Source of the DNA: Desulfovibrio desulfuricans
GTDB taxonomy: Bacteria; Desulfobacterota; Desulfovibrionia; Desulfovibrionales; Desulfovibrionaceae
DNA: 64,000 nt
Direction of reading: 5' to 3'
NCBI RefSeq assembly: GCF_004801255.1
Contig: NZ_CP036295.1
Coordinates: 1,053,001 to 1,117,000, forward strand
In this document: in pieces, positions 1 through 64,000 of the stretch
How the letters are laid out: each line of letters opens with the position of its first letter
Numbering within the stretch: the first letter of the stretch is position 1
The notes under the pieces: model-generated
Database searches by the model: none
Told to the model about the DNA's origin: nothing
The model's input: only the letters and a program-made list of their open reading frames with translations
Position numbers and translations under genes: made by a program

Positions 1-863
1 TCCATGGAGTCGAACGCCGACTGGTTAAGGCCGGTCTCACTGATGCTCAGGCCTTCGGTGCCGTCGCTGTCCAGGTCGGAGAACAGCTTGGAAGCCACGC
101 CGGTCGAACCGTTCTGGCTGGACGAAGTCGCCTGCCCCTGCGGCGGAGGCGGGGGCATCTGCCCGTTCATGATGGACGAAAGCAGTGTTTTGGCGTCAGG
201 TTCGTCGGACGAGCTTTGCGAGCTGGAATCGCCCTGCGACGCCTGAGCCGTGCTCTGCATGTTCTCACGCTGCTTCTTGAGCGCAGCGGCGAGCTCGTCG
301 CTTGAAACGGAGCCGTCCTGATCGGTGTCCATGGCGTCGAACACCGACTGGCCGAGGCCCGTTTCGTCCATGCTCAGACCTCCGCTGCCGTCACTGTCCA
401 GCGCGGAAAAGAGCTTGGACGCCAGACCCGCATGTTTGCGACCAGACTGGGATCCCTGCGCGCCGCCGGGCATTTGCCCGCTCATGATGGACGAAAGCAA
501 CCCCTGAGCGGCGGACAGCGTGGAGGATGAGTCTGTGGACGATGCATCCGTGGTCGCCGTACCTGTCGCCTGGCTCTGACCCAGCTGCATGTTGGTCAGC
601 ATGGCGTTGCGCTGGGTCTCGATGGCCTTTTGCAGCTCGGTCTGCGAAACGGATCCGTCGCCGTCTGTATCAATATTGTTGTAAAGATTGCTGCTCAGGC
701 CAGTTTCTGCGAGGCTCAGCGCGCCGTCCCCGTCAGAATCAAGATCCCCAAAAAGTTTGCCTGCCAGATCGTCCTGAGCTTGCGTGCCGCTGGAACTCTT
801 CATCTGCTCAAGCATCTTCTCCCAATATGATGAAGAAGATGATGATAACGCACTGACGCTCAT
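1..863 (-). CDS. EF-hand calcium-binding protein, 5' part (cut by window edge)
   Basis: The frame is open from ATG at 863 to the window edge (287 residues, no stop reached). GGGAG lies six bases before the ATG. Five EF-hand-like loops are visible: DLDSDGDGALSLAE (about residue 41), NIDTDGDGSVSQTE (64), ALDSDGSGGLSMDE (155), AMDTDQDGSVSSDE (178) and DLDSDGTEGLSISE (264), in pairs. Residues 121-200 and 226-287 are a tandem repeat, each beginning LLSSIM(S/N)GQMP and running through SKLFS-LDSDG to the second loop. Linkers are rich in Ser and Gln. There is no signal peptide or membrane segment. Calcium binding is expected from the family; the cellular role is unknown. The fifth loop has a Glu where Gly is usual (DGTEG), so it may bind weakly. 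Confidence 0.85.
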   Translation of the reverse strand, partial: MSVSALSSSSSSYWEKMLEQMKSSSGTQAQDDLAGKLFGDLDSDGDGALSLAETGLSSNLYNNIDTDGDGSVSQTELQKAIETQRNAMLTNMQLGQSQATGTATTDASSTDSSSTLSAAQGLLSSIMSGQMPGGAQGSQSGRKHAGLASKLFSALDSDGSGGLSMDETGLGQSVFDAMDTDQDGSVSSDELAAALKKQRENMQSTAQASQGDSSSQSSSDEPDAKTLLSSIMNGQMPPPPPQGQATSSSQNGSTGVASKLFSDLDSDGTEGLSISETGLNQSAFDSM

Positions 864-1085
864 AAATGTCTCCCAGTCCGTGAGGACATTGTCGGCAACG
901 CCTGCAATCCCCTGTGGGCGCAGCCGAATACGGTAAGCGCACCTCCATGTGTCGCGTATCAGCCTGGGAAAAGAATTCCCATGCCAGATCATGCAAGAAA
1001 TGTTCCTCAAGACATGAGGAAATTTGTGCCCTGTGCGGTGCAGGGCGCGGCGATGAGGGACAGCCTGGACGAGGTAGGGCAACAA

Positions 1086-1115
1086 AAAACGCCGCATCTC
1101 ATGACGCGGCGTTTT
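1086..1115 (-). terminator. Intrinsic terminator of the histidine phosphatase gene
   Basis: A perfect 10-bp inverted repeat (AAAACGCCGC / GCGGCGTTTT) with a 10-base loop ends in a T-run on the minus strand and follows the phosphatase stop codon by about 25 bases. It could work in both directions. Confidence 0.8.
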
Positions 1116-1138
1116 GCAAAAAAACAGCGGGCTTGCGG

Positions 1139-2578
1139 CTAACGGGCCGCTGTTGGCGTGGCGGGGCCTTCCGGCTTTGCAACGGCGGCTGTGGCGTTGT
1201 CCGACTCTGCCTCGGCGCGCAGACGCAGGGGGGGGACTTCCTGCTGCGCCAGCGGGGCATTGCGCAGGGCATCGCCAACGCGTTTGGAAAAACTGTTAAG
1301 GCTGAAGCGGGCTTCGCCCACAACTGGCGGCGCGGTAACCTGGGCCGGGGCAGCCCTGTGCGTTCTGGCCGGGTCGGTGAGCTGGGGGGCGACAAGCCCG
1401 CCAGCTGGCTGTTTTTGCTCTTCAAACGGCGCGTGCAGGGCCTCTGGCGTCTGGGCAAAAAAACGTACGCGCACTTCCTTGTGGTCGCCCTGTTCCCACA
1501 GTTCAAACAGCAGGGCGGAGCCTGGCGGGGTCGCGTCGTCGGGGTAGCCGGGCACTTGCCAGTGCACGCCCAGCAGGGCTCCCACATTGGCAAGGTTTGT
1601 GTCGTGCCCCACAAAAACCACCAACGATGCGGCATTGCAGCGCTGGTCTCTGTGCGAGCCCTCAAGGGCCGCCATCATTTCCGAAAGCAGCGATGCTCCC
1701 TTGAGGCGGGCCACCACCGAAGCGCGGTTTACCGTATTGAACACGTTTGTGTGTATGGGCAGCACCTCGCGTACCACGCGTGCGTCCACCTGTCCCCAGC
1801 CTGCGGAGGCGTCGGGCCACTGGGCGTATTCCAGCAAAAACACCTCGGCCAGACCCGATGCCGTGGCAAGCGCGCCGGAGAGCCCCGCGCCGCTGCCGTC
1901 GGCCTCGACGCTCACGGAGTTGGGCAGGTCGGAAAGCCCACATGAGGGAGGCAGATTGTACCGGGAGCACATTTCGGGGGCCAGCGGGGCGCTCAGATGC
2001 TGCAGATGCGTCAGGGCTGCGGCGTTGTCTTCGTGCAGCCGGTCGAGATCGCCCCCCGCGTTGTCCATGATGCTGGCGGCAACCGAGGCTGGGTCAAAGT
2101 GCTGCACGCCCGCCTGCACAGGGTGAAAAAGAGGGTCGGGCGTCTGGCCCGAAACCGCATAGCTCAGGCTTCCGTCAGGGCAAAGGCCATCCACCAGAGC
2201 CTTGGCCGTCGCCTTGGTCCGCTGATCCACATCGGCGCGCACAAATACCTTGCCTGGCGGCGGACAGGCCGCATCGGGCAAAAGACCCAGATTGAGCATA
2301 CTGCCGCGCATGTCTTCCCACATGGCGGTAACCAGCCGCGCCCCGCGCGGCGTAAGAAAGCCCCTCGGCACCGGCCACTGGGGCCAGTTGCGGGTGCTCC
2401 ACTGCGAAAGCGTGGCGGCAGATTGGGTCGGTGCGCGTACCCCGTGGCGGGTAAGGGCCACGATCTTGGTCAGGCGGGGCTGCTCGGCCCCCTGTTGCGC
2501 CGCATGGCCCTGAGCGGGCAACTGGCACAACAGAGCGCAGGCAAGGCAGACAATAATGAACCGTTGTGCAGTGCGCAT
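1139..2578 (-). CDS. Periplasmic histidine-type acid phosphatase
   Basis: 479 residues. A cleavable signal peptide covers roughly residues 1-26. The branch-2 histidine phosphatase signature RHGVRAP begins at residue 44 (nucleophilic His45), and the distal proton-donor motif GHDTN contains His325-Asp326. This is the AppA/Agp family of periplasmic phytases, acid phosphatases and glucose-1-phosphatases; the sequence does not fix the substrate. Residues from about 380 to the end are an Ala/Pro-rich tail beyond the usual catalytic core of about 400-430 residues. The start is supported by AAGGAGAA before the ATG. It is a single gene with its own terminator, next to the EF-hand gene on the same strand. 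Confidence 0.88.
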   Translation of the reverse strand: MRTAQRFIIVCLACALLCQLPAQGHAAQQGAEQPRLTKIVALTRHGVRAPTQSAATLSQWSTRNWPQWPVPRGFLTPRGARLVTAMWEDMRGSMLNLGLLPDAACPPPGKVFVRADVDQRTKATAKALVDGLCPDGSLSYAVSGQTPDPLFHPVQAGVQHFDPASVAASIMDNAGGDLDRLHEDNAAALTHLQHLSAPLAPEMCSRYNLPPSCGLSDLPNSVSVEADGSGAGLSGALATASGLAEVFLLEYAQWPDASAGWGQVDARVVREVLPIHTNVFNTVNRASVVARLKGASLLSEMMAALEGSHRDQRCNAASLVVFVGHDTNLANVGALLGVHWQVPGYPDDATPPGSALLFELWEQGDHKEVRVRFFAQTPEALHAPFEEQKQPAGGLVAPQLTDPARTHRAAPAQVTAPPVVGEARFSLNSFSKRVGDALRNAPLAQQEVPPLRLRAEAESDNATAAVAKPEGPATPTAAR

Positions 2579-2819
2579 GCGTTCTCCTTAATGGAGCTAT
2601 CATAGCTGCAAAGGCCCATGCGGGCAACGCCGTTTTGCTGGCAATGGAGGGTAAATGTGCTTGCGAGGGGCATTTTTTGCCCGCATTGAGGGCGTAACAG
2701 CTTGCGCAGCGCAAGGGTTGTTATTATGATTATTCTTTGCTTCAGAGTCTGGCGCTCTGCGGCAGGCCTGACTATTTCCGCTTCTGATCCCCCTGGCGGG
2801 ATGCTGAAGCATAATCCAG

Positions 2820-3383
2820 ATGCCGAGGCTAATGATGCCCATTGCAATTCCGCGCGTAGGCGTTGAAGAAAAGCCGCTTGTTCAGGATGTGCGGGTTGAC
2901 AACCTGTCATCCCTGATCATACGTCCCGCCACGGTGCGCGACGTACACGGCATGTCGGCGCTCATAAACCACTACGCGTCTTCAAACGTGATGCTGGCGC
3001 GGGGGCCGCAGTATCTCTATCAGCATATTCAGGACTACATGGTCGCCACGGCCCCCTCGTCCGACGGCAGTCTGGATGTGGTGGTGGCCTGCGGCGCGGT
3101 GCATGTGCTGTGGGAAGATCTTGCGGAGATCCGTTCTGTGGCTGTTCACCCCGCGTGTCAGGCGCAGGGCTTTGGCAAAAAGCTGGTGGCCGCGCTGGTG
3201 GACAGATGCCGCAACCTCGGTCTGCCGAGAGTTTTTGCCTTTACGCTGGCCGCGCCGTTTTTTGCCCGTTGCGGTTTCAGCGAGTTCAACAGGGACGACA
3301 TGCCCGCCATAGTGTGGGTTGAATGTAGTAAGTGCCCCAAGTTTTACTGCTGCGACGAAATTGGAATGATACTTGGTTTATAG
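2820..3383 (+). CDS. GNAT acetyltransferase, short ArgA-like (N-acetylglutamate synthase type)
   Basis: 187 residues, single GNAT domain starting at [10 protein letters not shown] (about residue 32). The acetyl-CoA loop is seen in [15 protein letters not shown] (about residue 105). The C-terminus has the WVEC-x2-CPKF-x2-CDE motif common in stand-alone bacterial ArgA-type N-acetylglutamate synthases. Location directly upstream of argF supports a role in arginine synthesis (N-acetylation of glutamate). The start is uncertain: ATG codons at 2820, 2832 and 2835 have no clear Shine-Dalgarno sequence. It might be a different amino-acid N-acetyltransferase. Confidence 0.78.
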
Positions 3384-3442
3384 TTTACATCCTGCGGCCA
3401 TCCGCAGGGGTGCACACTGTCTGCAAAGGGTGGGAATGCGTC

Positions 3443-4465
3443 ATGAGCAACAGACTGTATCAACGGGATTTTTTGAAAGAAACCGACTTCACGCCTGAAG
3501 AACTCACCTATCTGCTGGATCTGGCCGCCCAGCTCAAGCAGGCCAAAAAAACACGTCGCGAGCCAAAGTTTTTGGCCGATAAAAATATTGTCATCCTTTT
3601 TGAAAAGGATTCCACGCGTACCCGTTGCTCTTTTGAAGTCGCGGCTTATGACCAGGGCGCACGCGTCACCTATCTTGGCCCCTCGGGCTCGCAGATGGGC
3701 AAAAAGGAATCGCTGCCCGACACGGCTCGCGTTCTTGCCCGTTTTTATGACGGCATTGAATATCGCGGCTTTGAACAGACAAGGGTAGAGGCGCTGGCAA
3801 AACACGCCGACGTGCCGGTATGGAACGGGCTTACCAACGAGTGGCACCCCACGCAGTTTCTGGCCGACATGCTGACCATGCGCGAGTGCTGCAATAAGCC
3901 TTTAAACGGACAAACACTGGCATATCTTGGTGATGCGCGTTATAATATGGGCAACTCCCTGATGGTCGGGTCGGCCTTGCTGGGTATCGACTTCCGTTCT
4001 GTAGCGCCCAAGGCTCTGTGGACGTCGGACGAAATTTTTGCAATGGCGACCCGCATTGCCAAAAGCACCGGGGCGCGCATTACGCGTACTGAAAACGTGC
4101 ACGAAGGCGTTAACGGCTGCGATTTTCTCTCTACCGATGTTTGGGTGTCCATGGGCGAGCCTGATGCTGTATGGAAAGAGCGCATAGAGTTGTTGACGCC
4201 GTACCGTGTGGACGCGGCAACCATGGAAATGACGGGCAATGCCGAATGCAAGTTTTTGCATTGTCTGCCCAGCTTCCATAACCGCGATACCGCAGTGGGC
4301 GAAGACATCTATCAGCGCTTCGGCATTGAATGCATGGAAGTGAGCGATGAAGTCTTTGAATCGCCCCGCAACATGGCTTTTGAAGAGGCGGAAAACCGCC
4401 TGCACACCATCAAGGCTGTCATGGTCGCCACCATGGCCGAAGCCCCACTGGTGTTCGACGCCTGA
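3443..4465 (+). CDS. argF: Ornithine carbamoyltransferase
   Basis: 340 residues. ArgF makes citrulline from ornithine and carbamoyl phosphate in the arginine pathway. The carbamoyl-phosphate motif STRTRCSFE (about residue 57), the HPTQ motif and the ornithine-site motif FLHCLPSFH are all present and intact. Length is as usual for the family (about 330-340). The start at 3443 ([10 protein letters not shown]) is preferred because it matches the family N-terminus and has a GGTGGGAA stretch upstream; the frame is open further upstream but would overlap the acetyltransferase gene. The 59-base gap to that gene suggests co-transcription. Confidence 0.96.
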
Positions 4466-4488
4466 ACCGTATCGCGCCCGGCGTGATG

Positions 4489-4509
4489 CGGGGGTAGTTG
4501 CCCCCGTTT
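4489..4509 (+). terminator. Small hairpin after argF
   Basis: CGGGGG / CCCCCG, a 6-bp stem with a 6-base loop, is followed by only three T. It lies 24 bases after the argF stop. It is weak alone and sits in front of a stronger hairpin. Confidence 0.4.
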
Positions 4510-4531
4510 GCGCTGTAGACGGCAATTTGTT

Positions 4532-4598
4532 GCAAGCGTCCCAGCCGCGCAACGCGCATTTTTTGCGCATGTGCGAGGCAGGGACGCTTGCTTTTTTT
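4532..4598 (+). terminator. Intrinsic terminator of the argF unit
   Basis: An 11-bp perfect stem (GCAAGCGTCCC at 4532 / GGGACGCTTGC at 4581) is followed by seven T. The loop holds a second small stem (GCGCA / TGCGC), giving a branched structure. It separates argF from the ech operon. Confidence 0.85.
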
Positions 4599-4812
4599 GC
4601 GCCCTGCGCTTTAATCTTTCGTCATTTGACCGCCTTTTTGTCGTATCTGCGCGTTTGGGGATGCGGTTTTTTTGGGGGGGGAAGGGCAGACAGCGGCGTT
4701 TGCGGTTTACGCCCGCAACGGGTGCAGAATTGCGCCGTCAGGGCAGATTTTGTACGACCCGATATTTTGGGACGTAAATCACGGGGATAAAATAAGAGTA
4801 ATTAAGTATGTA

Positions 4813-4827
4813 TTGTTCATCGAACAA
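4813..4827. promoter_or_regulatory. Candidate operator upstream of the ech operon
   Basis: TTGTTC-ATC-GAACAA is a perfect inverted repeat with 6-bp arms, about 165 bases before echA in otherwise plain AT-rich DNA. The symmetry is seen directly; that a regulator binds is inference. Confidence 0.4.
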
Positions 4828-4990
4828 ACAGTGTGGCAATTTTTTTCAAATATGTTGACGCAAGAATGCGCATAGCTTAACTCTAAAAGAAAGAAAATGG
4901 ACAAAGTATGTAAGGAGGTTTGTGATTTTTTTATGTTGTGAGGAAGTTATCTAGAGTGAAGTTTTTCACAACTCGCAATGTAGTGGGGCA

Positions 4991-6952
4991 ATGAAGATGA
5001 GTACACTTGTTTTTTGCTGTGTAGCACTGCCGTTCATTATGGGGCTTGTGCTCTATTTCACGCAAAGCGGCAGCACGCGCAAACTGATAGTGCCTGCGGC
5101 GATTACGATCATGGCAGTGGCAGCCGTGACCCTGGGCGCTAACGGCGCTTTCAGACTTGAGGTCGGTTCTATCCTTGGTCTTTCGGCCGATACGGTGTTC
5201 AGCGTGCTGGATCTGCTGCTGCTGGTCTACATTCTGGGCATAGGCTGGAAACTGGGCAGCCGCCTGATTATGGGTATGACCCTGCTGCAGCTGGTAGGCT
5301 TGCTTTACCTTAAATTTGTGCTCCCCGGGCATGAAGTGCCCATCACCGCTTTTGTGGCGGACGGTCTTTCGCTTATCATGGTCATCATCATCACTGTGGT
5401 GGGCGGTCTTATTACAATTTACGGTATGGGCTATATGGACCTGCACGAGGAGCACCTGCACCTGCGTGTGTCGCGTCAGCCCCGGTTTTTTGCCATCATT
5501 TTCTGCTTCCTGGGAGCCATGAACGGCCTGGTGCTCTGCAACAACCTTTCCTGGATGTTTCTCTTCTGGGAAATTACAACCTTGTGCTCATTCATGCTCA
5601 TAGGGCATGACCAGACAGACGAGTCAAAAGCCAACGCGCAACGCGCATTGTGGATGAACGTGCTGGGCGGTCTGGCCTTTGTGTCGGCCATGCTCTTTAT
5701 CCAGAAGAGCCTCGGCACGCTTTCGACCGAGCTTGTGCTGCAAAAAATGACCTCGCTTGACGTAAAGAACACGGCCATTTTGCTGCCCTTTGCGTTTTTC
5801 TGTCTGGCGGCATTTACCAAGTCGGCGCAGGTTCCCTTCGAGAGCTGGCTGTGCGGGGCCATGGTCGCGCCTACGCCGGTCTCCGCGCTGCTGCACTCGG
5901 CTACCATGGTGAAAGCGGGAACCTACCTCCTGTTGCGCATGGCCCCCGCATTCGCGGGAACCACCATGTCGACCATCGTGGCCCTGTTTGGCGCTTTTAC
6001 CTTTGTGGCCACCTGTATTCTTGCGGTCAGCCAGAGTAACGCCAAAAAAGTGCTGGCGTATTCAACCATCGCAAACCTCGGCCTCATCATCGCATGCGTG
6101 GGCATTAACACGGCGGCCTCAATGATGGCGGCGACAACCATCATCATTTACCACTCCGTGTCCAAGGGCCTGCTGTTCATGTGCGTGGGCGCCATTGAGC
6201 AGCGCATCGGCTCGCGCGATATCGAAGACATGCGCGGTCTGTACGGCAAGATGCCCCGCACGGCCATCATTACCGTGATCGGCATTTTTACCATGATGCT
6301 GCCGCCCTTTGGCATGCTGATCGGCAAGTGGATGGCCATCGAGGCTATTGCCCGCGCCACCCAGGCCATGACGCCCATCGTCTTTTTTGTGGCTTTGGGG
6401 TCTGCCTTTACGGTGCTGTTCTGGGCTCGCTGGGCCGGCGTGCTGGTTTCTTCTTCCAAGATGCACGAACACCCCACCTACGGGCATCCCAAGCCTTCGG
6501 TCATGTTTGCCCTGCGCTCGCTGTGCGGGCTTGCGGTGGTGTTTTCGTTCATCTCGCCCCTGGTGCTGAAGACCTTTGTTGAACCCTCGGTATCAGGCGT
6601 GTATGCTCGCTTTAACATGCAGACCGAAGGGTTTATCCCTGGTGCTACACTTACCGGGGCAGAAGGCTACGCGTGGATCTACTTCCTGTTCCTTCTGCTT
6701 GGTCTGGGCGTATGGTATGCGTGGCGCGTGGCCCGTCGGGTTCCCGAATCCTCCCATGCGCAGCCTTATTTTTCGGGGTTGACGGAGGTCAAGGACGGAG
6801 TGGTCGGCTTCAGGGGCCCCATGAATGTCTTTGAACCTGTGCGAGTGTCCAACTTCTATCTCAGCCAGTACTTTGGCGAGAGCAAGATTACGCGGGCCAT
6901 CGATATCATTTCCACCGCATTCCTGGTCGTACTGGTAGGAGGTCTGCTGTAA
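4991..6952 (+). CDS. echA: Ech hydrogenase membrane subunit EchA (NuoL/MrpA-like antiporter subunit)
   Basis: 653 residues, hydrophobic throughout, about 15-16 membrane segments. The proton-translocating antiporter core common to NuoL/M/N, Mrp and EchA/HycC proteins is clear: a conserved Glu in FLFWEITTLCSFMLIG, Lys in AAFTKSAQVPFESWL and the following HSATMVKAGTYLL, and a Lys/His-rich second half (VLAYSTIANLGLI). It is expected to move ions across the inner membrane, driven by ferredoxin:H+ chemistry of the peripheral arm. First of six genes; its stop overlaps the echB start at 6952. ATG at 4997 is an alternative start. Confidence 0.93.
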   Translation: MKMSTLVFCCVALPFIMGLVLYFTQSGSTRKLIVPAAITIMAVAAVTLGANGAFRLEVGSILGLSADTVFSVLDLLLLVYILGIGWKLGSRLIMGMTLLQLVGLLYLKFVLPGHEVPITAFVADGLSLIMVIIITVVGGLITIYGMGYMDLHEEHLHLRVSRQPRFFAIIFCFLGAMNGLVLCNNLSWMFLFWEITTLCSFMLIGHDQTDESKANAQRALWMNVLGGLAFVSAMLFIQKSLGTLSTELVLQKMTSLDVKNTAILLPFAFFCLAAFTKSAQVPFESWLCGAMVAPTPVSALLHSATMVKAGTYLLLRMAPAFAGTTMSTIVALFGAFTFVATCILAVSQSNAKKVLAYSTIANLGLIIACVGINTAASMMAATTIIIYHSVSKGLLFMCVGAIEQRIGSRDIEDMRGLYGKMPRTAIITVIGIFTMMLPPFGMLIGKWMAIEAIARATQAMTPIVFFVALGSAFTVLFWARWAGVLVSSSKMHEHPTYGHPKPSVMFALRSLCGLAVVFSFISPLVLKTFVEPSVSGVYARFNMQTEGFIPGATLTGAEGYAWIYFLFLLLGLGVWYAWRVARRVPESSHAQPYFSGLTEVKDGVVGFRGPMNVFEPVRVSNFYLSQYFGESKITRAIDIISTAFLVVLVGGLL

Positions 6953-7803
6953 TGCTCACCATCTTCAGCGCAATCGGCGGGTTGATTCTGTCGCCCCTGG
7001 TGGGCGGGCTGCTTACCGGGTTTGATCGCCGCATCACGGCGAGGCTTCAGTCGCGTATTGGGCCGCCCCTGCTCCAGCCTTTTTACGACATCCTTAAACT
7101 GCTGGGCAAACAGCCTCTGGTAACCAATGCCTGGCTGGTGTTCAGCGCTTATGTAACGCTTATTTCATCGGCGCTCTCCCTGCTGCTCTTCTTTATGGGC
7201 GGGGACCTGCTGCTGCTGTTCTTTGTGCTCACCGTGGGCGCTGTGTTTCAGGTCGTGGGCGCGGTGTGCGTGCCCTCGCCCTACAGCAACGTGGGCGCGC
7301 AGCGCGAGCTGCTGCTCATGCTGGCCTACGAGCCCATTCTGATTCTGGTGTTTGTGGGCTTTGCCATGTGCACGGGGTCGTTTTCCATTGCTGCGGTGTT
7401 TCAGCTTGATCAGCCCCTGCTGCTCAGGATGCCGCTGCTCTTCCTGGCCCTGGGCTACGCACTGACCATCAAGCTGCGCAAGTCGCCCTTTGATATCGCT
7501 GCCAGCCACCACGGTCACCAGGAACTGGTGCGCGGCGTGCAGACCGAATACTCCGGCCCGTACCTTGCGCTTATTGAAATCGCCCACTGGCTTGACCTGG
7601 TGCTTATCCTTGGTCTGTGCGCCATGTTCTGGCACACCAGCGTTGTGGGAATGGCCGTTCTGGTGGGCGCCTCGCTGTTCACGGAAATTCTTATCGACAA
7701 CATCACCGCCCGTTTGACCTGGCAGTGGATGGTGCAAAAGAAGTCCCTGTTGCTCGGCATGGGCCTGGCCCTGGTTAATCTTTTATGGCTGTACGTGGCG
7801 TAA
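6952..7803 (+). CDS. echB: Ech hydrogenase membrane subunit EchB (NuoH-like)
   Basis: 283 residues, about 8 membrane segments. Members of this NuoH/EchB/HycD family anchor the hydrogenase arm to the membrane and line the entry to the quinone-like cavity. The typical sequence GFDRRITARLQSRIGPPLLQPFYD near residue 23-46 and the acidic loop RKSPFDIAASHH...QELVRGVQTEYSG (about residue 177-200) are present. The start codon overlaps the echA stop by one base, and echC follows after 12 bases with an AAGGAGG Shine-Dalgarno sequence, so translation is probably coupled. Confidence 0.93.
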   Translation: MLTIFSAIGGLILSPLVGGLLTGFDRRITARLQSRIGPPLLQPFYDILKLLGKQPLVTNAWLVFSAYVTLISSALSLLLFFMGGDLLLLFFVLTVGAVFQVVGAVCVPSPYSNVGAQRELLLMLAYEPILILVFVGFAMCTGSFSIAAVFQLDQPLLLRMPLLFLALGYALTIKLRKSPFDIAASHHGHQELVRGVQTEYSGPYLALIEIAHWLDLVLILGLCAMFWHTSVVGMAVLVGASLFTEILIDNITARLTWQWMVQKKSLLLGMGLALVNLLWLYVA

Positions 7804-7815
7804 GGAGGCCGGAAT

Positions 7816-8376
7816 ATGGGTTTCGTCGACAATATGATCAAGCGGAGTCGCCTGAAGTCTCCGTGGATAGTTCATTTTGACTGCGGTTCCTGCAACGGCT
7901 GCGACATCGAGGTGCTGGCCTGTCTGACGCCCATGTATGACGTAGAGCGTTTCGGGGTAGTCAACGCGGGCAACCCCAAGCACGCGGATGTGCTGCTGGT
8001 CACCGGCACGGTGAACCATCGCAACCAGCATGTGCTCAAGCAGATATACGAGCAGATGCCCTCGCCCAAGGCTGTGGTGTCCATAGGCGCATGCAACCTT
8101 TCCGGCGGCGTGTTCAAGGATACCTACAACGTGCTGAACGGTGCGTACAACATCATCCCTGTGGATGTGTTTGTACCCGGCTGCCCGCCCAAGCCCGAGG
8201 CCATCATTGATGGCGTGGTGCAGGCGCTTGGCGTGCTCAAGGCCAAAATGGGCCTTGGCCCCGTGCCCGAGCCCACCTTTATGCCGGGCGACGAGGACGG
8301 CACTCCCGACATGACGCCGCAGGCGGAGTCCGCGCCGGAAGAAGCCCCCGAAAAGCCACTGCAAAACGCGGGTTAA
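7816..8376 (+). CDS. echC: Ech hydrogenase small subunit EchC (NuoB-like)
   Basis: 186 residues. The NuoB/hydrogenase small-subunit fold ligates one proximal [4Fe-4S] cluster that takes electrons to or from the NiFe site. Candidate ligands are Cys26 and Cys29 in CGSCNGCDIE, Cys in GACNLSGG (about 93) and in VPGCPPKPE (about 122). The last 40 residues are acidic and Ala/Pro-rich and lie outside the conserved domain. A Shine-Dalgarno sequence AAGGAGG precedes the ATG. It is the third gene of the operon. Confidence 0.93.
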   Translation: MGFVDNMIKRSRLKSPWIVHFDCGSCNGCDIEVLACLTPMYDVERFGVVNAGNPKHADVLLVTGTVNHRNQHVLKQIYEQMPSPKAVVSIGACNLSGGVFKDTYNVLNGAYNIIPVDVFVPGCPPKPEAIIDGVVQALGVLKAKMGLGPVPEPTFMPGDEDGTPDMTPQAESAPEEAPEKPLQNAG

Positions 8377-8394
8377 CCCGGAAAGGATAGAGCC

Positions 8395-8871
8395 ATGTTT
8401 TTTGAAGCCAAGGAAGTGACGCCGCAAACGCTGCTTTCAGAAGTGCAGCAGCTGGCCAACGCCAAATACCGTTTTGTGACCATGTCGCAGACCGTCATGG
8501 ACGAAAATACGCTGCGGCTTTTCTACCATTTTGACGTAAACCTCACCATGTCCGATCTGCGCCACAACGCAGAGCTGTGCGTGTGGGAACCCACGGACGC
8601 AAAGGGTATGGTGCACCTGCGCATGGATGTGAACAAAAACGAGCGCATCCCCAGCATCACGCCCATTTACTTCTGCGCCGTGCTCGTCGAGAACGAAACG
8701 CAGGACCAGTTTGGCGTGCGCTTTGCGGATCTGCCCCTCGATTACGAGGGGGCCATGTACCTGGAGGGCGAGGTTACCCACGCGCCGTACTTTACCATGA
8801 CCACGGTCAGGCGGCCCGCCGCCAAGGCCGAGGCCGCCAAGGATGACACGGCCAAAGGAGAGAAGGCATGA
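8395..8871 (+). CDS. echD: Ech hydrogenase subunit EchD (NuoC-like)
   Basis: 158 residues. It matches the 30-kDa NuoC-type subunit that in Ech-type enzymes is a small, cluster-free structural protein of the peripheral arm. The family-like stretch is VNKNERIPSITPIYFCA followed by ENETQDQFGV (about residues 80-110), the equivalent of the NuoC signature around the conserved W/F and E. The tail (PAAKAEAAKDDTAKGEKA) is Ala/Lys-rich, like the tails of EchC and EchF. Its stop overlaps the echE start by four bases (ATGA). Confidence 0.9.
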   Translation: MFFEAKEVTPQTLLSEVQQLANAKYRFVTMSQTVMDENTLRLFYHFDVNLTMSDLRHNAELCVWEPTDAKGMVHLRMDVNKNERIPSITPIYFCAVLVENETQDQFGVRFADLPLDYEGAMYLEGEVTHAPYFTMTTVRRPAAKAEAAKDDTAKGEKA

Positions 8872-9950
8872 GCAACCGCACAACCGTGATTCCTTTCGGG
8901 CCGCAGCATCCGGTGCTGCCCGAACCGCTGCACATCAAGTTTGTGGTGGAAGACGAAACCGTGGTCGGCGCCGTGCCTCAGCTGGGCTTTGTGCACCGTG
9001 GGCTCGAAAGCCTTGTGCGCCTCAAGGACTATAATCAGATGGTCTTTGTGGTCGAGCGTATCTGCGGCATCTGCTCGTGCATCCATGCCAACTGCTACTG
9101 CAACACCATTGAAGACATGATGGGCATCACAGCACCGCCCCGCGCCCAGTTTCTGCGGGTGATCTGGTCCGAGCTGCACCGCATACATTCGCACATGCTG
9201 TGGCTTGGTCTCTTTGCCGATGCCTTTGGCTTTGAAAGCGTGTTCCAGCAGTTCTGGCGCATACGCGAGCATGTCATGGACATCTGCGAGGCTACGGCCG
9301 GCAACCGCGTCATCCTCTCGGTCAACGTTGTGGGCGGCGTGCGCCGCGACCTCAGCCCCGACCAGATACGCTGGATGCTTGGCCGCCTTGACGAGCTCGA
9401 AAAGGGCATGCGCGAGCTTACCCGTACCATGCTCGACGACTACACCGTGCAGGAGCGCACGCGCGGTATCGGATACCTGAGCAAGGAAGATGCCCGTCTG
9501 CTCGGCGCGGCCGGTCCCACACTGCGCGGCAGCGGCTGGGAGATCGACGAACGCATGCACGGTTACGCGGCCTACAAGGATCTCAACTTCATCCCTGTGG
9601 TTGAAAACGACGGCGACTGCTACGCCCGCTCCAAGGTACGCTTTTATGAAGTGCTGCACTCCATAGAGCTTATCCGCGAGGCCCTCAACCGCCTGCCCGA
9701 GAGCGAGCTGACCGTCAAGGTCACCGGCAACCCCGAGGGCGAATCGATCTTCCGGGTGGAGCAGCCGCGCGGCGAGCTGTTCTATTACATCCGGGCCAAC
9801 GGCACCAAGAATCTGGAGCGCATGCGCGTGCGCACGCCCACCTTTGCCAACGTGCCGCCCCTGCTGCACATGCTGCCGGGCTGCAAACTGCCCGACGTGC
9901 CGGTTATCGTGCTGAGTATCGACCCGTGCATCTCCTGCACAGAGAGGTAG
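8868..9950 (+). CDS. echE: Ech hydrogenase large (NiFe) subunit EchE (NuoD-like)
   Basis: 360 residues. This is the catalytic subunit that binds the NiFe centre. Both metal-binding motifs are intact: RICGIC (Cys66, Cys69) near the N-terminus and DPCISC (Cys354, Cys357) at the extreme C-terminus, which proves a working hydrogenase rather than a NuoD-like subunit that lost nickel. The protein ends three residues after the last Cys, so a maturation endopeptidase tail seems absent or very short (TER), as in other Ech enzymes. It overlaps echD by four bases. Confidence 0.95.
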   Translation: MSNRTTVIPFGPQHPVLPEPLHIKFVVEDETVVGAVPQLGFVHRGLESLVRLKDYNQMVFVVERICGICSCIHANCYCNTIEDMMGITAPPRAQFLRVIWSELHRIHSHMLWLGLFADAFGFESVFQQFWRIREHVMDICEATAGNRVILSVNVVGGVRRDLSPDQIRWMLGRLDELEKGMRELTRTMLDDYTVQERTRGIGYLSKEDARLLGAAGPTLRGSGWEIDERMHGYAAYKDLNFIPVVENDGDCYARSKVRFYEVLHSIELIREALNRLPESELTVKVTGNPEGESIFRVEQPRGELFYYIRANGTKNLERMRVRTPTFANVPPLLHMLPGCKLPDVPVIVLSIDPCISCTER

Positions 9951-9954
9951 CCCC

Positions 9955-10338
9955 ATGTATATGCTTCCAAACGTGCTGCGCAATCTTTCGGGCAAGCCAG
10001 CCACGCGGCTGTATCCTCTGGAAGAGCGCGAACCCTTCCCCGCTTATCGCGGCGTGTTCACCAACGAGGTTGAAAAATGCATATTCTGCAGTTCCTGCGC
10101 AAGAGTATGCCCCACTGACGCCATTACCGTGGACGCAAAAGCCGGAAAGTGGAACTACGATCCCTTTTTATGCGTGTACTGCTCCGCGTGCGTGGAAAAG
10201 TGCCCCACCAAGTGTCTGCACCAGGAGCCTGTGCACCGCAAGCCCTCTGTCAGCAAGTTTGTGGTGCACCGCACCGGAACCCCCCGCGTCAAAAAGGCCA
10301 AGGCCGAAGCCAAGGGCGGGGAAGGAACAGAAAAATAA
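9955..10338 (+). CDS. echF: Ech hydrogenase ferredoxin-like subunit EchF (2 x [4Fe-4S], NuoI-like)
   Basis: 127 residues. Two complete CxxCxxCxxxC clusters are seen: Cys42/45/48/52 (CIFCSSCARVC) and Cys73/76/79/83 (CVYCSACVEKC). EchF is the polyferredoxin that passes electrons between soluble ferredoxin and the EchC cluster. The tail is basic and Ala-rich (KKAKAEAKGGEG). It follows echE by four bases and is the last ech gene; two hairpins follow. Confidence 0.94.
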   Translation: MYMLPNVLRNLSGKPATRLYPLEEREPFPAYRGVFTNEVEKCIFCSSCARVCPTDAITVDAKAGKWNYDPFLCVYCSACVEKCPTKCLHQEPVHRKPSVSKFVVHRTGTPRVKKAKAEAKGGEGTEK

Positions 10339-10343
10339 AAGAC

Positions 10344-10365
10344 AAAGGGCCTGAAAAGGCCCTTT
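10344..10365 (+). terminator. Hairpin after echF
   Basis: AAAGGGCC / GGCCCTTT with a 6-base loop, 5 bases after the echF stop, without a T-run. It may act together with the next hairpin or stabilise the mRNA end. Confidence 0.55.
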
Positions 10366-10403
10366 GACTGTTGCTCCCACCCGTCACTTTGCCGGACGGG
10401 GAA

Positions 10404-10443
10404 GACGGCGCATACCTCTCAGCTGAGGGCATGCGCCGTCTTT
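10404..10443. terminator. Hairpin shared by the convergent ech and zur ends
   Basis: GACGGCGCAT (10404) pairs with ATGCGCCGTC (10431) and is followed by TTT. It abuts the stop codon of the zur-like gene on the other strand, so it can serve the ech operon and possibly the zinc operon. Confidence 0.65.
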
Positions 10444-10930
10444 ATGTTTGTTGTTGCTGACCTGCGCTGGTCGCCGCGCAGCCGGGGCAGAGGCCCGTCA
10501 GTTCGACCGTATCGCCCTGCAGCTGAAAGCCGCGTTGCTGCATGGTGGAAAAAATGGTCTGGTAAAGGTCAGGGTCGTTTATCTCGCGGCTTTTGCGGCA
10601 GCCGGGGCAGACGAGCATAAAGACCGGATCGTGCGGCTTGTTGCAGGTCTCGGCGCAGGCCACAAAGGCATTGAGCGTTTCAACCCGGTGCACCAGACCC
10701 GCCTGCAGCAAAAACTCCAGCGACCGGTACACGCTCGCGGGCGTGAGGGCTTTAGGCGAGTTGTTGCGCAGGGCGTCAAGGATATCATAGGCCTTAACAG
10801 GCTGGCGGGTTTCAAGCAGGTATGAGAGCACCTGGCGGCGCAGCCGCGTGAGACGCAGGCCCCGGCTGGCGCAGAGCGCGTCAGCCGCGCAAGGGCGCGC
10901 AACACTGTCAGTTGGTTTCTTCTGCTGCAT
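10442..10930 (-). CDS. zur: Fur-family repressor, Zur-like
   Basis: 162 residues. It has the Fur winged helix (LTRLRRQVLSYLLETRQPVKAYDIL then ALTPASVYRSLEFLLQAGLVHRVE) and the Fur dimerisation domain with CPGC near residue 108 and a second CPGC near the C-terminus, the structural-zinc pattern. The start ATG at 10930 is preferred; an upstream ATG at 10969 would only lengthen the overlap with the preceding gene (already 23 bases). As last gene of a zinc-uptake-like operon it is most likely Zur, which shuts off zinc import when zinc is sufficient. Fur or PerR specificity cannot be excluded by sequence alone. Confidence 0.82.
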   Translation of the reverse strand: MQQKKPTDSVARPCAADALCASRGLRLTRLRRQVLSYLLETRQPVKAYDILDALRNNSPKALTPASVYRSLEFLLQAGLVHRVETLNAFVACAETCNKPHDPVFMLVCPGCRKSREINDPDLYQTIFSTMQQRGFQLQGDTVELTGLCPGCAATSAGQQQQT

Positions 10931-11546
10931 AGGGTTCGACCGCGTCGGCCTTGATGCGGTAGCCCGCATCGCCGATGTCGCTTTCTGATTTTTCTATTTC
11001 AAGCTTACCGTACACCATCACGGTATCCATCATCTGGATGCCCAGGGGCTTTTCCAGGGTTACGTAGATGATCTGGTTGGCTGGCGGCGGCGGTACATGA
11101 ATGCACGCTCCAAAGTAGGGAACCAGCAAAAATTCGGACATCTGGTCGCCGCCAAGAAAATCCAGCGGCGCGACAAAACCTGCGATGCTCACCATCTTGC
11201 CGCCCAGTACCTTGTTGGCTGGCGCGTTGCTCCACAGGGTCTGAAATTCCTTCAAGGCTTTGTCGGCGCGCGGGTCGTCGTCGCTAAAACGGTCAAAATT
11301 GAACTTGTCAAAAACCTTGGCGGGGTTCCACGATGGCGGGATAAGCTTTTCCCATGTTATCTCGGTATACTTGCCACTTTTTTTTGCGGCGGCGGCCTTG
11401 GCGAGATCCTCGTGCGAGGGATGCCACCCTTCCGCCTTTTGGCGCGCGTAATCGTCAGTAAGCGCCAGGGCTGTCGTGCAGTGCCAGCAGCACAGCAGTA
11501 CCGCGAGCATGCAGACCACGCGTATTGCGGCCGGAGTTGTCGTCAT
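10908..11546 (-). CDS. DUF3299-like exported protein, ZrgD-type
   Basis: 212 residues. An N-terminal hydrophobic stretch (about 8-28) is a signal peptide; CCWHC could be a lipobox-like site but is not canonical. The C-terminal half (KVLGGKMVSIAGFVAPLDF then LLVPYFGACIHVPPPPANQ) matches the DUF3299 family as I know it. In Vibrio, the Zur-regulated zrgABCDE locus contains a DUF2796 protein, an ABC ATPase, a permease and a DUF3299 protein; the same set is found here in the same order. A role in zinc handling in the periplasm is inferred from context. SD AAGGAT precedes the ATG. Confidence 0.75.
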   Translation of the reverse strand: MTTTPAAIRVVCMLAVLLCCWHCTTALALTDDYARQKAEGWHPSHEDLAKAAAAKKSGKYTEITWEKLIPPSWNPAKVFDKFNFDRFSDDDPRADKALKEFQTLWSNAPANKVLGGKMVSIAGFVAPLDFLGGDQMSEFLLVPYFGACIHVPPPPANQIIYVTLEKPLGIQMMDTVMVYGKLEIEKSESDIGDAGYRIKADAVEPYAAEETN

Positions 11547-11559
11547 GGGCTATCCTTGT

Positions 11560-12831
11560 TTACGTAGAAGCATTAAGCCCGTCGGCCAGACTTATGCGGT
11601 AAGCGCGCCATGCGGGTATGAGCCCGGCCAGAAAGCCGGCGGCAAGTATGCCCGCCAGCAGCTGCCACTCCGCAGCGGTGGGGCAGGTAAGCGCAAGGCT
11701 GAGCCCGTAGACGGACGCCAGCATCGGGCTGAATACCAGCAGCAAGGCTGCCATAAAGGCTGCCCCGGTCAATGCGCCCGCCAGCACCAGCAGCAGGCTC
11801 TCCAGCGAGAGCAGGGCGACAATATCCCATGGGCTGGCCCCGGCCGCCCGCAAGACAGCCAGCTCGCGCCGTCGTTCGCCCAGCCCGGCAAGAATGGTCG
11901 CCACCAGCCCGGCCAGGCCAGCCGCTGTGACCAGCCATGATAGAACCCTCAGAGCGTTTTCGCCAGAGCGCAGCAGGGTCCACAGCTGATCAAGGGCAAC
12001 GCCGGGCATTACGCCCATCAGGGCCTCCTGCTGGTCCGCGTTGATTTCACGCTGCGCGGCAAAGACGCGGGAACGGCTTTTTAACCCGACCAGCACAGCG
12101 GTGACGTTCTTGGGGGTAAGGTTGAACTTGGTTACCTGATCCGGGCGGACATGAAAACCCGGTACAGGCGCGCCGCCCTGCCAGTCGATGTGTATGGCCT
12201 CCATGGCGGCAAGGCTGATGTACAGCCCCCGGTCTACGGGCGTGCCGGTGTGCGCCAGTATGCCGCAGACCGTAAAGGGCTTGTCCGCGTGCTGCGCAAG
12301 CAGGGAATTGCCGTCGCCGTGACTGAGCACAATGCGGTTGCCGGGCTTGTAGTGCTCCCTTGCTGTGACCTCCGCCCCCAGCACCACGTCAAAGATGCCC
12401 TCAAAGGGCCTGCCCGCGGCAAACTGCAGGGATGCGTGGCGGCGGTACTGGTAGCGCGTAAAAAAATCAGTGGTGGTGGCCACCACGGCAAAGCCCTTGT
12501 GCGAATCGCCCAGCGATACGGGGATCGTCCAGGCCACGTCCTTGCGCTGGGCAATGCGTTGGGCGCTGTCCCAGCCCATGTTGTTCGACGCCTTGCCCAT
12601 GTGGAAAACGGCATAGAGCAGCAGCTGCAGCTCGCTGCCGCGCGCGCCGACAATCAGGTCAGTGCCGGAAACGGACTGCATGAAATTTTCACGCACCTGG
12701 GTGCGGACGCGCTCCATGCCCAACAGCAGGGTGGTGGAAAGCGCGATGGAAAACACCACAAGGCACAGCGTGCCTCTGCGGTTCCAGGCGCTTGAGCACG
12801 CCAGACCCAGCAAAAAACGCCAACGCTTCAT
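11560..12831 (-). CDS. ABC transporter permease, MacB/FtsX-like (ZrgC-type)
   Basis: 423 residues. Topology is FtsX-like: one N-terminal membrane segment (about 18-38), a large periplasmic domain (40-285), then three segments (about 290-415). The sequence LTAAGLAGLVATILAGLGERRRELAVLRAAGAS is typical of the FtsX-type cytoplasmic loop. Such permeases usually act mechanically on periplasmic partners rather than moving solute through a channel. GAGGAG five to six bases before ATG 12831 fixes the start, five bases after the ATPase stop. The partner ATPase is the next gene upstream. Confidence 0.85.
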   Translation of the reverse strand: MKRWRFLLGLACSSAWNRRGTLCLVVFSIALSTTLLLGMERVRTQVRENFMQSVSGTDLIVGARGSELQLLLYAVFHMGKASNNMGWDSAQRIAQRKDVAWTIPVSLGDSHKGFAVVATTTDFFTRYQYRRHASLQFAAGRPFEGIFDVVLGAEVTAREHYKPGNRIVLSHGDGNSLLAQHADKPFTVCGILAHTGTPVDRGLYISLAAMEAIHIDWQGGAPVPGFHVRPDQVTKFNLTPKNVTAVLVGLKSRSRVFAAQREINADQQEALMGVMPGVALDQLWTLLRSGENALRVLSWLVTAAGLAGLVATILAGLGERRRELAVLRAAGASPWDIVALLSLESLLLVLAGALTGAAFMAALLLVFSPMLASVYGLSLALTCPTAAEWQLLAGILAAGFLAGLIPAWRAYRISLADGLNAST

Positions 12832-12835
12832 GCGG

Positions 12836-13582
12836 CTACTCCTCATGGCAGGGCATGTTGATTTGCGCCATGCTCGCGCGCCGTGCAAAGGCATCCGCAA
12901 GTGCCGTGTCGTGGCTGACAAAAAGCAGGCTCGACCCGGCGTCGGCGCATTCGCGCAGCAGCAGATGCATAAAGTCCGCCCGGCGGTCAGCGTCAAGGGC
13001 AGAGGTGGGCTCGTCGGCCATGATCAGGGGCGGTGCGCCCACCAGCGAGCGGGCGGCGGCAACCCTCTGCTGTTGTCCTACAGAAAGGCGGCCCACAGGG
13101 TTGCCCCACATGTCCGGGCCCAGACCAAGACGCTGCAGCAGGCGTTGCGCGGATTTTTCCGGGCTGCCGTCGCGTGCTGCCGCCCGCGCGGCCCGTGTGG
13201 ACGAAAATCGGCAGGGCAGCAGCACGTTGTCCAGCATGCAAAGGTGCGGGATAAGGTTGAACTGCTGAAAGATCAGGCCCATGGCGTCGCCGCGAAAGGC
13301 GTCGCGCTTTGATCCGGGTAAACGGTCCACGCGCACGCCGTTTACGCTTACGCTTCCCGAGGCAGGCTGCAAAATGCCCGCAACCAGGCTGATCAGCGTG
13401 CTTTTGCCCCCGCCGCTGGGGCCGGAGAGAAAGAGCGTTTCTCCCTGCCCAAGACAGAAACTGGGGATACGCAAAATGGGCTGTTCTTGGCCGGGCCAGG
13501 AATAGACGACGTTTTCGAGCTCGATTGCCTGCCCAGCGCCGTCCGCGTCTGGCGACGCCGCTTTCGGCATGCCCCCTACCAT
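12836..13582 (-). CDS. ABC transporter ATP-binding protein, LolD/MacB-like (ZrgB-type)
   Basis: 248 residues. Walker A GPSGGGKS, Q-loop FQQFN, signature LSVGQQQR, Walker B LIMADEP and the switch His in VSHDTA are all present. Similar ATPases drive FtsX/LolC-like permeases. The start is uncertain: ATG 13582 (MVGGMPKAAS) overlaps the stop of the zrgA-like gene, and ATG 13570 (MPKAAS) is an alternative. It forms the second gene of the zinc operon. Confidence 0.87.
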   Translation of the reverse strand: MVGGMPKAASPDADGAGQAIELENVVYSWPGQEQPILRIPSFCLGQGETLFLSGPSGGGKSTLISLVAGILQPASGSVSVNGVRVDRLPGSKRDAFRGDAMGLIFQQFNLIPHLCMLDNVLLPCRFSSTRAARAAARDGSPEKSAQRLLQRLGLGPDMWGNPVGRLSVGQQQRVAAARSLVGAPPLIMADEPTSALDADRRADFMHLLLRECADAGSSLLFVSHDTALADAFARRASMAQINMPCHEE

Positions 13583-14187
13583 GAGAGCTGGTGAGCCTGA
13601 CCGGTCAGCTCGGCGGCGTGCTGTCCAGCGGGCGTCACAAGCTGCACGCGCAGTTCGTGCAGGGCGGGCCACTGGGCAAAAAGGCGCACGTCCATGCCGT
13701 GCAGCGCCTCTGGGTGAGCGCACTCAAAGGCAAACGAGGCGTCCAGATCAGCGTGCTCAGCGCTTTGCTCGTGCCCGTCGTGCTGGCCGTGTCCGTCTCC
13801 CGTTGCGGCGGCTGGTTGCGCACCCTTTGCGGCTGAGGTTTGCGGCTGCGGGCTTGCAACTGCCTGCAACAGGTCGGCGGGCAGGGCCTCGGATTCGAGC
13901 GTTACGCTTTTAAGCCTGCACTGGGCAGCGGCGGGGAAAACAAAAATATTCTCCGCCCGGTGAAGGTTCACAGCCATGTCCTGCACGGCCTGACGCTGTT
14001 CAGGGGTGGACGGGGCGTGCTCAAAAGACAGCGGGTTGGCGAGCGGGCTTTCAAGGTCAATATCCACAGTGGAACCGTCAACCGCCACGTTGAGCCGGGC
14101 CACGCCGTGCTCGTGCGCGCCATGGGCAAAGGCGGGGGCGGCTGTAAACAGAACGGCGCAGGCCGCCAGGACAAGTGCGTTTTTCAT
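13576..14187 (-). CDS. zrgA: Histidine-rich periplasmic zinc protein, DUF2796/ZrgA-like
   Basis: 203 residues. It has a clear signal peptide (about 1-21, ending AFA) and begins HGAHEHGVARLNVAVDG, the DUF2796/ZrgA signature. A central His-rich segment (HGQHDGHEQSAEHADLD) is a likely metal-binding loop. In Vibrio the ZrgA protein is Zur-repressed and belongs to a zinc-uptake ABC system; the neighbours here fit that. The start is set by GGGAGATATA-ATG. It is the first gene of the operon and lies 50 bases behind a Zur-box-like palindrome. Confidence 0.84.
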   Translation of the reverse strand: MKNALVLAACAVLFTAAPAFAHGAHEHGVARLNVAVDGSTVDIDLESPLANPLSFEHAPSTPEQRQAVQDMAVNLHRAENIFVFPAAAQCRLKSVTLESEALPADLLQAVASPQPQTSAAKGAQPAAATGDGHGQHDGHEQSAEHADLDASFAFECAHPEALHGMDVRLFAQWPALHELRVQLVTPAGQHAAELTGQAHQLSW

Positions 14188-14238
14188 TATATCTCCCTTG
14201 GGCAATGAACTTCTTGCGAGATTGCTGAAGTCAGAATT

Positions 14239-14261
14239 GAAATGATATAATGTTGCATTTT
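14239..14261. promoter_or_regulatory. Zur-box-like operator of the zinc operon
   Basis: An AT-rich, imperfect 23-bp palindrome with outer arms GAAATG and CATTTT and centre ATATAATGTTG closely resembles the known Zur box of enterobacteria (GAAATGTTATA and its complement). A TTGACA box (minus strand, 14267-14262) touches its upstream side, so a bound repressor would block RNA polymerase. The -10 box is not clear. Confidence 0.7.
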
Positions 14262-14326
14262 TGTCAACGCACAAAGTTGCGCCAGCACGTCAGCAGCCGG
14301 AGGGGCTGGCATGCACACCCCCAATG

Positions 14327-15598
14327 CTATGCCTGATGCTGCCCCTGGTGCACGCCCAGGCGTTTCCAGCGGGCGACGCGCAACATGTCGGCCAGCATGC
14401 AAAGCCCGCAAAGAGCTATGGAAACCGCCGTGGCGGCAAAAACTCCGCGGTAGCCAAAGCCCTCGTACATGACAAGCCCTCCGATGATCGGGGCAAACAT
14501 GCCGCTTGAGTCAAAGGTGGCCATCATGACGTTGGAATTGATGGAGCGGGTGCTGTTGGTGGAGCGGTCGTAAACCATGGCCGCCAGCAGGGGGTAGAGC
14601 AGCCCCAGGCCCAGCCCGTACAGCAGGGTCAGGGGAATAAAAGCCCACAGCGGACCCCAGGCCAGCCCCAGCATGCAGCACACAAGCAGTGCGCTGCACA
14701 GTATGGTGATCTTGTGGCGCGGCAGGGTATCAAGCCTGTTGCTGCCCAGCAGGCGCACAAATATGATGGTGAGCGTATAGGTGGTGAAAAACCAGGCGGG
14801 GTGCGCGCCGGTGATGGAGCAGAGGCCCTTCATAAAAAAGATAGCCAGTACGGTCATGATGCTGAAGGTCATGCAGCTCATGTACACAAAGAACAGACCG
14901 GAATGGCTGACCGCATGCCACAGCTCGCGTCCGGACAGGCCGCCCTCGGTCTCGTGCGGCATTTCGGGGGTACGCAGGCGGGGGGCCAGCGGTATGAGCA
15001 TGAGCAGCGAGGGAATGCCCAGCAGGGCCGTGACGGCAAACAGGTGCGGCTCGCCGCCCAGCAGGGGCAGTATCTGCTCGCCCAGAGCGGGAATAATGGA
15101 GTAGGGCAGCAGCAGGGTAAGCGAAAAAAACGCAAACCCCCGTGCGCTCTGACCCCTGGGTATGCAGCTTACCAGCACGGCCACCGTGCAGCACGAAAAA
15201 ATCGCCAGCGCGATGCCCTGCACCACGCGCAGCAGCAGGATAAGCCCGATGACATGGGGGCCGCCCACAAAGGGGTAGGCCAGCATGACGCCGCTTGAAA
15301 CAACAATGGATGCGGCCATGGGCAACAGCTTGCCCCGCCGCAGCAGCGTCACGCTTGCCACCTGTCTGAAAATCAGAACCATGGTAAACATGGACGAGAG
15401 CAGGATTCCGCGCCAGTTGGGGCTGACGGAAAGACCTTCGAGCCATTGTTCAAAGCAGTAAAAAACGGCCACAAAGCTGTTGCACGACATGGTCATGCAA
15501 AACAGCAGAACAAAATCACGGCTAAAAAGCGTCTGCGGCGGTTCAGAAAAGGCATTGCCTTTTGCGACCTTGGCAGACGACGCGGTTGGCGACGGCAT
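14327..15598 (-). CDS. Major facilitator superfamily transporter
   Basis: 423 residues with about 12 membrane segments in two halves and a basic loop after segment 2-3 (FRQVASVTLLRRGKLLP). No specific substrate motif is recognised. It lies 77 bases downstream of the PEP-synthase-like gene on the same strand and may be co-transcribed with it and with the sigma-54 activator. GAGG precedes ATG 15598. The first 25 residues are polar and probably cytoplasmic. Confidence 0.82.
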   Translation of the reverse strand: MPSPTASSAKVAKGNAFSEPPQTLFSRDFVLLFCMTMSCNSFVAVFYCFEQWLEGLSVSPNWRGILLSSMFTMVLIFRQVASVTLLRRGKLLPMAASIVVSSGVMLAYPFVGGPHVIGLILLLRVVQGIALAIFSCCTVAVLVSCIPRGQSARGFAFFSLTLLLPYSIIPALGEQILPLLGGEPHLFAVTALLGIPSLLMLIPLAPRLRTPEMPHETEGGLSGRELWHAVSHSGLFFVYMSCMTFSIMTVLAIFFMKGLCSITGAHPAWFFTTYTLTIIFVRLLGSNRLDTLPRHKITILCSALLVCCMLGLAWGPLWAFIPLTLLYGLGLGLLYPLLAAMVYDRSTNSTRSINSNVMMATFDSSGMFAPIIGGLVMYEGFGYRGVFAATAVSIALCGLCMLADMLRVARWKRLGVHQGQHQA

Positions 15599-15675
15599 GG
15601 GGCCTCAATCGTGTTGCGCCGCGATGGCCCAAGCCGCCGTGCGGGGCCGGGCTCACCCCCGCAAAGGGCGTGCGG

Positions 15676-18240
15676 CTAATGATATTCGCCATTAAGAAAT
15701 TTGGTGGCGTAGGCCTGTACAGCGGCGTCGTCCACCATAAGCATATCCATCTGGCGGGTCATTATCAGGAGTCGTCCCAATTGATCCAGGCGCGCGCACA
15801 GCTCATGCCTTGGATATTTTTGGTAACGTGCCCGCAGTCTATCACCCGTTATCTCCACGGTAAAGCCCAGCTCCTTGAGGATAAGCCCGATGCAGTGCAC
15901 GCGCCGTACGCGCTGGGCGTTTGCCGCCGCGCCCCCGGCAAATTCAAAGCGTATGTAGTTTTTGCTCAGGGTCTCGCCGCACCAGCAGTCAAGGATGGCG
16001 TAGTGGTAGCCCACACGGGACGAGAAATTGAGGTAGCGGTCGGAGACAATGGCATAGCTGCGCTGACCAAAACGCGAGCAGCCCTCCTGGTTGCCGCCGA
16101 TGGCTGTTTGCCCCATTACGGAAAGGAACCCGCGCATGTTTACCGGCCTTGGCCCACGGGCCTGCACGGCGGGGTTGAGCATGCCGTCGAGCACGCACTT
16201 GAGCGGCGCGCTCAACACGTCGCCGGGCGTAACCTGACGCGACTCGGGGTTGCGCAGTCCGCCGCCGAGGTCGATGACATAAAGATCGAGCGGTACGGTG
16301 CACGCCAGTTTGCTGGCAACCCCTGCGCAGTGGTCTGTCACCCGGTCGGATATCTGGAACATCTGCGTGTAGCTCAGCTCGTGCACATAGCGCATGATGT
16401 CGTGCAGCGAGGTGCAGTGGCGGGGGGTAAACGTTTCGGCGCGCGGATCCACAAGGTGCAGCGGCAAAATGTAGGGCGCTATGCGGCGCAAAAGCACCAG
16501 CGCCGGGCTGCTGGCTTTGGTCTGGGGCCGTACCAGGCGCAGGGGCAGCAACTCCTGTACCTCGCCGTCAAAAACCCTGCCCGACAGCGCATCCACGGTA
16601 ACCACCTGCCCGTCGGCCAGAATGCTGGTTGCGCCCGGCAGATTCATGATGGTGGGCACGCCGAATTCGCGGCAGATAGACGCCATGTGTCCTGTGAGGC
16701 TGCCTGTTTCAGCTATGATGGCCGAGGCCCTGCGCATGGCCGCCATGGCGTTGGGCGACGAGTGGGCCAGCAGCATGACAGCGCCCTCGGGAAAGTGCGT
16801 CATGTCTTCACTCTCGCCCACATGCACAACGGGGCCGCAGCCCACGCCTCGCGCGGCCACATCGCCGCCTGAGATCAGGGGCCGCAGATGGCGCAGCGCC
16901 GGGGCGGAATGCTCTTCAGAGGCATTGTCCAGCCCCATGGGGCGGGTCTGCAGCAGCACGATCTGGTCGTCCTCGTCCACGGCCCATTCCATATCCTGCG
17001 GGTACTGATAGTGCCGTTCGAGCTCCATGACCATTTCGGCCAGTTTGCGCACCTGGTCGTCGCTGAGGCAGGGCACGTCGCGCAGGGCGTCGGGCACAGG
17101 CTCAAGCCGGTTGTCCACAAGGCCGCTCTTGGCGCGCACAAGGCGCAGGCGCATGGTTTTGTGGGCAATGGTGGCCATGGTGATTTTTTTTGTGGCGCGC
17201 GAGACAAGCCACTGGTCGGGAGTGCCCGATCCGTCCACCACCATTTCGCCCAGACCCCACAAACCGTTGATGACCGTGGCGTTGGAGCGCAGATCAACGG
17301 GGTGGCGCGAAAAGGCCACGCCTGCCGCCTTGGCCCGGACCATCTCAACGCAGCACAGGCCCATGCCCGTGGCGTCCAGGTCATATCCGTGTTCGGCGCG
17401 GTAGGCCAGCGCGCGTGGCGAAAACAGACTGGCAACGACCTTTTTAAAGGCGGGCAGCAGCTCCTGACGGGTGACGCCCAGGATGCTGCGGTACTGGCCC
17501 GCAAAAGACTGCACCCCGTCTTCGGCAATGGCGCTCGAGCGCAGGGCCACCACCACGTCCGCATCTTTGCCAAAGGCTGCGTCCCACTCTGCGGACAGGG
17601 CCCGCTCTACCTCTGCGGGGATGGGGGCCGCCAGCACCAGATTTTCTACCTGCTGCGAGATGTCGGCAATAAGCGAGGGCTTTTCGGGGTCAATGCATTT
17701 GAGCAGCGAGAAGAGGCTTTTGAACAACCCCGGCGTGCGCAGCAAAAAGAAGCTGCCTGCCCGGATGGTGATGGCAAAGCCGCGCGGCACAGGCATGGAC
17801 AGCATATTGCGCAGCTCGCCCAGGTTGGCGTTTTTGCCGCCGACGCTGTAGGCCATGCTGGCGTCGACCTCTGAAAGCGGCAGGGTATACTGCGGCACGT
17901 CGCCGCGGGCAAGCTGATCGAGCTCGTGCTCGATACGCGAGGCAATGGAATGTACGGCGCTGCCAAGCGATATGTCGCACTGACCTGACATTTCGCTCAA
18001 GGTGGAGGCCATGCGCTCGCAGTGAACGATGGCCCTGCGGGCCTGCTTGCGCACTTCGCTGGTTTCCATGTGCCTGTCGCCGCGCAGGGTGGCGTCCAGC
18101 CCGGCCATTACTCCGGCAAGATCCGCATTGGCCTGCAGCAGATCCTTGAATGAGGCATAACGTTTGTTAAAGGTTTCCATCGCCGCTTCGCGGCTGACGC
18201 GCGGGGCAATGCCAAACAGTTTTTTGAGCAGTGATGCCAT
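15676..18240 (-). CDS. PEP-synthase-like protein: ATP-grasp and phospho-His domains with an unknown C-terminal domain
   Basis: 854 residues. Residues 125-440 resemble the ATP-binding (PPDK_N) domain of PEP synthase: KNANLGELRNM, VALRSSAIAEDG with SFAGQY, GLGEMVV and QTRPMG. Residues 455-562 resemble the swivelling phosphohistidine domain, with the candidate catalytic His518 in GSLTGHMAS (the PEP synthase motif is usually GG-T-H-A). The PEP/pyruvate-binding TIM barrel expected next is missing; residues 570-854 are instead an unrelated domain I do not recognise (IDLGGGLRNPES, YAIVSDRYLNFSSRVGYH). Residues 1-120 are helical. It may be a phosphotransferase acting on another substrate. SD AAGGATG precedes the ATG. 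Confidence 0.8.
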   Translation of the reverse strand: MASLLKKLFGIAPRVSREAAMETFNKRYASFKDLLQANADLAGVMAGLDATLRGDRHMETSEVRKQARRAIVHCERMASTLSEMSGQCDISLGSAVHSIASRIEHELDQLARGDVPQYTLPLSEVDASMAYSVGGKNANLGELRNMLSMPVPRGFAITIRAGSFFLLRTPGLFKSLFSLLKCIDPEKPSLIADISQQVENLVLAAPIPAEVERALSAEWDAAFGKDADVVVALRSSAIAEDGVQSFAGQYRSILGVTRQELLPAFKKVVASLFSPRALAYRAEHGYDLDATGMGLCCVEMVRAKAAGVAFSRHPVDLRSNATVINGLWGLGEMVVDGSGTPDQWLVSRATKKITMATIAHKTMRLRLVRAKSGLVDNRLEPVPDALRDVPCLSDDQVRKLAEMVMELERHYQYPQDMEWAVDEDDQIVLLQTRPMGLDNASEEHSAPALRHLRPLISGGDVAARGVGCGPVVHVGESEDMTHFPEGAVMLLAHSSPNAMAAMRRASAIIAETGSLTGHMASICREFGVPTIMNLPGATSILADGQVVTVDALSGRVFDGEVQELLPLRLVRPQTKASSPALVLLRRIAPYILPLHLVDPRAETFTPRHCTSLHDIMRYVHELSYTQMFQISDRVTDHCAGVASKLACTVPLDLYVIDLGGGLRNPESRQVTPGDVLSAPLKCVLDGMLNPAVQARGPRPVNMRGFLSVMGQTAIGGNQEGCSRFGQRSYAIVSDRYLNFSSRVGYHYAILDCWCGETLSKNYIRFEFAGGAAANAQRVRRVHCIGLILKELGFTVEITGDRLRARYQKYPRHELCARLDQLGRLLIMTRQMDMLMVDDAAVQAYATKFLNGEYH

Positions 18241-18383
18241 GCGGACATCCTTGGTTGCGGTTTGCCTTTAAACCATGAACCGATGGTGCTGTACGCAGGA
18301 GCCATGCCCGTCGCTTTGCACCCTTTGCCTGATTACTGACCAGCGCGGCCTCGCAGCCGCTCCATGGCAAAGGGCAGCGTTCG

Positions 18384-21080
18384 CTAGCGCCCCTTGCCAA
18401 TGACCACGTAGCGTTGCGCCGGGCCTCGTCCCTCCTTGCGTACAAGCCCCTGCTGCACCAGTAGCTGCAGGTCGTACTGGGCGGTACGCATGGAAATATC
18501 CTTGCCCGCCAGCATCTGGTATTCCTGACGGCTAACACTGCCTGCGGCGGCAATGGCTGGCCATGCGTTCATGATGCGCCGGTTGAGCTTTTCCGCCGCT
18601 GCATGCCCGTTCAGCGATTCGTCCGGCTGCGCGGACGCGCCGGATTGCCGCGGGGCGTCTTGGCTTTGCCCCGGCAGGCTCCGGGCCTCCGCCAGCGGTT
18701 GCTCCGGCGCTGCAAGATTGCCCGTCAGCCCGTCGGGGTTGGCGGCATCTTCGGCGGGGGCGGCGGAGCAGAACCCCTGATCGCACGGGGCATCCTGCAA
18801 ATTGCGCGATTCCTGCCCTGCAGCAGAGGGCGTTTCGCTTTGCGGAGCCTCGTTCTGACTTTGAACTGCGTGACCCAGCTGTATATCTTCTGCAAAAAGA
18901 ATGCCGCCTTCGCAAAACGTCAGCGCCCGCGTAAGGGTGTTCTTGAGCTCGCGTACGTTGCCGGGCCAGTCGTATTCCATCAGTTTGGACATGGCCCCTT
19001 TGCTGATCTGGGGCAAGGTCGGGGGAACAGCGGCGGCGGTGGCTCCTGCCTCCGCCTTCAGCCGTGCTTTGGCCGCGAGCGCTTCTGACAGAAAATATAC
19101 GGTAAGTGAAGGGATGTCCGACTTGCGGTCGCGCAACGGCGGGGTATTGATGGTGATAACCGCCAGCCGGTAATACAGGTCTTCGCGGAACGAGCCTTTT
19201 TGCGAATCATCGATCAGCGAGGCGTTGGTGGCGGCGATGATGCGCGTATCAAACGGAACGTCTTCATCGCTGCCAAGAGGCCGGATGCGGCGGGTGGAAA
19301 GCGCCCGCAGCAGGGCCTGCTGCACCTTGGGGGCCGCATTGCCCACCTCGTCCAGCATAAGCGTGCCGCCCTGCGCGGTGAGAAAGGCCCCCTTGCGCGG
19401 TGCTCGGGCCTCGGTAAACGCGCCCTTAACATGGCCAAAAAGCGTATCCATGAGCAGGTTTTCGTCCAGCGCGCCGCAATTGATGGTGATGAACGGCCCG
19501 GCGCCCCTGGCGCTGAGCCGGTGTATGGCCTCCGACACCAGTTCCTTGCCTGTGCCGGTTTCGCCCACGACCAGCACGTCGGCCAGCACCTGCGAGGCTT
19601 TGCGCACGTTGTCGCACAGGGCAAGCATGGCTGGCGACGTGCCGATAAGCCCGTTGGTGGGCAGATCTTCAGGGTGGGGCAGGTCTGGCGCGGGTTCACG
19701 TTGCGCAAGGGCGTCGTCCTCCGCTGCCCGCAGGCGCCGCAACTCGGAGGAATGGTGCAACCGCTCCAGCAGGGAATTGATGCCGAGCTTGAGGCGCTCC
19801 AGCTCGCGAGGCAGTTGCGGCAGGTCAAGACTGGTATTGTCCCCTATGGAGTTGCGGCGTTCCAGCTCTTCCGTAACGGCGTTGAGCGAGCGCCCTGTCT
19901 GGCGCGCAAGCCACCACAGGCTCAGACCAAGCAACAACAAACCGCCCGCAAATGCGCTGGAATATATGCCCATAAGCTGCAAGCCCGTGCGCGTGCTGGT
20001 AAAGCTGGTGTCCAGCACCGCCAGACCGCCCAATACCTCCCGATCGCCCTCGGCCATGGGCCGGAAGGTGATGGGCGCGTAGCTTACGCGCTCAACACGC
20101 ATCTGGTTGTTGCTCCACAACGTCTGCTGCTGGTAGAGGGGCAGCTGCCCTGAGCGGCCCTCGTGCACGTCCGACACCATATCCCAGTAATTTACGTAGT
20201 CCGGAGCCGGGCGAAACGCCGTGGCAAAGCCGGGTCTGCCAAAGTCGCCAGTAAACCCGGCCCGCACGACGTCGGTGCCCAGGCTTTTTTGCAGCAGGTT
20301 TGCATCGGGTATTTCGGACTGAAAGAGCATCCAGCCGTAGCGGTCAAAAAACAGCGTGTGTATGCGGTCGGTTGGGGTCGTGGTGGCAATGGGGGCCTCG
20401 GGGGCGGAGTATTCTGAAATGATGTCGCGCAGCTCCCTCAGATCGAGCGACAGCATCAGGTGGCCAATAAAGCGGCCTGCATCATCATATACGGGCGTGG
20501 TGAAGCGCAGCACCTGCAGGGTGATGCTGCGCGTGCCGCCGTTGACGGGAACCATGGGGTACGTCGTTTCCAGCGGCTGCGCCAGGCTTACATAGCCCAG
20601 ACGCATGTCGCCCGAGCCGGTGTGGAATGGGCTGGATGCGCTGGCCAGCGCCTGCTGCATGGGCACGTTGACCACTTCATTGCCTGTGTTGATCAGCAGG
20701 TAGCGGCTTTCCGGCACGGGGCTTTCAAAGGCGACTTCTCGATAACGTACGCCCTCCGCCCGTGCCCTGTATCTGAGCCGGTTGAGCATGTCTTCCTGGT
20801 TCATGGAACCAGCCGCGAGTATCAGCAGCTCGTTGCGCGTTTCTTCCAGGATTTTCTCAAGCGCAAGGCACATGGCTTGTGATTGGAGTTGCGCATTGCG
20901 TGCAATTGCACGATCGAGAATGGACTCGATATTGCTGCCGGTGACGGCAAAAATAATCAGCAATACCAGCGCCAGAAGCGGCAGGCCAAGCATGAGCATG
21001 CGGCTTGCCAGGCTGCGGTTCATAAAGAACGCAGCGAATTCCAGCGAGTTGCCCTGGGGAAGTGTTCTGTATAAACGCAT
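18384..21080 (-). CDS. Membrane-bound sigma-54-dependent activator with periplasmic sensor and winged-helix C-terminus
   Basis: 898 residues. Membrane segment 1 (about 28-47), a periplasmic Cache-like sensor region (about 50-360), membrane segment 2 (about 368-390), a HAMP-like linker, then an AAA+ domain with Walker A GETGTGKE, Walker B GGTLMLDEVG and the arginine-finger region. The sigma-54 contact loop reads GAFTEA where GAFTGA is normal. The usual Fis-like helix-turn-helix is absent; the last 65 residues look like a winged helix (SVSRQEYQMLAG, TAQYDLQLLVQQGLVRKEGRGP). A Ser/Pro/Gln-rich linker (about 735-830) precedes it. GGGGAG before ATG 21080 sets the start. The divergent neighbour has a -24/-12 promoter, its likely target. 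Confidence 0.88.
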   Translation of the reverse strand: MRLYRTLPQGNSLEFAAFFMNRSLASRMLMLGLPLLALVLLIIFAVTGSNIESILDRAIARNAQLQSQAMCLALEKILEETRNELLILAAGSMNQEDMLNRLRYRARAEGVRYREVAFESPVPESRYLLINTGNEVVNVPMQQALASASSPFHTGSGDMRLGYVSLAQPLETTYPMVPVNGGTRSITLQVLRFTTPVYDDAGRFIGHLMLSLDLRELRDIISEYSAPEAPIATTTPTDRIHTLFFDRYGWMLFQSEIPDANLLQKSLGTDVVRAGFTGDFGRPGFATAFRPAPDYVNYWDMVSDVHEGRSGQLPLYQQQTLWSNNQMRVERVSYAPITFRPMAEGDREVLGGLAVLDTSFTSTRTGLQLMGIYSSAFAGGLLLLGLSLWWLARQTGRSLNAVTEELERRNSIGDNTSLDLPQLPRELERLKLGINSLLERLHHSSELRRLRAAEDDALAQREPAPDLPHPEDLPTNGLIGTSPAMLALCDNVRKASQVLADVLVVGETGTGKELVSEAIHRLSARGAGPFITINCGALDENLLMDTLFGHVKGAFTEARAPRKGAFLTAQGGTLMLDEVGNAAPKVQQALLRALSTRRIRPLGSDEDVPFDTRIIAATNASLIDDSQKGSFREDLYYRLAVITINTPPLRDRKSDIPSLTVYFLSEALAAKARLKAEAGATAAAVPPTLPQISKGAMSKLMEYDWPGNVRELKNTLTRALTFCEGGILFAEDIQLGHAVQSQNEAPQSETPSAAGQESRNLQDAPCDQGFCSAAPAEDAANPDGLTGNLAAPEQPLAEARSLPGQSQDAPRQSGASAQPDESLNGHAAAEKLNRRIMNAWPAIAAAGSVSRQEYQMLAGKDISMRTAQYDLQLLVQQGLVRKEGRGPAQRYVVIGKGR

Positions 21081-21093
21081 AGTGCTCCCCTAT

Positions 21094-21111
21094 TTGCGCA
21101 AAAAAGCGCAA
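21094..21111. promoter_or_regulatory. Candidate upstream activator site of the sigma-54 promoter
   Basis: TTGCGC-AAAAAA-GCGCAA is a perfect inverted repeat, about 100 bp upstream of the -24/-12 promoter, which is the usual distance of enhancer sites. A related half-site (CGCGCAAAAA) lies near 21160. Binding by the divergent activator is inference. Confidence 0.45.
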
Positions 21112-21206
21112 TCTTGAGGACGAGTATAAAAAACAATGCCGGTTGAGACAAGAATTTTCGCGCAAAAATGGCAGATATTCCGCAATTACCGGCAAAAATT
21201 ATGCAA

Positions 21207-21222
21207 TGGCACGAGCATTGCT
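21207..21222 (+). promoter_or_regulatory. Sigma-54 (-24/-12) promoter of the TauE cluster
   Basis: TGGCACGAGCATTGCT matches the consensus TGGCACG-N4-TTGC(A/T) at every position. The transcript would start near 21234, about 105 bases before the first gene at 21340. A sigma-54 activator is encoded divergently. Confidence 0.88.
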
Positions 21223-21339
21223 ACTAATTTCACATTCGAGGCAACGAGGCGATGCCCAAGCCGTCTGGCTGGGGTCGCAAGTGGATGAAAGGCAAGTTGC
21301 GGAAGCAGTGGGAAGTCAAATCTTGACGTGGAGGATGTT

Positions 21340-21642
21340 ATGAAAAAGATGCAGAGGCTCTGGACATGGCTTGTCGGGTGCGCGCTAATGATTGCGGCCT
21401 TGCCATGTGTTGCGCTTGCAGCGGGCGGCAAGGCAGCCAACGTGGTTGTTGTGGCCGATACGCGCAAGCTTGACGGCATATTGTATTGGTGGGCTGAGAT
21501 GTATAATGAAAGTCATTTCTTTTTTGCCATTCTGACCATGGCCATCATTCCGGTTACAGGCTGCATATTGGGTTGGCTGGCAGATATCGTCATGACGCAC
21601 ATGGGCATCGACCTCAGGCACCGCGAAATCTCCGAGAAGTAG
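21340..21642 (+). CDS. Small membrane protein at the head of the TauE cluster
   Basis: 100 residues. A signal peptide-like segment (about 8-28, ending ALAAGG) is followed by one membrane segment (about 60-82, FFFAILTMAIIPVTGCILGW). The aromatic stretch LYWWAEMYNESHFFF lies on the outer side. I do not recognise a family. GGAGG five bases before ATG 21340 fixes the start; a GTG at 21328 is less likely. It is the first gene after the sigma-54 promoter and ends 16 bases before the TauE-like gene. Confidence 0.8.
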   Translation: MKKMQRLWTWLVGCALMIAALPCVALAAGGKAANVVVVADTRKLDGILYWWAEMYNESHFFFAILTMAIIPVTGCILGWLADIVMTHMGIDLRHREISEK

Positions 21643-21658
21643 TCGGAAGGAGGCAAGT

Positions 21659-22723
21659 ATGGACTGGATGTATCTTTTGATGCCCATCTCCGGCGTTTAC
21701 ATTTTCTGGCCGGGCCTTGTCATTCTCGGCTTGGGCGTGGGCATTATCGGTGGTTTTTTTGGTATGGGCGGCGCTTGGATGGTCACCCCCGGTCTGAACA
21801 TCCTCGGTTTCCCCATGGCCTTTGCCATTGGCACCGACGTGGCGCAGATGGCGGGTAAATCGCTTATCTCCACCATGCGGCATGGCAAGTTTGGCAACGT
21901 GGACTACGGCTTGGGCCTGACCATGCTGGTCGGCACCATCGTGGGCGTGGAAATTGGCGCGCAGATGGTTATGTGGCTTGAACGCCTCGGCTCGGTCGAC
22001 AAGGTCGTGCGCTGGCTGTACGTTGTTCTGCTCGTGTTGCTGGCCTGGCTTGTATTTCACGACATCGCCGCGCGCCGCAGAAAGGAACGTGAAGCCAAGG
22101 CGCAGCACCGTGAGCTTGACAGCACGGCCACCGGCGTTGACTGGGCCACCCGCCTGCACGCCATCAAGATCCCGCCTGTCGTCCATTTTACGCATGCCAA
22201 CATCACCTGCTCCGCGTGGCTGCCCATCATCGTCAGCTTCTTCACCGGCTGGCTGGCTGGCATCCTCGGCATCGGCGGCGGTCTTATCCGCATGCCCGCC
22301 CTGGTGTATCTTGTGGGCTGCCCCACCCATCTGGCGGTGGGTACGGACCTCTTTGAAGTCGCCATCTCCGGCCTCTACGGCGCGGCTTCGTACGCATACA
22401 AGGGCCGCGTGGAACTGCTTGCCGCCCTCGTCATGCTGTGCGGCGCAGCCGTCGGCGCGCAGATCGGCGTTGTGGCCACCAAGTATGTAAAGGGTTACGG
22501 TATCCGCTTTGTGTTCGGTCTGGCCGTTGTGGGCTGTCTTATTTCGGTTCTGTGCAAGCTGCTCCAAGCTGAATTCCCGGCATGGGGCTGGCTGCTCGGA
22601 CCGGCTGCTACCGTTGACGTGCTCGGTTTTGTGACGGCTATCTCCCTTTACATAACCGTCAAGATGGTGCAGGGCGCCAAGGCGGAAATTGCCGCCAAGA
22701 AGAACCAGCCCGCGGCCAACTAA
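21659..22723 (+). CDS. TauE/SafE-family sulfite/organosulfonate exporter-like permease
   Basis: 354 residues, about 8-9 membrane segments. The TauE/SafE pattern is clear as two related halves: GVGIIGGFFGMGGAWMVTPGLN (about residues 22-44) and GWLAGILGIGGGLIRMPALVYLVG (about 198-220), each followed by a conserved P..AIGTD / LAVGTD motif. The family is associated with export of sulfite or sulfoacetate and related anions; the substrate is not fixed here. A hydrophilic loop (about 125-175) separates the halves. AGGAGG precedes the ATG. Second gene of a sigma-54-controlled cluster. Confidence 0.88.
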   Translation: MDWMYLLMPISGVYIFWPGLVILGLGVGIIGGFFGMGGAWMVTPGLNILGFPMAFAIGTDVAQMAGKSLISTMRHGKFGNVDYGLGLTMLVGTIVGVEIGAQMVMWLERLGSVDKVVRWLYVVLLVLLAWLVFHDIAARRRKEREAKAQHRELDSTATGVDWATRLHAIKIPPVVHFTHANITCSAWLPIIVSFFTGWLAGILGIGGGLIRMPALVYLVGCPTHLAVGTDLFEVAISGLYGAASYAYKGRVELLAALVMLCGAAVGAQIGVVATKYVKGYGIRFVFGLAVVGCLISVLCKLLQAEFPAWGWLLGPAATVDVLGFVTAISLYITVKMVQGAKAEIAAKKNQPAAN

Positions 22724-22736
22724 GAGGAGGCACGCC

Positions 22737-23333
22737 ATGAAAATTCGTAACCTAATGCTTATGCTGGCGATGGCCTTCTCGGTCGCAATGCTCACCGGCT
22801 GCAACTTTGACGGGGGCGTGGAACAGGGCCGCTGCGTGGCCTATGACGCCAACGCCCAAACCCTCACCATCGTGGTGGACGTGACGCACGACCAGTTTAA
22901 CCCGCACTACAGCGGCGGCACGCATACCTTCAAGCTGCCTGTGGAATCCAAGGACATGGGGCCGGTACCCGCCGTCGGCGGCCGCCTGATGATCGACACC
23001 GCCAAGAACACCGTGCTGGTGTATGACCAAAAGACCAGCAGCGTGCGTGAAGTGTCCGTGCAGTTTACCGATGTGGAAAAGAACGTGGGCTCCGACCATC
23101 CCAAGGTCAAGGGCAAGACCTTCCCCGTCATCGACAAGGAACAGCAGACCGTGACCGTGTACTCTGGCCGCCAGAAGTCGCTGCTCACTTTCAAGATTCC
23201 TGCCGACGCACAAGACCTGCCCGCGTATGTGTGGACTGCTGGCGACGAAATGCGCATCGCCTTCAGAAATGCTGAAAAGACTCAGGCCATACGCGTCATG
23301 AACGTGACCAAGACCAACATCTTCAAGAAGTAA
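22737..23333 (+). CDS. Putative lipoprotein of the TauE cluster
   Basis: 198 residues. A type II signal peptide with lipobox LTGC (Cys22) predicts a lipid-anchored periplasmic protein. The mature part is beta-rich with repeated phrases (AYDANAQTLTIVVD, VIDKEQQTVTVYSG). I do not recognise a function; similar proteins seem confined to Desulfovibrio-like bacteria. GAGGAGG before ATG 22737 sets the start, 13 bases after the TauE-like gene. It may bind or sense the transported anion, but that is guesswork from context. Confidence 0.82.
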   Translation: MKIRNLMLMLAMAFSVAMLTGCNFDGGVEQGRCVAYDANAQTLTIVVDVTHDQFNPHYSGGTHTFKLPVESKDMGPVPAVGGRLMIDTAKNTVLVYDQKTSSVREVSVQFTDVEKNVGSDHPKVKGKTFPVIDKEQQTVTVYSGRQKSLLTFKIPADAQDLPAYVWTAGDEMRIAFRNAEKTQAIRVMNVTKTNIFKK

Positions 23334-23360
23334 ACCCCAGGGTGACTACCCCCACCCTGC

Positions 23361-23391
23361 GCGCCGGAGCGGTTCTGCTCCGCTCCGGCGC
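23361..23391 (+). terminator. Strong hairpin inside the TauE cluster
   Basis: GCGCCGGAGCGG (23361) pairs perfectly with CCGCTCCGGCGC (23380), loop 7 bases, with no T-run. It lies between gene 3 and gene 4 of the cluster and may cut transcription partly or protect the upstream mRNA. Confidence 0.6.
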
Positions 23392-23430
23392 ACCCTTGAA
23401 CGGAGTGGGGCAAGCACCCAGGAGAACGCT

Positions 23431-23742
23431 ATGAACAGCTACCGTCAGACCCTTTATTCAGGCATAATCCGCGTGGCTGCCAACGCCATCATGGTGGCAG
23501 CCGTTTTCGTGGGCATGTATCAGTCTGCCCGCAGTGCCGGGGCCTCGGAACTGGTGTTTTGCGCATGGTTTTTTGGCATTACCGTGCCCGCATGGGCGGG
23601 CGCCTTCTGGCTTACCCGGCTGGTGCGCCGCAAGTACCCCGCCGAATTTCAGAGCCTTGTGGAATTGCCCAGGCTTGGGCAGCGGCTGGTGAGCTGGCAT
23701 GTGGGCGATGCCGCCGCAAACCTTGCTTTGGTGCGCAGATAG
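23431..23742 (+). CDS. Small two-segment membrane protein of the TauE cluster
   Basis: 103 residues with two predicted membrane segments (about 12-32 and 40-62) and a basic, cytoplasmic C-terminal half (RLVRRKYPAEFQSL). I recognise no family. AGGAGAACGCT precedes the ATG. It follows a strong hairpin by 40 bases and is followed closely by the next membrane-protein gene, so genes 4 and 5 may form a sub-unit of the operon with lower expression. Confidence 0.75.
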   Translation: MNSYRQTLYSGIIRVAANAIMVAAVFVGMYQSARSAGASELVFCAWFFGITVPAWAGAFWLTRLVRRKYPAEFQSLVELPRLGQRLVSWHVGDAAANLALVRR

Positions 23743-23800
23743 CGGGGGCAACAGCATGTCGTGCACTTTGACCATACCACAGGCAGGCAGGAAGGAACCC

Positions 23801-24697
23801 ATGGGGGAACTAATCGATTCCAGGGGTTGGCAGGTATGCAGGCAGATACGTTACCGCCAGCGGTATTGGGGCGTGCTCTGCGCCGTGCTGCTGGGGTTTG
23901 TCATGCTGGGCATGCTTGACGGGCTGCAGGGGCTGGTGCGGTCTGGCGCGGACGTTATCGAGGTGCTGCCCGGCGGCAGCGTGCCCATATCTGGCCCGTT
24001 GACTATCAAAAACCCCGTCAACAGCGACCTCAACGCGCAGTTTACCCCAGCAAATCCTTCGCTTGTCTATGATCTGGAAGGTTTCTTTGCCGGCTACTGG
24101 TTTGGCAACGGCATGTGGCGCGCGCATGTGCGCGCAGCTGGCGTGGTTGAACCCGGCAGCTACAGTCTCAAGGTCACCTTCAGGGGCGCGCCCGCAAGCA
24201 CCACGCAAAACTATAAAATTACGGTGTATGCTGACGACGCCGCCATGCGTGCGGCCTCAACCTCGTATTTGCGGCGTATTACAGGCTACAACCCCTTTGT
24301 GCTGGCCGCTGGCTGCGGCGGGCTGGCCCTGCTGGTCGGGGTGATGGTGTACAGGCTGGGCTGCCGCTACATACGGCAGCTCACAAGCCTGGGCTGCGGC
24401 GAAATTGTGCGCGTGCAGCCAGATAAGACCAATGCTTCGCAGGCGCGGCCCGGCCAGGTTTTGTGCCTGCTCTATGGGCTGCGCGCCCCAGCGGCTGGCG
24501 CACTGTGCGCGGTGTACGACGCCCAGGGGATGCACATTGGTCATGCCCGCGCGGTGGCGGCCAACAAGGGCACGCTTGAGCTGAATTTTGATTCGTTTTC
24601 TTCCCCGGCGGCGGATGCCGGTGTAACGCATGACGCCGTCCGTCCTGGCTGCCTTGTCCAATTGCGGCCCCCAAAGCCGCTCTCTCCTCCGGACTAG
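23801..24697 (+). CDS. Membrane protein with large periplasmic domain, end of the TauE cluster
   Basis: 298 residues. Membrane segment 1 (about residues 20-42), a periplasmic domain of about 110 residues (ISGPLTIKNPVNSDLNAQF; SYSLKVTFRGAPAS), membrane segment 2 (about 160-183), then a cytoplasmic domain of about 110 residues with a beta-barrel look (GEIVRVQPDKTNASQ). No family is recognised. AGGAAGGA before ATG 23801 supports this start; the frame is open from ATG 23756. It is the last gene before a terminator. Confidence 0.72.
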   Translation: MGELIDSRGWQVCRQIRYRQRYWGVLCAVLLGFVMLGMLDGLQGLVRSGADVIEVLPGGSVPISGPLTIKNPVNSDLNAQFTPANPSLVYDLEGFFAGYWFGNGMWRAHVRAAGVVEPGSYSLKVTFRGAPASTTQNYKITVYADDAAMRAASTSYLRRITGYNPFVLAAGCGGLALLVGVMVYRLGCRYIRQLTSLGCGEIVRVQPDKTNASQARPGQVLCLLYGLRAPAAGALCAVYDAQGMHIGHARAVAANKGTLELNFDSFSSPAADAGVTHDAVRPGCLVQLRPPKPLSPPD

Positions 24698-24720
24698 GCA
24701 GGCTGGCCGAACGGTCATCC

Positions 24721-24764
24721 AGCGGCATGCACTTGGCGCGTCACCTGTGCATGCCGCTTTTTTT
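24721..24764 (+). terminator. Intrinsic terminator of the TauE cluster
   Basis: AGCGGCATGCAC (24721) pairs perfectly with GTGCATGCCGCT (24747), followed by seven T. Confidence 0.85.
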
Positions 24765-24872
24765 GCGCCCATGGCCTCCATCCCGCCTTGCCGCTCTTGC
24801 CGCCCGCTTTGGCATAAGCTATGCTTATTCCGTTGCATATGCCCCTGACGGGCTCAAACCAAGGCGGATTTC

Positions 24873-25385
24873 ATGTCTCAACTTTGCCCCTGCGGCAGCG
24901 GTCTGGCTCTGGACCAATGCTGCGGCCCCCACATTGAAGGCGCGTCCTGGCCCCAGAACGCGGAAAACCTCATGCGCTCGCGCTATACGGCCTATGTGCT
25001 TGGCCGTCACCAATGGCTTGTGGAAACCACGCACCCCGATTACCGGGAAAATGTGGACGCCGACAAGCTGGCCGAACAAACCAAGGATATCACATGGCTG
25101 CGGCTTGATATCGCAGCTACTGAAAACGACGTGCCCGCCGGTAAAAACGGCGAGCTTTTTGATGTGGTTGAGTTTTATGCCTATTACGAGCTGGAGGGCA
25201 TCCCCCGTCAGCTGGGCGAACGCAGCTTTTTTCAGCGCAAGGACGACAAGATATATTATGTGGACGGCGTGGCCCTCAGGCCTGATGCCTACCGCAGGCA
25301 GGAGCCCAAGGTAGGGCGCAATGATCCCTGCCCGTGCGGCAGCGGCAAAAAATACAAAAAATGCTGCGGGGCCGCCAAATCCTGA
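24873..25385 (+). CDS. YchJ-like protein with two SEC-C zinc motifs (UPF0225)
   Basis: 170 residues. SEC-C motifs lie at both ends: [13 protein letters not shown] (about residue 5-17) and [13 protein letters not shown] (about 153-165). The middle is the YchJ core ([14 protein letters not shown] and [11 protein letters not shown]), an NTF2-like fold. SEC-C motifs bind zinc and are found at the C-terminus of SecA. The function of YchJ proteins is not known. The stop TGA overlaps the ATG of the next gene (TGATG), so the two are probably co-translated. Confidence 0.88.
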
Positions 25386-25768
25386 TGCCGGACGCCGAAC
25401 ACGCAAAAAATCCTGGCCGGGGCAAAAACAGCCCGCTGGCGGTGATCCGGCAGTTTTGTCTGGAGTGTCAGGGTGCGTCAGCCAAGGCGGTGCGCGCCTG
25501 CGCCGACGAGGGCTGCCCCCTGTGGGCCTGGCGACTGGCCGTGCTGGCGGGCGAGACTTGCCCCGCACAGGCGGATGAGGCCCCCCGGCAGGCTCTGCGG
25601 GCCATACGCAGGCAGTGCATGGGCTGCGCGGGCGACCGGGTGGAGGTGCGCGCCTGCGCGGCGCGCGAGGCATGCGCCCTGTGGCATTGCCGTTTTGGCG
25701 TGCGGCCCCAAACCTACAAGACCGTGCGGCGGCGTTTTTTTGCTCCAAAACTCTTGCGACTTTTGTAA
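25385..25768 (+). CDS. Small protein with duplicated Cys motif
   Basis: 127 residues. It contains two copies of a Cys pattern: FCLECQG...VRACADEGCPLWAWR (about residues 25-50) and QCMGCAG...VRACAAREACALWHCR (about 77-107), that is CxxC-x(8-9)-VRAC-x(4-5)-C-x-LW-x2-R. Each copy could bind one zinc or an Fe-S cluster. No family is recognised. The TGATG overlap with the YchJ-like gene and the short gap to pgi (41 bases) suggest a three-gene unit. A longer frame upstream exists inside the preceding gene but is unlikely to be used. Confidence 0.75.
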   Translation: MPDAEHAKNPGRGKNSPLAVIRQFCLECQGASAKAVRACADEGCPLWAWRLAVLAGETCPAQADEAPRQALRAIRRQCMGCAGDRVEVRACAAREACALWHCRFGVRPQTYKTVRRRFFAPKLLRLL

Positions 25769-25809
25769 TGCGCCGCTGTATGCGCGGCGCAACCCACCAG
25801 GAGGTATCC

Positions 25810-27150
25810 ATGCCTCATTTGCTTGAATGGTCAAGGGCTTATGCGCATCGGCTCGCAGCGGACAGCGCTGCGCCGCTCAAGGCACGCGCCCCCGAAATAG
25901 CCCAACGACTGGCGCGCGAGCTGACCGCTGGCGAACTGCCCTTTCTTTCCTTGCCCTTCCGCGCCAAGCTGGAAGTGGAAATGGCCCCGCTTATCCCCCG
26001 CATCAAGGCTTACCGGCATATGCTGGTGCTTGGCATCGGCGGGTCGGCCCTGGGGGCTCGCGCCATGCAGCAGGCCTTTGCGCCGGGGCAGGACGGCCCC
26101 AATCATCGCGGCCCCTGCCTGTGGATTGCCGACAATGTCTGCGCGGAACGCTTTGAGGCGCTGCTTGGCAAGCTCACTCCGGCTGAAACGGTCGTGGTGT
26201 GCATCAGCAAGTCGGGCGGCACCATTGAAACCATCTCCCAGTATTTTCTTGTGCGCGACTGGCTCAAGGCCAGCGTGGGCGAGGGCTGGCAGGATCAGAT
26301 GATCGTGGTCACAGACGAGCGCAAGGGCTACCTGCGGGAAGAAGCAACCCGCTACGGTCTGACGGCGCTTGAAGTGCCGGATTATCTTGGCGGGCGATAT
26401 TCGGCCCTTTCTGCCGTGGGCCTTTTGCCCGCAGCCTTTTTGGGCATAGACTGGCAGGCCCTGCTGGACGGCGCGGCCGATGTGGCCCGGCCGCTGGTGC
26501 AGGCTCCCGAGCGTGTGGCGGAGCACCCGTCGTTTGCTCTGGCCTGCTGGGCCAAGGCCCTTGAAGACCACGGCTACAGCCAGCTGATCTTTTTCAGCTA
26601 CATTCCGCAGTGGTCGGCCTATGGCGACTGGTTTGCCCAGCTGTGGGCCGAAAGCCTGGGCAAGGACGGGCAGGGCAGCCAGCCAGTGCCGGCCACCGGC
26701 GTGACGGACCAGCACTCCATCAACCAGATGTTTTTGAGCGGGCCCCGCAACAAGGGATGCATCTTTTTGACCAGCCGTGATCAGGCGCAAGGCCCCAACT
26801 TTGGCATGGATGTGCCCGACCAGTGGGCATGGCTGCGGGCCAAACCCTTTGGCAGCCTGCTGGAGGCCGAGGCCCTGGGAACGCGCATGGCCTTGTGCCA
26901 GAAGGGCGTACCCCTGCTGCATGTCGAGATGCACAACAGCGGCCCCCGCGCGGCGGGTTCGCTTATGCTGCTGCTTGAGGCGGCCACGCTGTTTACCGGC
27001 TGGCTCATGGGCATCAACCCGCTGGATCAACCCTCGGTAGAGCTGGGCAAGCGCCTGGCCAACGCCCGCCTGGGGGCGGGGGGCTATGCGCAGGAAGAGG
27101 CCGATCTGGCGGAATATCTGGCAGTGCCCAGGATGGAGCAAGGCTTTTAG
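25810..27150 (+). CDS. pgi: Glucose-6-phosphate isomerase
   Basis: 446 residues. It interconverts glucose-6-phosphate and fructose-6-phosphate. The sugar-phosphate binding motifs are intact: GIGGSALGARAM, SKSGGTIETI, and QHSINQMFLSGP with the catalytic His region near QHS. It is shorter than the 550-residue enterobacterial enzyme, as in many anaerobes. AGGAGG before ATG 25810 and the match to the family N-terminus set the start; the open frame reaches back to 25615 inside the previous gene. Confidence 0.93.
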   Translation: MPHLLEWSRAYAHRLAADSAAPLKARAPEIAQRLARELTAGELPFLSLPFRAKLEVEMAPLIPRIKAYRHMLVLGIGGSALGARAMQQAFAPGQDGPNHRGPCLWIADNVCAERFEALLGKLTPAETVVVCISKSGGTIETISQYFLVRDWLKASVGEGWQDQMIVVTDERKGYLREEATRYGLTALEVPDYLGGRYSALSAVGLLPAAFLGIDWQALLDGAADVARPLVQAPERVAEHPSFALACWAKALEDHGYSQLIFFSYIPQWSAYGDWFAQLWAESLGKDGQGSQPVPATGVTDQHSINQMFLSGPRNKGCIFLTSRDQAQGPNFGMDVPDQWAWLRAKPFGSLLEAEALGTRMALCQKGVPLLHVEMHNSGPRAAGSLMLLLEAATLFTGWLMGINPLDQPSVELGKRLANARLGAGGYAQEEADLAEYLAVPRMEQGF

Positions 27151-27252
27151 GCGGCCTGCGCGCTGCGCGACTGCGCGCGGCGCAGGGCCGGCTTTTGCCT
27201 GTTGAGCCTCCGGCGGTTTTTTATTGTGTGCTGAAATATGCTTCAGGAATGG

Positions 27253-27276
27253 CGAAGGCCGCAACAGCGGCCTTCG
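27253..27276 (+). terminator. Hairpin after pgi
   Basis: CGAAGGCCGC / GCGGCCTTCG, a perfect 10-bp stem with AACA loop, about 100 bases after pgi; only a short T-run follows (TTTTT at 27290). Confidence 0.6.
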
Positions 27277-27410
27277 TATGCCTGGGGTTTTTGAAACCTG
27301 TCGCGTGTCGGCGGCTTTGCGGCGGGGCGCAGCGGTCGTTTTCCTGCGTCCCGGTGGCGTTGCCATAGGGCTGCGTCCTCCTCAGCCGCCGCGCGCGCAA
27401 AGGCATTGCC

Positions 27411-28901
27411 ATGTTCAGAAAAAAGCAGCGCAACGAGGCCTGCATCCGTCAGTGCGAGGATGTCTGCGCTCAAACAGTAGAAGCGGAAAGCGCCCTGCCA
27501 AGCTACGCCCGGACGCTTTCGTGGCTCTCGCTGGTGGTCATTTTGCTGACCAGCCTGGGGCTTTCGTTCTTTATTTCCAATTCTGCCCGCGAGACGCTGC
27601 TCACCCGGCAGGAGAACTTTGCCCAGCAGCTGGTGGAAAATCTCAACAGCCAGATTTTCCGGCGGTTTGCCCTGCCTACGCTGCTGGGGTATGGCCGCAT
27701 TGCCCTGCGCCAGCCCGAGCAGTACGACAGGCTTGATCAGGTGGTGCAGTCCGTCATCCACGGTTTGCCGGTGGAGCGGCTGCGCATCTATGATTTTTCG
27801 CGTCTGGTGGCCTATTCGACCAACAAGGAAGACCTTGGCCGCGCCGGGCTTTCGCCGCCGTATCTCGACGAAATACTGCAGGGCGGTGCGCCCCGGTCCG
27901 AGATCATTTCGTCCATGCCGGTCTGGCAGGCTCCCTTTCGCGTGCCCCTGCAGGAAGGCTCCTTTGTGTTGCGCGTGCTTTATCCCCTGCGCGGCGAACC
28001 CCTGCATCCGGGCGAAGAACCCCCGATCATGGGCGCGCTGGAGCTTACCCAGGACATTACCGGCGACTATGAACAGGTGCTGACCTTTCAGGGCATCATT
28101 GTGGTCATGTGTCTGCTTTCGTCGGTGGTGATGTTCGGCCTGTTGCTCATGCTCATTCACAGGTCCGAGCGGGTACTGGCCGCGCGTATGTACAAAAACC
28201 GCATTCTCGAAAACCAGCTGCACAGCAACGAGCGGCTGGTGAGCATGGGCCGGGTGGTGGCCAGCATCGCCCACGAGATACGCAACCCGCTGGGCATTAT
28301 CCGGTCAAGCGCGGAGCTGCTGCAGCGCCGTACGGACAAGGCCGACGCAAGCACCCGGCGTATTCTCGGGGCCATTTACGACGAGGCCGTGCGCCTGTCG
28401 CAAACAGTAAATGATTTTTTGGACTACGCCCGGCCTCGCCAGCCCAAGCAGGATGTGGTAGACCTTAATCTGGTGCTTGATCAGGTGCTGGCCTTTCTTG
28501 AAGGAGAGATGGGGCGTTGCGGCGTTGCGCTTGAGCGGCAGTGCGAGGAAGGACTTTTTTCGTCCGGCGACAAGGATTTGCTGTATCGGGCATTTTACAA
28601 TATTCTTGTCAACGGCCAGCAGGCGATGGAAGGACCGGGCATCATGCGTATTACAGGACGCAATGACGACGGTGGCAGCGTTTGCATTGAATTTCTCGAT
28701 TCCGGCCCCGGCTTTGACCCCACCACGCTGCCCAACCTGCTGGACCCATTTTTTACGACCAAGGATGGCGGCACAGGGCTAGGTTTGCCCATTGTGCAGT
28801 CGATCATCTCAAGCCATGGCGGCACTATTCAGCTTGAAAACGGCCCCAATGGCGGGGCGCTGGTAAGGGTTCTGCTGCCCAGAGCTCCAGCTGGCGCATA
28901 G
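27411..28901 (+). CDS. Membrane sensor histidine kinase, NtrB/AtoS-like
   Basis: 496 residues. Membrane segments at about 36-56 and 228-249 enclose a 170-residue periplasmic sensor. A short HAMP-like stretch leads to the H-box SIAHEIRNPLG (His288), followed by the N-box (YNILVNGQQAME), G1 (DSGPGF) and G2 (GGTGLGLPIV). It phosphorylates the response regulator encoded 9 bases downstream. The signal is not known. A Shine-Dalgarno sequence is not obvious before ATG 27411. Confidence 0.92.
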   Translation: MFRKKQRNEACIRQCEDVCAQTVEAESALPSYARTLSWLSLVVILLTSLGLSFFISNSARETLLTRQENFAQQLVENLNSQIFRRFALPTLLGYGRIALRQPEQYDRLDQVVQSVIHGLPVERLRIYDFSRLVAYSTNKEDLGRAGLSPPYLDEILQGGAPRSEIISSMPVWQAPFRVPLQEGSFVLRVLYPLRGEPLHPGEEPPIMGALELTQDITGDYEQVLTFQGIIVVMCLLSSVVMFGLLLMLIHRSERVLAARMYKNRILENQLHSNERLVSMGRVVASIAHEIRNPLGIIRSSAELLQRRTDKADASTRRILGAIYDEAVRLSQTVNDFLDYARPRQPKQDVVDLNLVLDQVLAFLEGEMGRCGVALERQCEEGLFSSGDKDLLYRAFYNILVNGQQAMEGPGIMRITGRNDDGGSVCIEFLDSGPGFDPTTLPNLLDPFFTTKDGGTGLGLPIVQSIISSHGGTIQLENGPNGGALVRVLLPRAPAGA

Positions 28902-28910
28902 GAATACATA

Positions 28911-30290
28911 ATGAGTGAGAAAGCGCATCTTCTGGTTGTTGACGACGAAAAAAACTATCTGCTGGTATTGCAGACCCTGCTCGAAGACGAGGGGTATGTT
29001 GTTACTGCCATCAGTGACCCTGAAACCGCGCTCGCTTTTCTGGATGAAAGCGAAGTGGACGTCATTGTGACAGACATGAAAATGCCCAAGGTCACAGGGC
29101 GCGAGGTGCTTGAAAGGGTCAAGAAAAACTGGCCATATATCCCCGTGCTGATAATGACGGCCTTTGGCTCCATTGAAAGCGCCGTTAAAGTCATGAAGTA
29201 CGGCGCGTTTGATTACATCACCAAGCCGTTTTCCAACGACGAGCTGCTGCTCTCGATCCACAATGCCGTGGAGCTGTCGCGGGCCCACCGTCAGTACAGG
29301 CTGCTGCAAGAGGTCATGGAAGACCGCTACGGCGTGCACAAAATCGTGGGCCGCAGCAAGGCCATACGTGACGTGCTGCTCATGGTCCAGCGCGCTGCTC
29401 CCAGCCGCTCAACAGTGCTGATCACAGGCGAATCAGGCACCGGCAAAGAGCTGGTGGCCCGTGCCATCCACTATACAAGCCCCCGCAAAGACAAACCCTT
29501 TGTGTCGGTCAACTGCATGGCGCTGAACCCCGGCGTGCTTGAGAGCGAGCTTTTTGGTCACGAAAAGGGGTCGTTTACCGGTGCTGTGGCCATGCGACGC
29601 GGCCGGTTTGAACAGGCCGACGGCGGTACGCTGTTTTTGGATGAGATAGCCGAGCTTACGCCTGATCTGCAAGTCAAGCTGCTGCGTGTGCTGCAGGAAA
29701 GGCGTTTTGAACGCGTTGGCGGCGGCGAAGAAATTGAGGTGGACATCCGCGTTGTGGCGGCCACCAACAAAGACCTTGCCGCCCTGGTTGAGAAGGGCGT
29801 GTTTCGCGACGACCTCTATTATCGCCTCAACGTGGTGCAGGTTCCCCTGCCGCCCCTGCGCGAACGGCGCGAAGACATTCCCCTGCTGGTGGCGCATTTT
29901 GTGGAAAAGGTCTGCACCGATAACTCCATGCCGCCCAAAACCTTCAGCACCGAAGCGTTGAACTACCTTACGGGCTATGAGTGGCCGGGCAACATCCGCC
30001 AGCTTGAAAACGTGGTGGAGAGTTGCCTTGTGCTCGTCCCCAGCACCGTCATCGACGTGGATAATCTGCCTGCGGAAATCCGCGATGAAGAGTCGCAGTT
30101 TAAAAGCGCCGTTGACCTGCTGCCCGTGCAGCTTGATCTGGCTGACACGCTGGAAAAAATAGAGGCCGCACTCATCAGGCGGGCCCTCGTGCGGGCAGAG
30201 CTTGTGCAGGTTAAGGCTGCGGAATACCTTGGTATTTCAAAAAGTTTGCTGCAGTACAAACTCAAAAAATATGGCATAACAGGGCATTAA
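28911..30290 (+). CDS. NtrC-family sigma-54 response regulator
   Basis: 459 residues. Receiver (1-120) with phospho-acceptor Asp55 in VTDMKMP and Lys in ITKPFS; AAA+ domain with Walker A GESGTGKE, sigma-54 loop GSFTGA, Walker [10 protein letters not shown]; Fis-like helix-turn-helix at the C-terminus ([24 protein letters not shown]). All key residues are present. It follows its kinase gene by 9 bases. Target genes cannot be read from the sequence; no -24/-12 promoter was noticed next to it. Confidence 0.94.
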
Positions 30291-30315
30291 GCCCCCCAAA
30301 ACAACACTGCAGGTT

Positions 30316-30349
30316 AAAGCGCCCTGACTTTGGTCACGGCGCTTTTTTT
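30316..30349 (+). terminator. Intrinsic terminator of the kinase-regulator pair
   Basis: AAAGCGCC (30316) pairs with GGCGCTTT (30338), followed by a run of seven T. Confidence 0.85.
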
Positions 30350-30714
30350 GAAACTTTTTTTAGCAGCGTTACGGTAAAAAAATATTGCAATGCCAAATTG
30401 ATGGGCTGCGTAGTGTGCTGATAACCCCTCGCGACGAGTTGCAAAATTGCGTCAGGGGTCTTTACAGATTATGTATCTTTTTATAGTTTGAGCAAACAGT
30501 CAAGTGCCTGATCGCCGCTTGATTTAACGGGTTTACCCGGTAATTGCCCACAGATATTTTGCATGGTATCACTTCTTGAAATGTTATACTATTGACAGAG
30601 CGAGTGATCAAACAGGCTGTGATTACTGGGTCTCCGGCAGTAGAGACGCATGGGCCTGCGAGCCTGCAGGGTATGCGGCAATGCGCCCCACTGAAGTTCG
30701 CACAGGGCCCCACA

Positions 30715-30746
30715 TAAAAAAGGGCCGCGCTTGCGAGCGCGACCCT
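30715..30746 (-). terminator. Terminator of the malic enzyme gene
   Basis: On the minus strand an AGGG-CGCGC stem with one mismatch and a short loop is followed by six T, about 30 bases after the malic enzyme stop codon. Confidence 0.75.
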
Positions 30747-30776
30747 GTGCGGGAATTTTTAAGGGTGGTCTGGCGG

Positions 30777-32033
30777 TTAGCCTTGGCGTTTGGCCAGACG
30801 CTTCCGGAGGTTTTCCGCCACCTGGCTGGGCTCCAGATGCACGCGGGCGATGCCGCTGTCCATTGCGGCCTTGGCGGTGGCGGCCGCGACCAGCGGGGCC
30901 ACGTCGGGGTTCAGTGTAGAGGGTATGATCATGCTGGGGCTGAGCTCTTCAGGCTTGACAAGCTCGGCCAGCGCCTTGGCGGCGGCAATTTTCATGGTGT
31001 CGTTGATGTCTGTGGCGCGCACGTCGATGGCGCCCCGGAAGATGCCGGGGAAGGCGAGCACGTTGTTGATCTGGTTGGGGCAGTCGGAGCGGCCGGTGGC
31101 CACCACCTTTGCTCCGCCGTCAAAAGCGCGCTGCAGAGGCCAGATTTCTGGGATAGGATTGGCTTGGGCAAAGACAATGGGGTCTTTGGCCATGCTGCGG
31201 ATCATGTCTTCGTTGAGCGAGTTGGGTGCGGAGACGCCGATAAACACATCGGCTCCCTTGATGGCTTCGGCCAGACCGCCCTTGACCCTGCCGGGGTTGG
31301 TGTGTTTGGCGATTTCGTCCTTGTAGGGATTCATGCCTTCGGGGCGGCCTTCCCAGATAGCGCCCTTGGTGTCGCACATGATGACGTTTTTGAGTCCCAC
31401 GGCCATGAGCAGCTTGATGATGGCAATGCCGGCAGCGCCAGCGCCGCTAGTGACGACGGTGACATCTTCAAGCTTTTTGCCGACAATTTTCAGGGCATTG
31501 ATAAGCCCGGCCAGGGTGACGACCGCAGTGCCGTGCTGGTCGTCGTGAAAAATGGGGCCCTTGAACACGCCGTTTTTTTTCAGGGTGTCTTCAATGATAA
31601 AGCATTCAGGAGCTTTGATGTCTTCAAGGTTAACGCCGCCAAAGGTCGGAGCCATCAGTTCCACAAGCTCAACGATTTTGCCGGTGTCCCTGGTGTCTAC
31701 GCAGATGGGGAAGGCGTCCACATCGCCAAAGGTTTTGAAGAGCAGCGATTTGCCTTCCATAACAGGCATTGCGGCGGCAGCGCCAATGTTGCCGAGACCA
31801 AGCACCGCGGTTCCGTTGGAGACAACGCAGACAAAGTTGGAGTGATTGGTATAGACGTCAAGCATCGCGGGATCTTTGTGGATTTCCATGCACGGCTCGG
31901 CAACGCCGGGCGAATACGCCAGAGTGAGGTCGTCGTTATCGCGCACAGGGGCTTTGACCCGAACCTCAATCTTACCCTGGTATTCCTTGTGCATAGCAAG
32001 GGCTTCTTCCCGCAGGTTCTTGATCCGTGACAT
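30777..32033 (-). CDS. Malic enzyme (malate dehydrogenase, oxaloacetate-decarboxylating)
   Basis: 418 residues, the short bacterial single-domain form without a phosphotransacetylase domain. It converts malate to pyruvate and CO2 with NAD(P). N-terminal catalytic domain: [28 protein letters not shown], and [12 protein letters not shown] with its metal-binding Asp pair; C-terminal Rossmann domain with [12 protein letters not shown] 32033 is preceded by AGGAGC at a good distance. In this group it links C4 acids to pyruvate. Divergent from a GntR-type regulator gene. Confidence 0.94.
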
Positions 32034-32351
32034 CACTTGCTCCTTGATCTGTTTTTTCTGCCGTGGCAGTGGAATAAATGCGCGGTGCGGCGCTGGGCAG
32101 CCTCAGTTAAAAATTGGCGCAAAGCGTCAGGTGGCCGCCTGAGGCGGGCGGGACAAGGTCAAACTTGCCCGGATGCTGAACGCTCCACGCTTGCAGCCTT
32201 TTATAAGTCTACAGAAATTTGCGGCGTAAGGAAATATCTTATGAAAGTTATGTAAACGTTTTTGTGGGATAATTGACGTTGACCACATACATATAAGCTG
32301 TTCACGGTGATGCGTAATAACAGCAGAGCGCAAGGAGAAGCGAGTTTCACC

Positions 32352-33164
32352 ATGAGTACCGAAAATTCAAAAAACAGTGATGCCGAGGCTCAGGGCGGGA
32401 GACGGCGTAGTATCCAGCGCCCGCGCGTGCATACGGAAGTGCTTAGCTGCCTGCTGGACGACATCCAGAACGGAGTCTATCCGGTAGGGCAAAAGCTGCC
32501 TTCCGAGCGCGAGCTTATGGATGAATTTGGCGTGGGGCGCCCTGCTGTGCGGGAGGCCCTTTCCGGGCTGGCAAGGATGGGCCTGATCGAAGTTTCACCC
32601 GGCATGCGCGCACGCGTGTGCAGACTTACCCTCAAGCCTCTGCTGCGCGAAATGCGCGCAACGCTCGAAATTTATTCCAGCTCGCCTGATGGCTGGCGGC
32701 AGTTGCACGATCTGCGGCTGTTTTTTGAAACAGCCGTAGTGCGCCGCATGGCCCTTGAGGCCACGGACGAGCAGTTGGCGCACATTGACGAGTTGCTGCA
32801 AAACCAGCGCAGACTGCTGGACGCTACAGAAATACGCGCCTTTGCGGAAGCCGACATTGATTTTCACCGGTATCTTGTGGAATGCATGGGCAACAATTTT
32901 CTCGGCCTTTTGGCAGAGGGCTTTGCTGGCTGGCTGATCACGCCCTTGTACGCCTCGCTGCAGGTGCGCAAGCAGAGCGAGCGCTCGTACCGCGCGCATG
33001 TCGGCGTGTACGAAGCGCTGAAAAAGCGCGACCCTGACCTGGCGGAAAAAGCCATGCGTGTCCACCTGGACGAGATGCGCGGCATTTATCAGGTGGATGT
33101 GATGGTGACCGACAACGCCCTGCAACACGGTGAGGCCCGGCAGCAGGACGACGCCAAGCAGTAG
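32352..33164 (+). CDS. GntR-family (FadR/FCD subfamily) transcription regulator
   Basis: 270 residues. Winged helix at about 25-95 (LPSERELMDEFGVGRPAVREALSGLARMGLIEV), then an all-helical FCD ligand domain with likely metal ligands (Asp/His in ADIDFHRYLVE and His in RAHVGVYE). FCD regulators usually sense carboxylic acids such as lactate, pyruvate or malate. It is divergent from the malic enzyme gene, a plausible target. ATG 32352 was chosen because the protein before it is polar and non-conserved; GGAGA lies 14 bases upstream, and ATG 32307 is an alternative. Confidence 0.86.
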   Translation: MSTENSKNSDAEAQGGRRRSIQRPRVHTEVLSCLLDDIQNGVYPVGQKLPSERELMDEFGVGRPAVREALSGLARMGLIEVSPGMRARVCRLTLKPLLREMRATLEIYSSSPDGWRQLHDLRLFFETAVVRRMALEATDEQLAHIDELLQNQRRLLDATEIRAFAEADIDFHRYLVECMGNNFLGLLAEGFAGWLITPLYASLQVRKQSERSYRAHVGVYEALKKRDPDLAEKAMRVHLDEMRGIYQVDVMVTDNALQHGEARQQDDAKQ

Positions 33165-33271
33165 GCTCTGCAGAGATGGCCGCGCTCTGGGGGAGGCAAA
33201 CCTTCTGGGCAGGCGGCAGGCTGTTTTCGGTTTGTGCAGGGCGCAGCAGCCCAAAACAAACCGCAAGACGC

Positions 33272-33305
33272 AAAAAACCGCAACGGGTTACCGTTGCGGT
33301 TTTTT
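33272..33305. terminator. Bidirectional terminator between the GntR gene and the SRP RNA
   Basis: A perfect 15-bp inverted repeat (AAAAAACCGCAACGG / its complement) with loop GTTA gives a T-run in both directions. Confidence 0.9.
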
Positions 33306-33309
33306 GTGG

Positions 33310-33386
33310 GCCGGACACCCGGCAACGTCTGTTGCCGCTGCTTCCTTTCGGACCTGACGGGGTTGGCAGTGTTGCCGCCGTCCGGC
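33310..33386 (-). ncRNA. ffs: Signal recognition particle RNA (4.5S type)
   Basis: The minus strand contains the universal SRP domain IV core GTCAGGTCCGAAAGGAAGCA, with the GGAA-like tetraloop and asymmetric bulge. The flanks pair: GCCGGAC at the 5' end with GTCCGGC at the 3' end, giving a single long hairpin of about 77 nt as in bacterial small SRP RNA. It works with Ffh to target membrane proteins. Ends are set by the pairing and may extend by a few bases. The terminator at 33272-33305 follows at once. Confidence 0.93.
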
Positions 33387-33421
33387 TTGGCAATTGACTT
33401 ACCCGCAAAGGGGGTGAACTG

Positions 33422-34255
33422 TCAATGGTCGGGGTGGCTTTTCACCTGCGGGTGCGTTTCGGCCAGCAGAGCGGAGGCGTTGCTCATGATATCCTGCATT
33501 TCGCCGTCGCTCAGCCTTCCCAGTTTTTGCAACCGTTGCAGTTCTTCCGCAGGGTCGTAAAGCGGCCAGTCTGTACCAAACAGGATGTGCTCGCGCGGAA
33601 AACTGTTAAAAAGTTTTTTTGCCAGCACGGGGGTGGCAAAGGGCGTGGTGCTTGAGGTGTCGAACCAGAGGTTTTCAAACCTGCCGCCCGATAGCGCTGT
33701 CAGGGCGTGCGCCCACATGTGGTAGCCGCCAAAGTGCGCCGCTATAACCCTGATGCCCGGAAACTGGCGCATTATGGCCGCCAGCTTGTAGGGGCAGGAG
33801 GGGTTTTTGTCGGGCAGGGTCTGGTCGCCAATGTGTATTTCAAACACAAAGTCTTTTTGCGCCGCCTCAAAAATGGGCAAGAGGCGGGGGTCGTCAAGCC
33901 GGAAGCTTTGAAAGTCGGGGTGCAGCTTGATGCCGCGAATGCCCGCAGCCTTGATGCGCTCAAGCTCCGCCTCCCATTTTTCGTAACCCGGATGCACCGT
34001 GCCAAAGGCAATGACCTGGTCGGGATGTTCCCGTTGCAGGCTGATAGCGTAATTATTGGCCGGTATGACCTGGGCCGGGGCCGTGGCTGCACACAGCACC
34101 ACGCATTTATCCAGCCCGGCCTTACGCTCCCTTTCAAGCAAATGGGCGATGGTGCCATCGCCCGTGCAGGTAAGACTATAAAAATTATTCAGGTGATCCA
34201 CGGCCTTGTGTGCAATTTTGGGATGAAAGGCGTGGGTGTGTATGTCGATGTACAT
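33422..34255 (-). CDS. Amidohydrolase-family metal-dependent hydrolase (TIM barrel)
   Basis: 277 residues. N-terminal metal motif HTH (His6, His8 in MYIDIHTHAFHP), GIKLHPDFQ with a metal-ligand-like His, EIHIGD, AAHFGG, and the terminal FGTDWP (catalytic Asp). This is the amidohydrolase 2 family, which includes decarboxylases and lactone or amide hydrolases; the substrate is unknown. It follows the 2-hydroxyacid dehydrogenase gene by 9 bases, so the two probably act on linked metabolites. Confidence 0.85.
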   Translation of the reverse strand: MYIDIHTHAFHPKIAHKAVDHLNNFYSLTCTGDGTIAHLLERERKAGLDKCVVLCAATAPAQVIPANNYAISLQREHPDQVIAFGTVHPGYEKWEAELERIKAAGIRGIKLHPDFQSFRLDDPRLLPIFEAAQKDFVFEIHIGDQTLPDKNPSCPYKLAAIMRQFPGIRVIAAHFGGYHMWAHALTALSGGRFENLWFDTSSTTPFATPVLAKKLFNSFPREHILFGTDWPLYDPAEELQRLQKLGRLSDGEMQDIMSNASALLAETHPQVKSHPDH

Positions 34256-34264
34256 GGTAGAAGC

Positions 34265-35233
34265 CTATTTGACTCCATTTACCACATTGACCGGGGTGCC
34301 CGCCTGCCAGCGGCGGATGTTCTCTGCCATGAGGTCAATAATGTTCTGCCGGGCGCGGGTGGTGGCCCAGGCAATGTGTGGTGTAATGAGGGTGTTGGGG
34401 GCTGTGAACAGGGGGTTGTCGTCCTGCGGCGGTTCCTGCGCCAGCACGTCGGTGCCGAGGCCGCCCAGATGCCCGGACTTTAACGCTTCGGCCGCGGCTG
34501 CCTCATCCACCAGCGGCCCGCGCGAGGTGTTCAGCAATATTGCGCCCTTGCGCATGGCAGAAAGCGACTTGGCGTTGATGATGTTGCGCGTCTCCTTGGT
34601 AAGGGGGCAGTGCAGCGAAACAACGTCTGAGGCGCAAAGCAGGTGTTCAAGAGTGGCAAAAGCAAACGGGCTGTATGACGGCGGATCCTTGGGGGTGCGG
34701 CAGTATGCCAGCACGCTCATGCCAAAGGCGTGAGCCAGTTCGCCCATGCGGCGGCCAATGGAGCCAAAGCCGATGAGCCCCATGGTCAAACCTTCCAGGC
34801 ACAGAGGCGGAATCTTCCAGTAGCACCAGCTTTTGCACTTTAGCCAGTCTCCGTTTTTAACGCTCTCCGAGTGCATGCTCGTATGACGGCACAGCTCAAG
34901 CAGCAAGGCCATGGCGTGCTGGGCCACATCGCTGACGCCGTAGGCAACCACATTGCAGACAGGAATGTTGCGGGTAGCGAGGGTATCTATGTCCACAATA
35001 TTGTACCCCGTGGCCAGCACGCCAACCATGCGCACGGTGCTGTCAAGGTGCTCAAGGTTGGGGCCGTTCAGCGGGGTTTTGTTGACAAGCACCACGTCAG
35101 CATCGCGGGTACGGTCAGCGATCGCTTCTGTGGGGGTAGCATCATAAATGGACACATCACCAAGAGATGTGATGGGACTCCAGTCCACATCGCCGGGGTT
35201 GAGCACGGCGCCGTCAAGAATGGCTATTTTCAT
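34265..35233 (-). CDS. D-2-hydroxyacid dehydrogenase (glycerate/hydroxypyruvate type)
   Basis: 322 residues. NAD-binding motif GLIGFGSIGRRMGE and the catalytic set Arg (TSRGPLVDE), Glu (LAQEPP) and His (TPHIAWAT) are intact. It reduces 2-keto acids to D-2-hydroxy acids or the reverse; the LATGYNIVDI motif is typical of glycerate dehydrogenase-type members. ATG 35233 (MKIAILDGAV) fits the family N-terminus, with AGAGG nearby; a longer frame upstream was not chosen. Confidence 0.9.
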   Translation of the reverse strand: MKIAILDGAVLNPGDVDWSPITSLGDVSIYDATPTEAIADRTRDADVVLVNKTPLNGPNLEHLDSTVRMVGVLATGYNIVDIDTLATRNIPVCNVVAYGVSDVAQHAMALLLELCRHTSMHSESVKNGDWLKCKSWCYWKIPPLCLEGLTMGLIGFGSIGRRMGELAHAFGMSVLAYCRTPKDPPSYSPFAFATLEHLLCASDVVSLHCPLTKETRNIINAKSLSAMRKGAILLNTSRGPLVDEAAAAEALKSGHLGGLGTDVLAQEPPQDDNPLFTAPNTLITPHIAWATTRARQNIIDLMAENIRRWQAGTPVNVVNGVK

Positions 35234-35849
35234 GCAAGTAACCTCTGTTGCCTGCACTGTATCCTGTGATGCCCATGCCCGCAAGATCCCGGCCTGCAGG
35301 TTCATCCGGCGTTGCTGTGCGTATTGTTGCACTTACGTGAAACTTGCGTGCTGCCTGCGCCTCATTGCGTGCCGCAAAAACGCATGCGACTTCCTGCCGA
35401 TTTCGGCGGCGGTACGCTGCATACGCGCGCACGAGTGATGCGACCAAGGCCGCATTGACCAGCCGTGCTTAGGGGGCGTTGGCCCTGCCATGTCTAAGCA
35501 GAACAGGCATGGCGGCAATGGGTGCATGCCGTGCGCGCGTATGCAAAAAATCTTAGGCGCGGCAAGTGCGGGCCGTAAACGTGCTGCCTTGCCCCCGAGC
35601 GGCAATGAGGCGCAGGTAGACGCAAGGAGACGTAAGGCTGGCAATGGCAGTCGGGATGGCAGCTGTGGCGTCTGGAAACCTAGACCGGAAGGTCGCACAG
35701 AGCAGAGTGCGCGACAAAAGGGCGGCTGACCAGTAACGGGCGTGGCGCATGGGACGCTGCTGGCAAGGGGCAGCATGCCGGTGACCGCCGATAACAGCAA
35801 AAAAAAGAGCCGCCCGTAGGGCGGCTCTTCAAGCACTTGTCTCTAAAGA
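35234..35849. other. Long non-coding stretch upstream of pal
   Basis: Apart from the pal terminator at the right end, no reading frame looks like a protein (skewed composition, no start signal, no recognisable motif) and no RNA family is recognised. The minus-strand promoter of the hydroxyacid dehydrogenase gene should lie within the first 150 bases. Confidence 0.5.
35798..35829 (-). terminator. Terminator of pal / tol operon
   Basis: AAGAGCCGCCC / GGGCGGCTCTT with a GTA loop, followed on the minus strand by a T-run. It lies about 20 bases after the pal stop codon. Confidence 0.88.
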
Positions 35850-36317
35850 CTAGTGGGCGATCACGCGGAAGTCATCGCGGCGGTTCTTGGACCACGAGGC
35901 TTCGCTGTTACCCTGCACGGCGGGGTTTTCCTTGCCGTAGCTGATCATTTCCAGCTGGCTGGGGTTCACGCCAAGCGTAACCATGTATTCGTAAGAAGCA
36001 CGGGCGCGGCGTTCGCCGAGGGCGAGGTTGTATTCCTGGGTGCCGCGTTCGTCGCAGTTGCCTTCGATGCGCACGCGGATAGAGGAGTACTTCTTCAGCA
36101 GATCGGCCTTGGTCTTCAGCATTTCTTTGTATTCGGGCTTGATGTCGAATTTGTCGAAAGCGAAGTAGACGCGGGCGTCAGTGATCTGCTGGATGGCCGC
36201 ACGCATTTCGGGGGTCAGGCCATCGTCATAGCCGGGTTCGCTGGTGGTTTTCTTAGCGCAGCCAAAGCCGGCGGCCAGGGCCATAACCAGAGCGAGAATA
36301 AGAGCATAGCGTTTCAT
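35850..36317 (-). CDS. pal: Peptidoglycan-associated lipoprotein Pal
   Basis: 155 residues. Lipoprotein signal with Cys20 in AGFGC. OmpA-like domain: VYFAFDKFDIKPEY, then RIEGNCDERGTQEYNLALGERRA, the peptidoglycan-binding signature. Pal anchors the outer membrane to the cell wall and binds TolB. AGGAGGACACACA before ATG 36317 defines the start. About 230 bases separate it from tolB, enough for its own promoter. Confidence 0.95.
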   Translation of the reverse strand: MKRYALILALVMALAAGFGCAKKTTSEPGYDDGLTPEMRAAIQQITDARVYFAFDKFDIKPEYKEMLKTKADLLKKYSSIRVRIEGNCDERGTQEYNLALGERRARASYEYMVTLGVNPSQLEMISYGKENPAVQGNSEASWSKNRRDDFRVIAH

Positions 36318-36548
36318 TGTGTGTCCTCCTGAACAGCTCATTCTCCAAAAAAATTGATACCTTTCCTTTCTGCACACGCGAGGCCGTTTCGTCCTCGCAT
36401 AACAGATGGTATCTGGCCCGCAATTTTTGTCAAGGCGTGGAAGGGGGTTTCGACGCACTTTCGTAAAATATTTTTTACCCATGCCATCCCGTAGGGGCGG
36501 GAAAATCGAGTAAAAACGCGGGTAAGAGGCCAATCTGTTAATTTCAAG

Positions 36549-37862
36549 CTATTTCTGCTGACCGGGCATCCCCCAGCGCGGGAAGTAGGCAGCGCCACCC
36601 CCGGTGGGAACCATTTTGGCGTCGCCGCCGTGACGGGTGGTCAGGAAAATACTGTGACCACTACGCGTCGAGGAAAACGCTATGAAGTAACTGTCGGCAC
36701 AGAAAGCGGGCTGTTCATCGCTGCCGGGGCCGAAAGTGATCTGGCGTTCCATGCCGGTAAGCATATCCTGAACAAAAATGCGATGACCGTAATCGGTCAT
36801 GCGGCTGAACACTACCAGGGTGCCGTCGGGCGACAGGTTGGCCTCGGTGTTGTACGTGCCGTTTTTGCTCACGCGCGTGACAGATCCGCTGCTCAGATCC
36901 TTAAGGAAAATCTGCGGACCACCCATGCGTGAAGAGGTAAATGCCATCTTGGTGCCGGTGCTGTCAAATGTTGGTGAAACGTTAATAGAATCACCCTGTT
37001 CCAGCACGCGTTCCTTCTGGAAAACATGGTTCAACTGAAAGATGACGGGGTACTTGCCGTTGGAGAGGGCCACCGCAACTTTGTTGTCGGGCATAAAGGC
37101 AGGGCCGATGACCACGTTGCCGGGAAAGCGGATGCGCTGCACCTTGCCGCTGGTGCGGTCCCAAACGCCGAGGGCGTGCGACTTTTCGTCAATATGGGTA
37201 AAGACCACAAAACGACCGTCGGGCGACCAGGCAGGCGACATGGATTCGCCGGGCATGTTGGTGATCTGGCGCAGGTCGCGTCCGGTGGGCTTTACAAGCC
37301 AGACGTTGGCGCTCATCTTGCCGGTCTTTTTTACAAAGGCAAGTGTCGAGCGGAAGAAAGACCCGTTGCCCGTCAGGGCTTCAAGCAGGTCGGCGCAGAA
37401 CCTGTCCGCAACTTCCGGCAGGTCGTGCGCGGTTACCTTGGGGTATTCCTTGCCAAACAGACGGCCGCCGCTGTTGGTCTCAAAAGCGCGGATCTGCACC
37501 GGGCGGGTGCCGCTGTCGCCCTCTGGCCAGTTAGTGGTCACCACAATGTCCGAGCCAGCAAGCTGAAAGCGCTTGAAGTCAAGGGACGGCGGCTCGCACC
37601 CTGCCAGCACTACGCCGCCGAGCACCGCTCTGGGATCGGTAAGACGCATAAAGGGCAAAAAGCTCAGGTTTTGCTGCACAATCTTTTGCAGGTCAGCGCC
37701 CATGCCGCTTGCTTCGGCCTGGGGACCCTTGAGGGGAGCCGCCAAAGCAAGATTAACAATGTTTTGCCCCGGACCGTAAATGTCCACGCGCATGGCGGCC
37801 TGCGCCCCGCTTCCGAGAGCCAGCCAGAACCCCAGTGTCAGGAGAAGAAGCTGTTTTTTCAT
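36549..37862 (-). CDS. tolB: Tol-Pal system periplasmic protein TolB
   Basis: 437 residues. Signal peptide (about 1-22), an N-terminal domain (MRVDIYGPGQNIVNLALAAP), then a six-bladed WD40-like propeller seen as repeated motifs (MSPAWSPDGRFVVFTH, VSPTFDSTGTKMAFTS, EANLSPDGTLVVFSR). TolB binds Pal and TolA in the periplasm and helps outer-membrane constriction at division. It follows the TonB-domain gene by 32 bases. Confidence 0.94.
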   Translation of the reverse strand: MKKQLLLLTLGFWLALGSGAQAAMRVDIYGPGQNIVNLALAAPLKGPQAEASGMGADLQKIVQQNLSFLPFMRLTDPRAVLGGVVLAGCEPPSLDFKRFQLAGSDIVVTTNWPEGDSGTRPVQIRAFETNSGGRLFGKEYPKVTAHDLPEVADRFCADLLEALTGNGSFFRSTLAFVKKTGKMSANVWLVKPTGRDLRQITNMPGESMSPAWSPDGRFVVFTHIDEKSHALGVWDRTSGKVQRIRFPGNVVIGPAFMPDNKVAVALSNGKYPVIFQLNHVFQKERVLEQGDSINVSPTFDSTGTKMAFTSSRMGGPQIFLKDLSSGSVTRVSKNGTYNTEANLSPDGTLVVFSRMTDYGHRIFVQDMLTGMERQITFGPGSDEQPAFCADSYFIAFSSTRSGHSIFLTTRHGGDAKMVPTGGGAAYFPRWGMPGQQK

Positions 37863-37894
37863 GGCGTACGTATTCCTTGTTCAAGCAGCGCGCC

Positions 37895-39121
37895 TCAGTG
37901 GCGCACCAGTATAAGGGTGATGTCCAGCGTTCCCCCCAAGTCGGCAGGCGGAGGGGGCACGCTGCCTGCTCGGCGTATGCCCCGCTGCACATATTTGTCA
38001 AGGAGCTTATCGCCTGTGGGCGTAACCACCTTGAAATCTGTTATATCTCCCTGAGGAGAAATTGTAAGCCTTACGACGGATTCATACCTGCCCGGCGCTG
38101 TTTCCGCAGGAATAATCATGCCGTCGCGTAGCAGGCGTGCAACCTCGCGGCGGTATTTGTTGCGGTCGGTTGCCTTGGTGCTCGCGCCCGGCGCAGCCAC
38201 TTTACCCTGGGGCGCGGAAGCTGCCTCCGCCTTGGGCGCGGGCATAGGGCTTGTGCGCGGCGGCGGCGGGGAGATTTTTTGCGGCTGCGGTTCGACGGGC
38301 TCTCCGTAGCTCGGCAGAGTGTCGGCCTGCTGCGGCCTGACTGCGGCCTGCGGTTGTGCGGCGGTCGCGCCCTGCGCGCTTGGACCTGCCGGTTTTGCGC
38401 CAGCTTTGCCGTCGGCAGCTGATGGCTTGCTTTTGCCTATAAGCTGCGTGGCCGGGCCATTTTCTGTTTGGCCCGCTGCTTGCCATGAGTTAGTCGTAGC
38501 AGATTTTTTGCCGTTGTCATCTACTTTTGGCGTGCTGCGGGGCGCTACCGGGGTCGGACGCATTTCGGGGATGTTTTTGCCGTCTGCCCTGGCCACCGCT
38601 TCGGCCCGCTCGCGGGCGCGATCTTCCGCCGCCTCGGCGCGTGAATCGCCCAGGGCCGCCTCGGCCTTGTTTCTGGCCTTTACTTCGGCCCGCAGCGCTT
38701 CTTCGGTGCTCAGGGGGTCGGGCCTTGGCTTGCCCTTGGGGGTGCCGTTCCAGAATGTGAGCTGCACATCGATGGGGGCACCGTAGGGGGGCGTGCCAAA
38801 CGAGCCTATCTGGCGCACAGCGCCGCACACCGAGTTGTCAAAGGCTTCAAGGCCAGAAGGCTTAATGGCCTTGCAGTCCTTAACCTGTCCCTGGCTGTCG
38901 ACGCTGACCTTGAGGCTGACCTTGAAGTCGCTTTTTAACGCCGGGGGCGGAGCCCAGATTTCTGTAATCTTGTCCAGCATGTTGCCTGCATAGCTGCTTT
39001 GATCCGCGCTGGCAGCGGAAGCGGCAAATGCCCCGCCCGCCGCAGCGCAGTAAAGCGCTGCGGCGGCGAGGCAAAAAATAATGCAAGAGCTGCTGAGGTT
39101 CGTGCGCGGTTTGGAAGGCAT
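37895..39121 (-). CDS. Periplasmic protein with two TonB/TolA C-like domains, inserted in the tol operon
   Basis: 408 residues. A signal peptide covers about 1-35. Residues 45-135 (SLKVSVDSQGQVKDCKAIKPSG) and 300-408 (VRLTISPQGDITDFKVVTPTG) both have the TonB/TolA C-terminal fold pattern, joined by an Ala/Lys/Glu helix and a Pro-rich linker. GGAGG before ATG 39121 fixes the start. It has no obvious inner-membrane energy-coupling helix, so it is not a simple second TonB. It lies between tolA and tolB; a role as periplasmic TolA partner is inference. Confidence 0.82.
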   Translation of the reverse strand: MPSKPRTNLSSSCIIFCLAAAALYCAAAGGAFAASAASADQSSYAGNMLDKITEIWAPPPALKSDFKVSLKVSVDSQGQVKDCKAIKPSGLEAFDNSVCGAVRQIGSFGTPPYGAPIDVQLTFWNGTPKGKPRPDPLSTEEALRAEVKARNKAEAALGDSRAEAAEDRARERAEAVARADGKNIPEMRPTPVAPRSTPKVDDNGKKSATTNSWQAAGQTENGPATQLIGKSKPSAADGKAGAKPAGPSAQGATAAQPQAAVRPQQADTLPSYGEPVEPQPQKISPPPPRTSPMPAPKAEAASAPQGKVAAPGASTKATDRNKYRREVARLLRDGMIIPAETAPGRYESVVRLTISPQGDITDFKVVTPTGDKLLDKYVQRGIRRAGSVPPPPADLGGTLDITLILVRH

Positions 39122-39394
39122 ACATCCTCCTGAATGCGCGCGTTTACCGGATGCGCGTGTCTGTCCTGGCCGCTTTGCGGCCCCGATTGCTACTAAACCG
39201 TGCCTGACGCCTGCCGTGCCCGCCTGACAGATGACCCTTGCAATCCCGCGAAGGTCACCAGCTGGTGCGGTCAGTTGTCCGTCTGCCCGCTTGTGCCTCA
39301 GGTTTGCTAACCACTTGCTTGCATCAACCATCGATGCAATGCGGGACCAGCCGCGCACCTCAATTTCGGCCGCGCAACTGCTGCAGCATGCCGC

Positions 39395-40363
39395 CTATCG
39401 GCCCATCAATTCGTCCAGCGTAAACACAAGGTCAAGGTCGCCGTAATCCGCTGATGGCGGGGGCGGGAACTGCCCGCTCTGGCTGGTGCGGATGATGGCG
39501 TTTACGGCAGAGGCGTCAAACTGCGAGTTGCCCGAGCCGTGCGTTACCGACGTCTGCAATACCTTGCCCTGCGAATCAACCTTGACGTTGATTATGCAGC
39601 GCAGGTTTACGCGCCCCGCTGAGGCGAAGCCCCAGTTGGGCCGCACGGCCAGCATAACCTGACCCATGTATACATCGCCCAGGCCGCCGCCGCCAGGGCC
39701 GTTGCCTTCGCCGCCGCCGCCGCCACGGTTACCGCCTGCGTGACGCTGCGCCTGCGCCAGGGCCTGCTCAACAGCATTACCCCGGTCGCCGGATTCGGCA
39801 CGCGAGGTGGCTTTGCGGGCCTGCTGCAATGCCGCTGCCACTGGATCGACGTTGGATTTGCCATCCTTGGCGTCTTTGGCATCCTTTTTAGCTTCGGTCT
39901 TGGTTGGCTCTGGCTTTTTCTGGTCCTTGGGGGCTTCCTTGTGCGGTTCTTCCTTGGGCTTGGGCTTGTCTTCCTTTTTCTGCGCGATGGGTTTGGCTTC
40001 TTCCTTGGGTTCCGGCTTGGGCTGCGGCTTTGGTTCCGGCTTTGGCTCCGGTTTTTTTACCGCTGCCGCATCCTGCTTGGGCTGCGGCGGCACAGGCTTG
40101 GGCTCTTTTACTTCAACGCGTTCAGGGGCTGCAACTTCCGCCTTGGGCGCAGGCGGCGTAGGCGCAAGCGGGCCGTCGCCGGGCTGCCCCATATGCCCAA
40201 GAATGGGCGAGGGCGTGCGGTTGCCGCCTGTAGCGCCTTCCACCAGGCTGATCATGACCGGGGGCGTGTCCAGCTTGATGGGCGGGCTACTGGGCCAGAA
40301 CCATATCAGCAAAAATATGGCCGCGTGCAGGCAGAATGAAAGAACATATGAGGCCAAGCGCAT
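39395..40363 (-). CDS. tolA: TolA-like cell-envelope protein (TonB C-terminal domain)
   Basis: 322 residues. One N-terminal membrane helix (about 5-25, SFCLHAAIFLLIWFW, with the His found in TolA/TonB), a Lys/Pro/Glu-rich spanning region of about 140 residues with (KPEP)n repeats, a Gly-rich stretch (GGGGGEGNGPGGGG), and a TonB/TolA C-terminal domain (LRCIINVKVDSQGKVLQTS). It transmits proton-motive force from TolQR to TolB and Pal. It follows tolR by 9 bases. Confidence 0.88.
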   Translation of the reverse strand: MRLASYVLSFCLHAAIFLLIWFWPSSPPIKLDTPPVMISLVEGATGGNRTPSPILGHMGQPGDGPLAPTPPAPKAEVAAPERVEVKEPKPVPPQPKQDAAAVKKPEPKPEPKPQPKPEPKEEAKPIAQKKEDKPKPKEEPHKEAPKDQKKPEPTKTEAKKDAKDAKDGKSNVDPVAAALQQARKATSRAESGDRGNAVEQALAQAQRHAGGNRGGGGGEGNGPGGGGLGDVYMGQVMLAVRPNWGFASAGRVNLRCIINVKVDSQGKVLQTSVTHGSGNSQFDASAVNAIIRTSQSGQFPPPPSADYGDLDLVFTLDELMGR

Positions 40364-40372
40364 AGAGCAATC

Positions 40373-40819
40373 CTACTTTCGGGCGCGGGCGGGCTTGCCG
40401 CCCTTGGCATCGTCGGGCTGTTCGGCGATAACGCCAAGTTTTTCAATGCCCACTGCCTTGATGTGACCCATGACTTCCACCACCAGCCCGTAGGGCACGG
40501 CCTTGTCGGCCTGAAGAAAGAGCGTCTTGTTCTTTTCCTTAACGAGGCGCTGCAGATATCCCTCAAGGTCGTCCATGGTTTCCACAGGGTACTCGTCAAG
40601 GTACAGCTTGCCGTCATTGCGCACGGTCAACACCATGTGGTCGGCTTCAGTGGAGAGCACTTCCACCTGTTTGGTCTGCGGCAGGTCAACGTCGAGACCC
40701 TGACTCATCATGGGGGTTGCCACCATGAAGATGATCAGCAGCACCAGCATTACGTCCACGAAGGGCGTGACGTTAATGTCTGAAACAAACTTGTTGCCGC
40801 CGCCAACGCTAGCGCCCAT
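40373..40819 (-). CDS. tolR: TolR / ExbD-family membrane protein
   Basis: 148 residues. One membrane helix (about 18-38) carries the essential Asp in [13 protein letters not shown]. The periplasmic domain follows ([17 protein letters not shown]). With TolQ it forms the proton-driven motor. GGAGATG seven bases before ATG 40819 sets the start; the frame upstream (40903) lies inside tolQ. The ATG lies two bases before the tolQ stop. Confidence 0.93.
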
Positions 40820-40820
40820 G

Positions 40821-41516
40821 CTACATCTCCGTTGCGCCCGTGCGCTGCACGGGGCGGTGGGCGTTGATCTCGCGCTGTACGCGGTTGAGGAACACGCCGG
40901 CAAAGTTCACCAGCAGCGTATCAACCTGCGAAAGCTTGCCCATAAAGATGTTGAAGCCGATGGTGGCCGGAACTGCCACCGCCAGACCGATGGCCGTAGC
41001 GACCAGGGCTTCGGAAATACCGGGGGCTACTGTGGCCAGCGAGGCCGACTTGAGCATGCCGATGGAGTGAAAGGAGCTCATGATGCCCCAGACCGTACCG
41101 AACAGGCCGATAAAGGGGGCTGTGTTGGCGCAGGTGGCCAAAATCGAAAGCGAGCTTTGCAGACGTGCCAGCTCGGTGCCCACGCCCTGGCGCAGGGCGC
41201 GGCGCACGTTGTCGACCACCACTTCGCTGCTATTGCCAAGCTCTTTGGAGCGGTTGAATTCAAGCACGCCCTGATGGGCGATGTAGTACAGCGGCGAGGT
41301 CGGGTCAGAACCAAGCGACTGCACCGCTTCGCGCAGATTGGCCGCTTTTTCGAACCGCTCTGTGCCGCTGAGCGCCTTTTTATTGGCAGCGCACAGAGCG
41401 ATGAATTTCTGGATCATCAGCCCCCAGCTCCCAATGGACATCATGACCAGAAACGCCAGCACCGCCTTGGCCACCAGGCTTGCCTGGGCGATCATTGAAA
41501 AAAAACTGAATTCCAT
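40821..41516 (-). CDS. tolQ: TolQ / MotA-ExbB family proton channel protein
   Basis: 231 residues, three membrane segments (about 12-34, 130-155, 165-190). Conserved features are [16 protein letters not shown] with the channel Thr and [18 protein letters not shown] third helix ([16 protein letters not shown]). First gene of the tol operon; ATG 41516 is preceded by GGAGAACCAC. The protein drives TolA with the proton-motive force. Confidence 0.93.
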
Positions 41517-41976
41517 GTGGTTCTCCATATCTGCGCAACAACTGTGGTCTTTTTCAGTGCGCCGCAAAAAATGCCAGCACGGCAGACGCATAGACGCGCC
41601 AACCGTCACGGCGGAGCTGCGGAATCCCGCAAGGACTCTGCTGCGCAGCATGCTACGACTGGGGTAAACTTTCAAGAAATTTTTTAGAATCCTTGCGGAG
41701 GGCGGGTTTGGCTTAAAAAAATGGCATTTGCTACAGGTGCGGCCTGTGTAATTTGCAACAGATGTATGAATATAAGTAAAATTTGTTTTTTGATTTTTAG
41801 CAGGGGCGTGAGCGTCAATTTTTTTTGATCTGGCAAAAAACTGGGCTGTGTTGCGCTGTATGGTCTTTTATGATGCGCAAAATATATGTGATAACATTTT
41901 TTGTGCTACCTATATTGTCTGCATTTTTTTATTAAAAGAAAGCTATTGCAAGCGTACTTTGACAAAATATCTTTTG

Positions 41977-41993
41977 TTGGCAAGTATTGCCAA
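41977..41993. promoter_or_regulatory. Candidate operator in the promoter of the TolC-like gene
   Basis: TTGGCAA-GTA-TTGCCAA is a perfect 17-bp inverted repeat. It begins 12 bases after TTGACA (41959-41964), so it covers the expected -10 region. Repressor binding is inference. Confidence 0.5.
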
Positions 41994-42045
41994 TGCCGCA
42001 CGCTGCGGTGTATGAAAACCGTGATAAAGTAATTTTTAACAGGTT

Positions 42046-42060
42046 GCGGAACTTTTCCGC
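42046..42060 (+). promoter_or_regulatory. Hairpin directly before the TolC-like start codon
   Basis: GCGGAA-CTT-TTCCGC forms a 6-bp stem ending ten bases before ATG 42071. No Shine-Dalgarno sequence is visible, and the hairpin occupies its place. Confidence 0.4.
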
Positions 42061-42070
42061 TTAAAAATAT

Positions 42071-43501
42071 ATGAAGCGCATTCCTGAACTGAGCCTGGTG
42101 TTTTTTGTTGTGGGCGCGCTTGCAGGTCCCGTGGGGGAGAGCTCCGCACTGGCCGCCTCTTCTTCTACCTATGCCAACCCTCCCGCCAGGGCAGCCGCGC
42201 CGGTTTTTAGCGGCAGAACCCTGCCGTCGGGGCAAAGCAGCGTATTGCCGGCTGGTGATGTGACAATGCCCGACGCCGTGGACAGGGCCATGCGGCACAA
42301 CCCCAGCCTTGGCTCGCAAGAGGCGCAGGAGCAGTCTTCTGAAGAAGCGCGCAAGTCCGCGCGCGGCGCTTTTGGCCCCAAGCTGGGCACGACGTATTCC
42401 GTCGCCAAGCAGGAGACCAAAACCACCCCGTCCACTATCAACAAAACGCCGGAAAGGGGAACGTACACTTGGGCTGTGGAAATTTCGCAGCCGGTGTTTC
42501 AGGGCTTTCAGCTTTTGGCTAACTACCAGAAGGCGGCGTTACAGGCAGACAGCGACAAGGCCAGCGTGCGCAACGCAGAGCTGAGCATGACGGAGAACGT
42601 TCAGACCCAGTTTCTGAACTACCTGCGCTACGAAGAAAGCGTGCGCAGCCAGCGCGACGCCCTGGCTCGGCTGAAGGATCAGCTGCGCATAACAACCGCT
42701 TTTTATGAAGTGGGGCTGCGCCCCCGCCTGGACGTGCTGCAGGCCGAGGTTGACGTGCGCCAGTCTGAAAATACGCTGATTCAGGTCGAAAACAGCCGCG
42801 ACACCAGCCTGGCCAAGCTGAACACCCTGTTGGGGTTTCCGGCCACGGCCAAGATCAAGTTTACTGGCAAGCTTGCGCACGTGCCCTTTACCCGGTCGCT
42901 TGAGCAGTGCCTCGAGGCGGCCTACAGGCAGCGTCCCGACCTGTACATTGCCGCCAAGTCGGTAGAGATAGCGGGTAAATCGCAACAGGCTGTGCAGAGC
43001 GACTACTACCCGCAGGTTGAGGCCTATTACAATATTTCGCAGAGCGGCAACTCGCTTGATCTGCAGGAGCAGGGCGACCGAGGGTCGCGTAGCGCCGTGT
43101 GGGAAGTGGGCGCTCGCGCCACATGGGATGTTTTTCAGTGGGGAACCACCTACTACGCCGACAAAGAGGCTGGCTGGCTGGTGACCAAGATGCGCTATGC
43201 CCAAGAAGATCTGAAGCTTAGCGTTGGCTATGACATAAAGTCGAAACTACTGGCAGTGCAGGAAGCCGCAAAGCGGATTACCGTTGCGGAAAAGGGCGTG
43301 GAGCAGTCGACCGAAGCTTACAACGTGGCGCTTGCCCGTTATCAGGAGCAGGTCGGAACCAACTTTGACGTGCTGGACGCTTCGTCCAAGCTCACCACTG
43401 CCCAAGCGACATTAACAGGAGCTAAGGCCGACTATTTGACCGCCATGGCGCAGCTATATGTAGCCATGGGCGAATTTCACCCTGATCTCATGCGGCGTTG
43501 A
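42071..43501 (+). CDS. TolC-family outer-membrane efflux protein
   Basis: 476 residues. Signal peptide about 1-29. Two repeats of the outer-membrane efflux (OEP) domain: about 60-250 (AVDRAMRHNPSLGSQEAQ) and 270-465 (CLEAAYRQRPDLYIAAKSVE), each with long helices and aromatic beta-strand segments. TolC-type proteins form the outer-membrane duct of type I secretion or RND export, but no inner-membrane partner genes are in this window. It ends four bases inside the start region of the RNase J gene, so the two may be translationally linked. The start lacks a Shine-Dalgarno sequence. Confidence 0.88.
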   Translation: MKRIPELSLVFFVVGALAGPVGESSALAASSSTYANPPARAAAPVFSGRTLPSGQSSVLPAGDVTMPDAVDRAMRHNPSLGSQEAQEQSSEEARKSARGAFGPKLGTTYSVAKQETKTTPSTINKTPERGTYTWAVEISQPVFQGFQLLANYQKAALQADSDKASVRNAELSMTENVQTQFLNYLRYEESVRSQRDALARLKDQLRITTAFYEVGLRPRLDVLQAEVDVRQSENTLIQVENSRDTSLAKLNTLLGFPATAKIKFTGKLAHVPFTRSLEQCLEAAYRQRPDLYIAAKSVEIAGKSQQAVQSDYYPQVEAYYNISQSGNSLDLQEQGDRGSRSAVWEVGARATWDVFQWGTTYYADKEAGWLVTKMRYAQEDLKLSVGYDIKSKLLAVQEAAKRITVAEKGVEQSTEAYNVALARYQEQVGTNFDVLDASSKLTTAQATLTGAKADYLTAMAQLYVAMGEFHPDLMRR

Positions 43502-43545
43502 GCAACGGCACGACGGTTGCCGCGCCGCCCCAAAAGCGATTACGA

Positions 43546-45204
43546 ATGAATGAACCCTACCTGAACATAACCCCCCTCGGAGGGTTAGGAGAGATCGGCC
43601 TTAACTGCCAGCTGTGGGAAACCGCAGGCGGCGTGGTAATGGTCGATTGCGGACTGATGTTTCCTGACGATGCCCATCTGGGCGTGGACGTTGTTATCCC
43701 GCATTTTGGGGCCGTCAGCGGCATCAAGGACAAACTGCTGGGCATTGTGCTTACCCACGGTCACGAAGACCACATCGGCGCGCTGCCCTGGATTGTGCCC
43801 GAAATCAAGGGCACGCGCATCTACGGCTCGCGTTTTACCCTGGCGCTGGTCGAGCACAAACTGCGCGAGCGTGAGATCCTCGACTGGGTGGAGCTCTGCC
43901 CCGTCAATGCTGACACCGTGTTGCCTCTGGGCGATCTGACCTTCCACTTTTTTCCCGTCTGCCACTCCATACCCGAAGGTTTCGGCCTGGGTATAGAGAC
44001 GCCCGTGGGCCGTGTGGTGCACAGCGGCGATTTCAAGATCGACCCGCACCCCCTGGACGCCACGGGCACGGATCTGAATCTGTTCCGCAATTTTGCGGGG
44101 CCAGAGGGCGCGCGGTTGCTGCTTTCGGATTCCACCAACGTGGTGCGCGAAGGACGCTCGCTCACCGAGCGCGAGGTTAAGGATTCGCTGGACAAGATAT
44201 TTGCCAAGGCGGAAGGCCGCATTGTTATTACGCTCTTTTCCAGCCACATCCAGCGCATCCAGGAAGTTTTTGACCTTGCGCGCGAGCACGGGCGCACGGT
44301 GGTGATCAGCGGCAAATCGCTGGCCAACAATATTGAGATGGCGCGAGACCTGGGCATAGCCAAACTGCCGCCCTCGTTTTTTAACGCGCACAACGGCGTG
44401 CCCGACCTGCCCGACGACCAGATTGTACTTGTGGTGACCGGCGCGCAGGGCGAACCCTTGTCGGCGCTCTCGCGCATGGTGCTTGGCGGTCACAGACAGC
44501 TTGAAATACGCAAGGGCGACACTGTGGTCATGAGCTCGCGCATGATCCCCGGCAACGCCAAGGCCATATCCAAACTGATCAACGAAATGTACCGCATCGG
44601 CGCGGAGGTGCTGTACGAAAGCGTGCACGCCATCCACGCCTCGGGGCACGCCCAGCGTGAAGAACTGCGCGACATGCTTGAAGCCGTGCGTCCCGAGCTG
44701 TTCGTGCCTGTGCACGGCGAGTACCAGCACCTTGTGAAGCATGGCCGCCTGGCTGCCGAGTGCGGCGTGCGGAAGGACAACGTGATTCTGCTCGAAGACG
44801 GCCTGCCGCTGACGCTGTTGGAGGATTCCTTCAGGATCGAGCAGCGCGTGCCCGTCGAGTGCACGCTGGTGGACGGCAAGGGCGTGGGCGACGTAGGCTA
44901 TGCAGTGCTCAAGGAGCGGCGCATCCTCGGCGACGAAGGCATGGTTATTGTCGTGCTGGTTGTGGATTCCGAAACCGGCAGCGTTCTGCACGGGCCGGAG
45001 ATGATCTCCAAAGGCTTTGTTTTTGAACAGCACTACAGTCACCTGCTTGAAGACGCCAAGTGCCTTGTGCTGGACGAAATTGAAGTCGCGCGCCCCGGCC
45101 AGCTCGGGCGGCTGCAGGAGGGCATACGGTCTTCGCTGCGTCGCTTTTTCCGCCGGGTGCTTGAGCGCGACCCCGTGGTCGTGCCGATCATCAGCGAAGT
45201 ATAA
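43546..45204 (+). CDS. rnj: Ribonuclease J
   Basis: 552 residues. Metallo-beta-lactamase/beta-CASP fold. Metal site HGHEDHIGALPW, CHSIPEG, the conserved DFKIDP, beta-CASP motif A-C region (SGKSLANN, VTGAQGEPLSAL, SSRMIPGNAKAI, HASGHAQREEL, VPVHGEYQHL). RNase J has 5'-to-3' exo- and endonuclease activity in RNA turnover. The ATG 43546 is favoured; a TTG at 43498 overlapping the preceding stop codon would add 16 residues. Neither has a good Shine-Dalgarno sequence. Confidence 0.93.
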   Translation: MNEPYLNITPLGGLGEIGLNCQLWETAGGVVMVDCGLMFPDDAHLGVDVVIPHFGAVSGIKDKLLGIVLTHGHEDHIGALPWIVPEIKGTRIYGSRFTLALVEHKLREREILDWVELCPVNADTVLPLGDLTFHFFPVCHSIPEGFGLGIETPVGRVVHSGDFKIDPHPLDATGTDLNLFRNFAGPEGARLLLSDSTNVVREGRSLTEREVKDSLDKIFAKAEGRIVITLFSSHIQRIQEVFDLAREHGRTVVISGKSLANNIEMARDLGIAKLPPSFFNAHNGVPDLPDDQIVLVVTGAQGEPLSALSRMVLGGHRQLEIRKGDTVVMSSRMIPGNAKAISKLINEMYRIGAEVLYESVHAIHASGHAQREELRDMLEAVRPELFVPVHGEYQHLVKHGRLAAECGVRKDNVILLEDGLPLTLLEDSFRIEQRVPVECTLVDGKGVGDVGYAVLKERRILGDEGMVIVVLVVDSETGSVLHGPEMISKGFVFEQHYSHLLEDAKCLVLDEIEVARPGQLGRLQEGIRSSLRRFFRRVLERDPVVVPIISEV

Positions 45205-45384
45205 GCGCTGGTCGAAGCGGTTGCAGGTTGACGCTTCGGGCCAAGGCCCGGTTCAGCAGCACCTGGGAGCACCGCAGGGCGCGGGGTATGCAGCTGGAGC
45301 TTTTGTTTCTGCTGCGCGCCGGGGGAGTTTAGTGTCCGGAACGAGGGGAATTAATCCCCGCCGCAGGCTTTATAGACTGTTCAT

Positions 45385-45429
45385 ATTGCCGCTGCCGACT
45401 TGTCTGTTGGCGGCGGCAATATTTTTTTT
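45385..45429 (+). terminator. Intrinsic terminator of rnj
   Basis: ATTGCCGCTGCC pairs with GGCGGCGGCAAT (one T:G pair), 12-base loop, followed by eight T. Confidence 0.85.
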
Positions 45430-45535
45430 CAGGCGGGCAAGCCCTGTTGGGCAAAAAGGCATGGACGCAAGCGGGCAGGGGGCGTCACGGAGCTGCAGAA
45501 TCGGGGTATGGCGGGGCATGCCGCCGCAGCAGCGT

Positions 45536-45568
45536 AAAAAACGGCGCGTCTGTCAAACAAACGCGCCG
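45536..45568 (-). terminator. Terminator of the liv operon
   Basis: On the minus strand CGGCGCGT / ACGCGCCG with an 11-base loop is followed by six T, about 57 bases after livF. Confidence 0.8.
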
Positions 45569-45624
45569 CCGTGCAATTATGGCGTGCGGTAAGGCCGCAG
45601 GCCCTGTGCCGCAGGTTGTATGGC

Positions 45625-46329
45625 CTACATGCCCAGGTAGGCGCTGCGCACTTCTTCGCTGGAGAGCAGGTTGGCTGCGGTGTCGCGCATGACGATGCGG
45701 CCGTTTTCCATCACATAGCCGTGGTTGGCGATGCGCAGGGCCTGGTTGGCGTTCTGCTCCACCAGAAAGACCGTGGTGCCGTTGGCGTTGACCTTCTGGA
45801 TAATGGCAAAGATCTGCTGGATGATGATGGGGGCAAGGCCCAGCGACGGCTCGTCCAGCAGCAGCAGCTTGGGCCGGGCCATGAGGGCGCGGCTGATGGC
45901 CAGCATCTGCTGTTCGCCGCCCGAAAGCGTGCCGCCAGCCTGTTTGCGCCGCTCTGAAAGGATGGGGAAGAGGCTGAACACGTAGTCCAGATCGTCCTTC
46001 ACCCCGGCGGGGTCGCGCCGCAAAAAAGCGCCGAGGTCGAGATTGTCGCTGACGCTCAGATCGGGAAATATCAGGCGGCCTTCCGGCACCTGCGAAATGC
46101 CCAGAGTCACGATTTCGTGCGGCGGCAAGTGGTGTATGGGCTTGCCATACCAGAGAATTTCGCCTTTTCTGGGGCGGTTGATGCCGCAGATGGTCATGAG
46201 CGTGGTAGACTTGCCCGCGCCGTTGGCCCCGATCAGGGTAACGATTTCACCTTCTTCAATCTTCAGCGAAATATCGCGCAGGGCCTGAATGTTGCCGTAA
46301 TAGGTGTCTACATTACGCAGCTCAAGCAT
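45625..46329 (-). CDS. livF: Branched-chain amino-acid ABC transporter ATPase LivF
   Basis: 234 residues. Walker A GANGAGKST, Q-loop SQVPEGRLIFPDL (LivF type), signature LSGGEQQM, Walker B LLLLDEPSLGLAP, switch His region replaced by LVEQN, as in all LivF proteins. It pairs with LivG. GGGAGAAAGCG before ATG 46329 sets the start, which overlaps the livG stop by eight bases. Confidence 0.95.
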   Translation of the reverse strand: MLELRNVDTYYGNIQALRDISLKIEEGEIVTLIGANGAGKSTTLMTICGINRPRKGEILWYGKPIHHLPPHEIVTLGISQVPEGRLIFPDLSVSDNLDLGAFLRRDPAGVKDDLDYVFSLFPILSERRKQAGGTLSGGEQQMLAISRALMARPKLLLLDEPSLGLAPIIIQQIFAIIQKVNANGTTVFLVEQNANQALRIANHGYVMENGRIVMRDTAANLLSSEEVRSAYLGM

Positions 46330-47107
46330 CGCTTTCTCCCAGATATGCCTTGATGACGCGGGGGTTGGTGCGGATTTCGGCGGGTGTGCCTGTGGCGATG
46401 CAGGAGCCGTATTCCATGACATAGATGCGGTCGGAGAGCGACATGACCATGCCCATATCGTGCTCGATGAGCAGGATGGAGAGTTGCTGGTGGTCGCGTA
46501 TGTGGCACACGAGCTCTTTGAGCTCGTTGGTCTCCTGGGGGTTCATGCCCGCTGCGGGCTCGTCAAGCAGCAACATGCGCGGTTCGGTGGCCATGGCGCG
46601 GGCGATTTCAAGACGCCGCTGCGCGCCGTAGGGCAGGTTGTTGGCCGTTTCGTTCCAGAAGTCTTGCAGCTTCACCAGCTCGAGCAGCTCATAGCTGTGG
46701 TCGATGCAGTCCTGCTCTTCCTGCCGTGTGCGCGCATCGCGCACAATGGCCCCCAAAATGCCAGCTTTGGTGCGGCAGTGGCGGCCTATCATCACGTTTT
46801 CAAGCACGGTCATTTCGTTGAACAGGCGAATGTTCTGAAACGTGCGGGCCATGCCCAGGGCTGTGATGATGTGGGGCTTTTTGCCGTTGAGCAACTGCTT
46901 TTCGCCCTTGGCGTCGTGCAGAAACATCTGCCCCTCGGTGGGAGTGTAAATGCCTGTAACGCAGTTAAAGAAGGTGGTCTTGCCAGCGCCGTTAGGGCCG
47001 ATAAGGGCCACAATCTCGCCCTGGTTCACTGTGAGCGAAAGCTCGTTCAGGGCGCGCAGACCGCCAAAATCCTGCGAAAGGTCTTTTACTTCCAGCACCG
47101 GGTTCAT
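46322..47107 (-). CDS. livG: Branched-chain amino-acid ABC transporter ATPase LivG
   Basis: 261 residues. Walker A GPNGAGKTT, LivG-type motif ARTFQNIRLF, signature motif replaced by LPYGAQRRLEIARA, Walker B LLLDEPAAGMNP and switch IEHDMGMVM. Length is usual for LivG (about 255). The start overlaps the livM stop by four bases (ATGA), so translation is coupled. Confidence 0.96.
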   Translation of the reverse strand: MNPVLEVKDLSQDFGGLRALNELSLTVNQGEIVALIGPNGAGKTTFFNCVTGIYTPTEGQMFLHDAKGEKQLLNGKKPHIITALGMARTFQNIRLFNEMTVLENVMIGRHCRTKAGILGAIVRDARTRQEEQDCIDHSYELLELVKLQDFWNETANNLPYGAQRRLEIARAMATEPRMLLLDEPAAGMNPQETNELKELVCHIRDHQQLSILLIEHDMGMVMSLSDRIYVMEYGSCIATGTPAEIRTNPRVIKAYLGESDA

Positions 47108-48327
47108 GAGCGGCCTCCTTCGGCGTCGTGCAGCGCGCCGATTCGGTAGCGGCGTCGCTCGCCACTGATAAGCCCCTGTGGCCGGAAGAGCATCATGATC
47201 ACCATGATGGCCCCGAAAAGCAGCATGCGGTAGTCAGAGAACGCCCGCAGATATTCCGGGGCAAGTATGAGTATCAGCGCGGCAATGACCACGCCGGCGA
47301 TGGAGCCCATGCCGCCCAGCACCACCATGGAAAGGATCATGGCCGATTCCATAAAGGTAAAGCTCGACGGGTTGATATAGGTGGTCTTGGCGGCAAAGAT
47401 AACGCCCGCAAAGCCAGCCCAGCACGAGCCCATCGCAAAGGCCGAAAGTTTTACGCGGGTAATGTCCACGCCCATGGCTTCACAGGCTATTTCGTCTTCG
47501 CGCAGGGCCTGCAGGGCAAGACCCACGCGCGAGTTTTTGAGCCGCGTGATGACGACAATGGTAATGATCACCGCCGCCAGCACCAGATAGTAAATGTAGG
47601 TGGTGGAAGCCGTAATATCCATGCTCATGCCGAAAAAGCCGGGGCGGGGAATATCGCTGACACCGCGCGGGCCGCCGGTGACGCTGTTCCAGTTTTGCAG
47701 GGTCAGGCGCACTATTTCGCCAAAACCCAGAGTGACAATGGCAAGGTAGTCGCCGCGCAGGCGCAGCACAGGAAAGCCCAGGCCAAGGCCAAACAGCACG
47801 GTAAGAAAGCCGCCGATAGGCAGGCAGGCCCAAAAGCCAAGGCCAAAGTACTGGTTAAGCAGGCCGTAAGTATACGCGCCAATGGCGTAAAAGGCCACAT
47901 AGCCCAGCACCAGCTGGCCCGCCAGCCCCACCACGATGTTCAGCCCCAGAGCCAGCATGACATACAGCAGCGCCGAGATCATGATGTTGGTCTGGTAAAA
48001 CGAGCTGACCATGGGCATGCCCAGCAGCACAACAGCGAGCAGCGCCAGGCCGCCCAGCCTGAGGCCGCGCCGGTTGCGGAAGGCCTCAATAATTTCAGCC
48101 AGGTTAAAGCCCGCGGGCAGCGTAACAATTTTTATGCCCGCCGCCTTGCGGGTAAAGCACCAGTCCCAGATCAGGGCCAGAACAAATATGCCTGCGCCCA
48201 GGGCCAGAATGCGGTCAAAACGCCAGATTACTGATTTTGCCGCTACGTTCAGCTTGATTCCCAGCACCGGCAGGGTAAGCAGCATGAACCACAGGGCGGC
48301 GATGGCGGCTTTAAGTATGCGCTGCAT
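47104..48327 (-). CDS. livM: Branched-chain amino-acid ABC permease LivM
   Basis: 407 residues, about 10-11 membrane segments. The LivM signature GLALQALREDEIACEAMGVDITRVKLSAF is the cytoplasmic EAA-like coupling loop. An N-terminal extension of about 90 residues with two more membrane segments (1-30 and 40-60) and a hydrophilic insert is typical of the longer LivM forms. It starts two bases after the livH stop region. Confidence 0.94.
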   Translation of the reverse strand: MQRILKAAIAALWFMLLTLPVLGIKLNVAAKSVIWRFDRILALGAGIFVLALIWDWCFTRKAAGIKIVTLPAGFNLAEIIEAFRNRRGLRLGGLALLAVVLLGMPMVSSFYQTNIMISALLYVMLALGLNIVVGLAGQLVLGYVAFYAIGAYTYGLLNQYFGLGFWACLPIGGFLTVLFGLGLGFPVLRLRGDYLAIVTLGFGEIVRLTLQNWNSVTGGPRGVSDIPRPGFFGMSMDITASTTYIYYLVLAAVIITIVVITRLKNSRVGLALQALREDEIACEAMGVDITRVKLSAFAMGSCWAGFAGVIFAAKTTYINPSSFTFMESAMILSMVVLGGMGSIAGVVIAALILILAPEYLRAFSDYRMLLFGAIMVIMMLFRPQGLISGERRRYRIGALHDAEGGRS

Positions 48328-48329
48328 GG

Positions 48330-49238
48330 CTACACCTTTTGCACTGTGGCTTTGCCCAAGATGCCGTCGGGCCTGAAAATGAGAATGAGAATAAGGATGC
48401 CGAAGGCCAGCATGTCTTCATAATTGCCGGAAAAATAGCCCGTGGTGAAGCTTTCGGCCAAGCCAAGCACAAGGCCGCCCACCATGGCTCCGGGGATGGA
48501 GCCGATGCCGCCAAGCACCGCGGCGGTAAAGGCCTTGAGCCCCGCCAGAAAGCCGATGCCAAAGTTGACCTGCCCCATGTGCGAGGCGATAAGCACGCCG
48601 CCAAGGGCCGCCAGAGAGGAGCCGACGATAAACGTGAGCGATATGATGCGGTCGGCGTTGATGCCCAGCAAGAGGGCCATCTTGCGGTTTTGCGCGGTGG
48701 CGCGCATGGCCTTGCCCATACGGGTGTAACGAATGAAGGTCGACAGCAAAACCATGGCAATGGTGCTGACCATAAGGATCAGAAAATCGCTGGCGCCCAT
48801 GACGTAGTCGATGTGCTCAAGAAAATCCATTTCTGGCAGCAGGTTGGGAAAAGGCACAAAGTCGGATGTCTGCGCGAGCAGCACATAGTTTTGCAAAAAG
48901 ATGGACATACCGATGGCGGAGATCAGCGGCGAGAGGCGCGGCGCGCCGCGCAGGGGTTTGTAGGCTACTTTTTCCAGCGTGTACCCGTAGGCGGAGCACC
49001 AGACAATGGCCGCCAGCGCGGCCACAATGAGGATGCCGCCAGCGGGGAAGCCGTAGACGCCCAGCGCGCCAGCTATCAGCAGGGCCGTAAAGGCCCCCAG
49101 CATATACACTTCGCCATGGGCAAAATTGATGAGCCCGATGATGCCGTAAACCAGCGTGTAGCCCAGGGCGATCAGCGCGTAAATGCTGCCTCTGGTCAAA
49201 CCGCCAAAAAAGAGCTCTATAAAAAATTGAATGTCCAT
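48330..49238 (-). CDS. livH: Branched-chain amino-acid ABC permease LivH
   Basis: 302 residues, about 8 membrane segments. The N-terminus GLTRGSIYALIALGYTLVYGIIGLINFAHGE is the standard LivH motif, and RYTRMGKAMRATAQNRKMALLLGINADRI is the coupling loop that contacts the ATPases. It lies 121 bases downstream of livK, after a strong palindromic hairpin. Confidence 0.95.
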   Translation of the reverse strand: MDIQFFIELFFGGLTRGSIYALIALGYTLVYGIIGLINFAHGEVYMLGAFTALLIAGALGVYGFPAGGILIVAALAAIVWCSAYGYTLEKVAYKPLRGAPRLSPLISAIGMSIFLQNYVLLAQTSDFVPFPNLLPEMDFLEHIDYVMGASDFLILMVSTIAMVLLSTFIRYTRMGKAMRATAQNRKMALLLGINADRIISLTFIVGSSLAALGGVLIASHMGQVNFGIGFLAGLKAFTAAVLGGIGSIPGAMVGGLVLGLAESFTTGYFSGNYEDMLAFGILILILIFRPDGILGKATVQKV

Positions 49239-49324
49239 GCAAACTCGCGTGCGGTACGGTAAGTAATGCCGTTCGTTCCGCCTGACCCGTTGGTGCCGTC
49301 AGCGATCGGCAGATGCGTGAAAAG

Positions 49325-49352
49325 CCGGGGCGCGGCCATGGCCGCGCCCCGG
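49325..49352 (-). terminator. 28-bp perfect palindrome between livK and livH
   Basis: The half-site CCGGGGCGCGGCCA is followed at once by its exact complement, with no loop bases; on the minus strand the hairpin is followed by CTTTT. It likely stops part of the transcripts after livK or protects the livK mRNA, so that the binding protein is made in excess over the permease. Confidence 0.75.
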
Positions 49353-49359
49353 TAGACGT

Positions 49360-50490
49360 TTAGTCCAGAGTGAGGCTGTGCTTCAGTTCAACAAATTTGC
49401 CGTCCTTCACCTGGTAGATGGAAAGGCCCATACCTGCGGCGTCGCCGGTCTTGCTGAAGGTCAGCTTGCCCAGCGGGGTTTCCACGGGGGTGTTGTGCAG
49501 AGCTTCCACAAGCTTGGCGGCATCGGTGGAGCCGGCCACTGCGATGGCGTTGATGAGCGCCTGGGTGGCGGCATAGCCGTTGTAGTAGAAGGAACCGGGA
49601 TCGCTGCCGAACATCTTCACATGGCCTTCAAGGGCATGCTTGTAGGCGGGCAGGTTACTGGTGTCCTTGGGGTAGGAGGCGTACACGCCTTCGCAGTCCT
49701 TGCCGGCCATCTTGATGAAGGCATCGTCCTTGAGGCCGTCGGGGCCGATCATGGCGGTGGTCACGTGGTCGCGGCGCATCTGCTGCAGCAGCTTGGAGGC
49801 GGTGGGCTGGTAGCCGCCGAACACGAGGATGTCGGGCTTGGCGCGGCGCAGTTTGCGCACAACGGCAGAAAAGTCAACGGCGTCGGGGGTAATGGCTTCG
49901 TACAGCACGGTTTCAACACCGGCTTTTTCGAGCGTTTCGCGGTTGTTGTCCACAAAACCCTTGCCGTAATCGCCGTTATCGTGCAGGTAGGCGACCTTTT
50001 TGGCCTTGAGGCCGTTGAGGATAAAGTCGCTGGTCAACTTGGCCTGGGCCTTGTCGTTGGCGATGGTGCGGAAGAAGTAGGGGTTGGTGCCACTCTCGGT
50101 GAGGTTGGGGGTGGTGGCCGAAGGCGACATGGACACGATCTTGGCTTCGGTGTAGAGCGGCAAGGTAGCCTTGGTAGCGCCGGAGCAGATGTGGCCCATA
50201 ACCACGTTAACCTTTTCGGAAATCAGCTTGGTAGCCGCGTTGGTGGCCAGCTCGGGCTTGCACTGGTCATCTTGGGCGATCAGCTCGATCTGACGGCCGA
50301 GCACGCCGCCCTTGGCGTTGACTTCGGCAATGACAACCTTGGCGGCATTCAGACTGGGAACGCCGTATGAGGCCAGGTCGCCAGAGTGCGCGCCGGCAAC
50401 GCCGATTTTAATGGGGTCCGCAGCCATTGCGGGTGCGGCAATTGCCACGCAAAATGCCATTGCAGCAAGCCATGTCATACCTTTTTTCAT
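49360..50490 (-). CDS. livK: Branched-chain amino-acid ABC transporter substrate-binding protein
   Basis: 376 residues. A signal peptide (about 1-23, ending AMA) is followed by a type I periplasmic binding protein (Leu/Ile/Val type): IKIGVAGAHSGDLASYG, VNVVMGHICSGATKA, MSPSATTPNLTE, YGKGFVDNNRETLEKAGVE. It delivers Leu, Ile, Val or related amino acids to LivHM. ATG 50490 is preceded by GGAGGGCGGAG. First gene of livKHMGF. Confidence 0.94.
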   Translation of the reverse strand: MKKGMTWLAAMAFCVAIAAPAMAADPIKIGVAGAHSGDLASYGVPSLNAAKVVIAEVNAKGGVLGRQIELIAQDDQCKPELATNAATKLISEKVNVVMGHICSGATKATLPLYTEAKIVSMSPSATTPNLTESGTNPYFFRTIANDKAQAKLTSDFILNGLKAKKVAYLHDNGDYGKGFVDNNRETLEKAGVETVLYEAITPDAVDFSAVVRKLRRAKPDILVFGGYQPTASKLLQQMRRDHVTTAMIGPDGLKDDAFIKMAGKDCEGVYASYPKDTSNLPAYKHALEGHVKMFGSDPGSFYYNGYAATQALINAIAVAGSTDAAKLVEALHNTPVETPLGKLTFSKTGDAAGMGLSIYQVKDGKFVELKHSLTLD

Positions 50491-50671
50491 CTCCGCCCTC
50501 CGCGAGAAAAGATGTGCGCACAAATCATGCGCCGCTTGTGGATGAAGGCTTTTCTATTGCCTCATTGCGGGCATCCTGTCAATGCAAGCATGGCGCGGCG
50601 CTTGAAGCTGAGCGTGCGTGCAAGTGGCTCAAGCCTTAACCAAAACAGGTATTTCAGCCTCCCTGCTGCCG

Positions 50672-52102
50672 TCAGGGCTCAAGAGCTGCGCGCAGGGCCG
50701 CAACCCCCCTGTTTATGGCCTGCTCTGACAGGTGGGCGTAGCCCATGATAAGCTGGTGAGCGTGCGCTCCGTCGCGCCGGAGCGAATGTTGCTCCACGGG
50801 CGCAGCCAGCACCCCCTGCCGCCGCATGGCGGCCAGAACCTGATCTGAAAACTGTATGCCGTTAAATTCCGCAATCATATGCAGCCCCGCAGCTTGACCG
50901 CTGGCTGTAAACCTGCGCCCAAAGTGGTGCTGCAGGCACTGGAGCAAAAACAGACGCCTGCGTTTGTACAGCTTGCTCATTTTCCAGATGTGCCGCTCAA
51001 GGCCGCCGCTGGTTATAAAAGCCGCCAGCGTGCGCTGCGACAGCGCATCAGTATGCACGTCGGTATACCGTTTTTCTTCAATCCAGGCTTGGGCCAGCCG
51101 CTCGGGCACAACGGCAAAGCCCAGCCGCAGCGCCGGGGCAAGAATTTTGCTGAATGACCCGATGTAGATGACCCTGTCAGGGGCCAGTTCGTGCAGGGCG
51201 CTGACAGGCGTACCCTCAAAGCGAAACTCGCCGTCGTAATCGTCTTCCACCACCATGCAGTCGCTGTCGCGGGCAAAGTCGACAAGGGCCAGCCGTCGGG
51301 GTGCGGAAAGAATGCCGCCTGTGGGGTACTGGTGCGACGGCGTCACGTACACAAAGGCACAGCGGTCTGCAATCCGTCTCGGCAGGTCGCGCAGGCGGGC
51401 CGTGTCCATGCCGTGCGCATCCGCCGTGACGCCTTCTACCGCGTAGCCAGCCCGGGCAATGACCTCTACCAGCCCCCGGTGCACAGGGTCTTCAACAATT
51501 GCCAGGGCTTCCGGGCGGCCGAGCAGGCGGGCCACAAGCCGCAGCCCCTGCGTTGCGCCGGTAGTAATCATTATCTGTTCCGGGTGGGCGCGCAGGCCGC
51601 GCATGCGCAGCAGCCAACCCGCGATGGCCTCGCGCAGTTCGTCCACGCCCGCCGGGCTGCAATAGCGCAGGGCAGAGGCTGGTACGGCGTCGCAGACCTG
51701 ACGGTATAGCCTGCCCCATTCCGCAGCGGGAAAGTGCTCGAGCGCCGGTATGCCCGACTGGAAATTTACCAGCCCCGGCGGGTCGCAATGCCTCCTGACC
51801 TGTTGTTGGGGCGACACGTCCGCAGCCGCTGCCGTCTGGGGCGCCGCATACGCTTGCGGGTGAATGCCGTGGGCCACTCTGGTTCCCGAACCGCCGCGGG
51901 ATTCAAGGTAGCCCTCGGCAAGCAGCTGCTCATAGGACTCAAGCACGGTGCTGCGGGCCACGCCCAGCTCTTTGCACAACAGACGGGTGGAGGGCAGCCG
52001 GTCGCCAGCGGTCAGGTCGCCGCGCAGGATGAGGGTCTTGATCTGGCCGCATATCTGGCGGCTCAGCGAAAAGGGGCTTTGCGCATCAAGGGTTAGCCAC
52101 AT
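50672..52102 (-). CDS. MocR-type regulator (GntR winged helix fused to aminotransferase fold)
   Basis: 476 residues. Residues about 10-75 are a GntR winged helix (LPSTRLLCKELGVARSTVLESYEQL). Residues 110-476 are a fold-type I aminotransferase domain with the PLP lysine in IGSFSKILAPALRLG. MocR proteins use PLP as a sensor rather than as catalyst. ATG 52102 gives the normal MocR start (MWLTLDAQSPFSLSRQICGQ); a longer frame exists. Divergent from the DMT transporter gene, its likely target, with a symmetric site between them. Confidence 0.9.
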   Translation of the reverse strand: MWLTLDAQSPFSLSRQICGQIKTLILRGDLTAGDRLPSTRLLCKELGVARSTVLESYEQLLAEGYLESRGGSGTRVAHGIHPQAYAAPQTAAAADVSPQQQVRRHCDPPGLVNFQSGIPALEHFPAAEWGRLYRQVCDAVPASALRYCSPAGVDELREAIAGWLLRMRGLRAHPEQIMITTGATQGLRLVARLLGRPEALAIVEDPVHRGLVEVIARAGYAVEGVTADAHGMDTARLRDLPRRIADRCAFVYVTPSHQYPTGGILSAPRRLALVDFARDSDCMVVEDDYDGEFRFEGTPVSALHELAPDRVIYIGSFSKILAPALRLGFAVVPERLAQAWIEEKRYTDVHTDALSQRTLAAFITSGGLERHIWKMSKLYKRRRLFLLQCLQHHFGRRFTASGQAAGLHMIAEFNGIQFSDQVLAAMRRQGVLAAPVEQHSLRRDGAHAHQLIMGYAHLSEQAINRGVAALRAALEP

Positions 52103-52135
52103 GGCGCACCTGAATTGGTATGGTTGTAAGTATAA

Positions 52136-52163
52136 AAAAGTGGCACTTACATGGACCACTTTT
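52136..52163. promoter_or_regulatory. Candidate MocR operator in the divergent region
   Basis: AAAAGTGG and CCACTTTT form a perfect 8-bp inverted repeat separated by 12 bases, midway between the MocR and DMT genes. MocR-type regulators commonly bind such sites in divergent promoters. Binding itself is inference. Confidence 0.6.
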
Positions 52164-52246
52164 CCCAGGCTACGCTCTCCGCAGCTGGATGGCAATGCGC
52201 GCCAGCGGACAACCACCGCCGAAAACAGGCAGGAGAGAGGTTCAGT

Positions 52247-53281
52247 ATGGGATTATGCAAAAACAACACGCCTTGCGCGCCGGAAAACGCGCGTGCGGCG
52301 GCGCAGGCCGAACAGGTGCAGAATACGGGGCAATATGCGGCGGCGCAGGCCCCCTCGCGTGCAAAACCCTGGGGCGCATGGATCAGCCTTGCCCTTGCCA
52401 TGAGCATAGCGGGCAGCGCAGTGGTGGCGGGCAAGGTGCTTGTGGGCAGCTTGCCGGTTTTTCTGGCTGCTGGGCTGGGGCTTGGGGCAGGCCTTGTGCT
52501 GATGCTGCCGATGCTGTGGCTGCGGGGCGAAACGGGCGGGCTTGACCGCCGCACGCACGCCACGCTGGCGCTGCAGGCCCTGTGCGGCATTGCTCTGTAC
52601 CGCGTGTGCACCTTTGAGGGGCTGCGCTTTACCAGCGCGGCCTCGGCTGGTCTTATGAGCAGCGCAGCCCCTGCCGTGATCGGGTTGATGGCGTGGGGGC
52701 TGCTGCGCGAGCGCCCTCCGTTGCGGCGTATTGGCGGCATCGCCTGCGTGAGCGCGGGGCTGGTGGCCATCAATCTGTCGCCCTTTTGGGCGGGATCCGC
52801 CTCGACGGAGCTGGCGGGGGGCGACCAGTGGCGCAGCTTGCTGGGCAACGGTCTTGTGTTGTTGGCGGTGCTGTGCGAGGCGGCCTTTTCGGTGCTCAGC
52901 AAGGCTCGGTGCTGCCCCATGTCGCCCCTGCGGCGCACGAGCATTGTTTCGCTGTACGCCTTTGTCATGTTGCTGCCCATGGCGTTGCTTGACGCCAGAG
53001 ATTTTGACCTGAGCGCAATGCCGGTTCGTGCCGTCTGGGGCATCGTCTATTATGGAGTAGCCGTGTCGTACCTGTCGTACGTGCTGTGGTTCAGGGGCAT
53101 TGCCCATGTCCCGGCCAGCGCCGCCGCTGCCTTTACAGGGCTTGTGCCGGTAAGCGGCGTGGTCTTGTCGTGGCTGGTGCTTGGCGAAGGGATACTGTGG
53201 ACGCATCTGGCCGGGCTGGCCTGCGTGACGGCGGGCATCTGGCTGTCGTGCGCGGCAAAAAATGCACCGGCCCGCAACTGA
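52247..53281 (+). CDS. EamA/DMT-family exporter
   Basis: 344 residues, ten membrane segments in two EamA repeats (about 50-180 and 200-335), e.g. GLRFTSAASAGLMSSAAPAVIGLMAW and VPASAAAAFTGLVPVSGVVLSWLVLGE. The first 45 residues are polar and cytoplasmic. The MocR partner suggests control by an amine- or amino-acid-like metabolite; the substrate is unknown. AGGAGAGAGG before ATG 52247 sets the start, although the frame is open from 52151. Confidence 0.87.
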   Translation: MGLCKNNTPCAPENARAAAQAEQVQNTGQYAAAQAPSRAKPWGAWISLALAMSIAGSAVVAGKVLVGSLPVFLAAGLGLGAGLVLMLPMLWLRGETGGLDRRTHATLALQALCGIALYRVCTFEGLRFTSAASAGLMSSAAPAVIGLMAWGLLRERPPLRRIGGIACVSAGLVAINLSPFWAGSASTELAGGDQWRSLLGNGLVLLAVLCEAAFSVLSKARCCPMSPLRRTSIVSLYAFVMLLPMALLDARDFDLSAMPVRAVWGIVYYGVAVSYLSYVLWFRGIAHVPASAAAAFTGLVPVSGVVLSWLVLGEGILWTHLAGLACVTAGIWLSCAAKNAPARN

Positions 53282-53402
53282 CGGCGGGCGGGATACGGCC
53301 CTAACCGCCGGGTGGAAGACACCGAAATCAGTCGCGCAACGGCGCGGTAAATCACGGCCTGTCCGTGGTTTGTGGACGCGTTGACGCGGCAAGACTCAAA
53401 TA

Positions 53403-53432
53403 CAAAAGGGGGGGCAAAAGCCCCCCTTTTTG
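53403..53432. terminator. Bidirectional terminator between the DMT gene and the CCG gene
   Basis: CAAAAGGGGGG (53403) and CCCCCCTTTTTG (53421) form an 11-bp stem with A/T ends, so T-runs occur in both directions. Confidence 0.85.
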
Positions 53433-53454
53433 TAGTTATCTCACGGTCAGCAAA

Positions 53455-55050
53455 CTATTCTTCTTCGCCTTCAAACTTGATGAACCCGGGGTTCACGTTG
53501 ACCATGGCGTTGACGATCAGTTCCACCAGGCCGCCGTATGCGAAGTTGTTCTTGGTGTACAGGTCGTTGTGTTCCAGCAGTTCGCGGATCTGGCCTTTGC
53601 AGTTGGAGCAGGGAGCGCAGATGTACTTGCGGGTTTCCGGTCCAAGGCAGTCCTTGAAGGCTTCGCCGATCTGCCACATCTTTTTGCGGCCAGAGATGTT
53701 GCCGCGCCATTGTTCAATGTTGTTGCGCGTCATGATGGCAAAGCCTGATCCGCCGCCGCAGCAGTAGTTGTCCACGCCGTGGCAGGGCATTTCGCGGAAC
53801 ATGGGCGCAATTTTGCGCACGATTTCGCGCTGGGGTTCAACAATGCCCATGAGGCGCACGATGTTGCAGGGGTCGTGCAGGGTCACGGGGAAGTTGTTGC
53901 GCGAGGGGTCGAGCTTGAGGCGGCCGGACATGACGATGTCGTGCAGGGTCACGTAGCAGCTTTCGCGCGGCACCTGGTATTCAAAGGGGATGACGCGGTC
54001 GGCGATGACGGTCAGGGCCTTGTGGGCGTGGCCGCATTCACCGATGACAATCTTTTTCACGCCAAGTTCTTTGGCGGCCATCATGTGCTGCAGGGCGATG
54101 CGGGCGGTCTGGGCGTCGTCGTAAAACACGCCGTAGTTCACGCCGTCGTACGCCAGCGCCTTGCTCGAGAGCGTCCAGGAGAGGCCTGCTTCCTGGAAGA
54201 TCAGGGAGAAGGCGGCGATGTTTTCAGGCCAGGCCATCACTTCGCCAGCGTTGTGCAGCAGCATGATGTCGGCGCCCTGCACATCGAAGGGCGTGTGGAT
54301 GCCCACGCCGGTGATTTCGGTGTAGTCCTCGTCGATGAACTCCACGTTTTCTTTCACCACTTCAGGCGTCATGCCGGTAGAAGACCCGCACTTCAGCTGG
54401 TTCATGGTGCCTTTTTCGTGCAGTTCGCGAGCGTAGATGCCCATCTCCTGGCTGAAAAGCTTGCGGATTTCGCGGGCCAGCAGGCCGTTGTCAACGCCGA
54501 TGGGGCAGGTCTGGGCGCAGCGGCGGCAAAGGTTGCAGCGGTAGGCCAGTTCGCCAAGGCGAGCCACGGTCTTCCAGTTAAGGTCCATGTCGCCGTAGCG
54601 CCATTTGGCAAAGGGTTCCTTTTTCACATACTGCTTGTAGATGCGGCGAAAGATCTCGGACCGGAAGTTGGGCCGGTACATTTCGTTTTTGCCGGACATC
54701 TCGTACAGATGGCAGGCATCGGAGCAGGAGTTGCACTGGGCGCAGTAGTCCATGCTGGTTTCGAGCATGGGCAGGAAGGTCCAGTTGTTCTCCTTGCTGA
54801 ACAGTTTACGCATGCCGGTGAGGAACTTGTTGACCATTTCCTCTTCTTCTTCCTTGTTCTTGGGCATGGGGATGTTCAGCACGCACACGTCGTCAAGAAT
54901 GCAGGCGGTGTTCTGCTTCTGCTCGTCGGTAAAGGGCTTCCAGGGCATGGTTTTCACGTCCAGGGGAAGCTCAGGAATATCCTTAAGGTCAATGCTGACC
55001 ATCTGCCCTTCGGCAGTGGAAACATCTTTCAATTGCAGGGTATCTTTCAT
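53455..55050 (-). CDS. DsrK/HdrD-like Fe-S oxidoreductase with CCG domains
   Basis: 531 residues. Two [4Fe-4S] ferredoxin motifs: CAQCNSCSDAC (about residue 102) and CNLCRRCAQTC (about 173). The C-terminal half has CCG domains: HDPCN...YCCGGGSGF (about 393-436) and CAPCSNCKG (about 488). This is the HdrD/DsrK pattern, whose CCG domains hold the special [4Fe-4S] cluster that handles thiol-disulfide chemistry. The partner cytochrome b gene is 11 bases upstream. It resembles DsrK of sulfate reducers, but other HdrD-like oxidoreductases share this layout. GGGAGTTCCACC precedes the ATG. Confidence 0.85.
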   Translation of the reverse strand: MKDTLQLKDVSTAEGQMVSIDLKDIPELPLDVKTMPWKPFTDEQKQNTACILDDVCVLNIPMPKNKEEEEEMVNKFLTGMRKLFSKENNWTFLPMLETSMDYCAQCNSCSDACHLYEMSGKNEMYRPNFRSEIFRRIYKQYVKKEPFAKWRYGDMDLNWKTVARLGELAYRCNLCRRCAQTCPIGVDNGLLAREIRKLFSQEMGIYARELHEKGTMNQLKCGSSTGMTPEVVKENVEFIDEDYTEITGVGIHTPFDVQGADIMLLHNAGEVMAWPENIAAFSLIFQEAGLSWTLSSKALAYDGVNYGVFYDDAQTARIALQHMMAAKELGVKKIVIGECGHAHKALTVIADRVIPFEYQVPRESCYVTLHDIVMSGRLKLDPSRNNFPVTLHDPCNIVRLMGIVEPQREIVRKIAPMFREMPCHGVDNYCCGGGSGFAIMTRNNIEQWRGNISGRKKMWQIGEAFKDCLGPETRKYICAPCSNCKGQIRELLEHNDLYTKNNFAYGGLVELIVNAMVNVNPGFIKFEGEEE

Positions 55051-55061
55051 GGTGGAACTCC

Positions 55062-56000
55062 CTAGTCTTCCTTCTTGGGGGCTGCGGGATTGGTGGTGGC
55101 CACGTCAACCCAGGTCTTGGGCTGGCCGTCGCCAGCGATATGCTCGGCAGACCACGCCACGTTGTACTTCATGGCGTCCATGATCTTCTGCTGGTTCTTG
55201 GGGCTGAAGTTGGTGGGCTCGTCGCCCCAGCGGATGTCATGGTAGGTGAAGTACTTCATGAAGACGTGGCCCATGTGAGTCATGGGAATCCAGATCAGCA
55301 GGAAAAAGCCCACCAGCAGGTGCAGGCTGAACAGCACGTTGGTCTGGGGAGCAAAGTGGAACGTGATCAGATTGTACATAAAGGTGCGGGCCAGCTCAAA
55401 GTAAGAGGGGGCGGAAGCCCAGGCAGCCAGACCCAGCACGCCGAAGAGAACAAAAACAAGCAGGTTGAAGTAGTGCTCGGGGGTGCTGTAGCGGCGCAGG
55501 CCTTCATCGGCCCGACGGCGCAGCACCAGGCTGACGCCGCCCACGATGATGCACAGCGTGCCGGCAAGAGCACAGGCGCTGATAATATTACCTACAAAAA
55601 TCATCAGGCCGCCCTGCGGGTCGAGGCCCAAAAGCTGCGCAACGGCAGAGCAGAGCACTACGATGGTTCCACCCATGAGCATGTACATGCCCACATGGAA
55701 AGGATAGGTGCGCACCCACAGTTTGAGGTTGTGCTCAAAAGTGGCGTGCAGGAAAAGCACTTCGATCAGCAGAGCCTTTACATCGCCCATGTGCTCAACA
55801 TGCCGGGGCTTGGTCCACCAGTCTTTTTCTTCCATAAAGCTGCCGCCGTACACCGTCTTGGAGCCTTCGTGGGGCACGGGGTACAGTTCCCACCGAACGT
55901 GCAGAGGGCTGGCTGCAAGGTAGGTTTTGATTTTGAGGTAGGCCATGCAGAAAAAGCCGGCTACCGCCAAATAGCCAAGAATGTAAAAAAGTGTGCTCAT
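55062..56000 (-). CDS. DsrM/NarI-like membrane cytochrome b subunit
   Basis: 312 residues, about six membrane segments (near 1-22, 95-115, 125-150, 175-195, 215-235, with a long N-terminal cytoplasmic insert). Candidate haem-ligand His are in FLHATFEHNLKLW, YPFHVGMY, TFHFAP and SLHLLVGFFLLIWIPMTHMGH. The NarI-like gamma subunit takes electrons from menaquinol, or gives them, and passes them to the Fe-S partner. It is the first gene of the pair; GGGAGTAAACG precedes the ATG. Confidence 0.84.
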   Translation of the reverse strand: MSTLFYILGYLAVAGFFCMAYLKIKTYLAASPLHVRWELYPVPHEGSKTVYGGSFMEEKDWWTKPRHVEHMGDVKALLIEVLFLHATFEHNLKLWVRTYPFHVGMYMLMGGTIVVLCSAVAQLLGLDPQGGLMIFVGNIISACALAGTLCIIVGGVSLVLRRRADEGLRRYSTPEHYFNLLVFVLFGVLGLAAWASAPSYFELARTFMYNLITFHFAPQTNVLFSLHLLVGFFLLIWIPMTHMGHVFMKYFTYHDIRWGDEPTNFSPKNQQKIMDAMKYNVAWSAEHIAGDGQPKTWVDVATTNPAAPKKED

Positions 56001-56494
56001 GCGTTTACTCCCGTGGGGTCAAGATGCCGCTAAATCGTGGGTTAGTTGCGGCCGGCACAGCCGACACGCTTTCAAGCCCGGCATGCGTCTGCCTGCCTGC
56101 AACCTCTCCTTTGAATGGGCCGACGCCTGATGAATTCTGACCATTGTAATCAGGAATTGATCACAGTAGGACAGATAGTCAAGGTGTACGGTGACCCCCC
56201 TGATACTCAAAATTATGAAAAATGCAAAGATGTCAGGTGGAAACAATACAGTAAAGTTAATCCCGATTAAGCTAATTTTATTTAAATAAATCAGGTAGAT
56301 TACACTGTTTAAAATTTTTTTTCAAGCCAAACAAAAAATTTTTTGAACAAGCGGCAAATAAATTTTTTATACTGATTTGGTAGGATAAAATTTATCTGTG
56401 ATGTCGGCCCAATAAAAAAGGCCGGCTTGCGCCGACCTTTAGTGCTGAAAAAATGGTAAATTTTTTGATTTGGTATGATTACTTACATGGGTAT
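56001..56494. other. AT-rich control region of the DsrMK-like pair
   Basis: No gene. Region 56270-56400 is strikingly AT-rich, with symmetric elements (TTTATTTAAATAAA at 56278-56291; CAAAAAATTTTTTG at 56332-56345). It lies between the Rrf2-type regulator and the minus-strand DsrMK-like genes, so it probably carries their promoter. Confidence 0.55.
56417..56440 (-). terminator. Terminator of the first Rrf2 gene
   Basis: AAAGGCCGGC / GCCGACCTTT with one A:C mismatch and TTGC loop; a T-run follows on the minus strand. Confidence 0.75.
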
Positions 56495-56911
56495 CTACAT
56501 GAGGATGCGATGGTCGTGCATCAGATCGCGCAGGGTGATTGAATCAAATACTCCGTCAAGGGTCGACTGCAGGTTTTCCCAGGCTTTTCTTACTTCGCAG
56601 CCATCAAAGCGCGCGCATTCACCGGGTTTTTCCATACAGTTGGTAAGTTCTATCCCGCCTTCCATGAGATTGACAATACATCCAAATGTGAGTTCCTCAG
56701 GCTTGCGCAAGAGTACATGACCGCCCTTGGCCCCTCGTATGCTGCCCGTTATGCCCGCCAATCGCAGCTGGCGTAATATCTGCTCGCTAAATTGCGAGCT
56801 GATGCCCGTTTGCGCTGCCAGATGGCTGGAAGAGACTGGTTTTTCCATGCCGTTTTGGGCCAGAAATAGAAGGATTCTGGCAGCATAGCGTGTTTTGGCC
56901 GAGAGCTTCAT
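56495..56911 (-). CDS. Rrf2-family regulator with Fe-S-type cysteines
   Basis: 138 residues. Winged helix (AARILLFLAQNG; SSQFSEQILRQLRLAGITGSIRGAKGGHVLLRKPEEL) followed by three Cys: Cys92, Cys99, Cys105 in NCMEKPGECARFDGC, the IscR/NsrR-like ligand arrangement for a [2Fe-2S] or [4Fe-4S] cluster. It may sense redox, NO or Fe-S status and control the adjacent DsrMK-like pair. GAGGGATACAAA precedes the ATG. A palindrome lies in its promoter. Confidence 0.9.
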   Translation of the reverse strand: MKLSAKTRYAARILLFLAQNGMEKPVSSSHLAAQTGISSQFSEQILRQLRLAGITGSIRGAKGGHVLLRKPEELTFGCIVNLMEGGIELTNCMEKPGECARFDGCEVRKAWENLQSTLDGVFDSITLRDLMHDHRILM

Positions 56912-57240
56912 TTTGTATCCCTCTTGAGCAGATTAAATGTATATCTGCCATGCCTGCCGGCGACTCTGCGCCGTTAATGCGGCTGTTTTCTTACTTTTGA
57001 CACGCAACCATAACACATAAATTTGTGCATGGGCAGTATTTTTTTTTTGCCGCGCAAGGGTTGCGAAACTATTCACATTGCTGAAAACGCGGAAAAATCG
57101 GGTATGTCATGCGGGTATTTTTGATCAGCTTCCCGCTTGACGGCATGAAAATGGTGCGCTAAAAACATGATCAAAACAGTCTAAATTAGACAGATATGGT
57201 TTCGAGCCAATTATTGTCTCCTGCAAAATAAGGAATGAAT
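56912..57240. other. Divergent region between two Rrf2 genes
   Basis: Holds the promoters of both Rrf2 genes and the palindrome at 56928-56948; no coding frame is seen. Confidence 0.6.
56928..56948. promoter_or_regulatory. Palindrome before the Fe-S-type Rrf2 gene
   Basis: GCAGAT-(9 bases)-ATCTGC is a perfect inverted repeat 17-37 bases upstream of the start codon at 56911. Autoregulation by the Rrf2 protein is plausible. A related CAGATAT motif lies at 57189-57197 before the second Rrf2 gene. Confidence 0.5.
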
Positions 57241-57789
57241 ATGCGTATTTCGACAATGGCCTGCCATGCTTTGCACCTGCTCTTGTGCCTTTCTGAACAA
57301 AGTGAGGACATCCCGGCCTCTGCGTCCGAGCTTTCGGTCTGCACGGGCATCTCTGAAAAATTTGTTCAAAAGATCATGCGCCTGCTTCAGGCAGAGGGCA
57401 TTGTCAAAAGCGTTCGCGGTATTGCCGGCGGTCATATGCTTGCGCGTACGCCTGACGAAATTACCCTGGCGGACATTATTTTTGCAGTTGAGGGCGGTAT
57501 TTCCCTGCCTGGCGTGAACCAGGCCGCGCCCGTGGGCAAAGTGGCCTTTGACGCATGGGATAAGGTCGCCCGCTCCATGCACAGTTCGCTTGAAGCCGTG
57601 ACTCTTGGTTCAGTTCGACAAAGCAGCGCTTCGACGCAGCGGCATGCCACCCGCCGCAGGGTGGCGCAACCTTCTTCTCCGCTTCTGCCGGAGACCGACT
57701 TTGGAGGCACCAATGCAAAAGCATATTCTCTTGGTAGACAGCGATGCCGAAAGCCAAAGCAGGCTGTCCCAAACCCTTCAGCAGTGTAA
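57241..57789 (+). CDS. Rrf2-family regulator without Fe-S cysteines
   Basis: 182 residues. The winged helix is clear (ASELSVCTGISEKFVQKIMRLLQAEGIVKSVRGIAGGHMLARTPDEI). The three Cys of Fe-S Rrf2 proteins are absent, as in Rrf2 of Desulfovibrio vulgaris, the regulator next to hmc. After residue 125 the protein has an odd basic, Ser-rich tail of about 55 residues that overlaps the next gene by 77 bases; it may be the result of a lost stop codon. ATG 57241 is chosen because AAGGA stands six bases before it; ATG 57235 is too close. Confidence 0.82.
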   Translation: MRISTMACHALHLLLCLSEQSEDIPASASELSVCTGISEKFVQKIMRLLQAEGIVKSVRGIAGGHMLARTPDEITLADIIFAVEGGISLPGVNQAAPVGKVAFDAWDKVARSMHSSLEAVTLGSVRQSSASTQRHATRRRVAQPSSPLLPETDFGGTNAKAYSLGRQRCRKPKQAVPNPSAV

Positions 57790-58066
57790 TTACCGGGTAA
57801 GCACAGCAAAAACCTGCGCGGAAAGCCTGGCCATGGTCGAGAGCGACCGCCCCGACTGCATCGTGTTTGATGTGGAACTAGAGGGAACCTCTGGAACCAT
57901 CATGTACAGTCGGCTGCGCCGCAATGCGGGCACGAGGTCGCTCCCTGCTGTGGTATGCACCTCTGTGGGGCCCAGACCGGTCTGCTTTGGTACGGGCATA
58001 CCTGTACTTTCAAAGAACTGTTCGAGCGACGCGCTGCTGTCTACCGTCAGCGCCGCCATGGCATAG
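57713..58066 (+). CDS. Rrf1-like stand-alone receiver protein
   Basis: 117 residues. Receiver fold with acidic pocket VDSDAE (Asp9, Asp11), phospho-acceptor Asp53 in VFDVELEG and a conserved Lys103 in LSKNCSS. It has no output domain. In D. vulgaris, rrf1 and rrf2 are linked to hmcABCDEF; here the same two gene types lie next to the hmcEF-like genes. GGAGG before ATG 57713 is a good Shine-Dalgarno sequence. The normal Thr/Ser after strand 4 (VCTSVG) is kept. Confidence 0.8.
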   Translation: MQKHILLVDSDAESQSRLSQTLQQCNYRVSTAKTCAESLAMVESDRPDCIVFDVELEGTSGTIMYSRLRRNAGTRSLPAVVCTSVGPRPVCFGTGIPVLSKNCSSDALLSTVSAAMA

Positions 58067-58081
58067 CAGCCTTGCTGCGTG

Positions 58082-58127
58082 CCTGACGGTCAGGCTGGGA
58101 TGATGCCCGACCGTCAGGGCTTGTTTG
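58082..58127 (+). terminator. Terminator of the rrf2-rrf1 unit
   Basis: CCTGACGGTC (58082) pairs perfectly with GACCGTCAGG (58109), followed by GCTTGTTTGTT. Confidence 0.7.
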
Positions 58128-58217
58128 TTCTGCTGGTGCGCCTTGCAAAAGGACAAACCTAAGCGCACCCTGCAGCGAGTCTCTCTACGCAGCCATGTGA
58201 GAAATCAATTACTTTGG

Positions 58218-58239
58218 GCCCGCCTGCCAACAGGCGGGC
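58218..58239 (-). terminator. Hairpin after the HmcF-like gene
   Basis: GCCCGCCTG / CAGGCGGGC with a four-base loop, 25 bases after the minus-strand stop codon; no T-run, so termination efficiency is uncertain. Confidence 0.6.
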
Positions 58240-58263
58240 TCATGTTATTTGCTGATAGCCTGC

Positions 58264-59649
58264 CTACACCTCGTTGTGGGGTATGTGGTCGGGGATGATC
58301 AGCATATCAACCAGCAGAGGCTTGAGGAACGACCACTTGATGTTGTGCTCTTCGTACACTTCCATCATGTCGCGGATGGCGTCCCAACAGTTGTGGCAGG
58401 GCGTGATGACCATTTCCGCACCGGTGGCGTGTATCTGATCCAGTTTGTTTTTGAGGCCAATGTTGCGTTCTTTGCGGTAGATGCCGATGCCGTTCAAACC
58501 GCCGCCTCCGCCGCAGCAGAAGTTGTGGTCGCCCTTGGGGTCCATCTCGCGGAAGTCTTCGGCTATGTAGCCCATGATTTCGCGGGTGGCCATGCCGAGC
58601 CCGTGGTTGCGCACGTAGTTGCACGAATCCTGAAGTGTGCAGGGCATCTTGAGCTTTTTGGCAGGGTCAATCTTGAGCTTGCCCGTGCGCAGCATTTCCG
58701 CGACCCATTCCACGTAGTGCATAAAACGCACCGGCGGGTCTCCGCTTTCGCGTCCGGCCCAGTAAGGGCCCTCAACCACTGTCGCGCGGTGGGCGTGGCC
58801 GCACTCGGTACCCACCACGACCTTGGGCTTGATGCGGTCAATGGCGGCGTAGATGCGCTTGACGTTTTGCGAACAGCCTTCCCAGTCGCCCGCAAACATG
58901 GTGAGGGACGTGTTTTCCCACCCCTCGCGCGGCACGGTCCAGTTGGTGTCCGTAACGTGAAACAGAATGGCGGCCTGGGCGATGTCGTCAGGGTAGTGCT
59001 TTACCTCGCGGGCGTTGAGCACATACATGACGTCTGCATTTTCTTTTTCAACAGGAATTTCCAGTTCAGGCCATTCCTCCTGATGTTCTTCGACCATCCA
59101 TTCGCAGGTTTCGATCCAGTCTTCTTCGGTCACATCCATCTGCGCGCCGTACACGCGGTGCATGCCCGAGCCGATCTTCATCTCCCACGGGATAAAGCCG
59201 TGCTTGAACAAAATGCCGCGCAGATAGCTGAACATGACGCCTGTATCAATGCCGTGCGGGCAGTAAACGGCGCAGCGGTTGCAACAGGTGCACTTGCCCC
59301 AGGCTGCGTCCATGCACTTGATCATAAATTCGGCATCAACCTTGCCCTTGCGGCGCAGCAGCTCGCCAAGCGTTACCTGGATCTTGTATGAGGGGATCTG
59401 CGTGGGGTCGTTGTTGTTGGTGCGGTAAAAGAAACAGCTGTCCGCGCACATGGCGCAGTGCGCGCATACGCTGAGCCATGTGCGGGTGCGCGATTTGCAG
59501 GTTTGCTCAAGGTCGCGGGCCAGGGCCTCCTGGTCGACCTTCATTTCCTTCATCTGGCTGTAGTATTGCGCCCCACCCTTGTCTTTGAGCAGTTCAAGGA
59601 TGCCTTCTTTGGTGGTTATCGGGGTTGGGGTGCACAGCAATTCGGACAT
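58264..59649 (-). CDS. HmcF-like CCG-domain iron-sulfur protein
   Basis: 461 residues. [4Fe-4S] motifs [11 protein letters not shown] (about residue 62) and [11 protein letters not shown] (about 136), then CCG-domain motifs DSCNY...FCCGGGGG (about 340-377) and TPCHNCWD (about 415). It matches the cytoplasmic HmcF/TmcB-type subunit that exchanges electrons with cytoplasmic redox partners. The preceding cytochrome b gene ends 42 bases upstream. AAAGGAGCGAACC precedes the ATG. Length and gene order fit HmcF more than TmcB. Confidence 0.85.
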
Positions 59650-59691
59650 GGTTCGCTCCTTTCAGGCGAAAAGATAATTCGTTTGCCCCGC

Positions 59692-60372
59692 CTACCAGGG
59701 AAAAGCGCCGCCGCGTGTTGCGCCGCCTCTTTTGATGGCAAAGTCCATGCCGATCTGGGCACGAGACATAAAGAAGAGCACAATGTGCGAAAGTTTGGTG
59801 AAGGGGGCCAGCAGAAGAAACAGTTCGCCGCTGAGCACATGGGCGATCATCCACGTCTGGTAGGCTCCGCCGTCAAAGCGGGCCATCAGGCCGGTGGCAA
59901 AGGGCAGAAAGGTCAAAAGCAGTATGAGCCAATCCTGGCCGCTGTTGAGCTGCCTGAGCGTCGGTGAGGAAAGACGCCGCAAGGCAAGCAGCACAAGGCC
60001 GGACAGGGCCATGATGGCAAGCACGTCGGCAGCGCCGCCTGGCAGCGACGGAAGGCTTATGCCCACATAGGTTTCAAGCAGAACGGTGTGCCCAAGAAGA
60101 AACAGCGGTATCAGCACCGCGCCAAAATGCAAAATAAAGAAAAGAATCGCGGCAACAGGCTGGGCCCGCCAGCCGCTGGTGCCGCCGGGGACAAGCCATT
60201 TAAAGATGGAAACGAGAGCACCCGGGATGGATCGGTCAGTATGATAGCTGTAAGCCACGCGCTCAAGGCGGGCATCAAGGCCGCGCACATACATGACCGC
60301 GCGTGCGAGCAGGCCGACGACAAATACGGCAAGTGAAATAATAAAGAGTGGTCCGGTAATGAAATCCAGCAT
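59692..60372 (-). CDS. HmcE/TmcC-like membrane cytochrome b subunit
   Basis: 226 residues, about five membrane segments (5-25, 75-95, 115-135, 150-170, 180-205). Candidate haem ligands are His84 or so in FFILHFGAVLIPLFLLGH and His in WMIAHVLSGELF and KLSHIV. The C-terminus RAQIGMDFAIKRGG is typical of HmcE/TmcC. It should carry electrons between the periplasmic cytochrome and the HmcF-like protein. AGGAGGCAGAATCAG precedes the ATG. Confidence 0.82.
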   Translation of the reverse strand: MLDFITGPLFIISLAVFVVGLLARAVMYVRGLDARLERVAYSYHTDRSIPGALVSIFKWLVPGGTSGWRAQPVAAILFFILHFGAVLIPLFLLGHTVLLETYVGISLPSLPGGAADVLAIMALSGLVLLALRRLSSPTLRQLNSGQDWLILLLTFLPFATGLMARFDGGAYQTWMIAHVLSGELFLLLAPFTKLSHIVLFFMSRAQIGMDFAIKRGGATRGGAFPW

Positions 60373-60419
60373 CTGATTCTGCCTCCTACGTATTCTTCAG
60401 TGTTCCTTGAGCCTACAGG

Positions 60420-60827
60420 CTATTTCGTTTTGCCGGCAAACTCAGATGCGGTGCGTTCGCTGTGGCAGACCCGGCAGTCCACAAGGCGCGGCCCCTTGCC
60501 AGCCTTGACGTGGCAGTCCGTACAGGCGGCGTGCATGTAGGCGACCTGCTTTTTTGCGGCAACCGAAGTAACGTCTTTGAGGGTTTCAGACATGCCTGCG
60601 TCAGTCATGTTGTGGCAGGTCGAACAGTCTCCGTTTTTGGCCTCTAACGCCTCCACATGCTTGTCATGGGGAAAAAAGACCTTGGGCATTTCGGGCTTGC
60701 TCACGGACGGAGTCTTGACGGGGACAAGCTCGTTGCCAAGCGCAGCGCCGGGCATCAATGCCAGGCCGCAAATCAACAGTAACAGGCAAGGGAGAGTGGT
60801 TCTGAATCTGATAAGTTTTTCCCGCAT
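60420..60827 (-). CDS. Class III cytochrome c with three haem motifs
   Basis: 135 residues. Signal peptide about 1-30. Three CxxCH haem sites: CSTCH (about residue 68), CTDCH (about 102), CRVCH (about 117), with axial His candidates in FFPHDKH and YMHAAC. Compared with tetrahaem cytochrome c3 the second haem is missing, so it looks like a cytochrome c7-type (three-haem) protein. Being first with the HmcE- and HmcF-like genes, it is the likely periplasmic electron carrier of the complex. AAGGATCCATC precedes the ATG. Confidence 0.84.
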   Translation of the reverse strand: MREKLIRFRTTLPCLLLLICGLALMPGAALGNELVPVKTPSVSKPEMPKVFFPHDKHVEALEAKNGDCSTCHNMTDAGMSETLKDVTSVAAKKQVAYMHAACTDCHVKAGKGPRLVDCRVCHSERTASEFAGKTK

Positions 60828-60944
60828 GATGGATCCTTGCTTCCTGACAAAATCCAGATGGTGTTACCCAGGTCTGAATCGCTCCGGGCACAATTGGGGA
60901 AATCCCGCACGAATGCTACGGGATTTCCCGTTGCAAACATTTGC

Positions 60945-61229
60945 CTAGACCTGGGGCTGATTAAGGGCCTCAGCCGCACTGCGCATAAACACGGCGCACT
61001 TGTAGGGTTCGCCCTTCATGCAGCGCATGGCAAAGGCAGCCGCCATGTACATGAAGAGCCGCGATTCATAGTCGAGCCTTGTGGTGTGCAGCCAGTGGTC
61101 GTGAGGGTTGCCGCCCTCGGCCAGCTTGCGCGCACGCGCCAGATCTTCGGCATATTCATCGCCAGTAAGCTTGGTGAACAGTTCGCAGATTTCTTCGGCC
61201 AAATATTCGCGTTCTGACAAAGCTGACAT
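60945..61229 (-). CDS. Small acidic protein heading the Hmc-like cluster
   Basis: 94 residues, no signal peptide, mainly helical. Sequence features include the patterns EYAEDLARARKLAEGG and YKCAVFMRSAAEALNQ; two Cys (about residues 70 and 78). I do not recognise a family. GGGGGTTGCT precedes the ATG. It is encoded 117 bases upstream of the cytochrome gene on the same strand and has a TTGACA promoter box before it. Confidence 0.72.
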   Translation of the reverse strand: MSALSEREYLAEEICELFTKLTGDEYAEDLARARKLAEGGNPHDHWLHTTRLDYESRLFMYMAAAFAMRCMKGEPYKCAVFMRSAAEALNQPQV

Positions 61230-61330
61230 AGCAACCCCCTGCGTCTTCCGCAGTCGCGCCCCAGTCTATATGAGGCGGTTAAAAAGAGCAATTAATTAAT
61301 AAAAAACTTGATGTAATTAATCCGTACAAA

Positions 61331-61360
61331 TTTATTCTCATATAAAACATACAGTGTCAA
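61331..61360 (-). promoter_or_regulatory. Candidate promoter of the Hmc-like cluster
   Basis: On the minus strand TTGACA (61360-61355) is followed after 18 bases by AATAAA (61336-61331). It lies about 100 bases before the start of the small protein. AT-rich flanks with TTAATTA/TAATTAA symmetry (61291-61320) might hold an operator. Confidence 0.45.
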
Positions 61361-62315
61361 CGGGGTATGGATTTTTTTATGCGAAAAAACCAAAGTTAAG
61401 CTCAAAGCTTGAAAGGATTGACAATTCAATTTGAATGAGAAAAATTGCACAATCAGCTGCAAGTCTAATGTATTGATATTGCAATGAAGCATGCTATTGC
61501 ATAGCAAATTGCTACTGTTAATGTAAAATAATTTTTTTCCAAGCGCTGTTGTGTATTGTTTATGTATAATCGTAGCTAAATGATTGTTTATTGTTTCTGT
61601 AAGTAATCATGTTTGTATGTTCAACCTATGGCAGCAGCACCCGCGAGTACGCGCAGGGCGAATGGAAACTGCTGGCATGCTCCGGCCGCAACATGCAGTA
61701 ATATTGATGGTTAGCAGTAGATTGTGCAGGTAGGGCAAGAATGGGGACGCCGACGAGGCTTCAGGCTGTCGACGTGGTATGGGCACGCGCTCCGCGCTGG
61801 TTTAGGGTGGCGTGTGCTGCAGGCTGGCTGTGCGGATGTAGGGTAACCCAAAAGGGGACCGACACGCCCCGACGCCCCAGACTGAGATGCTGTACATGCA
61901 CCACGCAGGCCGTGGATCGGTTTGTTGAAACAGAGGTATGGAAAAAGGCTCTGCCGTGGCTATGGCGATCTGTGGCAAGGGAAGGGCGGTCGCAGGCAAA
62001 ATGCACATGGCCCAGCCCTGCAGCCTGGTTTCGCCGGCGGTGCGGCACTGGCGGCAAATAGGTTGACCAGGCCCACCCCCGCGATCAACCCGTTGGGCCT
62101 CCGGCGGTTGTTCCGTGCGTGCAGTGGAATCAGCCAGGCGATTGATGACTGACGCAAGGCAGAAGCGTGAGGCTGCTAGCGTATGATGCGCATAACGACC
62201 ACCGCATTGCCGTGCACCCCACATTGCGGCGCAATGCCGCGTAAGGCGTACAGGCGCAGGCTGGATGGCCCACACAGGACAGACCGTACATTGCGTACAG
62301 GAGCCCTGCAAAACG

Positions 62316-62350
62316 CAAAAATCCCCCCGAAAGGATTCCTTTCGGGGGGA
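62316..62350 (-). terminator. Terminator of rpoC
   Basis: TCCCCCCGAAAGG (62322) and its exact complement (62338) form a 13-bp stem with a 3-base loop; the minus strand continues with five T. It lies 50 bases after the rpoC stop. Confidence 0.92.
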
Positions 62351-62399
62351 CAGTCGTATGCTTGCCAGCAGACAGCCCAAGGGCGGCCTGCAACGAGGC

Positions 62400-64000
62400 T
62401 TAGTTGTTCAGGTCAACCAGGACGGGGTTTTCCTCAAGGTCTTCAAGGAATTTGTCCGGGCGTTCCTTCTGGTCGGGAACCACGATGTCGCCGTTGACGT
62501 ATTCGCGGTAGCCCGTACCGGCAGGGATAAGACGGCCCACGATGACGTTTTCTTTGAGGCCGCGCAGGTAGTCCATCTTGCCCTTGAGCGAGGCCTCGGT
62601 GAGCACCTTGGTGGTTTCCTGGAAGGATGCCGCCGAGATGAACGAGGATGTCGTCAAAGAAGCCTGGGTGATACCAAGCACCAGCGGTTCCGCAGTGGCG
62701 GGAACGCGGCCCTCGGCTATGACCTTCTGGTTTTCGGCCTTGAATTCCGCCTTGTCCACCTGCTCGCCTACGAGGAAGCTGGTGCCGCCGCAATCGAGAA
62801 CCGTAACCTTTTTGAGCATCTGGCGCACGATGACTTCAATATGCTTGTCGTCGATACCCACGCCCTGGAAGCGGTACACTTCCTGGATTTCGTCCACGAG
62901 GTAACGGGCCAGGAACTTCTCGCCCCTGGTGCGCAGGATGTCGTGCAGTTCGGGGTAACCTTCCGTCAGCGGATCGCCCGCCTCCACAAAGTCGCCGTCG
63001 GCAGCGGTGATGTGCTTGCCCTTGGGCACGAGGTATTCTTTGGCCTCGCCGATTTCAGGCGTAACCACAAGCTTGCGCTTGCCCTTTGATTCGCCGGCGT
63101 AGGTGACAGTGCCCGCGATTTCAGAAACCACGGCCATGTCCTTGGGCTTGCGCACTTCAAAGAGCTCGGCCACGCGCGGAAGACCACCCACGATATCCTT
63201 GGTCTTTGACGTTTCGCGGGGCTTGCGGGCGATGATGTCGCCTGCCTGAATGTCCGCGCCGTCCTTGATCATGATGATGGAGCCGACAGGCAGGGTATAG
63301 ACCGCCGCCGTGCCGCCGTGGCTGCGTTTTTTGACGCTGCCATGCTCATCGCAGATGGAGATGGACGGACGGAAGTTGGTGGTGCGGTATTCCATAATGG
63401 TCAGGGATGCCTGACGGGTAATATCGTCCACCTTTTCCTGCACGGTCTTGCCGTCGACGATGTCCGTAAAACGGATGATGCCTTCTTCTTCGCAGACAAA
63501 GGGTTCGTTGAACGGATCCCATTCGGCCAGCACATAGCCCTTGGCCACTTCCTGCCCGTCATGGACAAGCAGACGCGCGCCGTTGGGCAGAATGTATTTT
63601 TCGCGTTCGCGGCCCTGTGCGTCCACAATGGTGAGCTGGCCGCTCTTGCCGAGCACCAGTTCCACGCCGTCGCGGTTGGTGACGGCGCGCACGCGGTTGA
63701 GGATGACCCGGCCCGCGTTCTGGGCTTCGAACTTGTTCTTTTCAATGGTGCTCGACGCTGTACCACCGATGTGGAAGGTACGCATGGTAAGCTGCGTGCC
63801 AGGTTCACCGATGGACTGGGCGGCGATGATGCCCACGGTTTCGCCCGTGTTGACCAGGTGCCCGCGGGCAAGGTCGCGCCCGTAGCACAGGGCGCAGATG
63901 CCGCGTTCGGCCTGGCAGGTAAGGGGCGAGCGCACGGTGACCGAAGAGATGCCCTTGTCGCTGATAAGCTGGGCCTCTTTTTCTTCGATAAGCGTGTTTT
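62400..64000 (-). CDS. rpoC: RNA polymerase beta' subunit, C-terminal part (cut by window edge)
   Basis: About 533 residues of the C-terminus; the frame is open to position 64000, so the gene continues outside. Seen are the end of the second zinc site (CQAERGICALCYGRD), the bridge/trigger-loop region (NTGETVGIIAAQSIGEPGTQLTMRTFH) and the C-terminal IDDKHIEVIVRQML and LVEAG-like motifs, followed by ASFQETTKVLTEA and VIVGRLIPAGTG. It is an ordinary, intact bacterial RpoC end. The upstream gene is expected to be rpoB. Confidence 0.97.
   Translation of the reverse strand, partial: NTLIEEKEAQLISDKGISSVTVRSPLTCQAERGICALCYGRDLARGHLVNTGETVGIIAAQSIGEPGTQLTMRTFHIGGTASSTIEKNKFEAQNAGRVILNRVRAVTNRDGVELVLGKSGQLTIVDAQGREREKYILPNGARLLVHDGQEVAKGYVLAEWDPFNEPFVCEEEGIIRFTDIVDGKTVQEKVDDITRQASLTIMEYRTTNFRPSISICDEHGSVKKRSHGGTAAVYTLPVGSIIMIKDGADIQAGDIIARKPRETSKTKDIVGGLPRVAELFEVRKPKDMAVVSEIAGTVTYAGESKGKRKLVVTPEIGEAKEYLVPKGKHITAADGDFVEAGDPLTEGYPELHDILRTRGEKFLARYLVDEIQEVYRFQGVGIDDKHIEVIVRQMLKKVTVLDCGGTSFLVGEQVDKAEFKAENQKVIAEGRVPATAEPLVLGITQASLTTSSFISAASFQETTKVLTEASLKGKMDYLRGLKENVIVGRLIPAGTGYREYVNGDIVVPDQKERPDKFLEDLEENPVLVDLNN

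Follow-up and report, generated by a model that had tools for sequence, protein, structure and literature searches.

A sigma-54 activator with a predicted periplasmic double-Cache sensor and its divergent TauE operon in Desulfovibrio desulfuricans

What switches on a five-gene operon containing a TauE/SafE permease in Desulfovibrio desulfuricans, and which anion might its products move? The locus lies in a window of 64 kb (the whole stretch of DNA analysed), and an earlier note had read it as a membrane-bound sigma-54 activator that senses a periplasmic signal and turns on export of, or defence against, a sulfur oxyanion or similar anion. The locus is orthologous to the DVU0151 regulon of D. 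vulgaris (DVU0150-DVU0146), with a DVU0150-family protein scoring over the family cut-off, a divergent activator gene and a -24/-12 promoter. That orthologous regulon was predicted in 2015 by Kazakov et al. (PMC4641369), and the basic circuit is therefore not new; we add the double-Cache (dCache) sensor and membrane anchoring of the activator, an upstream TTTTGCGCGAW site, a series of joint promoter and activator losses, a link between TauE and dsrA, and loci outside the order. As judged by sequence comparison, the circuit is conserved and tied to sulfite-reducing bacteria.

The activator and its sensing region

The activator gene, orthologous to DVU0151, occupies 18384-21080 on the minus strand (PF00158, E=1.9e-57) and encodes 898 aa when read from 21080, where by eye a Shine-Dalgarno-like AGGGGAG stands in front of the start codon; the alternative start at 21023 has none. 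Residue numbers are counted here from the 21023 start, and 19 must be added for the start at 21080. Hydropathy marks the product as a membrane protein, with a first helix at residues 9-27 and a weaker second one near residues 351-369, whose peak mean of 1.59 falls under the cut of 1.6. The region encoded by 19989-20942 (minus strand) folds in the structure model into two PAS-like modules following a long N-terminal helix and flanked by the membrane helices; Pfam PF02743 gives a partial match there, below its cut-off. According to this model, the sensing region formerly called 'unknown' is a periplasmic dCache domain, an assignment new here, and the protein is therefore predicted to be a membrane-anchored sigma-54 activator.

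After the second membrane helix comes a HAMP-like linker (19755-19913, minus strand; PF00672 positions 1-52 of 53, E=0.019, below the gathering score), and then the AAA+ sigma-54-interaction domain with its lid (18840-19649, minus strand; PF00158 at 194 bits against a cut-off of 20.2, and PF25601). Within the AAA+ domain the sigma-54 loop reads GAFTEA in place of GAFTGA (19407-19424, minus strand). The protein ends in a winged-helix-like candidate DNA-binding segment (18423-18509, minus strand), matched by PF08461 (E=0.0078) and PF12840 (E=0.0094), both below the gathering score. A Fis-type helix-turn-helix, which is common in sigma-54 activators and not required, was looked for in the last 80 residues and gave no match even at E 10.

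Promoter, upstream repeats and operon

With the activator start at 21080, the divergent region measures 259 bp, in agreement with the earlier note's figure of about 260 bp; it holds an exact -24/-12 site and two activator-site-like repeats, and heads a five-gene operon that ends in a terminator. The promoter, TGGCACGAGCATTGCT at 21207-21222 (plus strand), is conserved across related loci; nowhere else in the 64 kb of the window is TGGCACGNNNNTTGCW matched without a mismatch, in agreement with the earlier note's perfect promoter. Five exact matches occur in the whole genome, and 46 when at most one mismatch is allowed, versus 23 for the reversed control pattern. From the spacing to this site, transcription is predicted to start at about 21233.

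The inverted repeat to which an enhancer-like distance had been ascribed is indeed present: TTGCGC-N6-GCGCAA stands at 21094-21111 (no strand), some 105 nt upstream from the -24 element. A motif conserved across related loci, TTTTGCGCGAW, has two copies here, and this repeat contains the first of them. In the window these copies lie on the minus strand at 21092-21103 (16.5 bits) and at 21156-21167 (17.7 bits), which places them about 109 and about 45 nt, respectively, upstream from the -24 element. Among the 46 near-consensus -24/-12 sites of the genome, only the promoter at 21207-21222 has at least two upstream copies. At least one copy is found in 69 of 71 nonredundant regions versus about 21 of 71 after shuffling, the motif having been trained on the same regions in which it was counted.

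All five genes expected downstream are present on the plus strand. The first (21340-21642) encodes a DVU0150-family small membrane protein of 100 aa with two hydrophobic stretches (NF040783, 133 bits, cut-off 70; hydropathy), and the second (21659-22723) the TauE/SafE (TSUP) permease (PF01925, E=9.6e-44, 150 bits, cut-off 32.6). The third (22737-23333) encodes a DUF4881 protein (PF16222, E=1.6e-74) with, by eye, a lipoprotein-like signal peptide; its structure model has a pLDDT of 89.9 and found no Foldseek match at E 0.001. Genes three and four are separated by a strong hairpin without a T run (23361-23391, plus strand; the stretch 23338-23405 folds at -41.2 kcal/mol). Two membrane proteins follow, both assigned by hydropathy: one of 103 aa (23431-23742) with a sub-threshold Pfam match only, and one encoded by about 23801-24697 (alternative start 23756, 313 aa) with no Pfam family. 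An intrinsic terminator at 24721-24766 (plus strand), a 12-bp stem followed by T7, closes the operon; the stretch 24700-24775 folds at -35.1 kcal/mol, and the terminator scan missed this hairpin because its loop is too long.

Conservation across relatives and possible cargo

An activator homologue is present in 103 of 110 distinct loci of the order, non-adjacent in one of them (L139). A promoter with a score of 12.5 or more out of 15 accompanies it in 104 of 106 activator-bearing rows versus 54 of 355 shuffled regions; three of the 106 rows are duplicates, giving a distinct count of 101 of 103, and the two exceptions (L127 and L130) have an activator and no site at 12.5. The earlier note had suggested a comparison across genomes. 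Within the genus, all 37 activator-bearing genomes keep the promoter no farther than 214 nt from the operon start region; among the five activator-less genomes it stays near the operon in one and is absent there in four. The one that keeps it (G204) has lost the activator, yet retains both promoter and upstream sites; in another (G239) a site reaches 12.5, but lies 605 nt away. The association gives 4.5e-5, or 9e-4 if G239 is counted as keeping its promoter. In these sequences promoter and activator are thus coupled, four of five activator losses going with promoter loss near the operon. Together, the dCache model, the conservation of promoter and activator sites and these promoter losses support the proposal of a membrane activator with a periplasmic sensor exerting sigma-54 control over the operon. 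That the -24/-12 site and its repeats arose by chance is hardly credible: a search tolerating two mismatches does find the pattern no more often in the window than in shuffles, but its exact match there is unique, holds its position across the order and is absent near the operon in four of the five genus loci that lost the activator.

TauE is the best-conserved part of the locus, with a median identity of 70% outside the genus versus 28-52% for the other parts. Across the phylum, dsrA occurs in 67 of 72 genomes with the TauE clade versus 120 of 323 without it (Fisher 1e-19, kinship ignored); seen from the other side, 120 of 187 dsrA-positive genomes have no TauE of this clade, and G049 has TauE and no dsrA. 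Support for a link of the clade to sulfur anions is correlative.

Outside the order, 18 of 33 TauE loci carry a -24/-12 site of at least 13.5 (null, 3 of 165) and 15 have none of 13.5. Loci with a strong site hold the same activator (nine loci) or, in the examples checked, a dCache kinase with a sigma-54 response regulator; the input logic therefore appears to recur. Regulator clusters with receiver-domain, kinase or dCache-PAS-kinase members occur at 27 of the 33 loci, their identities resting on ten examples, and a universal-stress-type protein at eight. Such company would suit a module for envelope stress or signalling, with the TauE-like protein as a sensor partner and not a carrier; we regard this as improbable, given that TauE is the most conserved part and is so over the full permease domain.

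The reading we favour, and hold to be rather likely, is that one divergent anion-transport operon of sulfite and sulfate respirers answers to a one-component sigma-54 activator seated in the inner membrane. A small periplasmic ligand would bind the dCache domain and be signalled to the AAA+ domain by way of the second membrane helix and the HAMP-like linker. On the DNA, the winged helix at the C terminus would anchor the activator on the two upstream sites, and ATP hydrolysis with the GAF[T/S]EA loop would remodel the sigma-54 polymerase at 21207-21222. The small membrane protein, TauE/SafE permease, DUF4881 lipoprotein and two further envelope proteins made from the operon would most likely form one complex that carries an anion through the inner membrane; the cargo would probably be a sulfur oxyanion or else a small anion of organic or organosulfur nature.

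The same circuit might instead serve a carbon anion, for example a carboxylate tied to pyruvate or PEP metabolism. The usual neighbour of the activator gene (15676-18240, minus strand), also found at 21 of the 33 outside-order TauE loci, encodes a PEP-synthase-like phosphotransferase with the ATP-grasp and swivelling-His domains (PF01326, PF00391) common to the PEP synthase/pyruvate phosphate dikinase family. Its His518, presumably the catalytic histidine, is invariant across all 87 aligned rows, the protein of the window among them, and the ligands bound by dCache relatives in the PDB include amino acids, lactate, choline, polyamines and the like. Unlike that family, however, the protein gave no Pfam match to a PEP/pyruvate-binding TIM barrel, either over its whole length (E 0.1) or in its last 294 aa (E 10), and these roughly 290 C-terminal residues have no accepted Pfam match; action on pyruvate is therefore only putative. 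As TauE moreover tracks dsrA, we consider a carbon cargo conceivable but doubtful.

The earlier proposal of sulfite overflow or defence export seems unlikely to us. Its sulfur link finds correlative support in the dsrA association, and a Cupriavidus TauE has been proposed as a sulfite exporter (Weinitschke 2007, as cited in a passage of PMC3949148); export, a sulfite-like cargo and defence are unsupported. The sensor is predicted to lie on the periplasmic side, where it would fit an outside ligand at least as well as overflow; for the spilling of an internal intermediate, sensing from within the cell would be the likelier arrangement. Text passages of PMC5840216 call TSUP function prediction not feasible, and PMC3949148 proposes, in the part consulted, sulfite import for an Archaeoglobus TauE homologue.

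Relation to known systems

The closest known system, the DVU0151 regulon of D. vulgaris Hildenborough, likewise has a single-component activator divergent from a sigma-54 promoter. The passages of PMC4641369 that treat it describe a GAFSEA loop, counted among variants that would keep activation, and a winged helix instead of Fis in DVU0151 orthologues, and label the operon 'transmembrane transport'; NF040783, matched by the first gene here, is named after DVU0150. In these passages the N-terminal region is given as possibly holding 'unknown sensing domains', and they make no mention of membrane anchoring, dCache, TauE, a loss series or a dsrA link.

According to passages of Marietou et al. 2018 (PMC5840216), TSUP permeases abound in sulfate reducers and are candidate sulfate carriers; D. 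vulgaris has nine, and sulfate transport there does not require any one of three SulP candidates. Those passages name DVU2958 (clade B) and do not single out the orthologue of the TauE gene in the window. Sulfur-oxyanion movement in sulfate reducers being unsettled, a conserved, dsrA-linked TauE operon with a dedicated switch offers a well-defined genetic target.

With NorR (Bush et al. 2010, PMC2941729) the activator shares an AAA+ domain and sigma-54 loop. In NorR the G266D change, at the second glycine of GAFTGA, keeps activation and escapes repression by the sensor. The activator is probably controlled by another route, because this position (loop position 5) is a glutamate in 67 of 72 aligned activators.

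According to the part of PMC6615313 consulted, transmembrane regions are missing from most sensor domains of such activators in Clostridiales; the present protein offers a test case of whether an AAA+ ring tethered to the membrane can work on sigma-54. In two relatives (L108 and L192) the same TauE cassette is accompanied, as here, by a periplasmic dCache input and an AAA+ output acting on sigma-54, but these loci divide them between a histidine kinase and a response regulator with a Fis helix-turn-helix, presumably joined by phosphotransfer, where here there is one membrane protein. A bolder reading, to which we give little credence, would make the activator a one-protein fusion of this kinase and regulator logic, fixed in the membrane with its enhancer brought there, and the strongly conserved TauE clade a hitherto overlooked carrier of sulfur oxyanions in dissimilatory sulfite reducers throughout the Desulfobacterota.

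Organisation of the activator and the TauE operon

The membrane-anchored sigma-54 activator (18384-21080, minus strand) and the five-gene operon that it faces (21340-24697, plus strand) are separated by 259 bp between their starts at 21080 (-) and 21340 (+), in agreement with the divergent region of about 260 bp described in an earlier note made from the sequence alone. The perfect -24/-12 promoter and the upstream inverted repeat claimed in that note are both found, the former as an exact match at 21207-21222 and the latter at 21094-21111. Its five-gene makeup also holds: a DVU0150-family protein comes first (NF040783, scoring 133 bits where the cut-off is 70), together with a TauE/SafE permease (PF01925), a DUF4881 protein (PF16222) and two last genes encoding membrane proteins with no accepted family match. 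The operon ends at an intrinsic terminator (24721-24766). A strong GC-rich hairpin without a T run (23361-23391) lies between the third gene (DUF4881) and the fourth (103 aa), and could either reduce or stabilise the expression of the two genes that follow it.

A PEP-synthase-like gene (15676-18240) follows the activator gene on the same strand; it is retained beside the activator at many loci, with second copies downstream at some. Farther downstream, some 3-6 kb past the operon (27411-30290), a sensor-kinase-like gene and then an NtrC-type response-regulator-like gene, recognised by eye and with an AAA+ match, make up a putative second sigma-54 regulator.

Promoter and putative activator sites within the order

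A profile search with NF040783 matched 109 of 247 genomes of the Desulfovibrionales, and 110 of the 114 places found were fetched for comparison. The recurring synteny is PEP-synthase-like gene, activator, then divergently the DVU0150-family, TauE, DUF4881, small membrane protein and membrane protein genes, with local losses. A -24/-12 site with a score of 12.5 or more out of 15 is present in 104 of 106 activator-bearing rows (103 distinct) versus 54 of 355 shuffled regions, and a score of at least 14 is reached by 51 of 71 nonredundant regions versus 3/355. The upstream regions of this set of 71 yielded the motif TTTTGCGCGAW, with at least one site in 69 of them versus about 21/71 when shuffled, a count that is supportive but not independent because the motif was learned on those same regions. 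Measured from the -24 element, most site centres are 30-135 nt upstream. Among all 46 -24/-12 sites in the genome (up to one mismatch), only the operon promoter has two or more motif sites that score 11 bits or higher and lie no farther than 160 nt away, three others having one, so that on sequence grounds the activator looks dedicated to the TauE operon.

A long leader separates the -24/-12 site from the DVU0150-family reading frame in some genera of the family (L047, L052, L063, L072 and similar loci), the site being about 500 nt upstream. Five genomes (G005, G080, G121, G148, G211) carry two DVU0150-family copies, some without DUF4881 alongside; the extra copies would represent a paralogous second cassette.

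Within the genus, the activator is present in 37 of 42 operon-bearing genomes, and in every one of these the promoter has been kept, at most 214 nt from the start region of the operon. The other five all possess rpoN and, among the matches listed, AAA+ paralogues only. Three of these have no -24/-12 site of at least 12.5 within 750 nt; in G239 a site of 12.5 lies 605 nt away, and G204 keeps both promoter and sites near the operon. The chance of one or fewer keepers among five is 4.5e-5, or 9e-4 with G239 counted as a keeper, kinship being ignored in both. Three same-genus genomes of just 1.4-1.6 Mb (G111, G125, G158) retain the operon, G111 without the activator.

Regulators, dsrA and cargo across the phylum

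TauE is the most conserved part within the order outside the genus (median 70% identity), and in many families of the Desulfobacterota its identity stays at 59-76%. At 33 TauE loci outside the order, a -24/-12 score of at least 13.5 is found in 18, versus 3 of 165 shuffles. Nine of these 33 loci carry a membrane activator homologue; other sigma-54 regulators occur at nine, the dCache-PAS-kinase cluster at five, receiver-domain genes at 24, kinase-cluster genes at 22 and PEP-synthase-like genes at 21. Pfam bore out the cluster labels in ten examples (receiver domains, dCache histidine kinases, universal stress protein, receiver-AAA+-Fis regulators). Upstream of the TauE cassette, a dCache-PAS histidine kinase adjoins a receiver-AAA+-Fis regulator both outside the order (L192:2310-6138) and at a locus without the activator in another family of the order (L108:1075-6542). 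Their position suggests that these pairs are the split counterpart of the membrane activator, and so that this cassette would go with a dCache sensor and a sigma-54 AAA+ output that form a single membrane protein at some loci and two separate proteins at others.

The TauE clade is present in 72 of 395 phylum genomes, with strong dsrA in 67 of the 72 versus 120 of the 323 others; of the five without it, four are incomplete genomes (62-80%) and the fifth, G049, is listed as 100% complete. This association favours a sulfur anion as cargo. A carbon anion is also possible given the PEP-synthase-like neighbour, in which the His is kept in 87/87 rows, no PEP/pyruvate barrel was found with Pfam, and about 290 C-terminal residues are without assignment. 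PMC5840216 describes TSUP function predictions as not feasible and counts nine TSUP in D. vulgaris. The DUF4881 structure model (pLDDT 89.9) gave no firm structural match. As to direction, where the earlier note had proposed export or defence, a sensor in the periplasm points to a ligand from outside, and so would suit uptake or handling in the periplasm at least as well as export.

Relation to the published regulon

In Kazakov et al. 2015 (PMC4641369), DVU0151 is listed as a single-component activator with GAFSEA, divergently transcribed from its target DVU0150-DVU0146 ('transmembrane transport'); a winged helix replaces the Fis HTH, and the long N-terminal region may contain an unknown sensing domain. 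We found no further mention of the tags DVU0145-DVU0152 in the literature searched. Judged by its sequence, the locus in the window is real and conserved and belongs to a known kind, being the orthologue of this published predicted regulon. Our analysis contributes an identification of the sensor, the pair of dedicated sites, the test by activator loss, the association with dsrA and, across the phylum, a link to sigma-54 in which the sensors are either fused or split.
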